46,710 bases of DNA. Origin: a virus. Numbering within the stretch: the stretch's first letter is position 1; every line of letters starts with the position of its first letter. A program made the translations under genes and the position numbers. The notes under the pieces are model-generated. The model had not been told where the DNA came from. It ran no database searches and worked only from the letters and a program-made list of their open reading frames with translations. Where the stretch lies: positions 1 through 46,710 of IMG/VR virus record IMGVR_UViG_3300036760_000063; one strand, given 5' to 3'. Positions 1 to 46,710 of this stretch are shown one piece after another.

Positions 1-1454
1 TATTCTTTTGATAATCGTATAATTTCTCTTTCAAGATCGGGGAATTTGTTACGGAGAATAATCCCTTTGTATCCTCTAAATTTGTAAAACCCCCGAAAAA
101 GCGGCAAGAGGGTAAGTATCCAACTATTGTGAGTTGGGATGTTTGATTTTGTGACAAGGTAATAATCATCTTCAACTTGAATGCACTTGCCTAATTGATC
201 TTCAACCTTTTCAATCTTCTCAATATAATGAAATGACGATCTATTTGTAGATTCTTTATTAAGACGATTTAGTTTTCTCTCTAATTTAAATACCGGGTAA
301 CTACTTGACCAATTAACTTTATATGCTTGTGCATGATTTTCATTTGGATCTTTATCACTGCCAGCCCAAGCTTTAATAGTAGTTGTTTTAATTCCTAGTG
401 ATGCAGCTAATCTTTCTACTCCTTCAATAAGATTAATATTAGTATTACAAAATTCAACTCCCCCATCATCATTACACGTTCCATCAGTATCCATTAATCC
501 TCTAAGTAATTCAGCTCTTTGCTTCTCAGAGGCTAAGAAGTACTCTTCTGGAATATGCTTATTGCCTAATAAATTTAACTTTTTAAGTTTATCTTTTAAT
601 ACTGGTATCTTATATGCAGCACAATTTTTAATTTTATCACCATCTACTCTACTAGATTCTCTCTCTTCTATATTGAATCCGTTAATTTCAAATTCAAATC
701 TAAAATCAAATATATCTTCATCACCAATTGTAATATCACCATTAGTCGCAGTGCCATCTCCAAGCCAACAACCTAAAACATATGGATGAAGAGTAAATTC
801 TCTTTTTTCTAACTGAATAGGTTCACAAACTTTAATAGCATGATTAGTTCTTCCTCTGCCTGTAAGTTGTGTATTATATAATTCTTTAGTCTTACTTAAT
901 GCTCCATCATATATTGTTCTATTCTGTTCAGCCCTTAATCTATTTCTCTCAGCTAAATCAGTTCTGGGAGCTAATAAAGTTCCATCCTGACAAATATAAG
1001 ATGGAGTTCTTTTAGCTCTACCAGCTCTTCTTTTAGCTCTAGCTTCATTAGTCTTTTTATCCCTATCAGATTCTGTCCATGTATTCCAAATATGATCTCC
1101 ACCGCATTCAATTATCTCACCATTAGAAAATGTTAACTTAAAAAACTCTTTTGAGTTTCCTTCAATTTCAGCTAAAACTAATTTATGCTGACCATCTCTC
1201 CCAATTACATAATCCCCAGGATGAATATCTCCAATTTTTTTATATCCGCCCGGAATACATACATTAGTACAGGTATGAACGTCTTTCCCGCCGTAAGCTG
1301 CTCCACCGTAGAGTGCCTCAAAAATTTCATCGGGAAGAGTTAAGAGTTGTTCCTGAACTGGATGTGGTTTAATATTTTTATCTCTAATAAAATCTTCATA
1401 TAGTCCATTACCTGGGTCAGATGATATTATACCATTAGATATTGAGATACTCAT
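1..1454 (-). CDS. terL: Terminase large subunit (TerL), N-terminal part, with in-frame intein; 3' end cut by window edge
   Basis: ATPase/nuclease motor that packages DNA into the prohead. The frame opens at ATG 1454, directly after the stop of the small ORF at 1456, and stays open to base 1. The first 57 residues end in a Walker A P-loop, GGAAYGGK. The P-loop is interrupted there by a 386-residue intein (126-1283), and the extein resumes with Ser-Trp after the intein's terminal His-Asn. The extein residues after the intein match those at 45812-45936 exactly at protein level, with many synonymous differences. The rest of the protein is at 44413-45936, on the other end of the window, as expected for a circular genome opened inside this gene. 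High confidence in identity; splicing is inferred. Confidence 0.93.
   Translation of the reverse strand, partial: MSISISNGIISSDPGNGLYEDFIRDKNIKPHPVQEQLLTLPDEIFEALYGGAAYGGKDVHTCTNVCIPGGYKKIGDIHPGDYVIGRDGQHKLVLAEIEGNSKEFFKLTFSNGEIIECGGDHIWNTWTESDRDKKTNEARAKRRAGRAKRTPSYICQDGTLLAPRTDLAERNRLRAEQNRTIYDGALSKTKELYNTQLTGRGRTNHAIKVCEPIQLEKREFTLHPYVLGCWLGDGTATNGDITIGDEDIFDFRFEFEINGFNIEERESSRVDGDKIKNCAAYKIPVLKDKLKKLNLLGNKHIPEEYFLASEKQRAELLRGLMDTDGTCNDDGGVEFCNTNINLIEGVERLAASLGIKTTTIKAWAGSDKDPNENHAQAYKVNWSSSYPVFKLERKLNRLNKESTNRSSFHYIEKIEKVEDQLGKCIQVEDDYYLVTKSNIPTHNSWILTLLPLFRGFYKFRGYKGIILRNKFPDLEREIIRLSKE
126..1283 (-). other. Class-3-type intein with LAGLIDADG endonuclease, inserted in the TerL P-loop (complete allele)
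   Basis: Insertion of 386 codons between P-loop Lys57 and the following Ser. The C-end reads IPTHN then Ser, a canonical splice junction. Two LAGLIDADG-type motifs are visible (YVLGCWLGDG near 770-800; RGLMDTDG near 486-510), so it carries a homing-endonuclease domain. The first residue by alignment to the insertion point is Asp (KDVHTC), not Cys or Ser. A Trp two residues after the block-B His (DHIW), a Cys at the block-F position (GKCIQVE) and a Thr before the terminal His-Asn (PTHN) form the W-C-T triad known for class 3 inteins, which splice without a position-1 nucleophile. Class assignment is inferred from motifs. Confidence 0.85.
794..920. repeat. Terminal overlap, left copy (127 bp, identical to 46584-46710)
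   Basis: Exact 127-bp identity; the base just outside differs (793 G against 46583 A). The length equals a common assembler k-mer size, so it looks like the closing overlap of a circular assembly. Confidence 0.9.
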
Positions 1455-1455
1455 C

Positions 1456-1656
1456 TTAACTTACTTCGTTTGCTATTGTTATTTGTTTTAGAATGGGAAG
1501 TCTACATTTCATACAAATAATTAATTCGTGCCCACCATTTTTATTGTTATTACCGACTCCTAACGGCTCTGCACATTTGCAGATTGTTAACGGCCGTTGT
1601 GAATTAAATCTTCTACTAATACTTGCAAGGAATGCAAGAGATGGTCTAGTCACCAC
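1456..1656 (-). CDS. Small Cys-motif (zinc-ribbon-like) protein
   Basis: A 66-residue ORF starting at GTG, overlapping the end of the preceding gene by 11 bases and ending 1 base before the TerL ATG. Two Cys pairs are visible, CKC and CMKC, about 24 residues apart, which could hold one zinc ion. The position between a secreted virion-type protein and TerL in the same direction suggests it is co-translated with TerL. No family recognised. A TerS role would be speculative, since it lacks an obvious helical DNA-binding segment. Confidence 0.5.
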   Translation of the reverse strand: MVTRPSLAFLASISRRFNSQRPLTICKCAEPLGVGNNNKNGGHELIICMKCRLPILKQITIANEVS

Positions 1657-2017
1657 TAATCCTAATATTCTTAGGAGGTGAAGGAATAACTACAAATGCG
1701 AATGAGAATGAGGTCGATTTGATACTTTCGCCGACTATGTTAGCGGCAGTAATTGTTAATGTATGATTTCCAGGAGTAAAAGCAGGATAATTAACTGAGC
1801 AAACAAATGGTCCGGGAATTGCAATCACGCATGATACTGAATTTAAAGTTATTCCAACTACTGATATGTCAGGATAATATTTATAAACATAACCATTAGC
1901 AGTTGCTAAATCTGGAGCGTCCTGATCCCAAGTTAATTTACTAGTATTATTTGCCTGAGCTTCCACTATGCGGAAGAAAAGAAGAACTAATATTAACGAA
2001 ATTAAAATCTGTCTCAT
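1646..2017 (-). CDS. Secreted or virion-associated protein with Ig/FN3-like fold
   Basis: 123 residues. ATG 2017 is chosen over an upstream start at 2083 because the upstream start lies inside the previous gene, while the chosen one follows that gene's stop by 10 bases. Residues 1-20 form a typical signal peptide or membrane anchor (RQILISLILVLLFFRIVEA). The remainder is beta-rich, with a FN3-like ending (GNHTLTITAANIVGES, then Pro-rich). Phages use such domains for adhesion to cell-surface polymers. Function inferred from fold resemblance only. Confidence 0.6.
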   Translation of the reverse strand: MRQILISLILVLLFFRIVEAQANNTSKLTWDQDAPDLATANGYVYKYYPDISVVGITLNSVSCVIAIPGPFVCSVNYPAFTPGNHTLTITAANIVGESIKSTSFSFAFVVIPSPPKNIRISGD

Positions 2018-2027
2018 GTTTTTCTTT

Positions 2028-2234
2028 CTACAATTGTGAATCTTCACGTTTTGCATCTTGATAACCAAGTAATCTTGATACATCTTTTACTAAAGTAATT
2101 AACATTCCATCATGCTTATCTAATCGTTTACCAAATTCAGCTATTTCTTTTCTAGTATAATAAGCTAAAGCAGATACTAACAAGCCAATAACCGCTAAAA
2201 TAATCTGGCCTAAGTCAATTTTAGACTGAAACAT
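2028..2234 (-). CDS. Small membrane protein, holin- or lysis-accessory-like
   Basis: 68 residues: one hydrophobic segment at about 8-26 (LGQIILAVIGLLVSALAYY), then a charged, heptad-like helix. A single transmembrane segment plus coiled tail resembles small phage lysis or haemolysin XhlA-like proteins. It sits within the late unit among lysis- and fibre-type genes, downstream of the repeat element at 2233-2340. No definite family can be named. Confidence 0.6.
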   Translation of the reverse strand: MFQSKIDLGQIILAVIGLLVSALAYYTRKEIAEFGKRLDKHDGMLITLVKDVSRLLGYQDAKREDSQL

Positions 2235-2340
2235 CAGCTTCGCTGACTGAATTGACTGAGAGTTGACTGTGTCCGTCTCTGTCTCCGTCTCTGTGAATCA
2301 CTGTCTCTGTCTCCAGCTTCGCTGCGTCTCTGTGTAGGTG
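2233..2340 (-). repeat. T-poor hexanucleotide repeat element with mini-hairpins, upstream of the 2028-2234 gene
   Basis: Read on the minus strand (the transcribed sense) this 108-base spacer consists of GAGACA/GACGGA-type hexamers, contains the 14-mer ACAGTGATTCACAG (2291-2304) and two copies of CAGCGAAGCTG (2235-2245 and 2314-2324). The same parts occur at 5438-5472, 8341-8423, 8512-8604 and 9330-9395, always in the sense orientation just before a start codon. Confidence 0.85.
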
Positions 2341-2343
2341 AGC

Positions 2344-3435
2344 TTAATATCCTATTGCAAAACAACGAATAACATCATTTGCTACCCATACACCGTTAAG
2401 AACTACTGTTGTAGTGGTTGGAACGGCTTGTACAGGATTAGCAGTAACTGTATTTGTGCAACCCATACTAGGAACAGCAGAGAATGTACCATTAAATGCA
2501 ACGGTTCCAGTGATACCAGGAGTTGCAGCAATAGTTACATTGAATGAACTAGCTGAGCCAGCAATAGATGGCGTAGACGTAGAAAAGCCAGATGTAATTG
2601 TAGCTCCAGTGCCAAGAAGAACAACCCTAGCCGCTCGCTGAAGATTACCAGAATAATTCATATTATTTAATAATGTTAATGTACCAGAAGATGAAATAGT
2701 AGCCGGATATGTAGCTGCAGCACCATTTAATGAATATCCAAGCTTCCATGTTCCAGTTGGTGTGGCGGCCGTTGCCGGAAGATTTTCAGTAAAAAAATCT
2801 ACTGTTTGCGAAGCTGCTGTGTCCCAAGCCGTCCCACGTAGTCTATTTCTTGGTGACATCTGAACAGTAACAGCGCCGGTTGAAGCTGTACTATTAGCAG
2901 TAACAATACCATCTGTTGAAGTTACAACAATTCCAGCGTTATTAAATGTACTTGGTGCAGATGCTGTAAGACTTGTAATACTTGGAGTAGCTGAATATGC
3001 AGCAGGAGTTCCTGAAGTTAATACTTGACCGGCAGCTACATTAGCAATTGCTGTAATAGCCCCAGTAGTTGTGGTAACATTCATTAAACCAGTAGATAAT
3101 GAACTTAATGCTTGCTCTGCCGATAATCCAGAATTAGCAGTTTGTGTAATATAGGTTGCATTATTAGGAGCAAATCCAACACCGCTAGCACCATCAGTAA
3201 CAATTAGATATCCATTTGCATCTGTACGAATTCTTGCATTATTGAATACAGTTGGCTGTGAAAGCGGCAGCGTTGATTCGAGTGAAGAAACTAAGATATA
3301 ATTATTGGCATCTGTTAATATTCTTAATGTTGATGGAGTTCCTGTTCCTTGAGCCGTTAACACCACTGACAAACTAACTAATAGAATAGAGAGTTTTAAT
3401 CTCCGACTCAATATCAGTGATTGAATGCAAATCAT
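2344..3435 (-). CDS. Tail-fibre/spike-like virion protein with N-terminal hydrophobic leader
   Basis: About 363 residues, rich in Thr, Ala, Ser, Gly and Asn, with low Cys, typical of trimeric phage fibres. A hydrophobic stretch (LSILLVSLSVVLTA) near the N-terminus could be a signal peptide, unusual for a virion fibre. Two N-terminal short repeats share the pattern R-I-x-T-D-A-N-x-Y-[IL]-[IL]-V. Start is ambiguous: GTG 3447 or ATG 3435; I chose ATG. The preceding gene ends at 3452. Possible roles are receptor binding or an outer-membrane-exported adhesin. Confidence 0.65.
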   Translation of the reverse strand: MICIQSLILSRRLKLSILLVSLSVVLTAQGTGTPSTLRILTDANNYILVSSLESTLPLSQPTVFNNARIRTDANGYLIVTDGASGVGFAPNNATYITQTANSGLSAEQALSSLSTGLMNVTTTTGAITAIANVAAGQVLTSGTPAAYSATPSITSLTASAPSTFNNAGIVVTSTDGIVTANSTASTGAVTVQMSPRNRLRGTAWDTAASQTVDFFTENLPATAATPTGTWKLGYSLNGAAATYPATISSSGTLTLLNNMNYSGNLQRAARVVLLGTGATITSGFSTSTPSIAGSASSFNVTIAATPGITGTVAFNGTFSAVPSMGCTNTVTANPVQAVPTTTTVVLNGVWVANDVIRCFAIGY

Positions 3436-3451
3436 TTTCTGTCCCACTCTC

Positions 3452-3814
3452 TCACAGATGAGTCATTGCGAACTTCGATATATGATATGTTGAATGAATT
3501 GACATTAAACTACTAGTCACTGGAGTAAGAAACCCAAGAATAAAACTTCTAAGCCATTGATCGGTATTGTTTAATAAATAAATTACATTTGAATCTGAGT
3601 CAAAAGTTAGAATTTTAATTTTCCAGGTTCGACCATCAACAAATTCAATTTTAAATATATTATTATTAAAACTTATTTTTATTAGGGCGGACTGACCGTG
3701 AAGTGCAACTATTTGCTGGATAAAAGTATTTATAGCTGAATTAATCATCGGAGGCTTAGTTTCAGTTTCAAATTCGATTGACCAATTAAAATCTGCTATT
3801 GTTAATGTAAACAC
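3452..3814 (-). CDS. Hypothetical late protein
   Basis: 120 residues, no recognised family. Beta-strand-rich pattern with alternating hydrophobic residues in the first 80 positions (for example IKISFNNNIFKIEFVDG), then a hydrophobic helix. Its ATG overlaps the stop of the upstream gene at 3814, so translation is probably coupled. Likely a minor virion or tail component given its neighbours. Confidence 0.6.
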   Translation of the reverse strand: MFTLTIADFNWSIEFETETKPPMINSAINTFIQQIVALHGQSALIKISFNNNIFKIEFVDGRTWKIKILTFDSDSNVIYLLNNTDQWLRSFILGFLTPVTSSLMSIHSTYHISKFAMTHL

Positions 3815-4158
3815 TATCTTGCCCCGGAATAACTTACACTAACAGAACCTCCGCCTGTAATATCAGTAGAAACTCTAACGCGAATAAAATTAAATGTACC
3901 TTCAAAATTAACAACTATATCGGCAGCATCAAGAACTGTAATAGGACCGCCGCCAATTTGTCCCCATGTCCCAGCATAATCGTATTCATCAGCAGCTTCT
4001 GGTTGAACGGCTCCAGTTGATACTGTAGCAATACCTTTAATTGTTAATCGATGATGTCTAAAGCTGGGAGGGATAGCTAAAACATTTCCATTGCCTGTAG
4101 TTGCAGCAGTTTGTAAATCATATGGAACTCCTGTCATAGCAGCAGCTGGAGTTGTCAT
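3814..4158 (-). CDS. Small virion structural protein
   Basis: 114 residues, Gly/Ala/Thr-rich with beta-strand periodicity (FNFIRVRVSTDITGGGSVSVSYSG at the end is a beta hairpin). This composition is shared with the small beta-sheet proteins at 29763-30440, 35015-35377 and 37917-38234, which are probably capsid- or tail-decorating proteins. Start and stop overlap the adjacent genes by one base. Function inferred from composition and context. Confidence 0.65.
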   Translation of the reverse strand: MTTPAAAMTGVPYDLQTAATTGNGNVLAIPPSFRHHRLTIKGIATVSTGAVQPEAADEYDYAGTWGQIGGGPITVLDAADIVVNFEGTFNFIRVRVSTDITGGGSVSVSYSGAR

Positions 4159-4358
4159 TATTTAATTATTCCATTAATTGCTGAGTTAGTGAACCAAATT
4201 CTATTAATAATATTAATTGTACCAACTAACATTATTGTAGTACGATCATCCAAATGAAGTGGTTTCAATGCATCTACATTTCCAGTAGCCAATGTATAAG
4301 CTACTGAAATGAGATTAAGCCAGAAAGTTTTACTCTGAAGAAGAGTTTTAAATTGCAT
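4158..4358 (-). CDS. Holin-like small membrane protein
   Basis: 66 residues. The N-terminal pattern LLQSKTFWLNLISVAYTL (lysine-flanked helix then hydrophobic segment) is common in small phage holin-like proteins. A second hydrophobic segment lies at about 40-55. It follows the glycosidase-like gene at 4386-5432, fitting a lysis pair. The ATG is preceded by a degenerate copy of the dispersed element (4360-4385). Confidence 0.6.
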   Translation of the reverse strand: MQFKTLLQSKTFWLNLISVAYTLATGNVDALKPLHLDDRTTIMLVGTINIINRIWFTNSAINGIIK

Positions 4359-4385
4359 CTCTCAGCTCCGCTGAAGATTGTCAGA

Positions 4386-5432
4386 CTATCGTTCTAAAAG
4401 ATAAAAATTCTTATTATTCTCTACAATATGCCAGCCGTTAACAGCCTGTCGAGGATTGTTAGCTGCAGCTCGCACAAGAACAACATAAGCTTTATTATCA
4501 ATAATTGAAGCAAACGATCTTAATGCTACTGAATCATCATGATACATTGGAAAATCACTAAATCCACCACGACTATATAAACCTGATGGAACAAATGCAG
4601 GAATTTGCTTTGCTGCGCTCAATAATGACTCTACACATTTTAATTCATCACCTGTTGGAATCTCTGCATATTTGAGAGACTCTGAATGTGCATTAACTCC
4701 AGCACAAAGAATAGCGGAAACAAATCCACAATCAGAGAAATCTTCCTCATCGTAACTGGCAAGGTCTGGTCGATTAGTTTCATTGTTTGTGCATGGAACA
4801 TTGTATATTTCCTGAAACTCTCTAGCACTCTTAGCTTTTCTAGGCCACTCACTATTGCGACCTAGATGGAATGTCATATAATCCCAAGGTGGAGTTACTG
4901 GGTCGGAATCTCCACCGTTAGAACCGTGAGAGCATATGATACTGGCCGGACGGCTAAATGAATTAGTGTTAATGCTATTTACAGATACATCATTCTCATT
5001 AACAAGTTCTAAGAAGACATTATCATGTAATCGTAAAGCTGGGACAATTCGATTGTAGAAGTTAATCTGCTCGTGCTCGTTATCGAATGTCTGCCTAGCG
5101 GCAGCAAAGATTACTACTTCGCAGTAAAGATTGTAAGATTGAAGAAGATCAAGAAACTTGTGAACATCTTCTAGTGTGTAGAAGCTAGGATCTAAATTTA
5201 TCCAACTTTTTATAGAGAAGAATACCCGTAATGTATTGCCACGCTGAGATGACCAGTTAAGAAATGGAATAATATCTTGGCCGGAGAGATAATTCTTAAA
5301 GAGCTTGAAGGCTGTTATGTTTAATTGCTGAAAAGGTTTATTATCAGATGTCCTAAAAGTCTTTCCATCAACGTGAAGTTTTTTAAGTTTAACTTCATCA
5401 TCTAAGAGGAGAAGCTTAGTTGAAGATAGCAT
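4386..5432 (-). CDS. TIM-barrel glycoside-hydrolase-like enzyme (GH5/cellulase-like superfamily)
   Basis: 348 residues. The fold pattern is that of a clan-A glycosidase: FLNWSSQRGNTLRVFFS early, then a strand ending in LELVNEND, where Asn145-Glu146 matches the conserved N-E acid/base pair. The candidate nucleophile Glu near the C-terminal third cannot be assigned with certainty. Probably degrades host surface polysaccharide or peptidoglycan, either as a virion depolymerase or an endolysin-type enzyme; the adjacent holin-like gene favours lysis. No signal peptide. Start at ATG 5432, right after a dispersed repeat element. Confidence 0.65.
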   Translation of the reverse strand: MLSSTKLLLLDDEVKLKKLHVDGKTFRTSDNKPFQQLNITAFKLFKNYLSGQDIIPFLNWSSQRGNTLRVFFSIKSWINLDPSFYTLEDVHKFLDLLQSYNLYCEVVIFAAARQTFDNEHEQINFYNRIVPALRLHDNVFLELVNENDVSVNSINTNSFSRPASIICSHGSNGGDSDPVTPPWDYMTFHLGRNSEWPRKAKSAREFQEIYNVPCTNNETNRPDLASYDEEDFSDCGFVSAILCAGVNAHSESLKYAEIPTGDELKCVESLLSAAKQIPAFVPSGLYSRGGFSDFPMYHDDSVALRSFASIIDNKAYVVLVRAAANNPRQAVNGWHIVENNKNFYLLER

Positions 5433-5437
5433 CTGTT

Positions 5438-5488
5438 CAGCTTCGCTGACTGAATCGACTGTGAATCACTGTGAACGTGACAGGCATG
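5438..5488 (-). repeat. Dispersed element copy upstream of the glycosidase-like gene
   Basis: On the minus strand this spacer carries the 14-mer ACAGTGATTCACAG (5459-5472) followed by CAGCGAAGCTG (5438-5448) and then the ATG at 5432. Same parts, order and orientation as in the plus-strand copies near 8341-8604. Confidence 0.85.
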
Positions 5489-5737
5489 TTAAAGAAGAAC
5501 TCTTAAATATGCTCTTCCATTAAATGAGGGATCGCCTGAACCGTCGTACAATAATCCTTTAGAAGTCAAAAGAGCTTCTTCCCAAACTCCTATCATAATA
5601 GCTTCTTGAGATACTCCACTAGGACCTATTCCAAAATACTTTCCATTAGCTAACTGAATAGCTATTCGTCCATTAGGTCTGTTAATCTGTGTAACAGCTT
5701 GGAATACTTCTATTGTCGTCTGTCCAAGATATTTCAT
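5489..5737 (-). CDS. Small hypothetical late protein
   Basis: 82 residues with beta-strand patterning (NGRIAIQLANGKYFGIGPSG). No family recognised. Its ATG overlaps the stop of the upstream 174-residue reading frame (TAATG), suggesting translational coupling, and a 56-base spacer with repeat sequence separates it from the glycosidase gene. Confidence 0.65.
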   Translation of the reverse strand: MKYLGQTTIEVFQAVTQINRPNGRIAIQLANGKYFGIGPSGVSQEAIMIGVWEEALLTSKGLLYDGSGDPSFNGRAYLRVLL

Positions 5738-6222
5738 TATTGAACTTCTACGATTTCGTAATCGCTAATAGTCTTCTGCTGAGGAGTGTAGAAATGAAAA
5801 TGAACTTCTCGCTCACTATCGTTACCTCGATTAGCAATACGTTCTTTACGAATAGACTCTACAATCTTTCCAGCCGCACTGACTACAGATGGAAGTCTAT
5901 CAGCACGAATATCATCTAGTTTTGTTGCTAGGAGACTAACAGAATTATTTAATAATTCTAATGCTTGATCATGAGCAAGGCTAAGTTTAATCTGACTTTC
6001 ATTATTTTCTAGAATCGTGTCGAGAGTCGTATGAGGTTCTCTAAGGGAAATATCTGCTGAATTAGATACTATTTTTATCTCTTCTTCTTTCTTTCTCCCT
6101 ATTCCGAATAAACTCATAGCTCCACTTTGCGGACCGCTTCGAGGAGAAGAAGATTTAATTTTATTTATAAGATTCATTGGAGAATCCAATCTTCTTAATG
6201 CGTCTTTGTCATTGATAATCAT
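5737..6222 (-). CDS. First gene of the late unit; possible small terminase-like protein
   Basis: 161 residues from ATG 6222. A longer frame to 6261 is open, but the promoter at 6260-6289 would start RNA near 6253, so the internal ATG is preferred; it has an AAGAG ribosome site. The C-terminal half has a helical pattern (LPSVVSAAGKIVESIRKERI) followed by VHFHFYTPQQ. A P/Q-rich linker precedes it. Being first in the unit that later encodes TerL, it could be a TerS-like DNA-recognition or regulatory protein; this is inference with no decisive motif. Confidence 0.6.
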   Translation of the reverse strand: MIINDKDALRRLDSPMNLINKIKSSSPRSGPQSGAMSLFGIGRKKEEEIKIVSNSADISLREPHTTLDTILENNESQIKLSLAHDQALELLNNSVSLLATKLDDIRADRLPSVVSAAGKIVESIRKERIANRGNDSEREVHFHFYTPQQKTISDYEIVEVQ

Positions 6223-6259
6223 TGTATATTCTCTTTTCTTACACGACGCCTCATCGCAC

Positions 6260-6289
6260 ATCGTATCATGAAGTTAGTGAGGTTGTCAA
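6260..6289 (-). promoter_or_regulatory. Sigma70-type promoter for the leftward late unit
   Basis: On the minus strand TTGACA (6284-6289), an 18-base spacer and TACGAT (6260-6265), preceded by TG in extended -10 position. Transcription would begin near 6253, about 30 bases before the ATG at 6222. No other unit-opening promoter of this quality lies upstream of the late genes. Confidence 0.75.
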
Positions 6290-6379
6290 GCGCTTTTCGT
6301 TAGTAAATTTGCATGTTCAGCTTCAGGTGAACGTTTCAGATAGTTTATTATTTTTTATTTTTATTTTTTCTTTGTTAAC

Positions 6380-6481
6380 ATTCTTCGTTAGCGCATGTCT
6401 AATATTATTTTATATTAACGCATATCTAATATTATTTTATATTAGCGCATATCTAACATTCTTCGTTAGCGCATGTTTGAC
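6380..6481 (+). repeat. Four tandem 24-27 bp repeats (A-B-B-A), operator-like
   Basis: Four adjacent units at 6380-6403 (24), 6404-6430 (27), 6431-6457 (27) and 6458-6481 (24). Each contains TTAG-N7-CTAA or a near match (core TTAGCGCATATCTAA), an inverted 4-base half-site pair. The outer two begin ATTCTTCG and the inner two ATTATTTTATA. They lie about 100 bases upstream of the late promoter and in front of the small zinc-finger gene, so they may bind a dimeric regulator. The rest of the 6223-6627 spacer holds AT-rich sequence and a CCACC...GGTGG dyad near 6505. Confidence 0.8.
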
Positions 6482-6555
6482 GGTCCGGACTGTAAGCACT
6501 AAACCACCCACAATCTATGGTGGCTCATGGGAGTATGGTCACTACATTTTGTGGG

Positions 6556-6585
6556 TTGACAGACCTAGGCAGGATATGAGAGAAT
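6556..6585 (+). promoter_or_regulatory. Possible promoter for the small zinc-finger gene
   Basis: TTGACA (6556-6561), 18-base spacer, GAGAAT (6580-6585, 4 of 6 consensus). The predicted start near 6592 leaves about 35 bases of leader before ATG 6628. The -10 is weak, so this may need activation. Confidence 0.4.
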
Positions 6586-6627
6586 CTAACCACGCTCAAT
6601 TACTGAGCTGTGTTAGGAGATGATAAA

Positions 6628-6867
6628 ATGTATGAATGTGCTATCTGTCAAGGTCTGAATCACGCCAGCCGACATCACTGTCAGAGTTGCGGAACTATCC
6701 CATCTCACTATTCAATCCTTGGTGTTCCCTGCAAGCTTGTAGAGACTGCGGGCCGCTCACAGTTCATCCCAGTTATATCAGCTTATGGAGTGTTACGGAT
6801 TAGAGAGAATCTAACTCAGCGAACCAACCTGAAGACGGTTGCTCTTGATTATTATGGAGAGGAATAA
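6628..6867 (+). CDS. RanBP2-type zinc-finger small protein
   Basis: 79 residues. ATG 6628 is chosen because TTAGGAGATG lies just upstream; an in-frame GTG at 6610 would put the Shine-Dalgarno sequence inside the gene. The N-terminus has CAIC and CQSC ten residues apart, exactly CX2CX10CX2C, the RanBP2-type zinc-finger spacing. The tail is unassigned. It is the only rightward gene in the control region and is separated from the convergent gene by a hairpin terminator. It may bind single-stranded nucleic acid or a host protein; function unknown. Confidence 0.75.
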   Translation: MYECAICQGLNHASRHHCQSCGTIPSHYSILGVPCKLVETAGRSQFIPVISAYGVLRIRENLTQRTNLKTVALDYYGEE

Positions 6868-6888
6868 TGATTGATTGAATTGTGTAGG

Positions 6889-6944
6889 CAAAAAAATAGC
6901 CTCTCGCTCGCTTCGCTCGCTCGAAGCATAAACGAGAGGCTATT
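6889..6944 (-). terminator. Intrinsic terminator between convergent genes
   Basis: Perfect 12-base inverted repeat AATAGCCTCTCG (6895-6906) and CGAGAGGCTATT (6933-6944) with a 26-base loop. On the minus strand the stem is followed by a T-run (plus-strand A-run at 6890-6896), so it is a classical terminator for the leftward gene and may also slow rightward transcription. Confidence 0.85.
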
Positions 6945-6959
6945 CTAGTAGTGAGTCTC

Positions 6960-7427
6960 TTACTTCTTTACCTGAGCCGCTACGATTCCCGGCTTGATGA
7001 GATCAACGGCTTCTTCGATTGAGATGCCAGTGGCTGAAGCATAATTTCTTATGATGCCACGGAATTGTTTCTTGACTTCATCACTCCAATCAAACTCCAG
7101 GAATTCGGCGACAGGGTCAGATGCCTCAGTGTAGAGCACTTCATTGTCGCCGAGAATCAGACGCCGGACGATGTCTTTCTCGTCCGTGACTTTGCGTAGG
7201 TCCATGAATTCTGATAGTGTGACAGGCAATGTCTCAGGCTTTGAATCGTCCCAATTTTCGTACTGAATCTCCTGCGGATTTCGCCCGCGGGTCATTCCCA
7301 AAAAAGAACGGAGACCTTTGCCAGTCTTGTCTTTGTTTAGCTCAAGTTCGCGCACAGCCATCTCCACATTGCGAGCCTTGATTGCGGCCTCTTTTGCCTC
7401 GGCGGCGGTTTCGGCGTTTGCAGTCAT
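6960..7427 (-). CDS. Hypothetical protein in a GC-rich stand-alone transcription unit
   Basis: 155 residues from ATG 7427, with AAGGGG upstream. No family recognised. The N-terminal 25 residues are Ala/Glu/Lys-rich, then a basic loop, an acidic middle and a helical C-terminus (GISIEEAVDLIKPG). Base composition and codon use (many G/C-ending codons) differ strongly from the AT-rich neighbours, suggesting separate origin. It has its own strong promoter and terminator, so it is probably abundant and early; next to the likely origin it could act in replication or host takeover. That role is inference. Confidence 0.8.
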   Translation of the reverse strand: MTANAETAAEAKEAAIKARNVEMAVRELELNKDKTGKGLRSFLGMTRGRNPQEIQYENWDDSKPETLPVTLSEFMDLRKVTDEKDIVRRLILGDNEVLYTEASDPVAEFLEFDWSDEVKKQFRGIIRNYASATGISIEEAVDLIKPGIVAAQVKK

Positions 7428-7439
7428 CTTTTCTACCCC

Positions 7440-7471
7440 TTGGTTTTGTCAGCGTAACTGCCGACAAAAGA
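7440..7471 (-). promoter_or_regulatory. Dyad in the 5' leader of the GC-rich gene, operator or RNA hairpin
   Basis: TTTTGTC and GACAAAA arms, with partly complementary AG/CT inner bases, lie immediately downstream of the -10 element, so they span the transcription start. This fits a repressor operator or an attenuating hairpin. Only one copy seen. Confidence 0.5.
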
Positions 7472-7500
7472 ATTATCTCACATCCAAGCTTGTATGTCAA
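7472..7500 (-). promoter_or_regulatory. Strong sigma70-type promoter for the GC-rich gene
   Basis: On the minus strand TTGACA (7495-7500), exactly 17 bases, then GATAAT (7472-7477). Predicted start near 7465, giving a leader of about 38 bases that includes the dyad at 7440-7471. Confidence 0.85.
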
Positions 7501-7529
7501 GCGAAAAAACAGAAAGTCGTGTATTTCGC

Positions 7530-7775
7530 CCTTCACGCTCTTGGACGCTTTTGGAGGCTCTTGGACGCTTTTGGAGGCTTTCACACCTCTCTCACAGGCG
7601 GGCGCACGTCCGAAACCGCACCTAACCTCAACGTTTGCAGGGGTTTGCGTGCGATTTCAGACGATTTGCGTGCGGGGGTGTCAAGTAGGGGGGGTCGTAC
7701 TCTTTCCCCTACTTTTACTATCTATTCTTTTTTTATATATTTTTATATATATATTATTATATATATAAAAGAAAG
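7530..7775. other. Candidate replication origin (repeats plus AT-rich unwinding region)
   Basis: Non-coding spacer between divergent promoters. It holds a 20-bp perfect tandem repeat GCTCTTGGACGCTTTTGGAG at 7537-7556 and 7557-7576, and TTTGCGTGCG twice (7644-7653, 7665-7674), 21 bases apart (two helical turns). A 50-base pure A/T stretch with TATATA runs follows (about 7720-7768). A perfect inverted copy of TTGGACGCTTTTGG lies at 7944-7957. Iterons beside an AT-rich element are typical of theta-type origins. Long ORFs drawn through this region use improbable sequence and are not genes. Confidence 0.6.
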
Positions 7776-7802
7776 AGAAGAGGTGTCCACAACATAGGAC
7801 AC

Positions 7803-7831
7803 TTGACACCGAGGGATAGGTATGCTATACT
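7803..7831 (+). promoter_or_regulatory. Strong extended -10 sigma70 promoter for the rightward early unit
   Basis: TTGACA (7803-7808), 17-base spacer, TATACT (7826-7831), preceded by TGC in the extended -10 position. Nearly consensus. Transcription from about 7838 gives a 140-base GC-rich leader to ATG 7980. Confidence 0.9.
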
Positions 7832-7837
7832 CTGAGT

Positions 7838-7979
7838 CGGGGCATGCTATTGGTTGACGAAGACTAGCCCTAAAGCGTTACGGCTCAACAGGTTAGCAGC
7901 GCAGAGCCGGCACCCCAGAACGCCCCAGAGCGCCCAAGACGAACCAAAAGCGTCCAAAAACAACCCAAGGCATTAAACA
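7838..7979 (+). promoter_or_regulatory. Structured 5' leader of the early unit
   Basis: 142 untranslated bases with several possible stems (for example TAGCC...GGCTA-like and GGT...ACC pairs at 7866-7912) and the inverted copy of the origin repeat at 7944-7957. Markedly GC-richer than the coding region it precedes. No known riboswitch recognised. Confidence 0.4.
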
Positions 7980-8438
7980 ATGTTCAACGAAGCAAGTAGG
8001 AAACAAATATTAGATTTGATAGCCCTTTCTGGCGCAGCCAGTGAAGAGTTTATTAAGTCTAAGCATATTATTCTAGGTTCTCGTAGTAATCTCAATCACA
8101 TCGCAGGCGTAGGCTCTGGCAGCCTCAAGATTTATCCTTCTATCAGCCGCAAGTTCTCACTCATTTTATCGCAGCCGCTCGTCCTGCAATCATTAAATCC
8201 TTTTGAAATACGCTGTGTTCTCTGCAAACGTGTTATTAGCTATCCAGCTTGGTATTACAGCATTCGTTACGCTGTGAATCACTTTCATTATTTCGTATGC
8301 TTCGATTCCTCAAATCCAGACAAACCGTCAACAAAGTGTTACAGGAGAGACAGAGACGGAGACGTACACGTACACGGAGACGGTCACAGAGACAGACACA
8401 GAGGCGGACACAGTGATTCACAGCGAAGAACAAAATGA
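7980..8438 (+). CDS. First early protein, treble-clef-like Cys/His motif, repeat-encoded His-rich tail
   Basis: 152 residues. Middle part has CVLC, then about 17 residues later NHFHYFVC, a possible zinc site similar to HNH/treble-clef folds but without a clear catalytic pattern. The last 30 residues (Arg, Asp, His, Gly) are translated from the dispersed GACGGA-type repeat that runs over the 3' end, so the tail is an addition or the original stop was lost. The TGA overlaps the next ATG (ATGA). Being the first gene after the strongest promoter, it is probably a host-takeover or regulatory protein; function unknown. Confidence 0.65.
   Translation: MFNEASRKQILDLIALSGAASEEFIKSKHIILGSRSNLNHIAGVGSGSLKIYPSISRKFSLILSQPLVLQSLNPFEIRCVLCKRVISYPAWYYSIRYAVNHFHYFVCFDSSNPDKPSTKCYRRDRDGDVHVHGDGHRDRHRGGHSDSQRRTK
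8341..8430 (+). repeat. Dispersed T-poor hexamer repeat element, copy overlapping a 3' coding end
   Basis: About 80 bases of GACNNN hexamers (GACGGA, GACACA, GACGTA) almost free of T, ending in ACAGTGATTCACAG (8410-8423), followed by AACAAAATG of the next ORF at 8435. Confidence 0.85.
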
Positions 8439-8512
8439 TTGAATTTCTCATCTATATGACGGTATTAGAATTTCTAGCCTGCTATATCATATGGAAATAT
8501 AGGAGAGTCTAA
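8435..8512 (+). CDS. Tiny membrane peptide, 25 residues
   Basis: ATG overlaps the upstream TGA as ATGA and the frame ends in TAATG with the next tiny ORF, typical of coupled phage genes. The product (MIEFLIYMTVLEFLACYIIW, then a basic tail KYRRV) is almost wholly one transmembrane helix with positive cytoplasmic end. Plausible host-membrane effector; no family known. Confidence 0.5.
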   Translation: MIEFLIYMTVLEFLACYIIWKYRRV

Positions 8513-8604
8513 TGAAGACGGAGACGGACACGGTCACAGACACGGAGACGGACACGGACACAGTGATTCACAGAGAAGATGCAGCGAAGCTGCAGCGAAG
8601 CTGA
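8512..8604 (+). CDS. Possible 30-residue ORF made of repeat sequence
   Basis: Starts in a TAATG overlap and reads the hexamer repeat as Thr-Glu/Thr-Asp dipeptides (MKTETDTVTDTETDTDTV), ending in the tandem mini-hairpins. It may be an accident of an uninterrupted T-poor repeat or a real acidic peptide. Low confidence. Confidence 0.25.
   Translation: MKTETDTVTDTETDTDTVIHREDAAKLQRS
8515..8604 (+). repeat. Dispersed T-poor element with two tandem mini-hairpin sequences
   Basis: GACGGA/GACACG hexamers, the 14-mer ACAGTGATTCACAG (8560-8573) and two adjacent copies of CAGCGAAGCTG (8582-8592, 8593-8603). Ten bases later comes the ATG of the Asn/Tyr-tract gene at 8614. Confidence 0.9.
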
Positions 8605-8613
8605 GTAAACAAA

Positions 8614-8916
8614 ATGTGTTTATTAAACTTCAAAGAATTTGTACAAATTAAAGAATCTAGTCCATTAATTGGATTTAGAATATGGAGAAATAAAAGAGAT
8701 TCATTAATTATCCAGGCGCAATATCGAAATTACAATTGGAGTAAAATAGAAGGTCCACATACAATAAAAAAATCTAATTCTGGAATTTACGCTTACAACT
8801 ACTACAACAACGACTACAACAACAACAGCAACTACTACAACAACAACAACAACTACAACAACAATTACAACTACGGCAAATACAACTATTACATTAATGG
8901 GATAGTTTCACAGTAG
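8614..8916 (+). CDS. Asn/Tyr-tract protein, shorter paralogue
   Basis: 100 residues. The first 70 align with the protein at 10041 (MCL-x2-F-x2-F, IKES, LIG[FY]R-x-W, EGPH, SGIYAYN). Then follows a tract of about 35 residues made of Asn and Tyr, with a few Asp, Ser, Gly and Lys. It stops after YINGIVSQ, whereas the paralogue continues (YGVIKQYGRV) for 70 more residues, so this copy looks 3'-truncated. Codons in the tract are nearly all AAC/TAC although the genome prefers AAT/TAT. Function unknown; the W-R and GIYAY pattern resembles a widespread uncharacterised phage/actinobacterial family. Confidence 0.7.
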   Translation: MCLLNFKEFVQIKESSPLIGFRIWRNKRDSLIIQAQYRNYNWSKIEGPHTIKKSNSGIYAYNYYNNDYNNNSNYYNNNNNYNNNYNYGKYNYYINGIVSQ

Positions 8917-8955
8917 CAAGTTATAGATAACGCTAGCTAACAGAGGAGAATTAGA

Positions 8956-9258
8956 ATGCCTGCATTTCATAATAATCCCGATTTGAGAAATGAAAAGAAT
9001 GAAGGAAAAGTTAGGAGATATGTTCATCAGCCGCTGACCATTGAACATTATGGAATCCACGCAAAGATTCAGGAAAACGGCCGAATCGTCATCAGTTCTG
9101 CGGGCGCTCCTGTTAAGGCTGGAAGTGATGAAATTGAATATGATGAGGTAGAAATACCTGCAAGTCTTGTATTCAAGTTGGCAACATTGCTGAAAGCAAC
9201 ACGAACTATTAAGTTCGTTTCTGTCGCTGAAGCAGAGAAACTTCCAGACGAAGATTAG
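8956..9258 (+). CDS. Hypothetical early protein
   Basis: 100 residues from ATG 8956, with AGAGGAG six bases upstream, one of the best ribosome sites in this region. Contains a beta-rich centre (HYGIHAKIQENGRIVISS) and an acidic patch (DEIEYDEVEIP). No family recognised. Codon use is slightly GC-richer than its neighbours. Stable folding is likely; possible inhibitor or DNA-mimic-type early protein, but that is only a guess from acidity. Confidence 0.75.
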   Translation: MPAFHNNPDLRNEKNEGKVRRYVHQPLTIEHYGIHAKIQENGRIVISSAGAPVKAGSDEIEYDEVEIPASLVFKLATLLKATRTIKFVSVAEAEKLPDED

Positions 9259-9276
9259 CAGAGATTAGTTCTCTGA

Positions 9277-9308
9277 GAATGCTGAAGCCGTTAAACGTTT
9301 GAGCATTC
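9277..9308 (+). terminator. Hairpin after the 8956-9258 gene
   Basis: GAATGCT (9277-9283) pairs with AGCATTC (9302-9308) over an 18-base loop. No T-run follows, so it is a weak terminator or RNA-processing structure rather than a standard intrinsic terminator. Confidence 0.4.
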
Positions 9309-9329
9309 AATTGAGCACTAAAAGCTTTC

Positions 9330-9400
9330 ATATAGACGGAGACGGAGACGGAGACGGAGATTCACGGAGACGGAGACAGTCTTTCAGCGAAGCTGAAGCT
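9330..9400 (+). repeat. Dispersed T-poor element, (GACGGA)n copy
   Basis: Four perfect GACGGA units, a partial ATTCAC core, more GACGGA, then CAGCGAAGCTG (9385-9395) followed by tandem GAAGCT repeats. It lies just before, and in frame with, the gene at 9435. Confidence 0.85.
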
Positions 9401-9434
9401 GAAGCTGAAACCTTGGATTTGTCATAAATGTCTA

Positions 9435-10034
9435 GTGGAGCTAGGGGAATATAATGGATGGTGTGAATATTGTAAGCAGTCTAATATTATCATTTATAAT
9501 CCTAACCTGCGAGAAATTAGGATTAAACATCTTATTGATGGAGATAAGCCTATGACTCCAGAAGAACAATTATTTGCAGATTTTTTTAATAAACATATAA
9601 ATATATTACATCAATATGTAATAGATATGGATTTATTAGAAATTAGAGCATATAGAGAGAAACTATCTTTAATAGCTAAGGAAGCTAAAGCTGGAATATA
9701 TGCAGCAGATGAAGCAGAAAAGGAAATATTAAAAAAGAAAAATGGAGATAATAAACCTAAAGGATTTGCTCGCAGTCTAAATACTGATGATACAACGACA
9801 GATGCTATTAATATCGTTCGGGAGAGACAGAAACGTTTAACAAAACAAGAAAAAATTCAGGCTAAATTAGAAAAGCTTGGAATTAGTTCAGTAGATGCAG
9901 CGAAGCTGATGTCAGCCGGAACGATTCTCGGAAAGTTCAAGAGCAAAACAAAAATTATAAACGAACAAAAAGAACCTGAAAAACCAGACAGTTGCAAACC
10001 TAGACTATTCAATCCTTTTGAAAAGAAAGAATAA
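9435..10034 (+). CDS. Zinc-finger plus coiled-coil hypothetical protein with uncertain start
   Basis: 199 residues from GTG 9435, but no ribosome site there. The frame stays open upstream to 9331 without ATG and encodes CHKC 9-12 residues before CEYC, giving a plausible CX2C...CX2C zinc ribbon whose first half would be lost with the GTG start. Upstream codons come from the repeat element, so the original start may have been displaced by it. A further candidate is ATG 9551 (MTPEEQ) with GGAG upstream. Residues 60-170 are helical and charged, ending in NPFEKKE. Function unknown. Confidence 0.6.
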   Translation: MELGEYNGWCEYCKQSNIIIYNPNLREIRIKHLIDGDKPMTPEEQLFADFFNKHINILHQYVIDMDLLEIRAYREKLSLIAKEAKAGIYAADEAEKEILKKKNGDNKPKGFARSLNTDDTTTDAINIVRERQKRLTKQEKIQAKLEKLGISSVDAAKLMSAGTILGKFKSKTKIINEQKEPEKPDSCKPRLFNPFEKKE

Positions 10035-10040
10035 AACAAA

Positions 10041-10601
10041 ATGTGCCTACCAGATTTTAAACGATTTGAGAAGATAAAAGAGTCTGAAGCTCTAATAGGC
10101 TATCGTAATTGGAGACTATCAGGTATAAATCCAACCACATTAATAAGTGAATATCAAGATTACAGGTGGAATAAAATTATTGAGGGTCCGCATATAGTTA
10201 AATATAACGATTCAGGAATTTACGCTTACAACAACAACAACGACTACAACTACAACTACAACAACGACTACAACTACAATAACAGCGACCACGACAACAA
10301 CAACTACTACAACTACAACAACAACAACAACTACAACGAATACAACTACAACTACTACTACAACTACATTCTTTATGGAGTCATTAAACAATATGGCAGA
10401 GTAGCAATTCATGAAGTAGGACAACGTAGTCAGTATGCCGAGATTAAAACACTATTCACAATTAGAGAATTAGATGCTACCGGACCAAAAGAATTTTTAG
10501 ATTGGATTAAATTTGATTTTAATCCGATTATTATAGAATTAAGTAAGAAATATAAATGTAAAACTCAACACCTACAAGATTTTATTGAGTTGACAAGATG
10601 A
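10041..10601 (+). CDS. Asn/Tyr-tract protein, full-length paralogue
   Basis: 186 residues. N-terminal domain (residues 1-60) shared with the 8614 protein; Asn/Tyr/Asp tract at about 60-112 from codons AAC, TAC, GAC, CAC and AGC; C-terminal part beginning YGVIKQYGRVAIHEVG, then RSQYAEIKTLF. Removing the tract leaves a pattern (R-x-W-R, GIYAY, V-x-x-x-GRV-x-x-HE-x-G-x-R-x-x-YA) seen in a common uncharacterised phage protein family, so the tract looks like an expansion at a loop. TGA overlaps the helicase ATG. Function unknown; tract may drive oligomerisation. Confidence 0.75.
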   Translation: MCLPDFKRFEKIKESEALIGYRNWRLSGINPTTLISEYQDYRWNKIIEGPHIVKYNDSGIYAYNNNNDYNYNYNNDYNYNNSDHDNNNYYNYNNNNNYNEYNYNYYYNYILYGVIKQYGRVAIHEVGQRSQYAEIKTLFTIRELDATGPKEFLDWIKFDFNPIIIELSKKYKCKTQHLQDFIELTR

Positions 10602-12190
10602 GTTTAACACAGATCATCCGTCAAGTCTGTCCTACCTGTAATAAAATAGCAGTCGAGTCTTCGAGACTAAAACTTGGTAAAACTCTAATAATTAAACTTG
10701 CTTGTGATCACATTTTACATAGCGAAGTTCTATCAGCCGCTAAAGACTCATATGATAGCATTGTATTTTCTGACGGTTGCAAACCTAGACCATATCAAAT
10801 TGATGCAGTCCGTTTCGCTGAAGCTTCCGATGTACGTTGCATAATTGCTGACGAGCAGGGGCTAGGAAAAACAATTGAGAGCCTATCTCTTTTACGTCTT
10901 CATTCAGAGAAATTGTTGCCGGCAATAATCGTCTGCCCTTCCACAGTTAAACTTCAATGGATGTTTGAAATTCATCGTATTTGTGGCAACGGAGCAAGAG
11001 ATAAGAGATTTCTAACTCAAGTTATACAATCTGGTAAAGAGAAAGCAATGCCAGGATTTAAAATTTATGTAATCACATATGATATGTTAAAGAAAGAAGA
11101 CATATTTGATATGCTTCCAGAAGGAACCATCAAAACAATAATCATAGACGAATGTCAACGAATCAAGAATCACTTATCAGATAGAGCAAAGGCCGTTCAG
11201 CACGTTGCTAGAACAACTCCGCATGTAATAGCGATGAGCGGAACTCCGATTAAGAATCATGCCGGTGAATATTTCACAGTATTAAATCTTGTAAAACCAA
11301 CATTGTTTCCACACTATCAGAAATATATAGATAATTATTGTGATGCTTATGCTAATGGCTGGGGTCAGAAAGTTGGCGGACTTCGTGACGTTGAAAGATT
11401 TCATGAAGATACTAAAGATATAATCATAAGACGAACAAAGACTGAAGTTCTCAAAGACCTTCCTTCAATAGATAGAAAATTTCATCATGTAGAATTAGAT
11501 AGAAAACTCAATAAAGCATATGCAGTTGCTATGAAAGAATTAGATGATATGTTATATAGTGATGATAGTGAATTTGAAAAAACTACTAGTATAATAGCAA
11601 TAATGAGCAAGCTTAGACACATAACAGGTATAAGTAAAGTTGCCGAATGTGTTGATTTTGTTACAGAATTTCTGTTATCAACAAATAGAAAAATAGTAAT
11701 TTTTACGCATCATCAAGATGTGATGGAGATATTACGTTCTCAACTTGATATATGGTGTAAAGAAGGAAATTTTCATTCTCCATTAACACTTCATTCAGGA
11801 TTGGATGGGAATGCTCGTACAAAGCTTGTGGAAGAATTTAAGTCTAATCCTAACCAAAGGCTAATGATTGCTTCAACTCTTGCGGCTGGAGAGGGATTAA
11901 ATCTTCAATTTTGTAGTGATGCGATAATCTTAGAGCGTCAGTGGAATCCAGCAAATGAAGAACAAGCTGAAGCAAGGTTTCACAGATTTGGTCAGTTAAA
12001 TAATGTATCTATCACATATATGTTAGCTAGTGGAACGATAGATGAATATTTTAGTGAATTAGTAGAAATAAAAAGAAGTATTATAGCAGCTACACTAGAT
12101 AATAAGCAAATTGAATGGAATCAATCTTCTCTTCTTAAAGAATTAGCAGAAATATTAATTTTTAAGGATCGAAAAGCATGGTCGCTATAA
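10598..12190 (+). CDS. SNF2-family (SF2) DNA helicase/translocase
   Basis: 530 residues. ATP-driven translocation on double-stranded DNA. N-terminal CPTC pair may begin a zinc ribbon. Helicase motifs in order: Q-like YQIDAVRF, Walker A DEQGLGKT (85-92), Walker B DECQ (184-187), motif III SGTPIKN, motif IV/V in TLHSG and ASTLAAGEGLNLQ, motif VI ARFHRFGQ. All catalytic residues present and length typical of small phage SNF2 proteins. Coupled to the upstream gene by ATGA. Likely helps replication or recombination by remodelling forks or stripping proteins. Confidence 0.95.
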   Translation: MSLTQIIRQVCPTCNKIAVESSRLKLGKTLIIKLACDHILHSEVLSAAKDSYDSIVFSDGCKPRPYQIDAVRFAEASDVRCIIADEQGLGKTIESLSLLRLHSEKLLPAIIVCPSTVKLQWMFEIHRICGNGARDKRFLTQVIQSGKEKAMPGFKIYVITYDMLKKEDIFDMLPEGTIKTIIIDECQRIKNHLSDRAKAVQHVARTTPHVIAMSGTPIKNHAGEYFTVLNLVKPTLFPHYQKYIDNYCDAYANGWGQKVGGLRDVERFHEDTKDIIIRRTKTEVLKDLPSIDRKFHHVELDRKLNKAYAVAMKELDDMLYSDDSEFEKTTSIIAIMSKLRHITGISKVAECVDFVTEFLLSTNRKIVIFTHHQDVMEILRSQLDIWCKEGNFHSPLTLHSGLDGNARTKLVEEFKSNPNQRLMIASTLAAGEGLNLQFCSDAIILERQWNPANEEQAEARFHRFGQLNNVSITYMLASGTIDEYFSELVEIKRSIIAATLDNKQIEWNQSSLLKELAEILIFKDRKAWSL

Positions 12191-12238
12191 AAGGTAGCTA
12201 TCAATTCCCTCAAGAAATGAAAGAAAGGCTTGGAGTTT

Positions 12239-12427
12239 ATGAAATTCTTAACACGACTAATCGAATTAGCAGATAGTTTCAGATTGGAAGGAGCTATAAA
12301 AATAAATACTGAAATACACCAAGCAGAAAGAAATGGATATATTCTTTCTAAAGAGGAAAGTAAATATTTAGTAGAATTATTGAGAAATCTTCAATTTTGT
12401 TCATGGAATTCAGCTAACGAAGAATAA
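12239..12427 (+). CDS. Small helical hypothetical protein
   Basis: 62 residues from ATG 12239, which has TTGGAG immediately upstream; an in-frame TTG at 12230 is less likely. Predicted all-helical with amphipathic pattern (FLTRLIELADSFRLEGAIKI). No family known. A different frame (12178-12276) overlaps its first half. Confidence 0.55.
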   Translation: MKFLTRLIELADSFRLEGAIKINTEIHQAERNGYILSKEESKYLVELLRNLQFCSWNSANEE

Positions 12428-12506
12428 GTTGAAGGATGTTTTCATCGAAATATGATGAAATGAGATATTCTATAAAAGTGAAAGATTACTTACAAGGTAT
12501 TAATAA

Positions 12507-12578
12507 ATGATAATTCTTGCAATTATTGTTGTTTGTTTAATTAGTATTTTTACTTTTGGAAATTATGACAAATCTTAA
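12507..12578 (+). CDS. Tiny membrane peptide, 23 residues
   Basis: Hydrophobic MIILAIIVVCLISIFTFG followed by NYDKS. Overlaps the start of the next gene by 14 bases. A single transmembrane helix, like the peptides at 8435 and 22346. No good ribosome site, so real expression is uncertain. Confidence 0.35.
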   Translation: MIILAIIVVCLISIFTFGNYDKS

Positions 12579-13173
12579 AACTATTAATTTTGGATTAAAT
12601 CAATTTTGTGGTCCTGCTGTTATGTCTGCATTAACAGGCAAATCAACAGATGAGTGTGCGGCTGTTATCAGTGCTGTTAGCGGAAGGAAAGAGATTAAAG
12701 CCGTTCAGCCAGCACATATTAAGGAAGCTCTTAAGAGACTTAGATTTGATGTTAGTGAGTTAGATGGAGGCCCTACATTATTTGGTGTGTTAAATAGATT
12801 GTACAGAAACAACGGATTCTATGTTATATTTGTTCCTCGTCACGTAGTTGCTATAGAAATAAAAATAGATGAAGTATACATTTGTGATAATCACACAAAA
12901 ACTCCATTAAATATTAGACAATCTGCTCGTCTTTTACAAAAGGTTGAAGCAGTCTGGAGAGTCTTTCCTCATCCTTTACCTAAGTTCGTTGGTTCTTCAA
13001 TTAGATTAGATAAGCATATTAATCATATTGATATTGTATGCATTAATAGATACGAAAATTCAGAAGATGATACACAATATTCATTAGGTTCTATTCGTTA
13101 CGAAGATCAATTAGAGCTTACTGATATTATCAGAACATTAACAACAGAATTTGATGCGGGGCTCTTATCATGA
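12565..13173 (+). CDS. Papain-fold cysteine peptidase-like protein (C39-like)
   Basis: 202 residues from ATG 12565. The N-terminus NQFCGPAVMSALTG matches the catalytic-Cys motif of C39-like peptidases (Cys15, with Gln13 as oxyanion residue). A His at 93 in RHVVAIE and Asp108 in CDNH complete a plausible triad. Phage members of this group sit with replication genes and are uncharacterised; possible role is cleavage of a host or phage protein. The C-terminal 70 residues are unassigned. Coupled to the next gene by an ATGA overlap. Confidence 0.7.
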   Translation: MTNLKTINFGLNQFCGPAVMSALTGKSTDECAAVISAVSGRKEIKAVQPAHIKEALKRLRFDVSELDGGPTLFGVLNRLYRNNGFYVIFVPRHVVAIEIKIDEVYICDNHTKTPLNIRQSARLLQKVEAVWRVFPHPLPKFVGSSIRLDKHINHIDIVCINRYENSEDDTQYSLGSIRYEDQLELTDIIRTLTTEFDAGLLS

Positions 13174-13397
13174 GTTTCAAATATGACGAAATTAAATGTC
13201 CTGATTGTGGCGGTCCAATGATTTCACGAACAGGAAAATTTGGAGTATTTTGGGGATGTAAAACATTTCCAGCCTGTAAGGGAACTAGAGATTCTCTTGG
13301 GCGTAGCAAAGCTGATAAAGCTAAAGAAAAAGGTGAAGATTATGAAGCTGACATTAAAGATGAAACAAATAAGTTTTCATTTAAGAGGACAAGATGA
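13170..13397 (+). CDS. Topoisomerase-type C4 zinc-ribbon protein
   Basis: 75 residues. CPDCGGPMISR, then about 12 residues to GCKTFPACKGT, is the C4 zinc finger found at the C-terminus of bacterial topoisomerase I, here as a free-standing protein. Likely binds single-stranded DNA or helps the neighbouring nuclease/helicase. Starts in the ATGA overlap with the upstream gene. The tail after residue 45 is charged and disordered-looking. Confidence 0.85.
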   Translation: MSFKYDEIKCPDCGGPMISRTGKFGVFWGCKTFPACKGTRDSLGRSKADKAKEKGEDYEADIKDETNKFSFKRTR

Positions 13398-13462
13398 ATA
13401 GTGAAAATGATAGAGATAATTGGGAAGATTATGATTCTCATTTTAGAATGGAAAGAGTATGA
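13394..13462 (+). CDS. Very small acidic ORF, 22 residues, coupled on both sides
   Basis: Starts in ATGA with the upstream stop and ends in ATGA with the downstream start. Product is Asn/Asp/Glu-rich (MNSENDRDNWEDYDSHF). The exact double overlap is the argument for translation; it may mainly pass ribosomes on to the nuclease gene. Confidence 0.45.
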   Translation: MNSENDRDNWEDYDSHFRMERV

Positions 13463-14370
13463 TTGACATAATCACACAATCACCAAAGGTGAATATCATA
13501 TTAGATGCATCTAAGATAGATCTTTTTGAAACTTGTCCTGCCCGATATAATTTTAGGCATAATCATAATCGAGGATTATCTATAGTTCACAAAGCTAAAG
13601 CATTAGATTTAGGAACTTTAGCACACGAAGGATTAGGCGTATATTTCAGTATGTTAGCTAGCGGAGAACATTATAACGACAGAATGCAAGCTTGTTTAAT
13701 GAAAATTAGAGAGGTCAATTCTAATCCTGACGAATCAAATTCGGAACCGGAAGATGTCTTAATTATTTGTTCGGCCGTTGAGCAATCATGTGATTATTGG
13801 AGAGCCGAGGATGAGAATTGTTTAGAAATATTAACCGTTGAAACCCCATTCGCATACGAGTTGTTCTCTGATGATACTGTTCGCATAATTATCAGCGGTA
13901 AGATAGATTTGCTTGTAAATTTCCGTGGAATAGGTCGAAACGCTAGCTACGAACGGCTTCCAATAGATCATAAAACATTTTCACGGGATTCTCTTCTATT
14001 ACGAAAATCTAATCAATTTATCAACTATTGTAATGCTGTAGAATCTAATTATATTGTCATTAATAGAATAGGCTTACAAAAAACAAAATCTGCCGAGGAT
14101 AAATTTAAACGTATTCCTCTTTCATATGATCCAATCTATATAGCAGATTGGAAAAACAATCTTACGAGAATGATATTAAATGAATATTTAATTTGCGTAG
14201 CTGAAGATTATTGGCCTGAAAAACCTACAAGCTGCAATAAGTTCAATAGATTATGTGAATATTATAATATTTGTGATAGTTCAGGACAAGATGCTAAAGA
14301 TAACAAATTAGAAAATGAATATGTATTACAGACACCTTGGGATGTTACAAAGACATTAGGAATTGAATAA
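13459..14370 (+). CDS. PD-(D/E)XK nuclease with Fe-S-type cysteines (Cas4/AddB/RecB-like)
   Basis: 303 residues. Motifs in order: an early Cys in LFETCPARY (about residue 30), LGTLAHEGL (His of motif I), SGKIDLLV (motif II Asp), LPIDHKT (D-x-K of motif III), and three C-terminal Cys in CNKFNRLCEYYNIC. One N-terminal plus three C-terminal Cys is the 4Fe-4S arrangement of Cas4 and AddB nucleases. Probable 5' or 3' exonuclease in recombination, end processing or host DNA degradation. Within the recombination/replication cluster. Confidence 0.88.
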   Translation: MIDIITQSPKVNIILDASKIDLFETCPARYNFRHNHNRGLSIVHKAKALDLGTLAHEGLGVYFSMLASGEHYNDRMQACLMKIREVNSNPDESNSEPEDVLIICSAVEQSCDYWRAEDENCLEILTVETPFAYELFSDDTVRIIISGKIDLLVNFRGIGRNASYERLPIDHKTFSRDSLLLRKSNQFINYCNAVESNYIVINRIGLQKTKSAEDKFKRIPLSYDPIYIADWKNNLTRMILNEYLICVAEDYWPEKPTSCNKFNRLCEYYNICDSSGQDAKDNKLENEYVLQTPWDVTKTLGIE

Positions 14371-14450
14371 TGAAAATAACATTTAGAGCCAAAATGTTTA
14401 GATATAATAGACCATTTTTCTGGACTAACAATATAATTGAAATATATTAG
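14370..14450 (+). CDS. Tiny basic/aromatic ORF, 26 residues
   Basis: Starts in a TAATG overlap with the nuclease stop. Product MKITFRAKMFRYNRPFFW, then TNNIIEIY. Plausible by coupling only. It is followed by a 150-base spacer before the tRNA. Confidence 0.4.
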   Translation: MKITFRAKMFRYNRPFFWTNNIIEIY

Positions 14451-14539
14451 TTTAGGATCAAAATTAAAATTTCTATTCAGCAAGCCGTTCATGCTTACGA
14501 AAGTGGTAGGAAGGGCAGTAGTGCTACTGAATAGAATAG

Positions 14540-14602
14540 ACTAGACTGCTTGTGTCAATTGTCGCTAAATGCAGACGTTACCTCGCAGTTTAGTCGCCTT
14601 TT
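14540..14602 (+). terminator. Stem-loop before the tRNA-Met gene
   Basis: CTAAATGC and GCAGTTTAG (one bulge) flank a short loop and are followed by TCGCCTTTTT. This resembles an intrinsic terminator or a processing hairpin releasing the tRNA 5' end. A second small stem AGTAG-TG-CTACT lies just upstream. The remainder of 14451-14603 shows no gene. Confidence 0.45.
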
Positions 14603-14603
14603 T

Positions 14604-14675
14604 GGACCATTAGCTCAAAGGCAGAGCATTCGGCTCATAATCGAACGGTTGCTAGTTCGAGTCTAGCATGGTCCA
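14604..14675 (+). tRNA. tRNA-Met(CAT)
   Basis: Perfect cloverleaf: acceptor GGACCAT/ATGGTCC (7 bp), D-stem GCTC/GAGC, anticodon stem TTCGG/TCGAA with loop CTCATAA (anticodon CAT), T-stem GCTAG/CTAGC with loop TTCGAGT, discriminator A. CCA is not encoded. The G1-C72 pair argues against an initiator tRNA; it may be elongator Met or, if the C34 is modified, Ile(AUA), which an AT-rich phage would need. Confidence 0.93.
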
Positions 14676-14740
14676 TCACGTTGCAAAGATTGTGCGATTT
14701 ATCATACACAATACATGAAACAATATAGAAAGATGGCAAA

Positions 14741-14869
14741 GTGAAAATAATAAACTTGAACATTAATTACTATCCTACAATTGATCAAATGATTGTTAAT
14801 TTAATTGAACAAATAATTGTGGAGAAGGAAGCCAGGAAGAAAATTGACAAAAACACAACATGTCCATAA
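14741..14869 (+). CDS. Small ORF, 42 residues, after tRNA-Met
   Basis: GTG start overlapping a 9-codon ORF's TGA (14715-14744). Helical product with TIDQMIVNLIEQIIVEKEAR pattern. It overlaps the start of the next gene by about 25 bases. Uncertain; base pattern is consistent with a real small protein. Confidence 0.35.
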   Translation: MKIINLNINYYPTIDQMIVNLIEQIIVEKEARKKIDKNTTCP

Positions 14870-15239
14870 ATATAAAAGAATAATTTATAAATCTGGGAAT
14901 GCTGTGTTTTTCTGTGCATTGCCAGATTGTTCTAATAAAATTAATCCTGTTTTAGCTCTTGGAAAACGTTCTATCTGTTGGAGATGTGAAGAAGTTTTCA
15001 TTCTAAGTGAATATTCTCTTCGTTTAGCTAAACCTCATTGTGATGCCTGTCATAAAACTAAAAAAGTTGATATAAAACTTGAAGAAATTGGAATTACTAC
15101 AACAGAAGGATACACTCAAGTAACAACAGAGCAAAATAAATCATTTGTAGGATTTGAGAGAAAAGAACCTATCTCATTATCTGAACGTCTACAGCAAACA
15201 ATCCAACAAGCACAAGAAAAACAAGAGGATGAGTTATGA
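14844..15239 (+). CDS. Multi-CXXC zinc-binding phage protein
   Basis: 131 residues. TTG 14844 is chosen because AGGAAG sits 5 bases upstream; a TTG at 14817 in frame lacks a ribosome site. Zinc ligands: CALPDC, then CWRC, then CDAC, so two treble-clef-like sites. The order (HVHKYKR, FCALPDCSNKINP, LGKRSICWRCEEVF, LAKPHC) matches a recurrent uncharacterised family of phage proteins. A Gln/Glu-rich helical tail follows. Probably nucleic-acid-binding; coupled to the next ORF by ATGA. Confidence 0.75.
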   Translation: MTKTQHVHKYKRIIYKSGNAVFFCALPDCSNKINPVLALGKRSICWRCEEVFILSEYSLRLAKPHCDACHKTKKVDIKLEEIGITTTEGYTQVTTEQNKSFVGFERKEPISLSERLQQTIQQAQEKQEDEL

Positions 15240-15391
15240 CAATTGACGAAATGATTAACAGACTTAATGAAATTAGAGATTTACATGGAGTAATACAAGT
15301 TTATTTTGATTGTCCTGAATGTAATAATTCATTTACTCCAAATAGAGTGATAACATTAGCTTTACATCTTACAGAAGAAAAAAAGAGATGA
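15236..15391 (+). CDS. Small zinc-ribbon-like protein, 51 residues
   Basis: ATGA overlaps with both neighbours. Product begins MTIDEMINRLNEIRDLHG and contains a single CPEC pair in YFDCPECNNSF, so it may bind zinc as a dimer or be a degenerate zinc ribbon. Very likely translated because of the exact overlaps; function unknown. Confidence 0.65.
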   Translation: MTIDEMINRLNEIRDLHGVIQVYFDCPECNNSFTPNRVITLALHLTEEKKR

Positions 15392-16293
15392 AAGCCTCAC
15401 AAATCACACCAGATAATAATATATCTTTTCTATTTAAATCTTCTCCCGGCTTTGGCAAGACATTAGCTGCTGCATCTTTTGCTGTTGAGGGACCAGTATA
15501 TCTAGCATACTGGGATAAAAGTAAGCCAGTAGAACTAACTACATTTTTCACAGAAAAACGATTTGGAAGTTTAGCTAAGAAAATTTTAGATAATATTGAA
15601 TATGATGTCTATGGCTCAGATAATGCGAATATGTATCTTAATAAATTAATAGATTTCACAAGTGATTGTCGTTATTTTGCAATCATTAATGATTCTATCA
15701 CATTCATGACAGCCGGAGCCGTTAATTGGTCTATGAATTTTGGAAAAGATCCTAAACTTAAAAAGAAGATTAAAGACGTTCTACCAGATTGGGATGAATA
15801 TAAAGTCGAGACTAGCATCGTTAGTCAGTGTATAGATATTTCTAAAAGACTCCCTTGTCATGTCATCTGGACAGCACATCCTCTGTCATCTGTAAGTTTA
15901 TCGGGAAGTGGAAGTTCTATGAAAGTTATTAGAACTAATCCAATAGTCTCTTATGGTTCTAAAGTTGCCTCAATGGTTCCTGGCTCATTCACAGAAATTT
16001 ATCATTTTTCTCAGCAATCTGATTATAGTGGTGGTAAAGCATCTAAAAAGTATATAGTAAATACTGAAGCTGTTGGTGATGAATATGCTAAGTCACCGTT
16101 GCTAGGAGATTATGTCAAAGAATTTGATATCACTGATAGGTTATTTTATCATGTGTGGGCGGAGCTCATTGATAAGAGTAGAGGTATTGAACCTAAAAAG
16201 GAATTAACTGAAGAAGAATTAAAAAATCAAATATCTTCAGGATGTAACTTGAGCAATCCATTCAACACAGCGGAGACAAGATGGAAGGTATAA
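15388..16293 (+). CDS. Sak4/RecA-like P-loop ATPase (single-strand annealing recombinase)
   Basis: 301 residues. Walker A SSPGFGKT (18-25) close to the N-terminus, Walker B-like strand YFAIINDSITF, a TAHP segment after strand 4, and a RecA-like core of about 230 residues. Size and motif placement match phage Sak4/AAA_24 proteins that promote annealing with an SSB partner; the gene at 16509 may encode that partner. A charged C-terminal tail ends in NPF-like residues that often mediate contacts. Confidence 0.85.
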   Translation: MKASQITPDNNISFLFKSSPGFGKTLAAASFAVEGPVYLAYWDKSKPVELTTFFTEKRFGSLAKKILDNIEYDVYGSDNANMYLNKLIDFTSDCRYFAIINDSITFMTAGAVNWSMNFGKDPKLKKKIKDVLPDWDEYKVETSIVSQCIDISKRLPCHVIWTAHPLSSVSLSGSGSSMKVIRTNPIVSYGSKVASMVPGSFTEIYHFSQQSDYSGGKASKKYIVNTEAVGDEYAKSPLLGDYVKEFDITDRLFYHVWAELIDKSRGIEPKKELTEEELKNQISSGCNLSNPFNTAETRWKV

Positions 16294-16473
16294 ATGGGCG
16301 AAGAGGCTAAAGACGGGACTAAAACATATTATGCACAAGCTAATCAAGCTGGCCAATTAGGAAATGAATCACATATTATTTATGAACTTAAACAAAGGAG
16401 AGAATACTTATTTAATCAATTATCTATAATTCAGAGAGCTATTGAAGCCGTTAATTTAGCTAATAATTGCTAA
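16294..16473 (+). CDS. Small helical protein, 59 residues
   Basis: ATG 16294 starts right after the upstream TAA. Strongly helical with heptads (LKQRREYLFNQLSIIQRAIE). Lies between the recombinase and a likely SSB, so perhaps an accessory factor. No family recognised. Confidence 0.65.
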   Translation: MGEEAKDGTKTYYAQANQAGQLGNESHIIYELKQRREYLFNQLSIIQRAIEAVNLANNC

Positions 16474-16508
16474 CAAATTCAATCAACAACAATCAAGGAA
16501 AAACAATA

Positions 16509-16889
16509 ATGAGAGCAATTCTCACACCAGACGACTTGAAACGTGGCGATCTTGTAGAAGTAGGCTGGCATCCGGCTGAAATCACTGAATACAAAGAGAA
16601 AGAGGCGGAAACAGATCAATCTACTAATTGTATTTTTTGGTTTAAGATTATTGATGGTCCCGGTAAAGGAGTAGGCTGTCAGAAACTATTCAATGAGAAG
16701 GCATTAGGATTTGGTAAAAGTCTATGGAAGACACTTGCATTACCATATGATGCCGTTAAAGGCTATGAGCTGAGCACTCAACTGTTCGAGCAAACAGTAG
16801 GGCATAAGCTTATGATTTATGTGAAGCGCGGAAAGAGTAACAAGGGAAACGAGTTTAATGACATAGTTGACTTTAAACCGATGAGTTGA
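16509..16889 (+). CDS. Probable single-stranded DNA-binding protein (DUF669/OB-like)
   Basis: 126 residues from ATG 16509, with AAGGA upstream; an in-frame start at 16467 overlaps the previous gene. Beta-rich pattern: GDLVEVGWHPAEITEYKEKE, then CIFWFKIIDGPGKGVG, a helical LWKTLALPYDAV, and a final strand KLMIYVKRG followed by NEFNDIVDF. This order (GxHxA-x-I...E-K, loss of function not visible) resembles phage SSB-like DUF669 proteins beside Sak4/RecA-like ATPases. No acidic C-terminal tail. Confidence 0.55.
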   Translation: MRAILTPDDLKRGDLVEVGWHPAEITEYKEKEAETDQSTNCIFWFKIIDGPGKGVGCQKLFNEKALGFGKSLWKTLALPYDAVKGYELSTQLFEQTVGHKLMIYVKRGKSNKGNEFNDIVDFKPMS

Positions 16890-17210
16890 AAAGAAGCTAA
16901 ATTGTTTACAGTACAGATTATATGATATGATGAATTCGGTAGAAGATGCTCTAAGTTTATGAGTTAGATTTTGGCATACTGGCGAAGACGGTTAGGCGAA
17001 AGCCATAAAAGCCTCTAGTAGCCTATGAAGCCAAATAGTCCTTTCGGCCGCTAGGACGATAATAAGAAGCGGCCAATTAGTTTCTATTCCACTAGGATTC
17101 TGTTGAATAATGCACAACAAATTATGACGGACTCCGAAAGGTTAAAGCCGTTCGACAAAATAAGACAATATAGAAACGCAACCATTCGTTAAACATCCTA
17201 GTACTCTTTG
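16890..17210 (+). ncRNA. Candidate structured non-coding RNA region before tRNA 2
   Basis: 321 bases without a gene. Visible helices: GGC-GAAA-GCC (GNRA tetraloop, near 16994-17003), and mutually exclusive pairs GTCCT...AGGAC and GGCCGC...GCGGCC around 17038-17076 that could act as a switch. No T-loop (GTTCGA with matching stem) for an extra tRNA was found. May be a leader for the tRNA-polymerase segment or an independent RNA. Confidence 0.4.
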
Positions 17211-17285
17211 GCTCCAGTAATCCAATTGGCAGAGATAAAAGCCTTAAAAGCTTTCAAGGTGTCAGTTCGACTCTGACCTGGAGCA
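17211..17285 (+). tRNA. tRNA with anticodon TAA (Leu, UUA) and short variable loop
   Basis: Acceptor GCTCCAG/CTGGAGC (7 bp), D-stem ATCC/AGAT with one mismatch, anticodon stem AAAGC/GCTTT with loop CTTAAAA (anticodon TAA), six-base variable loop, T-stem GTCAG/CTGAC with loop TTCGACT, discriminator A, CCA encoded (17286-17288). UUA is the favoured Leu codon here. Bacterial tRNA-Leu normally has a long variable arm; this one does not, so identity is uncertain. Confidence 0.85.
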
Positions 17286-17300
17286 CCATTTGGAGAATGA

Positions 17301-17570
17301 ATGAGTGAAAAACAGCAGCAAAAGTGGATAATAAAAGCAAAAGAAACATATAAGTTTCATCGTTCTAAACTTTTATCTACTGATGATTGGACTTTAAATA
17401 TGACATCTAAAATCCTCAAGCGTAGCTTGGGTTCTATATCTGAGGATTTGTTAATAGCAAAATGGTTGAAGACTCATGAAAAACAACTTGAGAAATTTGA
17501 ATATATGTATGAAGCATTGGAATTTATTAGAGAGAAACAAAAAGAGCAGAGTTTAATTGAGATAGACTAA
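17301..17570 (+). CDS. Small helical, HTH-like protein
   Basis: 89 residues. Pattern DWTLNMTSKILKRSLGSISEDLLIAKWLKTH resembles a helix-turn-helix (DWT...LGxSxGxVSExLxLA) common in short phage proteins. The last 30 residues form a charged helix. It lies 12 bases after the tRNA CCA and two bases before the polymerase start. Confidence 0.65.
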   Translation: MSEKQQQKWIIKAKETYKFHRSKLLSTDDWTLNMTSKILKRSLGSISEDLLIAKWLKTHEKQLEKFEYMYEALEFIREKQKEQSLIEID

Positions 17571-17572
17571 AA

Positions 17573-20068
17573 TTGTCTAATTACGTTTCTGGCATTGGCT
17601 CTGTGGAGCCTAAATTATTTATTTTAGGAGAAGCGCCAGGTAAATATGAGGATGAACAGGGAATTCCATTTGTAGGTCCAACAGGACAGATGTTAGATGG
17701 ATTTTTATTTAAGGCTGGAATAAGACGCTCTGATTGTTATATAACAAACGTTATCAAATATCGTCCTCCCCTAAATGATCTTAAGAAACTTCATTTAATA
17801 GGAGTAGATATTGGTCAATCAATGCGGGAGCTGTGGGATAATGAGATTAATAAACTTCATCCAAATTGTATTCTTGCTGTTGGAGATTTAGCCCTTCAGG
17901 CAGTTTGTGATGTTTCAGGAATATTAAATTATAGAGGATCTATTTTACTTGCTAGAGATGGTATCACAAAAGTAGTTCCAACTATTCATCCAGCCACTCT
18001 GTTATCTCATACAAACAGCGAAGAATCTTCAGGTGGATTAAGCTGGGTATATACAAAGCTTATTGAGGCAGATATTATTAGAGCCGCTGAAGAATCATTA
18101 ACTAAGATTCTCATATTACCTGAGAGAACTCTAAGCATAGCACACAACTCTCTTGATGTTCATAGGTTCTTCCGTGAATATGAAAAGCTCGATAAAGCAG
18201 CAGTTGATATTGAATCTATCAATTGTATTCCTGTTTGTGTTGGCTTCGCTTTCAACAAACAACATGCTATCTCTATTCCTCTTCTTCGTAGCATTGGCTC
18301 TAACAATCTTACAGATATGGGAGATAATGAGTTAGATGAATGTTGGAGGGAAATTGACAAGCAGCTCAGAAGAGTCAAAATCATTGGACACAATTTCATG
18401 TATGACGAATATAAACTTGGACTTGTGGGATTTAGTACACCAAAAGTTTGGTCTGATACACTCATTAAAACTAGAGTTATTTTTCCAGAATTACCCGACA
18501 AACGATTGTGTGTTGTTAGTTCGTTATGGACAAGAGAACCATACTATAAAGATGACGGAAAAGAATTTAAGCTTGGTAAGTTCAAGTTTGAGAACTTTCT
18601 TAGATACAATGCAAGAGATTGCGCTATCGAATTTGAAGTAGATGAAGCTCAAGAAGTTGATTTAATAGAATTAGCTGACAGGTTTTCTGTCCCGCTCAAA
18701 GAATATTATTATGATTATATGATGAAGAAACATAAATTATATTTAAAATTTCAAATGACAGGTAAGAGAGTTGATTTAGCACGTCAAAAAGAATTAAAAA
18801 TTAAATATACAAAGATGCAAGAAGAAATTCATATAAAACTTTGTGGGCAGATAGGTCAAGAAATTAATGTAAAAAGTTATCCACAAATGTTTGAGCTTCT
18901 TTATAAAATTATGAAATTTAAAGTTCGTAAACGCAATCCTACAAGTGAAGATTCTATTGTTGCTCTTCTTGGAAATACAAAAAAGAAAGAACAAAAAGAA
19001 ATTCTTAATAATGTCCTCGAAGAGCGTAGAATTAGAGATCAAAAAAGTCGTCAAATCTCTTTCTGTCCTGACTATGATGGTAGATGCAAATCAGCTTACA
19101 ATATTTCAGCAACTGAGACTTGCCGTTCTTCTACGGGGATTCTTAAAAAACCTCTCAGACCAAAAAAAATTGGACTTGCCGATCACACAATCTCCGCCCA
19201 CGGACGATTAGGAAAAGATATAAAAAGTATGTTTATTGCTGATGAAGGAAAGGTTATTATCCAAGTTGATGCTTCACAAGCTGAGGCTAGAGTTGTGGCT
19301 GTTCTAGCAGAAGACTGGGAATTGCTAGCAGCATTTGATAGGATAGATATACATAGGCGAACGGCTGGTTTAATGTTTGGTTATACGCCTAAACTAGAAC
19401 TCGGAATTGATTTTTTGCATCCAATAATTGATAAACTTCCTAAAGATGGTCCTGAAAGATTTACCGGTAAAATAATTAGGCATGCTGGTAATTATGACAT
19501 GAAAAAACGTAGACTTATGACAGAATTCAATACAAACGCTCAGAAATTCGAAATTCCTATGGATATATCAGAATGGAAAGCAGGACAAATGCTTGATTTA
19601 TTTCATGCAGCAAGTCCCAAAATTAAGGGCAAATTTCATTCTGATATTAAAGATGCTATCAATTCTTCTCGTGTTATTATCGATCCTATGGGTGGGGTTA
19701 GGATATTCAATGGTAGAATGGATGATAGTTTATATCAAGAAGCTTACGCTAATATTCCACAGAGAACCGTAGCTCATTTAATTCAGGGAGCCGCACTGAA
19801 AATAGATGAAGAATTAAATGGAGATAGCGAAGTCTTATGGGCGGAGGAAAAACATGATTCTCTCACATTACAAGCTCCAGAAAACAACTGGGAGAATTAT
19901 GCGAGGCTTATGGTTAAATGGATGGAGAAGCCAATAAATTTTAGAGTATATTGTTCTCTTAAAAGAGATATAGATCTTATAATACCATGTGAAGTGGAAA
20001 TATCTAACACAAATTATGCAGAATTTAAGAAAGTAAATAAAAGTAAAATTTTTAGTGGGAAGGAGTGA
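17573..20068 (+). CDS. Fused uracil-DNA-glycosylase domain, 3'-5' exonuclease and family A DNA polymerase
   Basis: 831 residues from TTG 17573 (the first ATG in frame would remove the glycosylase motif). Residues 1-175: family-4 UDG-like, GEAPGKYEDEQG and HPATLL. 205-365: DnaQ-type proofreading, with DIES (Asp212, Glu214), HNFMYD (Asn274, Asp278) and YNARD (Tyr345, Asp349). 370-831: Pol A, motif A DASQAEAR (Asp566), motif B RFTGKIIRHAGNY (Arg629, Lys633, Tyr641), motif C KHDS (Asp762, with Ser in place of the usual Glu). Family-4 UDGs are historically known as SPO1 DNA-polymerase-related, so the fusion has precedent. Confidence 0.95.
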   Translation: MSNYVSGIGSVEPKLFILGEAPGKYEDEQGIPFVGPTGQMLDGFLFKAGIRRSDCYITNVIKYRPPLNDLKKLHLIGVDIGQSMRELWDNEINKLHPNCILAVGDLALQAVCDVSGILNYRGSILLARDGITKVVPTIHPATLLSHTNSEESSGGLSWVYTKLIEADIIRAAEESLTKILILPERTLSIAHNSLDVHRFFREYEKLDKAAVDIESINCIPVCVGFAFNKQHAISIPLLRSIGSNNLTDMGDNELDECWREIDKQLRRVKIIGHNFMYDEYKLGLVGFSTPKVWSDTLIKTRVIFPELPDKRLCVVSSLWTREPYYKDDGKEFKLGKFKFENFLRYNARDCAIEFEVDEAQEVDLIELADRFSVPLKEYYYDYMMKKHKLYLKFQMTGKRVDLARQKELKIKYTKMQEEIHIKLCGQIGQEINVKSYPQMFELLYKIMKFKVRKRNPTSEDSIVALLGNTKKKEQKEILNNVLEERRIRDQKSRQISFCPDYDGRCKSAYNISATETCRSSTGILKKPLRPKKIGLADHTISAHGRLGKDIKSMFIADEGKVIIQVDASQAEARVVAVLAEDWELLAAFDRIDIHRRTAGLMFGYTPKLELGIDFLHPIIDKLPKDGPERFTGKIIRHAGNYDMKKRRLMTEFNTNAQKFEIPMDISEWKAGQMLDLFHAASPKIKGKFHSDIKDAINSSRVIIDPMGGVRIFNGRMDDSLYQEAYANIPQRTVAHLIQGAALKIDEELNGDSEVLWAEEKHDSLTLQAPENNWENYARLMVKWMEKPINFRVYCSLKRDIDLIIPCEVEISNTNYAEFKKVNKSKIFSGKE

Positions 20069-20070
20069 GA

Positions 20071-20130
20071 ATGACAGATGAAAAGATGATAGCTTGGGCT
20101 GCAGCCACTAAGGAAGCAGATAGAATATGA
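20071..20130 (+). CDS. Tiny ORF, 19 residues
   Basis: Strong AAGGAG ribosome site seven bases before ATG 20071, three bases after the polymerase stop, and an ATGA overlap with the next gene. Product MTDEKMIAWAAATKEADRI is a single helix. Likely translated, function unknown. Confidence 0.45.
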   Translation: MTDEKMIAWAAATKEADRI

Positions 20131-20348
20131 CTAAAATCTGCCTTATTGCTAACAATAAAGAAGAAGCTTATCGTTATTCTCGCTCACAGAATTTATCTCC
20201 TGAGCAATGGTTCTATGTAAAAAATATAAATGAATTTCTCTTCATTTCAAATTTTCATGTTATAGTAGTAGGAACTAATTTTCCATCATCCGAATTTGAG
20301 AAGATGTATAATTTAGCTCTTGAAAGAGGAGCGATTGGCAGACGTTAA
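20127..20348 (+). CDS. Small Rossmann-like hypothetical protein
   Basis: 73 residues with alternating strand-helix pattern (KICLIANNKEEAYRYSR ... FHVIVVGTNFP ... ALERGA). Resembles a common short phage family of similar beta-alpha build located among replication genes. Function unknown. ATGA overlap upstream and 14-base overlap with the next ORF. Confidence 0.7.
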   Translation: MTKICLIANNKEEAYRYSRSQNLSPEQWFYVKNINEFLFISNFHVIVVGTNFPSSEFEKMYNLALERGAIGRR

Positions 20349-20493
20349 TAAGATAATCATAGAATTTACTAAAGATGAATTAAAAATTCTTATTAACGCT
20401 GTTGGTTCATCAAGTCCAATTCTTGAAGATGAGATTATTCAATTTAAACTTTATCATAAACTTCTATTCAAATTAAATGAGTATGCATCATGA
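20335..20493 (+). CDS. Small hypothetical protein, 52 residues
   Basis: TTG start with AAGAGGAG close upstream, overlapping the previous gene by 14 bases and ending in ATGA with the next. Product has FTKDELKILINAV then an acidic helix. Not recognised, but the overlaps and ribosome site support translation. Confidence 0.55.
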   Translation: MADVNKIIIEFTKDELKILINAVGSSSPILEDEIIQFKLYHKLLFKLNEYAS

Positions 20494-20696
20494 TTTATGA
20501 TAAAGCTAGAGAAATTTTAAAGGAGTATATTACTGAGGATGGTAGTCTTAAATGGAGACAAAATAAATGTTTACAGTATTTAGATTGGATTATTAACTCT
20601 GAATATATAACATTAGATGGAGAATTTACAATAGAGCAATTAGAAGCTTTAATTGTTATAATAAAACAAAATTTCAAACCATATGAGCATGTGTGA
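20490..20696 (+). CDS. Small helical hypothetical protein
   Basis: 68 residues, helical and acidic (EFTIEQLEALIVIIKQNF at the end). GTGA overlap with the helicase that follows. No family recognised. Possibly a helicase accessory or loader because of its position. Confidence 0.65.
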   Translation: MIYDKAREILKEYITEDGSLKWRQNKCLQYLDWIINSEYITLDGEFTIEQLEALIVIIKQNFKPYEHV

Positions 20697-21949
20697 AAGG
20701 ATTATCTTGGATAGATGATCTTATTCAAGAACATCAAGCTGTTGAAACACCCGAATCGTGGCTTTATTGGTCTTTAATGTGTTGCATTTCAGCCGTTGCT
20801 GCAAACTCATATACGCTAAGAACATTAAAAGGAAATCTATTATACTATCCAAATATTTATGTTATCTTAATGGGAGAGTCTGGATTAGGAAAAGGTTTCC
20901 CGGTAAATCTTGCAAAACGATTAGTAATAGCAGCAGACAATACAAGAGTTATAGCAGGCCGTTCAAGCATACAAGCGATAATAAAAGAACTCGCAACTAC
21001 GCGAAGTGTGCAGGGTAAAGCAGTTATAACTGATAGTAGAGGATTTATTGTAAACGGAGAATTATCAACAGCTATTATACAAGATCCTGACTCCCTTACG
21101 ATATTAACTGATTTATATGATAGAAATTATAATACAAATTGGACAAATCTTCTGAAAGGTGACGGCGCCGAAAAACTCAAAGAACCATACATTACATGTC
21201 TCTTTGGTTCGTCTCCAGCGCACTTCTATGATAGTATCCCGCAACCTAATATTGAAGGAGGATATATTGGACGAAATCTTGTCATATATGAGGAGAAAAG
21301 ATCCAAAGATGTCGATTTGCTTGATTCGGAAAAAGAAAGTGTTGATGAGGATAGATTTACAAATTACATAATTCCAAAATATGCTCCTCATTTAGTTCAG
21401 ATAGCTGTTAATAAAGCTAGGCTAATACCAGACGAAGCCGCCAGACACGCATTTAATTCGTGGAGAAAAGTGTGGAGGAATGAACAACATCAATATAATG
21501 ATAGGACAGGTTTCGTAAATAGAGTCCCAGATCATGTTCTTAAAATTGCTATGTGTTTATGCCTAGCTAGATATGAAAATAACACAACTATAATTGAATC
21601 TGATATCGTAGAATCTATACAGAAAGTTTCCTCTCTTATTTACGCATCTGAGAAAGCTGCTTCAGGTGGAGGATTAGATCCCTTAGCGGCTCAAACAAAA
21701 CGTGTAGTTGATCATTTAATTACTGCAGATGAAAATAATCTTCTTAGAAAAGATTTATTAATTAAAGGCTACGGGGATTATGACACAATGATATTAGACA
21801 AAATAATTGATACTTTAATGGAGATGGGTTGGATTAAGAGAGAAAAAATAGGAATTGGGAATAACAGTGATTGGCTTATAAAGCTTTCTGGGCAACCAAA
21901 AGAAAATTTGATGAAATTCCGAGCACAAAATAGTGGAAAATTGAAATGA
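20693..21949 (+). CDS. DUF3987-like P-loop ATPase (replicative helicase-like)
   Basis: 418 residues from GTG 20693 in a GTGA overlap. N-terminal SWLYWSLMCCISAVAANS and PNIYVILMGESGLGKG (Walker A at about 60-67) match DUF3987/primase-helicase-type ATPases found in phages and integrative elements. The middle FGSSPAHF with GGYIGRNLV, as in that family, is a sensor-like segment. A winged-helix-like C-terminus (LIKGYGDYD...IIDTLMEMGWI) follows. Probably unwinds DNA for the phage polymerase; a primase domain is not visible in the window. Confidence 0.8.
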   Translation: MKGLSWIDDLIQEHQAVETPESWLYWSLMCCISAVAANSYTLRTLKGNLLYYPNIYVILMGESGLGKGFPVNLAKRLVIAADNTRVIAGRSSIQAIIKELATTRSVQGKAVITDSRGFIVNGELSTAIIQDPDSLTILTDLYDRNYNTNWTNLLKGDGAEKLKEPYITCLFGSSPAHFYDSIPQPNIEGGYIGRNLVIYEEKRSKDVDLLDSEKESVDEDRFTNYIIPKYAPHLVQIAVNKARLIPDEAARHAFNSWRKVWRNEQHQYNDRTGFVNRVPDHVLKIAMCLCLARYENNTTIIESDIVESIQKVSSLIYASEKAASGGGLDPLAAQTKRVVDHLITADENNLLRKDLLIKGYGDYDTMILDKIIDTLMEMGWIKREKIGIGNNSDWLIKLSGQPKENLMKFRAQNSGKLK

Positions 21950-22125
21950 TAAAAATACAAGTGATTGCATGTAGAAATTACAGAACTGAAGTTTTAGTTA
22001 ATGATAAACTTGCTTATCAAACTGGAATTCATAGAGATATAGAAATGGAGCATCTTAATAGGTTAGTTGAACTTTTAGGATTAGCGGATAAAGTGGAAGT
22101 GATAGAAGAAAGAGAGAAAAGATGA
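21946..22125 (+). CDS. Small hypothetical protein, 59 residues
   Basis: ATGA overlaps on both sides. Strand-rich start (MIKIQVIACRNYRTEVLVND) then a helix (MEHLNRLVELLGLADKVE). No family recognised; likely translated. Confidence 0.6.
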   Translation: MIKIQVIACRNYRTEVLVNDKLAYQTGIHRDIEMEHLNRLVELLGLADKVEVIEEREKR

Positions 22126-22346
22126 AAATGAAAATGACCGAAGAACAAGAAGAACATCTTAAACGAATTAAGACTAACTTCACTTCTAAAGTTGATGCAA
22201 AATATCGGAAGGGGCAGGAAGAGCATGGAGGAAATCTAATATATAGTAGTGCTTTAAGACTTATTAATATGGCTATTGAAGAAGCTATTGATCAGATTGT
22301 TTACCTCGAAACCTTGGCTGAAGTTATTGTAGGGAGGGAAGAGTGA
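22122..22346 (+). CDS. MazG-like all-alpha NTP pyrophosphohydrolase-like small protein
   Basis: 74 residues; three possible ATGs (22122, 22128, 22134). KYRKGQEEHGGNL, followed by AIEEAIDQIVYLETL, matches the E-E-x-x-H-G-G / E-E-x-x-D pattern of the phage MazG-like fold (Mg-binding acidic residues on two helices). Short for the family, so perhaps a dimeric minimal enzyme or a regulator. Would act on nucleotides during replication. Confidence 0.6.
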   Translation: MKMKMTEEQEEHLKRIKTNFTSKVDAKYRKGQEEHGGNLIYSSALRLINMAIEEAIDQIVYLETLAEVIVGREE

Positions 22347-22483
22347 TGAATGAAGCCGTTGTTGGAAACATTATCATGGGTTTTGTGATATTAGAAGGTA
22401 TTCATATGTTTATTCTTTGTTGGCTTATTAGTAGATTTACTGGATATCCATTATTGTTTGAACGTAAGAAGAATGAAAGTTAA
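22346..22483 (+). CDS. Small membrane protein, 45 residues, end of rightward unit
   Basis: TGATG overlap with the MazG-like gene. One transmembrane helix (VILEGIHMFILCWLISRF) then a basic tail. It ends at 22483, one base before the convergent late gene's stop at 22484, so no spacer or hairpin separates the two transcription units. Confidence 0.6.
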   Translation: MNEAVVGNIIMGFVILEGIHMFILCWLISRFTGYPLLFERKKNES

Positions 22484-25400
22484 TTAAGGTCTAAGCTTTT
22501 TAAATACTGAGGGTTTCTGTTTTCTCTCAGGATAATTTTGTTCTCCGGCTCCTAATAACATTAAGGGAGGTAATCCAATAGCTTCAGCAAATGATGGATC
22601 GCTCATCATAACATTATACATATCCTGAGAGAAGATGGATACAAATCGTTTTGTCGTTTCGGTAGCTATATTTTTATTAGTTCCAAATCTATCAATATAA
22701 TTTCCACCAGAACTAAACTGTTTAGTACTAGCAAGATCATATCCTAAACCAGCCATAGGACTTAATTTATTAGTAGCAAAATTCCAAATCAGTTCGGGAA
22801 TACTTTTTTCGTTGTAAGCTCTTTTCTTGCCATGTCCCATTCTACTTACTTCATTTAGAATTCTAGCCGCTAAGACTATAGGCTGCTGGAATCCTCCATT
22901 AGGATCTAAAACATTTCCACTATTAAAACGACTCTTCATAAAATCAGAACTTAAGATATTATAACTTACGGTTGCACCTGCTAAAGTTCCAAGAGTGTTA
23001 ATTATAGTACTAGCTCCAGCAACAGCAAAAGCTGATTTGATTGCTTCTTTCCTAGTAAATGGATCTAAATCCATATAGAATTTAGGATTGAGAGCAGTTA
23101 AACGAGATGATAATAATCTAGGAGACCAGAAATATGTATTTAATGTTGTAGCAATAGGTTCTAATTTTCCTAATTTTCCACGACCAGTAAATACATTAAT
23201 ATAATTAGCGATATCTTCAGCTATTTTAGTTGGTATCTTTATTGTTTGCACATTGCCATTATTATCTAATATATAATTTCCTTTAGCATCTCTTAATTGT
23301 TTTTTAACAAAAACTTCATTTCCAGTTTTCTCGGCAAGTTCTGTAAGATTATCAAATAAATCCGATCTTAATTTATTTAGACCTCCAATATATGATCTTT
23401 CAGAGGCATCTACAATATCTTGAATATATAAACCCTTAATTCCTTTAGGAATATCACCAACATAATTATTCATAAATGCTTCTTCACCATTAATAAGTCC
23501 TCCGGGCTTTGCTAAAAATAAGCCGGATTCCCTACCCAAAAGATATTTTGGTCTATCTTCAATAGATTCCATAGCAGCCTTAAAATATTCTGGTTTAGCA
23601 AAATATTTTAACTGCTCTCTGACTGCATTTCTCCATTCTGATTTATGAATAAATCCAATACCTTGCTTTAAAGGAAATGATAAGTCTGTAGATGACATCA
23701 TAGCCTTCATAGTATTAGCTGTTTTAGCTAATTTTAAATTAACAGCTCCAATTCCTCCGTGCATTTCGACAATTCTACTAGCAAATCCATTACCAAATAC
23801 ATCATCTAAAATTCTTAACTCATTACTTTGTGGAAGTTCTTCTCCATTAAGAAGCTTGAATAGAGCTGTATAACCACGAGCTTTCTCGCCTTCCGTAATT
23901 TTAGCTCGTTTAACTGCTGTAAATAAGCTATCAGCTTGTGGTTGAGTCATCCGTAATTTTTCTAATTCAATCTTCCCAAATTCTCCTTTTAATTTACTTA
24001 GACTCTTAGCGGCTCCGGAAACTCCGACATCTTCAACATCTTTAAAAGCAGCAAAACGACGTACCCTTTCAGTTTTATTAATAATATCTTGTTGTACTCT
24101 ATTCTCTTTAATTTTACCCATTGAGTTGAAGAGTTTATCTACGGCTGAAGAAGCTCCTTTTCCATCTGATTTATCATCGCTTGGAGTATTCTTCTTTCCC
24201 CCTCTGGGAGTTTCTGACTTAATTCCCATTGAGCTGAGAAAATCCTCTGTAACTTCTGCTCTCCCCCTTGATTCTTGATAGATGTGTAATAATTTCTGAA
24301 CGTCTGAACTATATTTCCCAGTTCCGTCTGTGATGAGGCCATGTAATCTTTCTGCTGCATCAAGGGTTTCTGAAGGACCATATTGTGTAAATATTTCACC
24401 TAATCGTTTAATAAAATCCATATCATGATTAGCATTTAATCCACCTTGATCATCTAATTCTTTTAAGAATTCTGTAAGAAATTTCCCTATTCTAGGATCA
24501 TCCATTCCTTTCAAATCTTTTAATGAAAATCCTATAGCTTTTGCTGAAGAAATATGAGCTGCTTCATGTAAAGCTGTTATAGTGCTGGTTAGAGCGGCAT
24601 CATATGGATTTTTTGTAGCTATTGGCTGAAGCCAATTAATTAAAATTGTAGATTTAGCTCCCCTGGTTTTTGGATTTGGTATATAAATGCCTAAAGTAGA
24701 TTCATCACTAAGTAATAATCCAGTTGCCTCTAATTTATTTGCTCGTTCATTATTTTCATAACTAGAATCCACAACGCTAACAATATCTTCAAGCATCTGA
24801 TCAAAATGCTTAGTTACATTTTGAACTGTTGGATTAGTATAGAATGTTGCTTTCTCCTTAAAATTTAATCTCTCACCGGCATCAAATATCACTCCTTTTC
24901 GTATCATTCCAGGAAGATTTGGAAAATCAGCTAAAGAGTTATAAAGATCTATTAATTTATTCTTTTTCTTCTCTTGCGCTCCTGAAACTATATTCTTATT
25001 AACCCATTCACTAATAGCCCTACTTACTTTAGTACTAATCTGTTCTCGATTAGCTCCAAAAGGATAATCATCCATTCCCTCTTCTACAGTAGCACGAATA
25101 TTAGCTACAATATTTTTAGGAACTCCATCCATATTAGATCCATAATATCCTGCTCCAGTATCCTGATACATTCCTTTATTTAAGAAATGTAAGTTATATC
25201 TATCTGTTGTAGCATTTGGTTTATTTTCATAATGAATATCAATATCAGCTCCAGGAATACTAATTTTATCCTGAATCGGTTGTGGAGATTTAGCAGTATG
25301 AACTGTTACTGCATCTTGCATCTCTTTTAATCGAGTTTCCATATATTTATCAGTTGAAGCTGTTCTATTTTTTCCTTTAAGGTATTCTTTTGTTAATTCA

Positions 25401-27565
25401 GAATTATAGCTTTCTGCAATATGCACAGGAGATGTGATAGATGGAGAATTTTCAGTTACATTTTTAACATAATTTGATACACCGTATGCGGATGTATCAT
25501 TATCAAAGTATGTCTTAACTATAAGTCCTGTTTTTTCATTGGGATCTAATATTTCTCTATTTAATTTATTTCCTTTAATTTGATCTTTCATTTGTGAGGG
25601 ATTTCCCTCAAAACTATATTTAACTTTCTGTCCCTTTTCACTAACAATAGATTCAACCTGAACATACTTACCGGATAGCATCGGTGCCGCTTTAGCAAAA
25701 CCAAACCCACCCGATGCGGATTCTTCTCCAGTTTTACCAGTTTTTCCAACATCAGTGAATATAGTATATAATTCTTCTGACGTCATTCCACGACCAGCAT
25801 CCTTTACAATTATTGCTGATCCTTTGTCCTTAGTTCCAGGTATATCAATATGTCTATTAACAACAACATGAATAGGTTCTGTCTGTCCTATAATTCTATG
25901 TTCATCAAATGAGTTTTGAAGCAGTTCTTTAACAGTCACTAATGGACGAGGTTTAGTATATAGTGCAGTCCCAATAACATCTAATACTTTAGGATCAGCT
26001 CCTCCCATTGCAATATTAGGTCGTTCTTGTCCTTTAATAGGGACCTTCATGAATTGAATATCTTCATCAGGCTTAACTTCAGGAGGCTCTAATCCCATCT
26101 TCTGTTTATTACGAGCTATGTCATATAAGATATCATCACTATTTCTGACTTCTTTAGTTGAAGATTGAGCATTATGAACAGCTTCATCTTCAGGAAGAAC
26201 AAATTCTCTAGGAACGTTAGCTTTGTTAATTTCTTCAGTTTTCTTCTCAAAAGGATTAACAAATTCAGATTTCTTAATAGATTCTTTTGCAGATTCTTTA
26301 TCAAATATAGTCTTTATTCTATTTTCTCTTAAAGTTTGAATTTTAGATTCGGTAGGGAGATCCAATCCCATTTTCTGTTTATTTCTTGCAATATCATATA
26401 ATATATCTTCAGAATTCTTAACGGAAGATTTTTCAGGTTGAGCATTAACTGCTTCATCTTCTAGAAGAGCAAATTCTCTAGGAACATCAGCTCTATTAAT
26501 AGCCTCTTTAGGCTGTCTAATTGACAATTCTCTAACTTGAACTTCAGAAGGAAGATCGCCTTGTGTTCTATAAGGAATTTCACGAGATTGACGAATAGGA
26601 AGTTCTTTAGATGTTTGTGTAGCAGCCTTTAACTGTCTAATAGACAAGTCTTCAACTTGAGTAACAGGTCTAACTCCAGAAGAATCCCTTTCATTATAAC
26701 CAAAATCACGCGGAGTAACTTCAGGTTGACGAATAGACTCACCAGCAAACATGCTGGGATCTTGATCCATTCTCTGTTGTTCTGGAGTTCTTTTATTTTC
26801 AGCAATATTTTCTTGAGCTATCCTATTGAATCTTGATGGTTTATTACTTTCTAAATAATTAGCTGTCTTCTCATCTTCAGATATAACTCCACGCTTACGA
26901 AGATCACTCATTGACCTTCTAATTGATGCTTTAGGAATGTTAGTTTCTAAAGATATTTCCGACGCCGTTCTTGGAACTCCCTCACGAGTTAATGCTATAG
27001 CAACGGCATCTTGTTGCGGCGTTGATTTCGTGAAATTTCTATGTATTGGTTCTCTAATAGGAAGTCCATCAGGAACTCCTACTTCTGGAGCTTCTCCACC
27101 ACCAATAAAACCACCGATGCCAGCGGCTGAAGCTATTGGTCTAGCCCATTCATTATAAAGACCTTTAGTAAATCCACCTAAATACGTATCAGGTTCATGC
27201 TTAATTCCTATTTCTTCTGTGTTAGGAAGAACAGATTCCCATCCAGGATCTTGACTAATTATATGTCTTCTGAGATATGGATGTGTAGATTTATTTTCAT
27301 CATCCTTTTCTCCAACTATTACATCTGCTAAGAATTTATCTAATTTTCTTTTTAAATTAAAATTTGGATGTTCAGTTAAAAACTGCTTTGCTTGAGCAGG
27401 AATAGCCTTAGTAACATCAAGTTTATCTCCAGGTAATAAAGCAGATTTAATTCTAGAAAATGCAGAAGATTTAATCTCTTCTTCTTCATCTGGAATAAAT
27501 GATTTAGGAACAGATTGATCTTCTTCATCTTCATCAGGTATAAATGATTTAGGAAATTGAGCCAT
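22484..27565 (-). CDS. Giant polyvalent-type virion protein with winged helix, GHKL ATPase and HEXXH motif
   Basis: 1693 residues, last gene of the late unit. In order: two PKSFIPDE repeats (5-30); Gly-rich hydrophobic segment (about 140-155); winged-helix domain (179-230); Pro/Gln-rich linker with two long repeats (about 358-400 and 452-491); GHKL (Hsp90/MutL-type) ATPase from 506, with N-box ELLQNSFDE, G1 KDAGRGMT and G2 GGFGFAKA; HEAAH zincin motif at 1000-1004; helical middle; C-terminal segment around 1498-1540 that is hydrophobic and resembles ends of large polyvalent phage proteins. Such proteins are usually ejected into the cell with DNA. Roles of the ATPase and peptidase are inferred. 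Confidence 0.85.
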   Translation of the reverse strand: MAQFPKSFIPDEDEEDQSVPKSFIPDEEEEIKSSAFSRIKSALLPGDKLDVTKAIPAQAKQFLTEHPNFNLKRKLDKFLADVIVGEKDDENKSTHPYLRRHIISQDPGWESVLPNTEEIGIKHEPDTYLGGFTKGLYNEWARPIASAAGIGGFIGGGEAPEVGVPDGLPIREPIHRNFTKSTPQQDAVAIALTREGVPRTASEISLETNIPKASIRRSMSDLRKRGVISEDEKTANYLESNKPSRFNRIAQENIAENKRTPEQQRMDQDPSMFAGESIRQPEVTPRDFGYNERDSSGVRPVTQVEDLSIRQLKAATQTSKELPIRQSREIPYRTQGDLPSEVQVRELSIRQPKEAINRADVPREFALLEDEAVNAQPEKSSVKNSEDILYDIARNKQKMGLDLPTESKIQTLRENRIKTIFDKESAKESIKKSEFVNPFEKKTEEINKANVPREFVLPEDEAVHNAQSSTKEVRNSDDILYDIARNKQKMGLEPPEVKPDEDIQFMKVPIKGQERPNIAMGGADPKVLDVIGTALYTKPRPLVTVKELLQNSFDEHRIIGQTEPIHVVVNRHIDIPGTKDKGSAIIVKDAGRGMTSEELYTIFTDVGKTGKTGEESASGGFGFAKAAPMLSGKYVQVESIVSEKGQKVKYSFEGNPSQMKDQIKGNKLNREILDPNEKTGLIVKTYFDNDTSAYGVSNYVKNVTENSPSITSPVHIAESYNSELTKEYLKGKNRTASTDKYMETRLKEMQDAVTVHTAKSPQPIQDKISIPGADIDIHYENKPNATTDRYNLHFLNKGMYQDTGAGYYGSNMDGVPKNIVANIRATVEEGMDDYPFGANREQISTKVSRAISEWVNKNIVSGAQEKKKNKLIDLYNSLADFPNLPGMIRKGVIFDAGERLNFKEKATFYTNPTVQNVTKHFDQMLEDIVSVVDSSYENNERANKLEATGLLLSDESTLGIYIPNPKTRGAKSTILINWLQPIATKNPYDAALTSTITALHEAAHISSAKAIGFSLKDLKGMDDPRIGKFLTEFLKELDDQGGLNANHDMDFIKRLGEIFTQYGPSETLDAAERLHGLITDGTGKYSSDVQKLLHIYQESRGRAEVTEDFLSSMGIKSETPRGGKKNTPSDDKSDGKGASSAVDKLFNSMGKIKENRVQQDIINKTERVRRFAAFKDVEDVGVSGAAKSLSKLKGEFGKIELEKLRMTQPQADSLFTAVKRAKITEGEKARGYTALFKLLNGEELPQSNELRILDDVFGNGFASRIVEMHGGIGAVNLKLAKTANTMKAMMSSTDLSFPLKQGIGFIHKSEWRNAVREQLKYFAKPEYFKAAMESIEDRPKYLLGRESGLFLAKPGGLINGEEAFMNNYVGDIPKGIKGLYIQDIVDASERSYIGGLNKLRSDLFDNLTELAEKTGNEVFVKKQLRDAKGNYILDNNGNVQTIKIPTKIAEDIANYINVFTGRGKLGKLEPIATTLNTYFWSPRLLSSRLTALNPKFYMDLDPFTRKEAIKSAFAVAGASTIINTLGTLAGATVSYNILSSDFMKSRFNSGNVLDPNGGFQQPIVLAARILNEVSRMGHGKKRAYNEKSIPELIWNFATNKLSPMAGLGYDLASTKQFSSGGNYIDRFGTNKNIATETTKRFVSIFSQDMYNVMMSDPSFAEAIGLPPLMLLGAGEQNYPERKQKPSVFKKLRP

Positions 27566-28392
27566 TATTTAATTCTCCATCCTGATGGAAGAGTATCACC
27601 TTCTTCAATAGTTCCAGATTCTCCATTAGGACCAATAACAGCAACTCTCTTCTTAGAACCTCTTGTAGTTTTTACAGTTTTCTTAGTCCCATCAGCATTT
27701 ATTTCAGTTGTAGTCTCAGATTCACCAGATTGATCGATCTTCTGCTGTGCAATATCCATAGCTTTTTTATGTTCTTCGCTAGTTATCTGAAATTGATGAT
27801 CTTTTTGAGCTAATTCTAATTTATGTCTTTCTTCCATAGCAGCAGCTAAATCTCTATTTGTTTGTAATCTAGCTTCAGCATTATCTGTTTTTTGTTCCAG
27901 CGCTTGCTGTGCTAATTGTATTTTCTGATTGGCTTCATTAATCTTACGTTCCATATCAGCCTGCTTATTAGCATTTATCTGATCACTCTTTTGCTGAGCT
28001 AAGTCAGCTTGCTGAGACTTAATATCTAAAGCTCTTTGTCCTAACTTTCCCTGTTGAGATAATCTCTGGCTATCAATATTTGCTTCTTGTTGTCTAATTC
28101 CTAATTGACCTTTTTCATAACCAGTCATCTGATTAGGATCTTTAGCTACGACATTATTCATTTGAGGTTGTTGCTGATTTTGAGACTGCTGCTCAGCATC
28201 AAATATACGTCTAATTCTATCTTGTTTTAAAGATAAATCAGACATAAAATTAGATTTATCTTTAAAATCTCTCATTTCTCTATCACGTAATTGATTAACG
28301 AGTTCTAGAACATCATCATCAGTTTCTTGTTTAGGCTGACCATAGATTCCAGAACCGGAAGGATTTGAGGAGAGAGAATTCATGAAGCTCAT
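27565..28392 (-). CDS. Gln-rich coiled-coil internal virion protein
   Basis: 275 residues from ATG 28392, the first after the upstream stop. Residues 30-220 are a long coiled coil rich in Gln, Lys and Glu, then a basic VKTTRGSKKR segment and a short beta C-terminus (GTIEEGDTLPSGW). Overlaps the giant gene by one base. In short-tailed phages, sets of Gln/Ala-rich proteins next to a giant one form the ejected internal core; that is the likely role. Confidence 0.7.
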   Translation of the reverse strand: MSFMNSLSSNPSGSGIYGQPKQETDDDVLELVNQLRDREMRDFKDKSNFMSDLSLKQDRIRRIFDAEQQSQNQQQPQMNNVVAKDPNQMTGYEKGQLGIRQQEANIDSQRLSQQGKLGQRALDIKSQQADLAQQKSDQINANKQADMERKINEANQKIQLAQQALEQKTDNAEARLQTNRDLAAAMEERHKLELAQKDHQFQITSEEHKKAMDIAQQKIDQSGESETTTEINADGTKKTVKTTRGSKKRVAVIGPNGESGTIEEGDTLPSGWRIK

Positions 28393-28393
28393 T

Positions 28394-29395
28394 TTAGCGT
28401 CCAAAATTGCCAATTACATTCATTTTCTGATTGTTGAGTTGTTGCTGACCTTGACCTAATTGACCAGCCTGTACTACTTGATTTCCAAAAAGATTCGTAA
28501 GAGCTGGAGTAGTTCCATATAATGATGCTTGACCTTGTATGGCTCCCATAGCACCTTGTCTATTAGATTTAGCAGCATCTAAAGCAGCTTGTGTATTAAA
28601 TTGATTAACTTGCATTTCTCTATTAGTATTGGCTTCGGCGTTAGAGGCTGCCATAGAAGCATTAAATTGATTAGTTTGTGATTGATTTGCTGCATTAAGT
28701 TCATTAGCTCGTGAATAACCTTGTGTATTAAATTGATTAATTTGATTGATTATGTCAGCATTACGCTGGTCTGCGGCTGTTTGTGCATCATTAGCTCTAG
28801 AAGATGCAGAAGCATAAGCCGGTGCCGCTGCCAATTTATTAGTAACTACGTTTTGAGCAATACCAGCATTTGCAGCAGTAGTCACATCTCCTATTTTATT
28901 AGCTTCATCACGAGCCATTTGAGATTGTACAGCATTAAAATTAGGACTATATCCACCTCCTAGTGCTCTAGCACGCTCAGTATTCTGTTGAGCATTAGCA
29001 TAAATAGAACGAATAGGAGAAATATCTCTTGCTCTAATATTCTGAATATCACCCGCTGAATATCCACCTGTTGCCGCTAAATCTGATAATTTAGCTAATG
29101 ATCCAGTTACATCTTCTGACTGTTCATATTGAGATAATTGTGGATTAATTTGATTGTAATTTACAGCAGAAGGAGATATATTACCCTGAGCTTGAACATT
29201 ATTGGAAGATATTGGATTAGCAGATATTGGATTAATAGCATAACTTTTAGCCAAATTACTATATTGCTGCATAATTCTATCATAGTCACTAGCCTGTGTG
29301 TTAGCAGCGGCCGTAAATGTAGCTGGATTACCAAACATAGAAGTTGGATTTGATGGACCAATTGAAGCTGATTGTACAACACTTCCACCAGGCAT
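28394..29395 (-). CDS. Asn/Gln/Ala-rich internal virion protein
   Basis: 333 residues, AAGGAG ribosome site. Extremely rich in Asn, Gln, Ala and Ser. A repeated INQFNTQ-type helical motif occurs at about 215-270 (INQFNTQG, TNQFNAS, VNQFNTQ), spaced by roughly 25 residues. This composition and its position before the Gln-rich and giant proteins suit an ejection (pilot) protein of podoviruses. Confidence 0.7.
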   Translation of the reverse strand: MPGGSVVQSASIGPSNPTSMFGNPATFTAAANTQASDYDRIMQQYSNLAKSYAINPISANPISSNNVQAQGNISPSAVNYNQINPQLSQYEQSEDVTGSLAKLSDLAATGGYSAGDIQNIRARDISPIRSIYANAQQNTERARALGGGYSPNFNAVQSQMARDEANKIGDVTTAANAGIAQNVVTNKLAAAPAYASASSRANDAQTAADQRNADIINQINQFNTQGYSRANELNAANQSQTNQFNASMAASNAEANTNREMQVNQFNTQAALDAAKSNRQGAMGAIQGQASLYGTTPALTNLFGNQVVQAGQLGQGQQQLNNQKMNVIGNFGR

Positions 29396-29409
29396 TTAAT
29401 TCACTCCTT

Positions 29410-29763
29410 TCACGCTGATAAATAATCTTGAATTGTAAATTTTATTCCATTTTTAACTTGAATATGAAAATGTTCATTATCTTTATCTTTATCTTCTAAA
29501 ATATAATAAAACTTATCTCTCGGTAATAAATTATTTAAATTAGCTAAAAATTGTTGTTTAGTTACTGCATCTAAATCATGAGAACGGACATCATATGCGT
29601 CTCCATGATGGTGAGGATCATCTAATCCTGAATGAATACCATCAGAACCAGATGTGATAGTTATATCTTTATCTAACATACGAGAATTTGTTTTAATTGC
29701 TTGAAGAATAGAAAATCCACCTATCGAATAGATAAAAGTTACTCCATCTTTTATTTTAACCAC
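29410..29763 (-). CDS. M15-family peptidase (VanY/D-Ala-D-Ala carboxypeptidase-like)
   Basis: 117 residues. Zinc-site motifs HHHGDAYDVR (His51, Asp58, Arg60) and EHFHIQV near the C-terminus match the M15 pattern HxxGxAxDxR ... HFHI. Size fits a catalytic domain alone. It probably cuts cell-wall peptide crosslinks during entry (it lies among tail and ejection genes) or lysis. No signal peptide. Adjoins the upstream stop by one base. Confidence 0.85.
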   Translation of the reverse strand: MVKIKDGVTFIYSIGGFSILQAIKTNSRMLDKDITITSGSDGIHSGLDDPHHHGDAYDVRSHDLDAVTKQQFLANLNNLLPRDKFYYILEDKDKDNEHFHIQVKNGIKFTIQDYLSA

Positions 29764-30056
29764 TATTCTGGATAAGATTTCGCAGTTGGTCTTACGAAAA
29801 CAACAATCTTATTAATTCTAAAAGTTTCATTTATTTCAGTAGTTCTAACTTCTAATTTAGCTTTTTGCTGTGTAAAATTAGATAGACGATTAGGTTCTAT
29901 ATTAGTTTTTGATTGTAATGTTAGAGCTAATAAGGAAGAAATTTTAACTTCATCTAAACTAAATAATGTTAATCTGAGATTTCCAGAACCAACAGCACGT
30001 AGACGAACAGCTCCATAATGATTAATTACTTCTTCGGATACTGAAGTTTTTGGCAT
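29763..30056 (-). CDS. Small beta-rich virion protein
   Basis: 97 residues; alternating hydrophobic strands (GNLRLTLFSLDEVKI ... INKIVVFVRP). Same class of small beta proteins as 30069-30440 and 3814-4158. Likely fibre-attachment or decoration protein; inferred from composition and neighbours only. Confidence 0.6.
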   Translation of the reverse strand: MPKTSVSEEVINHYGAVRLRAVGSGNLRLTLFSLDEVKISSLLALTLQSKTNIEPNRLSNFTQQKAKLEVRTTEINETFRINKIVVFVRPTAKSYPE

Positions 30057-30068
30057 TTATATCTTATT

Positions 30069-30440
30069 TTAACCAGCTACTCCGATTTCACCCTCACCCT
30101 GAATTACTAAACTAGTATTAGCGGAGGCTCCACCAACAAGGAAATCAGCAGCATCTAATCGCATTAATCCATACCAATCAATAAAACTATTAGCTGCTAT
30201 GGATAATCCAATTCCAATTACTTCAGTTCCAGCAGTATTAGCTCCCGTAGCGCCTAAATAAAACGAACAGGTAACAGCTCCAGCAGTTTTATTAATGATA
30301 CGAATATGTTTTAAGATAATATAAGCAGAACTAGAACCCCCATTAACACCTCCTGTAGCAGTAGGAGGATTCAGAAGATTAGTTGTGAGAGTGTTAGTTA
30401 ATGCGATTGGTCCGAATCTGAACGTTTTGTTTGCCGGCAT
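30069..30440 (-). CDS. Small Ala/Gly-rich virion decoration-type protein
   Basis: 123 residues from ATG 30440 with AGGAGA upstream. N-terminal MPANKTFRFGPIALTNTLTTN and repeated beta segments (AYIILKHIRIINKTAGAVTCSFYLGATG) are typical of phage head or fibre decoration proteins. No catalytic motifs. Preceded by the 70-base remnant region after the fibre gene. Confidence 0.65.
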   Translation of the reverse strand: MPANKTFRFGPIALTNTLTTNLLNPPTATGGVNGGSSSAYIILKHIRIINKTAGAVTCSFYLGATGANTAGTEVIGIGLSIAANSFIDWYGLMRLDAADFLVGGASANTSLVIQGEGEIGVAG

Positions 30441-30509
30441 CTATTTCTCCTATCATTGATTAAAGAGTATCTGCCTTAGCTTTTATCGCATTTAATACTT
30501 GAGTTATGG

Positions 30510-31583
30510 CTATTGCACCTCTGTGGTCAGACTACCTGCTACGCGCGTCGTGTTAACAGACGTTTGCCAGTTTGCCGCGCCATAATCAACCGTGGATAAA
30601 GACAGGGTTGTGCTGCCAGCCGCACTGGTGTCGATGGTACCGCCAGATTTCCACGCGCCTTCGTAGTAATTCAACAGCGATTGTAAAGACTGTCCGGCAC
30701 ACGTGAAACCGCCCGGCACTTTTACCTGAAGAGCAAATGGTGTCGCACTAACTGAAGTGAGCGTGAAGTTGATAGTGATTGTGAGTTGGCGGCCGCGAAG
30801 AAGATAACGAAAGGTCAAGATATCCCCGGATTCAACAGTCCAAGTGCCGGCGGAAGCTGTGAAATCGCCAGAAGCATAGGCTACTGCAATATATGAACCT
30901 TGGTCGTGCGCTACTAAACGCCAGCGTGTTGTGACTATGTCGTATTCATAGGTCGCGTAACCACTGCTTGCCGCGAGTGGTGTGTTACCACTCGTTGCGA
31001 CATTGAGGAATCTATTGGCCGCAGAAGATCCTACATTCTGGTGCGCGAACTCGACCTGCCCAGCTCCCACAGAGACGATGGTGATATGTTGTCCGTCGAT
31101 ACCTGCAACGAAACCCCTGAGTGTCAATAACGAGGCATTATCACAACGAAGAACAGACACACCAGAGGATAAAACGAAATCATCCTGTGTACCCGTCAAC
31201 GTCGTGGTCTGCACGATAGGCGGGTTGGGCAGGGAGAGTGCCCAGAATCCATCTTCACCATCAATACCATCTAATCCTGGAGAACCAATTAATCCTGGAG
31301 AACCAATTAATCCCTGAGAGCCGACAGAGCCTGGAGAACCTACAATACTAAAACCATCTTCGCCATTTAAACCATCGCCACTAAAATTACTTAATAATTG
31401 AACTATATTCTCTTGAATAATAGTAGTAGAAGAACTTCCACCACTGCTCAATGAGCTAATTTGTTTGCTTACAATTGCAAGATTATTAATTAAATCATGA
31501 ATAACTTGATAAAGAGGATTATCTTTCTGCTGTAAACCTGTATTTAATAATGCTGTATAAAGTCTCGTTGGGTCTATAGCCAT
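30510..31583 (-). CDS. Chimeric tail fibre: AT-rich collagen-like N-part, GC-rich receptor-type C-part
   Basis: 357 residues. Residues 1-45 are a helical attachment segment (DPTRLYTALLNTG), 75-110 are collagen-like G-x-y repeats (GSPGSVGSQGLIGSPGL). From about residue 113 (base 31245) to the stop the DNA becomes about 50% GC with different codons and encodes a beta-rich domain with a typical C-terminal knob (TTLSLSTVDYGAANW). The N-part is the phage's own; the C-part looks acquired. Immediately after the stop another frame reads ITQVLNAIKAKADTL, probably a leftover of the original C-terminus. Confidence 0.8.
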   Translation of the reverse strand: MAIDPTRLYTALLNTGLQQKDNPLYQVIHDLINNLAIVSKQISSLSSGGSSSTTIIQENIVQLLSNFSGDGLNGEDGFSIVGSPGSVGSQGLIGSPGLIGSPGLDGIDGEDGFWALSLPNPPIVQTTTLTGTQDDFVLSSGVSVLRCDNASLLTLRGFVAGIDGQHITIVSVGAGQVEFAHQNVGSSAANRFLNVATSGNTPLAASSGYATYEYDIVTTRWRLVAHDQGSYIAVAYASGDFTASAGTWTVESGDILTFRYLLRGRQLTITINFTLTSVSATPFALQVKVPGGFTCAGQSLQSLLNYYEGAWKSGGTIDTSAAGSTTLSLSTVDYGAANWQTSVNTTRVAGSLTTEVQ

Positions 31584-31585
31584 TT

Positions 31586-32782
31586 TTATGGTAAGAAAGC
31601 TGTTGTAGCAAAAGGACTAGGAATTTCTACATCTCTAAGGATAGTGACAACTTGCAGAGATGCAATAATAGAGAAATCTCCAGTTTCATCTTCATCAAAA
31701 TTATTTCTTGATAAAATCTTCACCGGATATGTCATTAGACTAAAGAAATCATCTCTATATATTGTATCCTCTATTATATCTGGTAGCATTATTCTTTGTA
31801 TATTTGTAGTATATCCCTCCCTAAAATATAATTCATCACTAGTTTGACCACTAACTAAAGAATATATTCCTGAAGCATCTTCAGCTAAAACTTGTAATGT
31901 TCCTAATAATACAGTGCCTGAGAATTGTACTCCGTTTCCAATAAGTGAAATATTTACGTTTCCGCCACGTGTTCTAAAACTAAGATTGAAACCAAAAGGA
32001 ATATAAAACCAAAGTATATTATATTCTTGAAGAATAATATAATATGAATTCGAATCTAAGTATATATATTCAGTATCACCGGTTATAGGATCAATATAAC
32101 TAAGTTGTATTTGAGCAACTCCGTTTAAGATTCCTTGTTGTGTCTGACCACTAATTCCAGCACTTCCTGCTGCAATGTAAGTGGAAACTTTGGCTTTATC
32201 TCCAGTTTTAACTGGAATATTAGAATTCTCCAAAGTAAATTGTGATGCCTGAATAGTATAAGTTCCTTCAATACGTAAATTGTAGATATAAAATATGGCA
32301 GAACTGCCAGCGCTAGAATCAAGAACGGCTCGAAATCCACATCCATTATTAAATAATGATAAAGCAGTTGGAATCAAACTATAAGGGAACGTTTTACTAT
32401 TTATCGTTCCCTGTGCTAATTCATTCTGTTGAAGATAGAAATTTGCATTATTAGTTAAATCAACTTCAACTTTAACTTCTGCTGTTAAAGGAGTGAATCC
32501 AGCCGGCAATGTATCAAATGAAATTGGAATAAGACTACCATCTAAGTAGCAACTATTGCCAAAAAAATCAAATCTTAAAGCATTATCAAAAGCGAGAAGC
32601 GGTGTTGCTGATGCCATTAAAGCATATAAACTAGTTTCCTCTATAATCGCATCTACTATCGTAGTACCTGGAATGGAAATATCATCAAAAAACCAAGTAG
32701 CCCAAGGTGCAACAATAGGAGGATTAATAGGACCACCACTAATAAATCTTGTAGGACGAAGAATAAACGTCTTTGTAGGCAT
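31586..32782 (-). CDS. Large beta-rich tail/virion protein
   Basis: 398 residues with jelly-roll-like strands and no Cys-based or catalytic motifs. Near the N-terminus PWATWFFDDISIPGTT; ends in TTAFLP. Lies between the nozzle and the collagen-like fibre, so probably a fibre-base or tail-spike-like component. No family recognised with certainty. Confidence 0.65.
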   Translation of the reverse strand: MPTKTFILRPTRFISGGPINPPIVAPWATWFFDDISIPGTTIVDAIIEETSLYALMASATPLLAFDNALRFDFFGNSCYLDGSLIPISFDTLPAGFTPLTAEVKVEVDLTNNANFYLQQNELAQGTINSKTFPYSLIPTALSLFNNGCGFRAVLDSSAGSSAIFYIYNLRIEGTYTIQASQFTLENSNIPVKTGDKAKVSTYIAAGSAGISGQTQQGILNGVAQIQLSYIDPITGDTEYIYLDSNSYYIILQEYNILWFYIPFGFNLSFRTRGGNVNISLIGNGVQFSGTVLLGTLQVLAEDASGIYSLVSGQTSDELYFREGYTTNIQRIMLPDIIEDTIYRDDFFSLMTYPVKILSRNNFDEDETGDFSIIASLQVVTILRDVEIPSPFATTAFLP

Positions 32783-32783
32783 C

Positions 32784-34304
32784 TTAATTCAAATCAGCCC
32801 CTAAAATAATTTCATCAATATTATGAATAGCAATAGTATTAACACCCATTCTAAATGACCAAGGAGACCATCTAATATTTTTATAATCAAAGCCATTTCC
32901 ATAATTTCCCATTAATATTTGACTAGTTGGAAGAATTATGTAAATTTCTTTTTGAACAGGATCATTTACAAGTTGAATCTTTCCAAATGAATTTCTGTCC
33001 AAAGCTTTCCAGAAATTCTCAACTTTCCAACTTAACTCAGGAGTTACATATTTTCCATTAAATTGACTTATTCCTTGATATGTTGCTATGATTAAGAAGT
33101 CTACGGACGAGCTTCCAGAATCTAAAACTGTTGCAATTCCATGAACTGATGTTCCTAGAGCTGAATCAATTGGTATTAATGGCCAATTTGATGGAACATC
33201 ACTATTATCAGTATATGCTACTGTCTTAGCGCGTTTAAATACATATAAAACATCTCTCATCTCTTGCGCATTTGTAATTGGATTACCATCAAGAGGAACA
33301 ACAATCAACCCATTAATCTGATTAATAGCTTCAGGTTCACCAGGCTGGCTTACTAGAATCAGTGAAATATCTGTAGCCGTTGCCGCTACGCATAATCTAT
33401 TATGATAGAGACTCAGGCTAGCACCTGCGGGGATACTCGTATAATTATCTAATAGTGCTGAGGCGTCAGCTAACAAATCGGCATCGTAAAATGATATGTC
33501 ATTGAGAGCCGTTGTCGTGTTATCATTAATTACAGCACTGGGAACAAAAAAGAATTGTGAAGCTGTTAAATTAGTAGTTATTGGAGTGATAACTTTAGTA
33601 GCAACTAAGAGTCTTTTAACTACATTAGGATCTCCAGATGTTGGAATGCTTCCAAAACTAACAGAACTTCCAGCCGCTGTGATGAATGATGTTAAGATAG
33701 TTGGAGGAGCATTATATCCGGATCTAGTTTGAGAAACAATACCAAAAATATGCTGTCCTGAATCTGTATGACCTGCAGCTCCATTAGCAACAGTCATTAC
33801 GCCTGATAATCCAGCTCCTGCTGCTTTGCGTGCAGGATTACCAATTCCATCATATACATATAAAAATTCAGATGCTAATCCTTTTTGAAAAGTTAATTCT
33901 CCATTCACATAATCACTAAAAGGTGAAATATAGGCTCTTCCCGCATACGGAACAAATGCAAAATCTGTCATTCCAGCAATAGTTAATAATGGACCATATA
34001 CTGTAATAGAATCAACTATATGATGTATACTACCAAACCCCGAAACATAATCATATGTGAGAACAATTAATGTATTAGCAGTTTGAGTAGGATAATTATA
34101 AATTCTTTTAATATTTGTTAACGGAACTAGAACATCTTGACTAATTCTAATTCCAGGTCTAGTCTTGAATGTTGATTGATCTGAATAATCTATATTATTA
34201 CAATCTGTGAAACTGTCTCGTGGATTTGTGTCTTTATCACCACGATCATATAAACCATTAAATTTATCAATAGCTAATCCTTGATGATCACGAACGGGAG
34301 ACAT
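32784..34304 (-). CDS. Tail nozzle / tubular protein B-like (packaged-DNA stabilisation type)
   Basis: 506 residues. N-terminal DKFNGLYDRGDKD and FKTRPGIRIS, followed by blade-like repeats (LIVLTYDYVSGFG; FLIIATYQGISQFNGKYV), are characteristic of podovirus nozzle proteins such as T7 gp12 and P22 gp10 types, which form beta-propeller-like tubes. Starts right after the adaptor gene, the usual order. Good confidence in class, not in close homologue. Confidence 0.8.
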   Translation of the reverse strand: MSPVRDHQGLAIDKFNGLYDRGDKDTNPRDSFTDCNNIDYSDQSTFKTRPGIRISQDVLVPLTNIKRIYNYPTQTANTLIVLTYDYVSGFGSIHHIVDSITVYGPLLTIAGMTDFAFVPYAGRAYISPFSDYVNGELTFQKGLASEFLYVYDGIGNPARKAAGAGLSGVMTVANGAAGHTDSGQHIFGIVSQTRSGYNAPPTILTSFITAAGSSVSFGSIPTSGDPNVVKRLLVATKVITPITTNLTASQFFFVPSAVINDNTTTALNDISFYDADLLADASALLDNYTSIPAGASLSLYHNRLCVAATATDISLILVSQPGEPEAINQINGLIVVPLDGNPITNAQEMRDVLYVFKRAKTVAYTDNSDVPSNWPLIPIDSALGTSVHGIATVLDSGSSSVDFLIIATYQGISQFNGKYVTPELSWKVENFWKALDRNSFGKIQLVNDPVQKEIYIILPTSQILMGNYGNGFDYKNIRWSPWSFRMGVNTIAIHNIDEIILGADLN

Positions 34305-34306
34305 GA

Positions 34307-35002
34307 TTAATAACTAACTCCACGGCGTTTGAAACTACTTCGGAATGGTCTACGCCTCGTAACAATACTCTGCATCCCCTTTATTGGAATACCTAATGAT
34401 CTACTTAAAGCAGCTCCAGTTAAGGAATCTAAAGCTACAGCACGTGACTCATTCTCAGCAATAAACATTGCACATAATGCAGCCGTCTTATATTCTAAAT
34501 ATGCCTTAACATTAGAAAATGGAAGATTTACATTAATATCTTTAATTAGAATCGGAGTATTAAATAAACTTGCAATATAATCTATTTTTAAATCATTATT
34601 TGCATTAGCGGCTATTAAGTGAATTCTTCCATGTTTTAATTCCCAAATTAGAAAAGAAGAAATAGTAGTAACATTATCTAAATAATGTGGAATAACATCT
34701 TTCTTTACCATAGGAGTCCATCTATCTAATCCTGATGGAGATTCCCATAATTGTTTTACTTCAATTAAATCACTAGGAAATGCTGGAGTTGTATCAAATC
34801 CCAGACGTGTAACACCTGAAGGAATAGTGATTGCGGCTGATGTTTCATTTGTTACTGGAATTCCATTTAACTCATATATTTCTTGCAATTCATCCAGTGA
34901 AAGATTAAGAAATTGTAAACAAGCAGCATTAGTGTATACAGCCTGATCTGAATCATTCATCAGGTTAGCTACCGTAGTTATAATTTCAGATGGACGCGGC
35001 AT
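34307..35002 (-). CDS. Head-tail adaptor (tubular protein A/gp4-like)
   Basis: 231 residues, helical N-terminus (PSEIITTVANLMND ... LNLSLDELQEIY), central beta region, basic C-terminal tail (TRRRPFRSSFKRRG). This is the build of short-tail adaptor proteins that join portal and nozzle. Three bases separate it from the nozzle gene. Function inferred from size, order and pattern. Confidence 0.75.
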   Translation of the reverse strand: MPRPSEIITTVANLMNDSDQAVYTNAACLQFLNLSLDELQEIYELNGIPVTNETSAAITIPSGVTRLGFDTTPAFPSDLIEVKQLWESPSGLDRWTPMVKKDVIPHYLDNVTTISSFLIWELKHGRIHLIAANANNDLKIDYIASLFNTPILIKDINVNLPFSNVKAYLEYKTAALCAMFIAENESRAVALDSLTGAALSRSLGIPIKGMQSIVTRRRPFRSSFKRRGVSY

Positions 35003-35014
35003 CTTCTTCTTTCA

Positions 35015-35377
35015 TTAAGACCAGATAAGACGAACTCCTACAATCTCAGCCGCAGCACTCAATACTAAACTAGTAAATGGAGTTACGATATCTAATGCTA
35101 TACTAGAAGGATCTGTTAGATGTAATCCTATACCAGTATCTCCGGCAACTCCCTTAAGCGTTATTAATGATGTATTAGCGGCTGGTGGAATGATTGTTAA
35201 TGCTGAAACAACAATTCCCGAAACTACTGGAGCTGTTATCGTATTATCTCCAATAGTTAATGTTTGAATAACACTCATCCCCGGAGAATCTTCATTATCT
35301 AAAGCAGATTGTATTAGATTTAAATCTGCATCACCTGAAAATTCAATTTGGATAGTACGACTAGATGTTGTACTCAT
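35015..35377 (-). CDS. Small beta-rich virion protein
   Basis: 120 residues with strand-rich pattern (LTIGDNTITAPVVSGIVVSALTI). ATGA overlap with the tiny basic gene upstream. Probably a decoration or tail-fibre adaptor protein, in line with the similar proteins elsewhere in the late unit. Confidence 0.65.
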   Translation of the reverse strand: MSTTSSRTIQIEFSGDADLNLIQSALDNEDSPGMSVIQTLTIGDNTITAPVVSGIVVSALTIIPPAANTSLITLKGVAGDTGIGLHLTDPSSIALDIVTPFTSLVLSAAAEIVGVRLIWS

Positions 35378-35511
35378 ATTGCCTCCTCAAATGGACTAAT
35401 GATTAATATTATTTTATCTTTATTAATAAATCTGTATTCATTTCTATATATTTTAGCTTTTATTATATTTTCATTTTTAGTATTTGGTCTTTTTCTAGGA
35501 CATTTTCTCAT
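35374..35511 (-). CDS. Small basic protein, 45 residues
   Basis: ATG 35511; TGA overlaps the next ATG. N-terminus MRKCPRKRPNTKNEN is strongly basic, then a strand (KIILIISPFEE). Not part of any longer frame; the exact overlap supports reality. Could be a nucleic-acid-binding or assembly peptide. Confidence 0.55.
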   Translation of the reverse strand: MRKCPRKRPNTKNENIIKAKIYRNEYRFINKDKIILIISPFEEAI

Positions 35512-35519
35512 AATCTTTT

Positions 35520-36245
35520 TTAAATCGCAAACTTCAATTCTTTTGCAAGAGGATGATTCTTATCAATACTCTTGCATGTTGGACAAATAGGAAATTCATT
35601 ATTTCTCATACCTCCGCAAGCCTTACATTGAGTGAGTTCAGCAGTTTGAAAATCTTTAAGCCAAGGCTTATCATTAAAATTAAGTTCTCTAGCTGCAAGA
35701 CGCATTTCATCCCAAATAGCAAGAGGATTACCACTTGTTCTAGACCAGAGAGAATCTGCAATACGAACAAGAACTTTGTACCAATTATCTTGTTTTGTTT
35801 TAGTTTCATCTAATTTATTTTTATAATTCAGTTTAATATCCATAATATTATGCTCACCTAAAATAAAGAATAATCCGGGCATTGCATCGGCCATGTTGCA
35901 TCCTAACATTCCATTACAATAATCTTTAATAACAGAATCAGCAATTTGAATACTACTAACAGGAATTTCTAACATTGGTTGATCTACATCTATATCCTTC
36001 CACCAACTAGAACTTCCTACAACTAAAATAGAAGGATTTTCATAGTTTCCGGCTGGGATATGAAATTTTCCCGGCTCAATCGTATGTTTAATCTCATCAA
36101 TTTCCTTAGGAAAAATGCTAATAATTGTACAACGATCCATAGGATTTTTAGTAGCTCGAATTAACCTTCTACTATTGAATAATGGAGCAGTAAATTCTAG
36201 TGGAGTACTGCCTGCCATAATTGTCTTTCCAACTTCATCTGCCAT
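35520..36245 (-). CDS. Phage protein with C-terminal zinc ribbon
   Basis: 241 residues with AAAAGGA upstream. C-terminal CKACGGMRNNEFPICPTC is a CX2C...CX2C zinc ribbon (about residues 207-226). The N-terminal 120 residues are beta-rich with FHIPAGNYENPSILVVG. Proteins of this build recur in virion modules of environmental phages between scaffold and tail genes but have no assigned role. Likely virion-assembly factor. Confidence 0.7.
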   Translation of the reverse strand: MADEVGKTIMAGSTPLEFTAPLFNSRRLIRATKNPMDRCTIISIFPKEIDEIKHTIEPGKFHIPAGNYENPSILVVGSSSWWKDIDVDQPMLEIPVSSIQIADSVIKDYCNGMLGCNMADAMPGLFFILGEHNIMDIKLNYKNKLDETKTKQDNWYKVLVRIADSLWSRTSGNPLAIWDEMRLAARELNFNDKPWLKDFQTAELTQCKACGGMRNNEFPICPTCKSIDKNHPLAKELKFAI

Positions 36246-36272
36246 TTTATTTTCCTTTTTGATGTGGGAGCA

Positions 36273-36809
36273 TCAATTTAAAATTTCATTTCCAGGAACG
36301 ACAATTCCACTACCATAGTGGAGATTATCTGTCAAATCACTTTCGTTTCCGAATAATTCATCTATGACTTTTTTTAATTCTATTTCTTTTTCTTCAGCAG
36401 ATATATTCTTATCTTTATATCTTGTGAATGTTCCTGCTTTATTTATAGCACTAAAGATAGATTCAATTATAAATCTGCATCCTTCAAAAAAAGGAGGGAG
36501 ATAATTACCATGTTTATCCTGAAAAACCCAAGCGGGCTCATATGAAACTTTTACTATTAAATCTGTTTCTCCGACAACTGGAATAAGACGTTCTAATATA
36601 TACTTCTCTCTAATCCACTGTTTATATTTTGGTAATAGACGAACTTCAGGATGAAGTAATTCAAATCCTTCATCTGTAAAATCTGTTAATCTCTTTTCGT
36701 ATTGATCTTCTGACCAAACAATCCGAAAACAAGGAGCGTTACCAAATTCAGTACCAAACTCCTCTAATAACTTCTTATTTATATTTTCAATAGATTCTCT
36801 TAATTCCAC
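36273..36809 (-). CDS. Conserved-type hypothetical protein of the virion module
   Basis: 178 residues from GTG 36809 with AAGGAGAT upstream. Charged alpha/beta protein; FRIVWSEDQYEKRLTDF and PPFFEGCRFIIES are the clearest blocks. It recurs next to such zinc-ribbon genes in this phage type by my recollection, but no function can be assigned. Confidence 0.65.
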   Translation of the reverse strand: MELRESIENINKKLLEEFGTEFGNAPCFRIVWSEDQYEKRLTDFTDEGFELLHPEVRLLPKYKQWIREKYILERLIPVVGETDLIVKVSYEPAWVFQDKHGNYLPPFFEGCRFIIESIFSAINKAGTFTRYKDKNISAEEKEIELKKVIDELFGNESDLTDNLHYGSGIVVPGNEILN

Positions 36810-36829
36810 TTCTATCTCCTTAAAGATGA

Positions 36830-36893
36830 GCTGCTTTAATCCCCATCTTATTCATAATTCTGTGAATAAGATGTTTCCCTGCATTAAAGCAGC
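36830..36893 (-). terminator. Nested double inverted repeat between 36906 and 36273 genes
   Basis: Outer stem GCTGCTTTAAT/ATTAAAGCAGC (36830-36840, 36883-36893, 11 bp) encloses an inner stem CATCTTATTCA/TGAATAAGATG (36844-36854, 36863-36873, 11 bp). On the minus strand it ends about 20 bases before the AAGGAG of the next gene, without a T-run, so it may be a partial terminator, mRNA-processing or stability structure rather than a stop. Confidence 0.75.
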
Positions 36894-36905
36894 CCAATTC
36901 AAATT

Positions 36906-37826
36906 TTATGCCCCAGGCGGTGAAGTTACAATTAAATCAGCAGTTCCTTCACAATAATTACTCCAGCTATCTGTTGAACCACCGCTATATCCATTAGAAA
37001 TCTGAATCTCTCCAGTAGTATTCTTAAACATATTCAGAATAACATGATTGTTATTTCCTTGTCCAGAAACAGCGATAGTAGAAATAACTTTATTTGTTGA
37101 ACCTGAACCAGCAGCATAGAATCTATTTTTTTCAATTAAAGAATTTGAAAGGGACATCTTAATATCGTTTAAATTTGAAATAAAATGGCAATTCTTAATC
37201 ATCCATGCTAATGGAACGGCAACTCCAGTACTAATACCTTTAATAGCAGTATCAGCGATAGATTCAAATCTACAATTATCAATTAATACATGGCCACATC
37301 CGCCGACATCCTCAATACCAATTCCAGTTGTACCACCGCCAACAAAATAACAATCTACAATTTCAGCATGCGAACCATCTGGAATCGCAGCAGTTTCTGC
37401 TCTTGCCAATCTAATACATGCAGAAGCAGCTACGGGAGCAAATTGGATATTTTCAATTCTCCAACCCTGCTCTCTTAATGTTAATAATGGAGTTGTAGCT
37501 ACAGGAGAAGCTGGAGCTAACCATGATGCTCCGCCACCTGTAGCAACACCTGCATTAGTAGCTTGTCGAGGTCTATTAGCAGCACCCAAAAGAGTTACAT
37601 CAAATACTCCTAATGGTGCAGTAGCTTGTTCTAATAGAACACCAGAAAGATAAATCAGATCCCTATTCCGTAAATTAGGAGCTAAATCTGTAAATGTAGT
37701 AAATGAACCTCTAGGTCCTCCACCTTGAGGAAATAAATACCAAACTTTATTAATTAGACCATAATCATTTAATATAGCCCTACGATTTTCTTGCTGAGAT
37801 GTGCGCCAAAATCCTACTTGTGTCAT
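36906..37826 (-). CDS. Right-handed beta-helix tailspike-like protein
   Basis: 306 residues. Repeated rungs with N/C/G stacks: HAEIVDCYFVGGGT, HVLIDNCRFESIADTAI, AWMIKNCHFISNL, NSLIEKNRFYAAG, NHVILNMFKNTTG. This is a parallel beta-helix, as in tailspikes and polysaccharide lyases. Probably attaches to or degrades host surface glycans. GGAG-AACAAA-ATG ribosome site. Downstream of a strong hairpin. Confidence 0.82.
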   Translation of the reverse strand: MTQVGFWRTSQQENRRAILNDYGLINKVWYLFPQGGGPRGSFTTFTDLAPNLRNRDLIYLSGVLLEQATAPLGVFDVTLLGAANRPRQATNAGVATGGGASWLAPASPVATTPLLTLREQGWRIENIQFAPVAASACIRLARAETAAIPDGSHAEIVDCYFVGGGTTGIGIEDVGGCGHVLIDNCRFESIADTAIKGISTGVAVPLAWMIKNCHFISNLNDIKMSLSNSLIEKNRFYAAGSGSTNKVISTIAVSGQGNNNHVILNMFKNTTGEIQISNGYSGGSTDSWSNYCEGTADLIVTSPPGA

Positions 37827-37868
37827 TTTGTTCTCCAGCTTCTTAAGCCGTTCTTACAGAACAGAGAA

Positions 37869-37908
37869 GGGGTTCCCTGTTATACAAAATTATATAACGG
37901 GGAACCCC
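37869..37908 (-). terminator. Long stem-loop after the capsid/decoration genes
   Basis: GGGGTTCCCTGTTATA (37869-37884) pairs with TATAACGGGGAACCCC (37893-37908): 16 bp with one G-T wobble, 8-base loop. Placed between the decoration gene and the beta-helix gene. No T-run on either strand, so it could give partial termination or protect the upstream capsid mRNA 3' end. Confidence 0.75.
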
Positions 37909-37916
37909 GTTAGTGG

Positions 37917-38234
37917 TTACAGAGCATACCAAAGAGTAGTTGCAGGGTCATATACAAGAGTAACTGGCACATTAGTTACAGTCGTTTTAGCAACTGCGAT
38001 AGCACCAGCCCCAGAACCACCAGTAGCAAATGCACCAGAAGTTCCTGTCGACCATACAAATGTTAATTCACAATATCCACTAACAGGGGGAACAATAACA
38101 GTTACAGGAGTAGTTCCAGTAATACGAGTTAATTTCGTCTGAGGACTAATCGTAGCGGCTGATGCAATAGTAGCAGGATTAGGTTGTAAATTACTCTGTA
38201 CGGTTGAAAGTTGCTGAAAGAGCAAGTCACTCAT
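37917..38234 (-). CDS. Small beta-rich capsid decoration-type protein
   Basis: 105 residues. Short helix (SDLLFQQLSTVQSNL) then strands (CELTFVWSTGTSGAFATGGSGAGAIAVAK). Directly downstream of the major capsid gene, the usual place for decoration or head-fibre proteins. Inferred role. Confidence 0.65.
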   Translation of the reverse strand: MSDLLFQQLSTVQSNLQPNPATIASAATISPQTKLTRITGTTPVTVIVPPVSGYCELTFVWSTGTSGAFATGGSGAGAIAVAKTTVTNVPVTLVYDPATTLWYAL

Positions 38235-38269
38235 TTTTTTCTCCTTTTTATTAATTATTTAAAAAATAA

Positions 38270-39523
38270 TTAATATCCACTTGGAATCGCTAATGCATCG
38301 ATATAAGCAGTTGCAGCGGGATTCAAAACGAAAGTCTGAAATCCCACTACCATGTAGAATATATCTGCAGCAGCTACACCACCACTTGCTCCACGAAGTT
38401 CAAATATTCTACGACCATCTGATGTATAGAATCCAATAGGCAATATTTCAGCTCGGCCCCAAATAGAACTAACTACGAAATCAATGCGTTTCTTACTCCA
38501 ATTGAAGTGCTGTTTAATAGGAGCACCGGCTAATTGCATATTATCACCAAAATACATATTCAATGCTTCATCCTTAGCCTGCTTATGAATGATAGAAACT
38601 AATTGTCCAATCTCTTCGTAAGCTTGTGCTTGACATGGATGTGTCCAAGCAGTGGGATCAAAATTATTGTCAATACCAACCCTATTTCCAATCTTATTAA
38701 TAGCTAATCGTGGCAACGGCAATGTTAAAGCAGAATTTCCACCATTAACTCGGTTAGACCGAATTTCTGGGGTACTAGCTCTATCATAACCTAACCATGT
38801 ACCAGTAGAAGCATTACTGTGATGATATGGAACACCATATAATCCAGGTAATGCCGTAGGATTAGATAATCCATCAACAATTAACACATCAGTAGCAACA
38901 GCACCAGTAACAGCAGGAGTTACTTGAATCTGCTTATTTTCAACATCCCATAATGTAATAACGCCCTTACCTCTAAAAGTTGCAAGAGTAGTATCATAAA
39001 CCTGAACTACCTGATCATAACGGACTAATCGAGCTCCGAATTCCGAATCCAACGTATAAGTGTCAACACCGCCACTAGTGGCCACAACAGTAATAGTACC
39101 AACTTGACCAGTACCAGTTCCTTGAAGCTGTGCATCAAGTTGACGTTTAATTTCAACTGTTGCTCCTGCAGTCATACGGCGAACAGCATTAATTACACTC
39201 TTACGTCTATCATCAGTAGACCATTGTGTAAGCTTTGTATATTCAATAGCTTCCTGTAGAAATACTGGTCTTAGAACAGCCTTATCCCAAGTGGGACCAC
39301 CGCCCCGACCCATATCTCCACCATCAGGATTAAAATATGAAAATCTACCACCGGGACGTAATTCCATAGGAGCACGCATCTCTCTATATGAAACTACTTC
39401 CACATCACGCTTCTTGATATTACCAAAGAAGGTGTCATCAGACTCGAAGACAGTTGTTACCTTCGGTAAAACTCTTTCAAGTTCAGTTCCGGCAACAACA
39501 CTTTCGACAACAGGTCCAGGCAT
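38270..39523 (-). CDS. Major capsid protein (HK97-fold, N4gp56/gp10-like)
   Basis: 417 residues. N-terminal arm, then VEVVSYREMRAPMELRPGGRFSYFNPDGGDMGRG (an E-loop-type region), a helix with KSVINAVRRMTAGATVEIKRQLDAQL (spine helix), and a C-terminal A-domain ending in NPAATAYIDALAI. Lies immediately downstream of the scaffold and before a decoration protein, the canonical order. No own promoter seen. Confidence 0.88.
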   Translation of the reverse strand: MPGPVVESVVAGTELERVLPKVTTVFESDDTFFGNIKKRDVEVVSYREMRAPMELRPGGRFSYFNPDGGDMGRGGGPTWDKAVLRPVFLQEAIEYTKLTQWSTDDRRKSVINAVRRMTAGATVEIKRQLDAQLQGTGTGQVGTITVVATSGGVDTYTLDSEFGARLVRYDQVVQVYDTTLATFRGKGVITLWDVENKQIQVTPAVTGAVATDVLIVDGLSNPTALPGLYGVPYHHSNASTGTWLGYDRASTPEIRSNRVNGGNSALTLPLPRLAINKIGNRVGIDNNFDPTAWTHPCQAQAYEEIGQLVSIIHKQAKDEALNMYFGDNMQLAGAPIKQHFNWSKKRIDFVVSSIWGRAEILPIGFYTSDGRRIFELRGASGGVAAADIFYMVVGFQTFVLNPAATAYIDALAIPSGY

Positions 39524-39539
39524 AATTCAGTCCTCTCGA

Positions 39540-40847
39540 TTAATCTCTCATGAAAAAATCAGCTACACTCTCACCTCTTTTAATTCCATCTTTATTTTTA
39601 GGCTGAGATGGCCGGCCCGGAGTAATATTCTTCCTCAAAGTTCGAGGAGTTTCTTCTTCTTGTTCTTCTCTATCATCAGTTTCTTTTTCACGCTGTACGT
39701 GAGGTTTCGAATCTTTCAAAGCTTCAGCTCTAGCTTTCATAATAGCATTTTTAAGATTTCCTTTAGCTTTAGAAAGATAGAAAGATTGGATTTTATTGAG
39801 ACTATCCTTGGAGAATTTAGAATCAAATGCACTCCTCCAAAGTTTATCAAGATTTTTTACAGTCGACGACTCTAAAGCAATAGATGAAGAAAGAATTTTC
39901 ATAGCATCTGCAACTGCATTCTTCTTAACATATGAAGACATAGCTCCCTTAGGATCAATATAATCTGAGATTGTAGCACGAAGAGTATTATCAACTCGCG
40001 ACTGTAAATCATCACGTGCACTCTCGAAACGTTCGCGCGTAAAAGAAAGTCTTTCTTGTTCTGCTTCGCTTCGTTCAGCACTCTTATCAGTTTTATCCAC
40101 ACGAAGCGTAGGAGCAATAAATTTAGAACTTCCAAAAACAAATTGATTAACAAGCAGAGCAGCTTGCTTCAAATCATCATTACTTGTGTCATTAGCTTCT
40201 TGAACCATTTCCATAATCAATCTGCGATTCAAATTTCCAACGACGTGAAAATATGCTTCCTTATCTACTTTAGCTAATGTTGGAAGATAATCATCTACAA
40301 TTATATTAAATGCTTTCTCATCAGCCGTTTTTACTTCACGGAGAATCTCTTCAGTATTACCAGCTAAAAGCTGTGACTCAAAATTATTAAAAGATTCAGA
40401 TTTCTCTGCTATTTCTTTAGCATCATCAAAAGAACCAAATAATTCAGAATATTGTCTATCTCGATAGAGCATCTTTTCTAAGAATGGAAATTTCTTGAAT
40501 AATTCCGGATATTCTTTTAAAATCTCTTTTTTACGCGGAGGGGCATCAAAAGTTATATCATCATCTTCCTTTAAATCTAACTTTTCTATTTCCTCATCTG
40601 GCTCAGTTAATTCTATTTCATCAGTTTCTTCAGAAGTCTCTCTTTCATCAGACTCAACTTCTTTATCCTTTTTAGAAGTTTTAGATTCCTTCTTTTCGAT
40701 CTTTTCAACCTTCTCATCAGAATCAATCTCTTTAAAAAGGTCATTAATATCATCAGCCGTTTTCGGCGTTGGAACTTTAACAGAAGTCTCAGCAGTTCCT
40801 ACTCCAGATTCGGGGTGAAAGAATTTAACTAATTGGGTTTCTAGCAT
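39540..40847 (-). CDS. Scaffolding protein
   Basis: 435 residues from ATG 40847 with GGAG-AACAAA spacing; a GTG at 40859 is the other possible start. Residues 25-110 are acidic and disordered (runs of D/E/K), the middle is helical, and the C-terminus is basic then ends in KRGESVADFFMRD. Acidic N-part, helical core and basic C-end between portal and capsid define a phage scaffold. Overlaps the portal stop by 23 bases. Confidence 0.8.
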   Translation of the reverse strand: MLETQLVKFFHPESGVGTAETSVKVPTPKTADDINDLFKEIDSDEKVEKIEKKESKTSKKDKEVESDERETSEETDEIELTEPDEEIEKLDLKEDDDITFDAPPRKKEILKEYPELFKKFPFLEKMLYRDRQYSELFGSFDDAKEIAEKSESFNNFESQLLAGNTEEILREVKTADEKAFNIIVDDYLPTLAKVDKEAYFHVVGNLNRRLIMEMVQEANDTSNDDLKQAALLVNQFVFGSSKFIAPTLRVDKTDKSAERSEAEQERLSFTRERFESARDDLQSRVDNTLRATISDYIDPKGAMSSYVKKNAVADAMKILSSSIALESSTVKNLDKLWRSAFDSKFSKDSLNKIQSFYLSKAKGNLKNAIMKARAEALKDSKPHVQREKETDDREEQEEETPRTLRKNITPGRPSQPKNKDGIKRGESVADFFMRD

Positions 40848-43242
40848 TTTGTTCTCCACTCACTTTTTCAGACTGCTTCGGCTTTTCTAATGGAGATTTT
40901 CCACTAGCAGAACCTGAAGGCTCGCCTAAAGTTTTTTGTCCGGGTTTACCACCTGCTAATGCTATTTGATCATCATGTAATTGTTGTGCTTGCATTTGCT
41001 GATTAATAATAGCCATATGTGCCTTCATATGTAATAAAACATTTTTATATCCTTCTGGATTTTCTCTCTTAGCTAGCCGTCCAGCAGATGAAATAAGCCA
41101 ACTCTTACAGATAGATGCTTCAATCTGATGATTATCTACATCAATATCAATTTCTACAGATGATTGTTCTTCTGGCTGTTGTGCTTGCGAAGGTTGTCCA
41201 GTTTGTAATGAAGTTTGCTGAGCTTGTTGATATAATTGAATAGATTGAGGATCAGGAGGAATAGGAACAGAGTTAACTAATTCATCAATTTCTTCATACT
41301 GCTTTTGTCTGTCTTCCTCACCGGGAAGATGAAATTGGGGAATTTTAATAACTTTACTAATATATGGCAAATTCTCAGGGTCCATCAGTGCGGCTGTAAT
41401 TTCTTGATTATTTAATTGCATTAATTGCATTATAGTATCAGCTTGTTGCTCATCGGAAATCGGAAGTTTCTCACTCGGTTCGAGTTCTATAGAACCGATC
41501 TTTCCGTCAAGCTCAGCTTTCCTAATGAATACATTTATAAATTTACCCATATCATTCTTCTCAACAATTCTCTCATCTTCTACCATATTCTTCATATATA
41601 ATGGTATAACTTTACCAAATATACTCTTCCACCATATAGTCATCATTCTCCAAGGAGTTTGGAGTCTTTGCAATGCCATCCCCTTAGACATCGCATACTC
41701 AGATGCCGTTCTTGAACTGCCAGCACCTTGACTGCCACCAAATATTGAAGGCAATGCTCCAGATACAAATTGACCTAATTCCTGAACAATCCTATAAAAA
41801 TTAAATACTTCAGGAGAAAGACTTGCTGTTTGAAGATTATAAAAAGACTCTCCAATATTACGACTGCCGCTAACAGGTTTGGTAGGAGTTATTGTTCCAG
41901 GCATTGCCTCTATCTGACGTTGTGCATTAAAGTTGACAACTGCCGGGTCAGCAAATGTCTGTGAAATTCCATGTTCGATTGTTTGTAATGTAAGACTTAT
42001 TAAATCATTTATAATATCTTGAACATTCGTTACTAATTCTCCTAGAGGATCATGATTTAAATAGTCAGACATAGGATTCTCAGTTAATGTCCAATGATCG
42101 TCTAATGATTCATTTTCATAGTCAGCACAAATATCATTAACTAATACTAATTTAGCTCCATCAGGAAACTTTCTTTTTAATTTCTTATAATCATCTTCTG
42201 GCAATATATTAAACGAAGCCGGCCTAAGCCAACAATTCTTAACAGTTACATTTTCACTTGGAAATTCACCCCGATATTGTGTATTGAGTCTTCCATATTG
42301 TTCATAAGGATCATTAACACCTATATTGCTCCAACCACCATGAGGAATTTTCTCACGTAAATTAGGATAACATTCTAAAGCATTGGTATAATGAGTTTCA
42401 TAACTAAATATAAGATAAGGAGTATCTGCCTGCTTCTTAGCATAATTAGCTACTTTAACATATAATCCACCATAAACTTCTAGACAAACACGACTTTTAG
42501 ATTCTTTTGTTGTTCCAATAAGACGTGGAACAATAAGTTTAGTCTTCTGTAAAGCAGGATCAAGAGCCGTTCCACATTCTATGCAGATTGATCCTTCAGA
42601 TAATGCATTTTTAATATCTACATCATCTTCATCAGGATTAAATTCATACATTTCCTCATTAGAAAATGCTTCGTCTGGCTGCCTAGTCCCACACTGAGGA
42701 CATACATAGGCATCAATTTCTTCATTTTTAAATTTAGGTTTATCATATGTTCCATATTCCTTATCTTCTTTAGAATAACTATAACAAGCAATCAAACCTT
42801 CTGTACAATAAATATAAAGGGCATGAAGCCACAGAAATATTACATCATTATGCTTATAAACTAATTCCGCAATTTTATCACCTGCTTTAGCTGTAGAGAT
42901 GTCTAGTGGATTCTCAGCATCATCAGGGACACAGTTAATAGCTGGAATCTGTATGCTGAGAGCGGATATAATAGTTTCAAGAAATGCCTTAAAAACATTA
43001 ATAGGCTTATCATAATAGCTCTGATTAGAATCATCACTTTGAATATCTTGATAGAGTCTATAGTCTTTAGCTGTCTCACTCCAATATATTTGACTGAAAG
43101 AGTTCCAATAAAGTTTAAGTCTTCTCCAATTTCTAATTTGTCTTTCTCTAGTTACTCGATCTTCTTTATCAAAGTGGTCACTAACTCGTTTAAGTAAACT
43201 TGCAATTTCATCATCTAAAACTTTAGTTTTTTCTTCAGCCAT
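40825..43242 (-). CDS. Portal protein with inserted zinc ribbon
   Basis: 805 residues. Dodecameric ring through which DNA passes. Classical blocks: WNSFSQIYWSETAKDYRLY, INVFKAFLETIISALS, the stem region DIINDLISLTLQTIEHGI, and SRTASEYAMSKG. Unusually, residues about 178-223 contain CPQCG and CIECG, a zinc-ribbon insertion. The C-terminal 150 residues are Gln/Pro-rich and disordered, then helical. Starts in a TAATG overlap with the upstream small gene. Confidence 0.9.
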   Translation of the reverse strand: MAEEKTKVLDDEIASLLKRVSDHFDKEDRVTRERQIRNWRRLKLYWNSFSQIYWSETAKDYRLYQDIQSDDSNQSYYDKPINVFKAFLETIISALSIQIPAINCVPDDAENPLDISTAKAGDKIAELVYKHNDVIFLWLHALYIYCTEGLIACYSYSKEDKEYGTYDKPKFKNEEIDAYVCPQCGTRQPDEAFSNEEMYEFNPDEDDVDIKNALSEGSICIECGTALDPALQKTKLIVPRLIGTTKESKSRVCLEVYGGLYVKVANYAKKQADTPYLIFSYETHYTNALECYPNLREKIPHGGWSNIGVNDPYEQYGRLNTQYRGEFPSENVTVKNCWLRPASFNILPEDDYKKLKRKFPDGAKLVLVNDICADYENESLDDHWTLTENPMSDYLNHDPLGELVTNVQDIINDLISLTLQTIEHGISQTFADPAVVNFNAQRQIEAMPGTITPTKPVSGSRNIGESFYNLQTASLSPEVFNFYRIVQELGQFVSGALPSIFGGSQGAGSSRTASEYAMSKGMALQRLQTPWRMMTIWWKSIFGKVIPLYMKNMVEDERIVEKNDMGKFINVFIRKAELDGKIGSIELEPSEKLPISDEQQADTIMQLMQLNNQEITAALMDPENLPYISKVIKIPQFHLPGEEDRQKQYEEIDELVNSVPIPPDPQSIQLYQQAQQTSLQTGQPSQAQQPEEQSSVEIDIDVDNHQIEASICKSWLISSAGRLAKRENPEGYKNVLLHMKAHMAIINQQMQAQQLHDDQIALAGGKPGQKTLGEPSGSASGKSPLEKPKQSEKVSGEQNARNPIS

Positions 43243-43403
43243 TATTTCTTCTTCTTCATAAACATAGATCGTTTTTTTGGTGAAGTCTTATGCACCATTT
43301 CTTCAGCAACAGTCTGGCTAGGACCAACACCCTTCTTATTACTCTTTCCTCCATGAGCAATCATAGCCATGAATTTATATTGTTTGGCTGTTTTAATAGG
43401 CAT
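43242..43403 (-). CDS. Small basic protein of the virion module (P-I-K-S/T-AKQ family)
   Basis: 53 residues: MPIKTAKQYKFMAMIAHGG, then GVGPSQTVAEEMV, ending KTSPKKRSMFMKKKK. This matches a very common family of small basic phage proteins (pattern PxKSxxQxxFM...SxxVAEEF...KKR) found near portal and terminase genes. Role unproven. Confidence 0.75.
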   Translation of the reverse strand: MPIKTAKQYKFMAMIAHGGKSNKKGVGPSQTVAEEMVHKTSPKKRSMFMKKKK

Positions 43404-43405
43404 TA

Positions 43406-43588
43406 TTAACTAGAATTTTTCTTTTTAAACATAGATTTCTTAGAACTTTTTTTATCATCAACTTTAGACATCATCCTATCAAATTCTTCTATACTAGGAG
43501 ATATCCCACCAGATTTCATCTTCTGTGATGATCGTGATTTCTTCATCATTTCTTTATTCAAACCACCAAATAATTTATGCATTGCCAT
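43406..43588 (-). CDS. Small basic Lys/Ser-rich protein
   Basis: 60 residues, highly charged, ending KKSMFKKKNSS, like the preceding family member at its C-terminus. Both end in basic runs, suggesting related DNA-binding or scaffold-interaction roles. Two bases before the start of the next small gene. Confidence 0.6.
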   Translation of the reverse strand: MAMHKLFGGLNKEMMKKSRSSQKMKSGGISPSIEEFDRMMSKVDDKKSSKKSMFKKKNSS

Positions 43589-43591
43589 ATT

Positions 43592-43828
43592 TTAACTCAA
43601 TACTACAGTTGTGACACCACCGACACCACTAGTAACTGTATATGTTAGAGTTGTAATAGTTAATAAACTAAAATAAAATTGTCCGGTAACATCAGTGATA
43701 CGAACCATGCCTTTAGCATAATCAAAATTAATACCACTAACAGAATTAAATTGCTTAGCTATATTATTATTATTTATATCCCTTACAGTAATTGTAACTC
43801 TAGCATTGAGAGCAGGTGTTAATGGCAT
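43592..43828 (-). CDS. Small beta virion protein, tandem paralogue 1
   Basis: 78 residues. Pattern N...I.FDYAKGMVRITDVTGQFYFSLLTITTLTYTVTSGV. Aligns over its length with the neighbour at 43841 (VDF/FDY, then A/T-L-T-W/Y-T-[IV]-T-[AS]-GV). Probably decoration or fibre proteins arising by duplication. Confidence 0.65.
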   Translation of the reverse strand: MPLTPALNARVTITVRDINNNNIAKQFNSVSGINFDYAKGMVRITDVTGQFYFSLLTITTLTYTVTSGVGGVTTVVLS

Positions 43829-43840
43829 TAATTTTCAATC

Positions 43841-44074
43841 TTATGAACTGACCACGATAGCAGTCACACCAGCAGTAATAGTCCAAGTCAATGTAGCCAT
43901 TGCTGAATAATCATAATACTGAATGCCACTAGCTCCGCTTCGTGTAACCTTAATTGTATTAGCTCTGAAATCAACTTCAAGATTTGTAACATCAGTAAAT
44001 CTTAATGCTGTAACTGTCTTCCCCGGACCAGTAGTTGACGTGATTGTTACAGTAGCCGGTGATGTGTTTGGCAT
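43841..44074 (-). CDS. Small beta virion protein, tandem paralogue 2
   Basis: 77 residues, paralogue of 43592-43828: FTDVTNLEVDFRANTIKVT and ATLTWTITAGVTAIVVSS mirror the same blocks. Separated from it by 12 bases. Function unknown, structural by context. Confidence 0.65.
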   Translation of the reverse strand: MPNTSPATVTITSTTGPGKTVTALRFTDVTNLEVDFRANTIKVTRSGASGIQYYDYSAMATLTWTITAGVTAIVVSS

Positions 44075-44077
44075 TCT

Positions 44078-44416
44078 CTAAGCTTCTTTCTCAATTCCGA
44101 GTTCATGCTCTAAACTTTCTACATCTTTAAGATTATCTGGTCTTCCTAAATATTTAGCTTCTGTTAATATCTTAGCTTGCTGTCTATCTTTCTCTTCTAA
44201 TGCTGCTCTGCGGCGAGAAAATAAACCTGAAGTCTGGACAACAGGATTAAGCTCCACTAGTGGATTTTCATATGTCTTTGGTGAAACTATCTTTAATAAT
44301 ATTTCCGTTAATTGTCTCTTCTCATCATTAACGAATAAAAGTTGTTCTTTTAATATCTGACAACTCTTGCATGTTTCATAAGGACGGCCAAGAAGAAAAC
44401 ATAAAAATCTAATCAA
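44078..44416 (-). CDS. Small conserved-type protein downstream of TerL
   Basis: 112 residues from TTG 44416, with AAGGAGA seven bases upstream, overlapping the TerL stop. N-terminal hydrophobic FLCFLLGRPYETCKSCQILKEQL, with CKSC pair, then heptad helix, then charged. A recurring small gene next to TerL in environmental podoviruses; role unknown. Confidence 0.65.
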   Translation of the reverse strand: MIRFLCFLLGRPYETCKSCQILKEQLLFVNDEKRQLTEILLKIVSPKTYENPLVELNPVVQTSGLFSRRRAALEEKDRQQAKILTEAKYLGRPDNLKDVESLEHELGIEKEA

Positions 44417-46710
44417 TGAACTCTCCTTGCAAATCTTGAACGACGGCTAACAGGAACACAATCATTAAGTGTTAGAGCATTCTGCCGCTCAATAGTTTCC
44501 ATTCTTCTATACATTCTAGTTGTATCGTTATCAACACTATATTCAGATAATATAATTTGTTTCTTTTCGGCCAAACTAAGATTTCCTAATTCTCCCATTA
44601 TAAATTTCTTCGCTGCTTTGCAAAAATATCTTAAATCGTCTAGGGGGTCATCGCCATCAAACTCTGCAATATCTTCGATTTTCTTATCATCATAAATTGC
44701 CATTGGAATGGTATCAATTAATATCTTGCATGTATCAAAAATCTGCAATATTGGAAGATTATCTTCTTCAGGTTCATCATAGAATTGCTTCTTATAATTT
44801 TCTAATGCAGTAGGACCATAATTTCTATAGATTTCCTGGGCCGTTGACATATCATAAAATTCATTTTTAGATTTTAGGCTAATTTTCTTTTCCCAGCGTA
44901 AAAAATCGTGAATAAGTTGTAATCCAGCTACACGACTTCCAGGTGTATTCTCAGAGCTATTAGGAACTAAATCAGAATACTTCTGAAATTCATCACAAAT
45001 TAATTCTCCACCTCGACTCTGCCAAGCACTACCACATAGAACAGTATGTACTGGAGTTTCATTATTTTCATTATGAATTTCACGAATTTCACTAGCCCAG
45101 AACGGAATATCTCTTCCATACCAAGCCCGCTCCCTATAAATATAAACTTTATGATTCGGAGCAATGGCTCCCCACATTGCATAACACATTGCTCTCTTTC
45201 CCCAGTCGATAGATAGTATTTTTGGCCACCATTCGGGTATTTGAAATTGTTTAATGACATGTAATGCGTTGTCAGGCTCACCAACAAATCGCATTGGCCT
45301 AAAAGTTGTAAAAACTGATCCTTTAAATGCGTGCCAATCTCCATATCTCTTAGCTCTATATTCTGCTTCAGAAACTGTCTTTAGAATTTCGAGCTTCTTA
45401 ACGTATAATGGATCATATTCCATTCCATAAGGATTATCCTCTGCTTTAGCTGGAATAAATATTCTTGTTAGTCCTGTAGATTTATCGCGTATAACTTTTA
45501 AGCCATCTTCATATGGCTTTACGAATCTATTGTAAACAAAAGTTTGCCCAATACCACCCGGATTAGAGCCGTTCCTAACAATAGCAATATTAAAAGAGCT
45601 AGAAGGCCGAACACGGCTACCAACCATATAATGATAGGGATACGAAGAAAAGTGAGTAAGTTCATCGAAAGCGCAATAATTATACTGACTGCTATCATAC
45701 TGAACAATATCACCCGCATGTTGGACATGACCAAAGTCCTGATATGAATTAAATTCTGGCCACTCCCAAGAATGTTTTTGTTCATTGTATTTAGCTCCTG
45801 TTTTAGGATAATATTCTTTACTTAAACGTATGATTTCCCGTTCAAGATCGGGGAATTTATTACGGAGAATAATACCCTTATAGCCTCTAAATTTATAAAA
45901 TCCTCGGAATAAAGGTAATAATGTGAGTATCCAAGAGTTATGAGTAGGGATACAAGATTTTGTAACGAGATAATAGTCATCTTCGACTTGGATACATTTT
46001 GTTTCAATTTTATTAATTTTCTCAATTTTTTCAATATAATGAAAAGACGATCTTTTAGTCTCTTCCTTATTAAGATGATCTAATTTCCTATCGAGCTTAA
46101 ATACTGGATAACTACTAGACCATTTAATTAGATAAGCTCTTTGTCCAACTCTTCGTTCATTATGATCCTTATTATAATAAGATGGATCTTTATCACTTTT
46201 CGTACATTTAATACCTAATGAAGATGCAAGCCTAAAGACTCCATCAGCTATAGATTCAATGATATTACAAAACTCAACTCCACCATCATCATCGCAAGTT
46301 CCATCAGAGTCCATCAAACCCTGTAATAAATCTCTTCTTTGTTCTTCTGAACCTAAAAAATATTCTTCCGGTATATGTTTATTATTTAATAAATTTAATT
46401 TTTTAAGATTATCTATTAAACCAAAAGATTTATATACAATTTCTCCACTCATTTTTTCAATATCGTAACCTAATCTACCAAAATTAAATTGAGCATCAAA
46501 TTTATCTCGGTTTCCAATAGCAATATATCCAGCATCTTTGCTACCATCTCCAAGCCAATAACCTAAAACATATGGATGAAGAATAAATTCTCTTTTTTCT
46601 AACTGAATAGGTTCACAAACTTTAATAGCATGATTAGTTCTTCCTCTGCCTGTAAGTTGTGTATTATATAATTCTTTAGTCTTACTTAATGCTCCATCAT
46701 ATATTGTTCT
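44413..46710 (-). CDS. terL: Terminase large subunit, C-terminal part with intein C-half; 5' end cut by window edge
   Basis: Frame open from 46710 to the TGA at 44413; the methionine at 46452 is internal, not the start. Intein part (45937-46710) ends in PTHN before Ser-Trp. Then the ATPase core continues: LRNKFPDLEREI, Walker B CAFDELTHF (about 45655-45681), NGSNPGG coupling motif, and the RNase-H-like nuclease with SIDWGK (about 45195-45215). Joined with 1-1454 this gives a complete TerL. Confidence in identity is high. Confidence 0.93.
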   Translation of the reverse strand, partial: RTIYDGALSKTKELYNTQLTGRGRTNHAIKVCEPIQLEKREFILHPYVLGYWLGDGSKDAGYIAIGNRDKFDAQFNFGRLGYDIEKMSGEIVYKSFGLIDNLKKLNLLNNKHIPEEYFLGSEEQRRDLLQGLMDSDGTCDDDGGVEFCNIIESIADGVFRLASSLGIKCTKSDKDPSYYNKDHNERRVGQRAYLIKWSSSYPVFKLDRKLDHLNKEETKRSSFHYIEKIEKINKIETKCIQVEDDYYLVTKSCIPTHNSWILTLLPLFRGFYKFRGYKGIILRNKFPDLEREIIRLSKEYYPKTGAKYNEQKHSWEWPEFNSYQDFGHVQHAGDIVQYDSSQYNYCAFDELTHFSSYPYHYMVGSRVRPSSSFNIAIVRNGSNPGGIGQTFVYNRFVKPYEDGLKVIRDKSTGLTRIFIPAKAEDNPYGMEYDPLYVKKLEILKTVSEAEYRAKRYGDWHAFKGSVFTTFRPMRFVGEPDNALHVIKQFQIPEWWPKILSIDWGKRAMCYAMWGAIAPNHKVYIYRERAWYGRDIPFWASEIREIHNENNETPVHTVLCGSAWQSRGGELICDEFQKYSDLVPNSSENTPGSRVAGLQLIHDFLRWEKKISLKSKNEFYDMSTAQEIYRNYGPTALENYKKQFYDEPEEDNLPILQIFDTCKILIDTIPMAIYDDKKIEDIAEFDGDDPLDDLRYFCKAAKKFIMGELGNLSLAEKKQIILSEYSVDNDTTRMYRRMETIERQNALTLNDCVPVSRRSRFARRVH
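45937..46710 (-). other. Second allele of the TerL intein, C-terminal half
   Basis: Homologous to 126-920 but diverged at both DNA and protein level (for example CTKSDKDPSYYNKDHNER against TTTIKAWAGSDKDPNENH). Keeps the LAGLIDADG motifs (YVLGYWLGDG; QGLMDSDG), the block-F Cys (TKCIQVE) and PTHN. The final 127 bases are identical to 794-920. Confidence 0.9.
46584..46710. repeat. Terminal overlap, right copy
   Basis: Right-hand partner of 794-920; 45812-46583 is a diverged copy of 1-793 with about 21 bp net length difference. Confidence 0.9.

Follow-up and report, generated by a model that had tools for sequence, protein, structure and literature searches.

What could a phage do with one giant late protein that carries both a GHKL ATPase and a zinc-protease motif, and do these two parts, together called the dyad here, belong to each other? 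An earlier note on this DNA had proposed such a protein, of 1693 residues, in a window of 46,710 bases, which is the whole stretch analysed and an entire IMG/VR viral record. The gene is indeed an intact single ORF of 1693 codons at the end of the late operon. The gene and two of its neighbours are located as follows.

22484..27565, minus strand: the whole giant late protein of polyvalent type, 1693 aa; a single open ORF whose syntenic late-operon position is kept in relatives
27565..28413, minus strand: neighbour g282, candidate co-ejected protein (putative role); adjoins the giant gene in L008-L011, L017, L019 and L026
28394..29395, minus strand: neighbour g333, candidate co-ejected protein (putative role); retained at this position whether or not the giant carries the dyad

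The minus-strand neighbours of the giant gene include a major-head-protein match and the terminase large subunit, and the plus-strand genes of the window include an SNF2-type helicase, a UDG-PolA fusion and a DUF3987 protein; the giant gene is therefore placed last in the late block. Over the extent of the loci, dyad carriers and relatives lacking the dyad show one gene order ahead of the giant gene: g506, g398, g357, g333, g282. The neighbouring structural proteins g805 and g506 gave no matches in named phages. The label 'virion-type' is putative and drawn from the gene position and the relatives.

Other features of the window were also observed. A single ORF at 17573-20068 (plus strand) contains a uracil-DNA glycosylase superfamily domain (E 2e-25) and a family A DNA polymerase (E 7e-26), and tRNA genes for Met(cat) and for Leu(taa) lie on the plus strand at 14603-14677 and 17211-17288. 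The terminase large subunit, with a LAGLIDADG/Hom_end intein-like insert, is found at 1-1640 and 44413-46710 (both minus strand). Both ends of the record fall inside this gene, and the copies there are not the same (74% identity across 936 bp). This suggests that the record is a nearly complete genome, circularly permuted, in which the insert is present as two alleles.

Relatives were collected by profile. A scan with the single GHKL sequence of the window found nothing, and alignments were needed. The first relatives came from a scan with the C-terminus and a scan with a two-member module; a seven-member module scan of uncultured viral contigs then yielded 41 loci. After near copies and one truncated locus were dropped, 33 distinct giant ORFs (1306-4428 aa) were aligned with the window protein, giving 34 proteins that include ORFs cut at the 3' end (L056) and at the 5' end (L043).

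The ATPase part of the window protein is composed of the following elements.

25466..26017, minus strand: GHKL ATPase domain, aa 517-700, matched by Pfam, PHROG, profile and AlphaFold/Foldseek searches
25904..25930, minus strand: N-box K546-D554 (E547, N551 and D554), within KELLQNSFDE, aa 546-555; 31 or more of the 34 proteins keep K, E, N and D
25781..25801, minus strand: G1 box DAGRGMT, aa 589-595 (D589-x-G-x-G-M-T595); D589 and G593 kept in 33 of 34
25685..25747, minus strand: G2 box and lid, GKTGKTGEESASGGFGFAKAA, G607-A627 (K611, GGFGFAKAA); K611, G619, G622 and K625 kept in 33 of 34
24851..25465, minus strand: transducer or Hsp90-middle-like domain, aa 701-905; the model matches chains spanning the N and middle domains of GyrB, TRAP1 and Topo VI-B
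25043..25051, minus strand: N839-R840-E841, corresponding to the (N/S)RE motif found in rIIA and at aa 335 of HtpG, registered by motif and not by structure superposition; R in 34 of 34

Several searches agree on this domain. Pfam HATPase_c_3 matches residues 544-663 (E 9e-7, passing the curated cut-off) and PHROG RIIA matches residues 518-707 (E 8e-10). The seven-member family profile matches TRAP1/Hsp90 in the PDB (E 5e-8), a rIIA profile (E 7e-16) and a single HtpG sequence (E 3e-7), and rIIA is the closest GHKL by profile. The AlphaFold model (pLDDT 75) is matched by Foldseek to TRAP1, Hsp90, GyrB and Topo VI-B with E values down to 9e-12 (TRAP1), which identifies a Bergerat fold. Among viral models it matches many rIIA proteins, the top match being an unnamed chain of 1404 residues (E 2e-16). 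The tblastn search with residues ~506-930 against 50,697 phage records was weak, and most of the matches listed are annotated as rIIA, with best E values of 5e-3 to 9e-3. The N-box, G1 and G2 named in the earlier note are all present, with the N-box Asn, the DxGxG of G1 and the Gly-rich lid of G2, together with G3 (TG, residues 679-680), and these motifs are nearly all conserved across the 34 proteins. The YPF..(N/S/Q)RE motif is paralleled at aa 335 of HtpG and in the rIIA proteins compared; by this motif match, not superposition, we take its R to be the ATP-sensing arginine of Hsp90 middle domains.

The second half of the dyad follows the transducer and overlaps its end.

24221..24943, minus strand: WLM/SprT-like zincin domain, aa 875-1115; AlphaFold pLDDT 84.8, pTM 0.83; WLM, YgjP and SprT matches
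24554..24568, minus strand: HEAAH, aa 1000-1004; H, E and H invariant in 34 of 34
24425..24427, minus strand: H1047 (NANHDMDF), predicted as the third zinc ligand and preceded by an insertion; the column holds H in 28 and E in 6 of 34

The HEAAH motif of the earlier note thus keeps its H, E and H throughout the alignment and is accompanied by a third ligand column. In the window protein 42 residues separate HEAAH from H1047, and L022 has a similar insertion. Together with the GHKL motifs, this means that the catalytic Asn, Asp and Gly as well as the zinc ligands are present in relatives. Neither outcome that the earlier note would have taken as a refutation, missing GHKL profile matches or loss of these residues in relatives, was thus observed. 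A chance HEXXH was rejected on this conservation in 34 of 34 and on the enrichment of the motif behind the GHKL: 41 HEXXH, some of them second motifs further downstream in the same protein, fall 380-900 aa behind the GHKL start, a band of 17,160 residues in total, versus 5 in the 64,385 residues that these proteins have outside it.

The class of the zincin is less sharply defined. Pfam matches among the 34 members are to WLM in 13 (best E 7e-5; the zincin domain of the window itself has no WLM match), YgjP in 6, SprT in 3 and MPTase-PolyVal in 1, the last at E 0.12, and the zincin was accordingly not assigned to MPTase-PolyVal (PF18818). The PDB sequence-profile search placed Wss1p first (E 0.014), with another WLM protease and SPRTN among the matches (E 0.014 to 0.45). 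Structure prediction produced a confident model of this region, but its Foldseek matches in the PDB are weak: the best is 3dl1, a putative metal-dependent hydrolase (E 0.09), and although 3dl1, leishmanolysin and BepA, the best three, fit a zincin, all have E 0.09 or worse. The zincin call therefore rests on the motif, its conservation and sub-threshold WLM/SprT matches. We regard the HEXXH domain as a zincin with good confidence, and as WLM/SprT-like with moderate confidence. In L032, L033, L034, L038, L046, L047, L049, L050 and L052 the dyad zincin is followed, some 200-300 residues later, by another HEXXH; that of L033 weakly matches MPTase-PolyVal (E 6e-3).

The GHKL and the zincin are tightly linked. 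The zincin is present in 33 of 33 aligned GHKL giants of uncultured phages, found by a main scan with two short peptide patterns that zincin-less GHKL giants or motif-diverged stand-alone dyads could escape. Of these 33, 24 were matched by the GHKL part alone; all 24 carry the zincin, and in them it was not selected for, since the confirming scan match covered only that part. In the 33 giants the HEXXH lies 418-616 aa behind the GHKL start, except in L056 (868), where the scan placed the match start further upstream. Moreover, GHKL and zincin distances correlate (Mantel r 0.89, a value reached by none of 2000 permutations), indicating that the two halves co-evolve in the sample. In a midpoint-rooted tree the 34 dyad GHKLs lie on one side, and four rIIAs and HtpG on the other, of a 97/96 branch. 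The 34 distinct proteins thus point to a single conserved module and not to two independent curiosities; independent fusions are ruled out by the constant pairing and co-evolution in the sample.

Within the sample the dyad was seen solely inside giant multidomain proteins, never alone. Searches of named phages by tblastn with the window GHKL and three relatives returned rIIA-like or other GHKL proteins, unannotated Listeria records, or nothing, and tblastn against plasmids found no dyad, giving lone ATP-binding or HtpG matches. The bacterial scan matched two MAG contigs (L020 and L021). A Neisseriaceae contig carries both dyad halves on either side of an N gap, and the other 22 Neisseriaceae-family genomes searched are without the dyad; a Woesearchaeota contig has a near-identical GHKL start with a stop. 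Both are probably misbinned phage contigs. An origin in a defence system was also considered and rejected, PADLOC giving weak partial matches and nothing more.

The remainder of the protein is formed by a large C-terminal domain and an N-terminal region.

22487..24151, minus strand: conserved C-terminal backbone domain, aa 1139-1693 (555 residues), with no Pfam name; common to dyad-bearing and dyad-lacking relatives
27485..27553, minus strand: short motif PKSFIPDE, twice in tandem, aa 5-27; corresponds to WxPP[DSE]YAxP pairs in relatives
26840..27022, minus strand: probable winged helix-turn-helix, aa 182-242; Pfam TrmB (E 1.2e-3, under the cut-off), phrog_1123 and phrog_37740 (E 2-3e-4)

The backbone occurs with the dyad in L008, L014, L015, L017, L018, L019, L022/L025, L023 and L026, without a recognised dyad in L002, L003 and L009-L013 (L002, L012 and L013 being incomplete), and also in UOF78006 of MW202497 (E 5e-30). 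Since L003, L009, L010 and L011 share the C-terminus and the synteny and have no dyad, the loci indicate that the dyad is swappable cargo, not core. Further exchange of cargo is seen in a GNAT-looking stretch, noted by eye, common to L009 (no dyad) and L019 (dyad); L009 also has a ParB-like stretch. Dyad-bearing relatives carry, in addition, LPD38, LPD39, LPD1, LPD5, InPase, RadC, ddrB-ParB or lysozyme. Because these domains are marks of polyvalent proteins, the dyad giants are placed among these, and the polyvalent character suggested by the earlier note agrees with the window protein itself, which unites at least two unrelated enzymatic domains (GHKL and zincin) in one large phage polypeptide. 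A Pfam scan found no named LPD in the window protein, and its C-terminal domain did not match one LPD38 protein in a weak single-sequence comparison. Judged from sequence, the identities of the parts are very probably correct.

The tandem WxPP[DSE]YAxP-type motif tends to open the giants (L009, L010, L011, L014, L015, L017-L019 and L026), and an extra copy lies just before the cargo block or the C-terminal domain in L017, L018, L019 and L010; it is possibly a packaging or docking motif. The winged helix put forward earlier survives as a weak match at about residues 182-242, but it does not belong to the dyad module, since the dyad-lacking L010 has a similar stretch. An imperfect duplication was noted by eye in the translation of the linker before the GHKL, at window 26072-26227 and 26330-26500 (minus strand), as DVPREFALLEDEAV...ILYDIARNKQKMGL and its copy.

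GHKL domains dimerise and close on ATP, as established for Hsp90, GyrB and MutL, and topoisomerases and MutL carry effector parts after the transducer. Since the protease of the dyad is likewise placed after the transducer, ATP closure may position or feed it. In our explanation the giant polyvalent protein would be packaged and ejected together with the genome, and host ATP would close the GHKL dimer, as suggested by the class of fold and by the conservation of the catalytic residues. The closing clamp would activate or feed the neighbouring zincin, which might cleave host proteins, for example exclusion or defence factors, where the phage enters or on its DNA as it comes in. Ejection itself could be the switch, because ATP is presumably scarce in the virion and abundant in the host. 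What the sequence itself shows is the domains with their catalytic residues intact, their constant pairing in the sample, their exchange as modules and their place in a late operon. ATP-gated proteolysis in the host is, to our judgement, evenly balanced between true and false, and the explanation as a whole falls slightly below that. The broader proposal, an undescribed class of virion-delivered ATP-gated metalloproteases in giant polyvalent proteins, borne by phages of many lineages, inert in the virion and cutting specific proteins at entry, is tentative and rather doubtful.

The main rival is self-processing, in which the dyad would cut its own giant polypeptide, read ATP as the signal of being inside a cell and free the other domains, like small-molecule-triggered autoprocessing. 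The confinement of the dyad to giant multidomain proteins in the sample, with no stand-alone form found by tblastn in named phages or plasmids, speaks for it, as do the processing of P1 DdrB and the autoproteolysis proposed for the MPTases of polyvalent proteins (PMC5512222). However, the second HEXXH of some dyad proteins (weakly MPTase-PolyVal-like in L033) could do such processing, and the backbone relatives L003, L009, L010 and L011 do without the dyad, which argues against self-processing as its sole role; we consider this reading unlikely.

The closeness of the GHKL to rIIA, and the growth of T4 on a lambda lysogen with RexAB that rIIA/rIIB allow (PMC9391042), would fit a rIIA/Hsp90-like clamp or chaperone whose ATPase does the main work, be it counter-exclusion, the remodelling of membrane or DNA, or the refolding of proteins after ejection, and whose zincin is auxiliary or substrate-binding. 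Yet all 34 proteins, divergent as they are, retain HEXXH and the third ligand, as expected of a working protease, and three phage rIIA-type proteins have no HEXXH, so the zincin appears as an addition to a rIIA-like GHKL; a clamp or chaperone is improbable. The late operon beside structural genes, and the N4 vRNAP region with MPTase that is needed for encapsidation (PMC5512222), could also be read as an intra-virion or assembly role, exercised during head maturation or packaging in the cell that produces the phage and not at entry. This is very improbable, the dyad being dispensable in phages with the same structural synteny.

Our analysis highlights a GHKL engine coupled to a zinc protease, repeatedly, in phage giants, with catalytic residues kept. 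If active, the dyad would be an ATP-timed protease brought in by phages, and its targets would lead to proteins important in the first minutes of infection. To our knowledge, the biochemical action of rIIA, a classic phage protein, is still unclear; the dyad gives it a relative with a built-in second enzyme, assayable in vitro. The usual partners of GHKL domains are topoisomerases, MutL, Hsp90 and kinases, and no description of a GHKL-metallopeptidase pair in phage giant proteins was found in the open-licence literature.

Compared with known systems, the dyad GHKL is homologous to that of rIIA (T4-like and the Schitoviridae 'RIIA lysis inhibitor') and shares its (N/S)RE transducer motif. The rIIA-type proteins compared, in contrast, are stand-alone, have 718-863 codons and lack HEXXH; since the dyad GHKL lies inside a 1693-aa protein and across the supported branch from the rIIA GHKLs, membership in rIIA was rejected. 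A jumbo-phage survey describes rIIA as a GHKL with a variable C-terminus and links it to counter-defence (PMC7824862). The ATPase and middle/transducer fold is that of Hsp90/HtpG/TRAP1, GyrB and Topo VI-B, but the window protein has no recognised Hsp90 C-terminal dimerisation domain and the zincin comes next. The zincin shares the HExxH...(G/S)H...F arrangement of WLM/Wss1, SprT/SPRTN and YgjP, whereas its similarity is weak, its N-terminal extension larger and its position here always behind a GHKL. UOF78006.1 of MW202497 (uncultured Caudoviricetes ctf1B273) has the homologous backbone, but no GHKL in a Pfam scan and a HELGHH peptidase motif of its own. According to the 2017 paper on polyvalent proteins, packaging or injection applies to some of them, and their MPTases are argued to cut themselves as well as, in some cases, possibly to serve as effectors (PMC5512222); its main text has no occurrence of GHKL, Hsp90, HATPase, rII or WLM. 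The window protein resembles polyvalent proteins in being giant, multidomain and late, with exchangeable enzymatic cargo and a conserved C-terminal backbone, and it differs in its zincin, WLM/SprT-like and not MPTase-PolyVal-like, and in a C-terminal domain without a Pfam name. Polyvalent proteins as a kind are already known, and what may be new is the GHKL-zincin dyad as their cargo.
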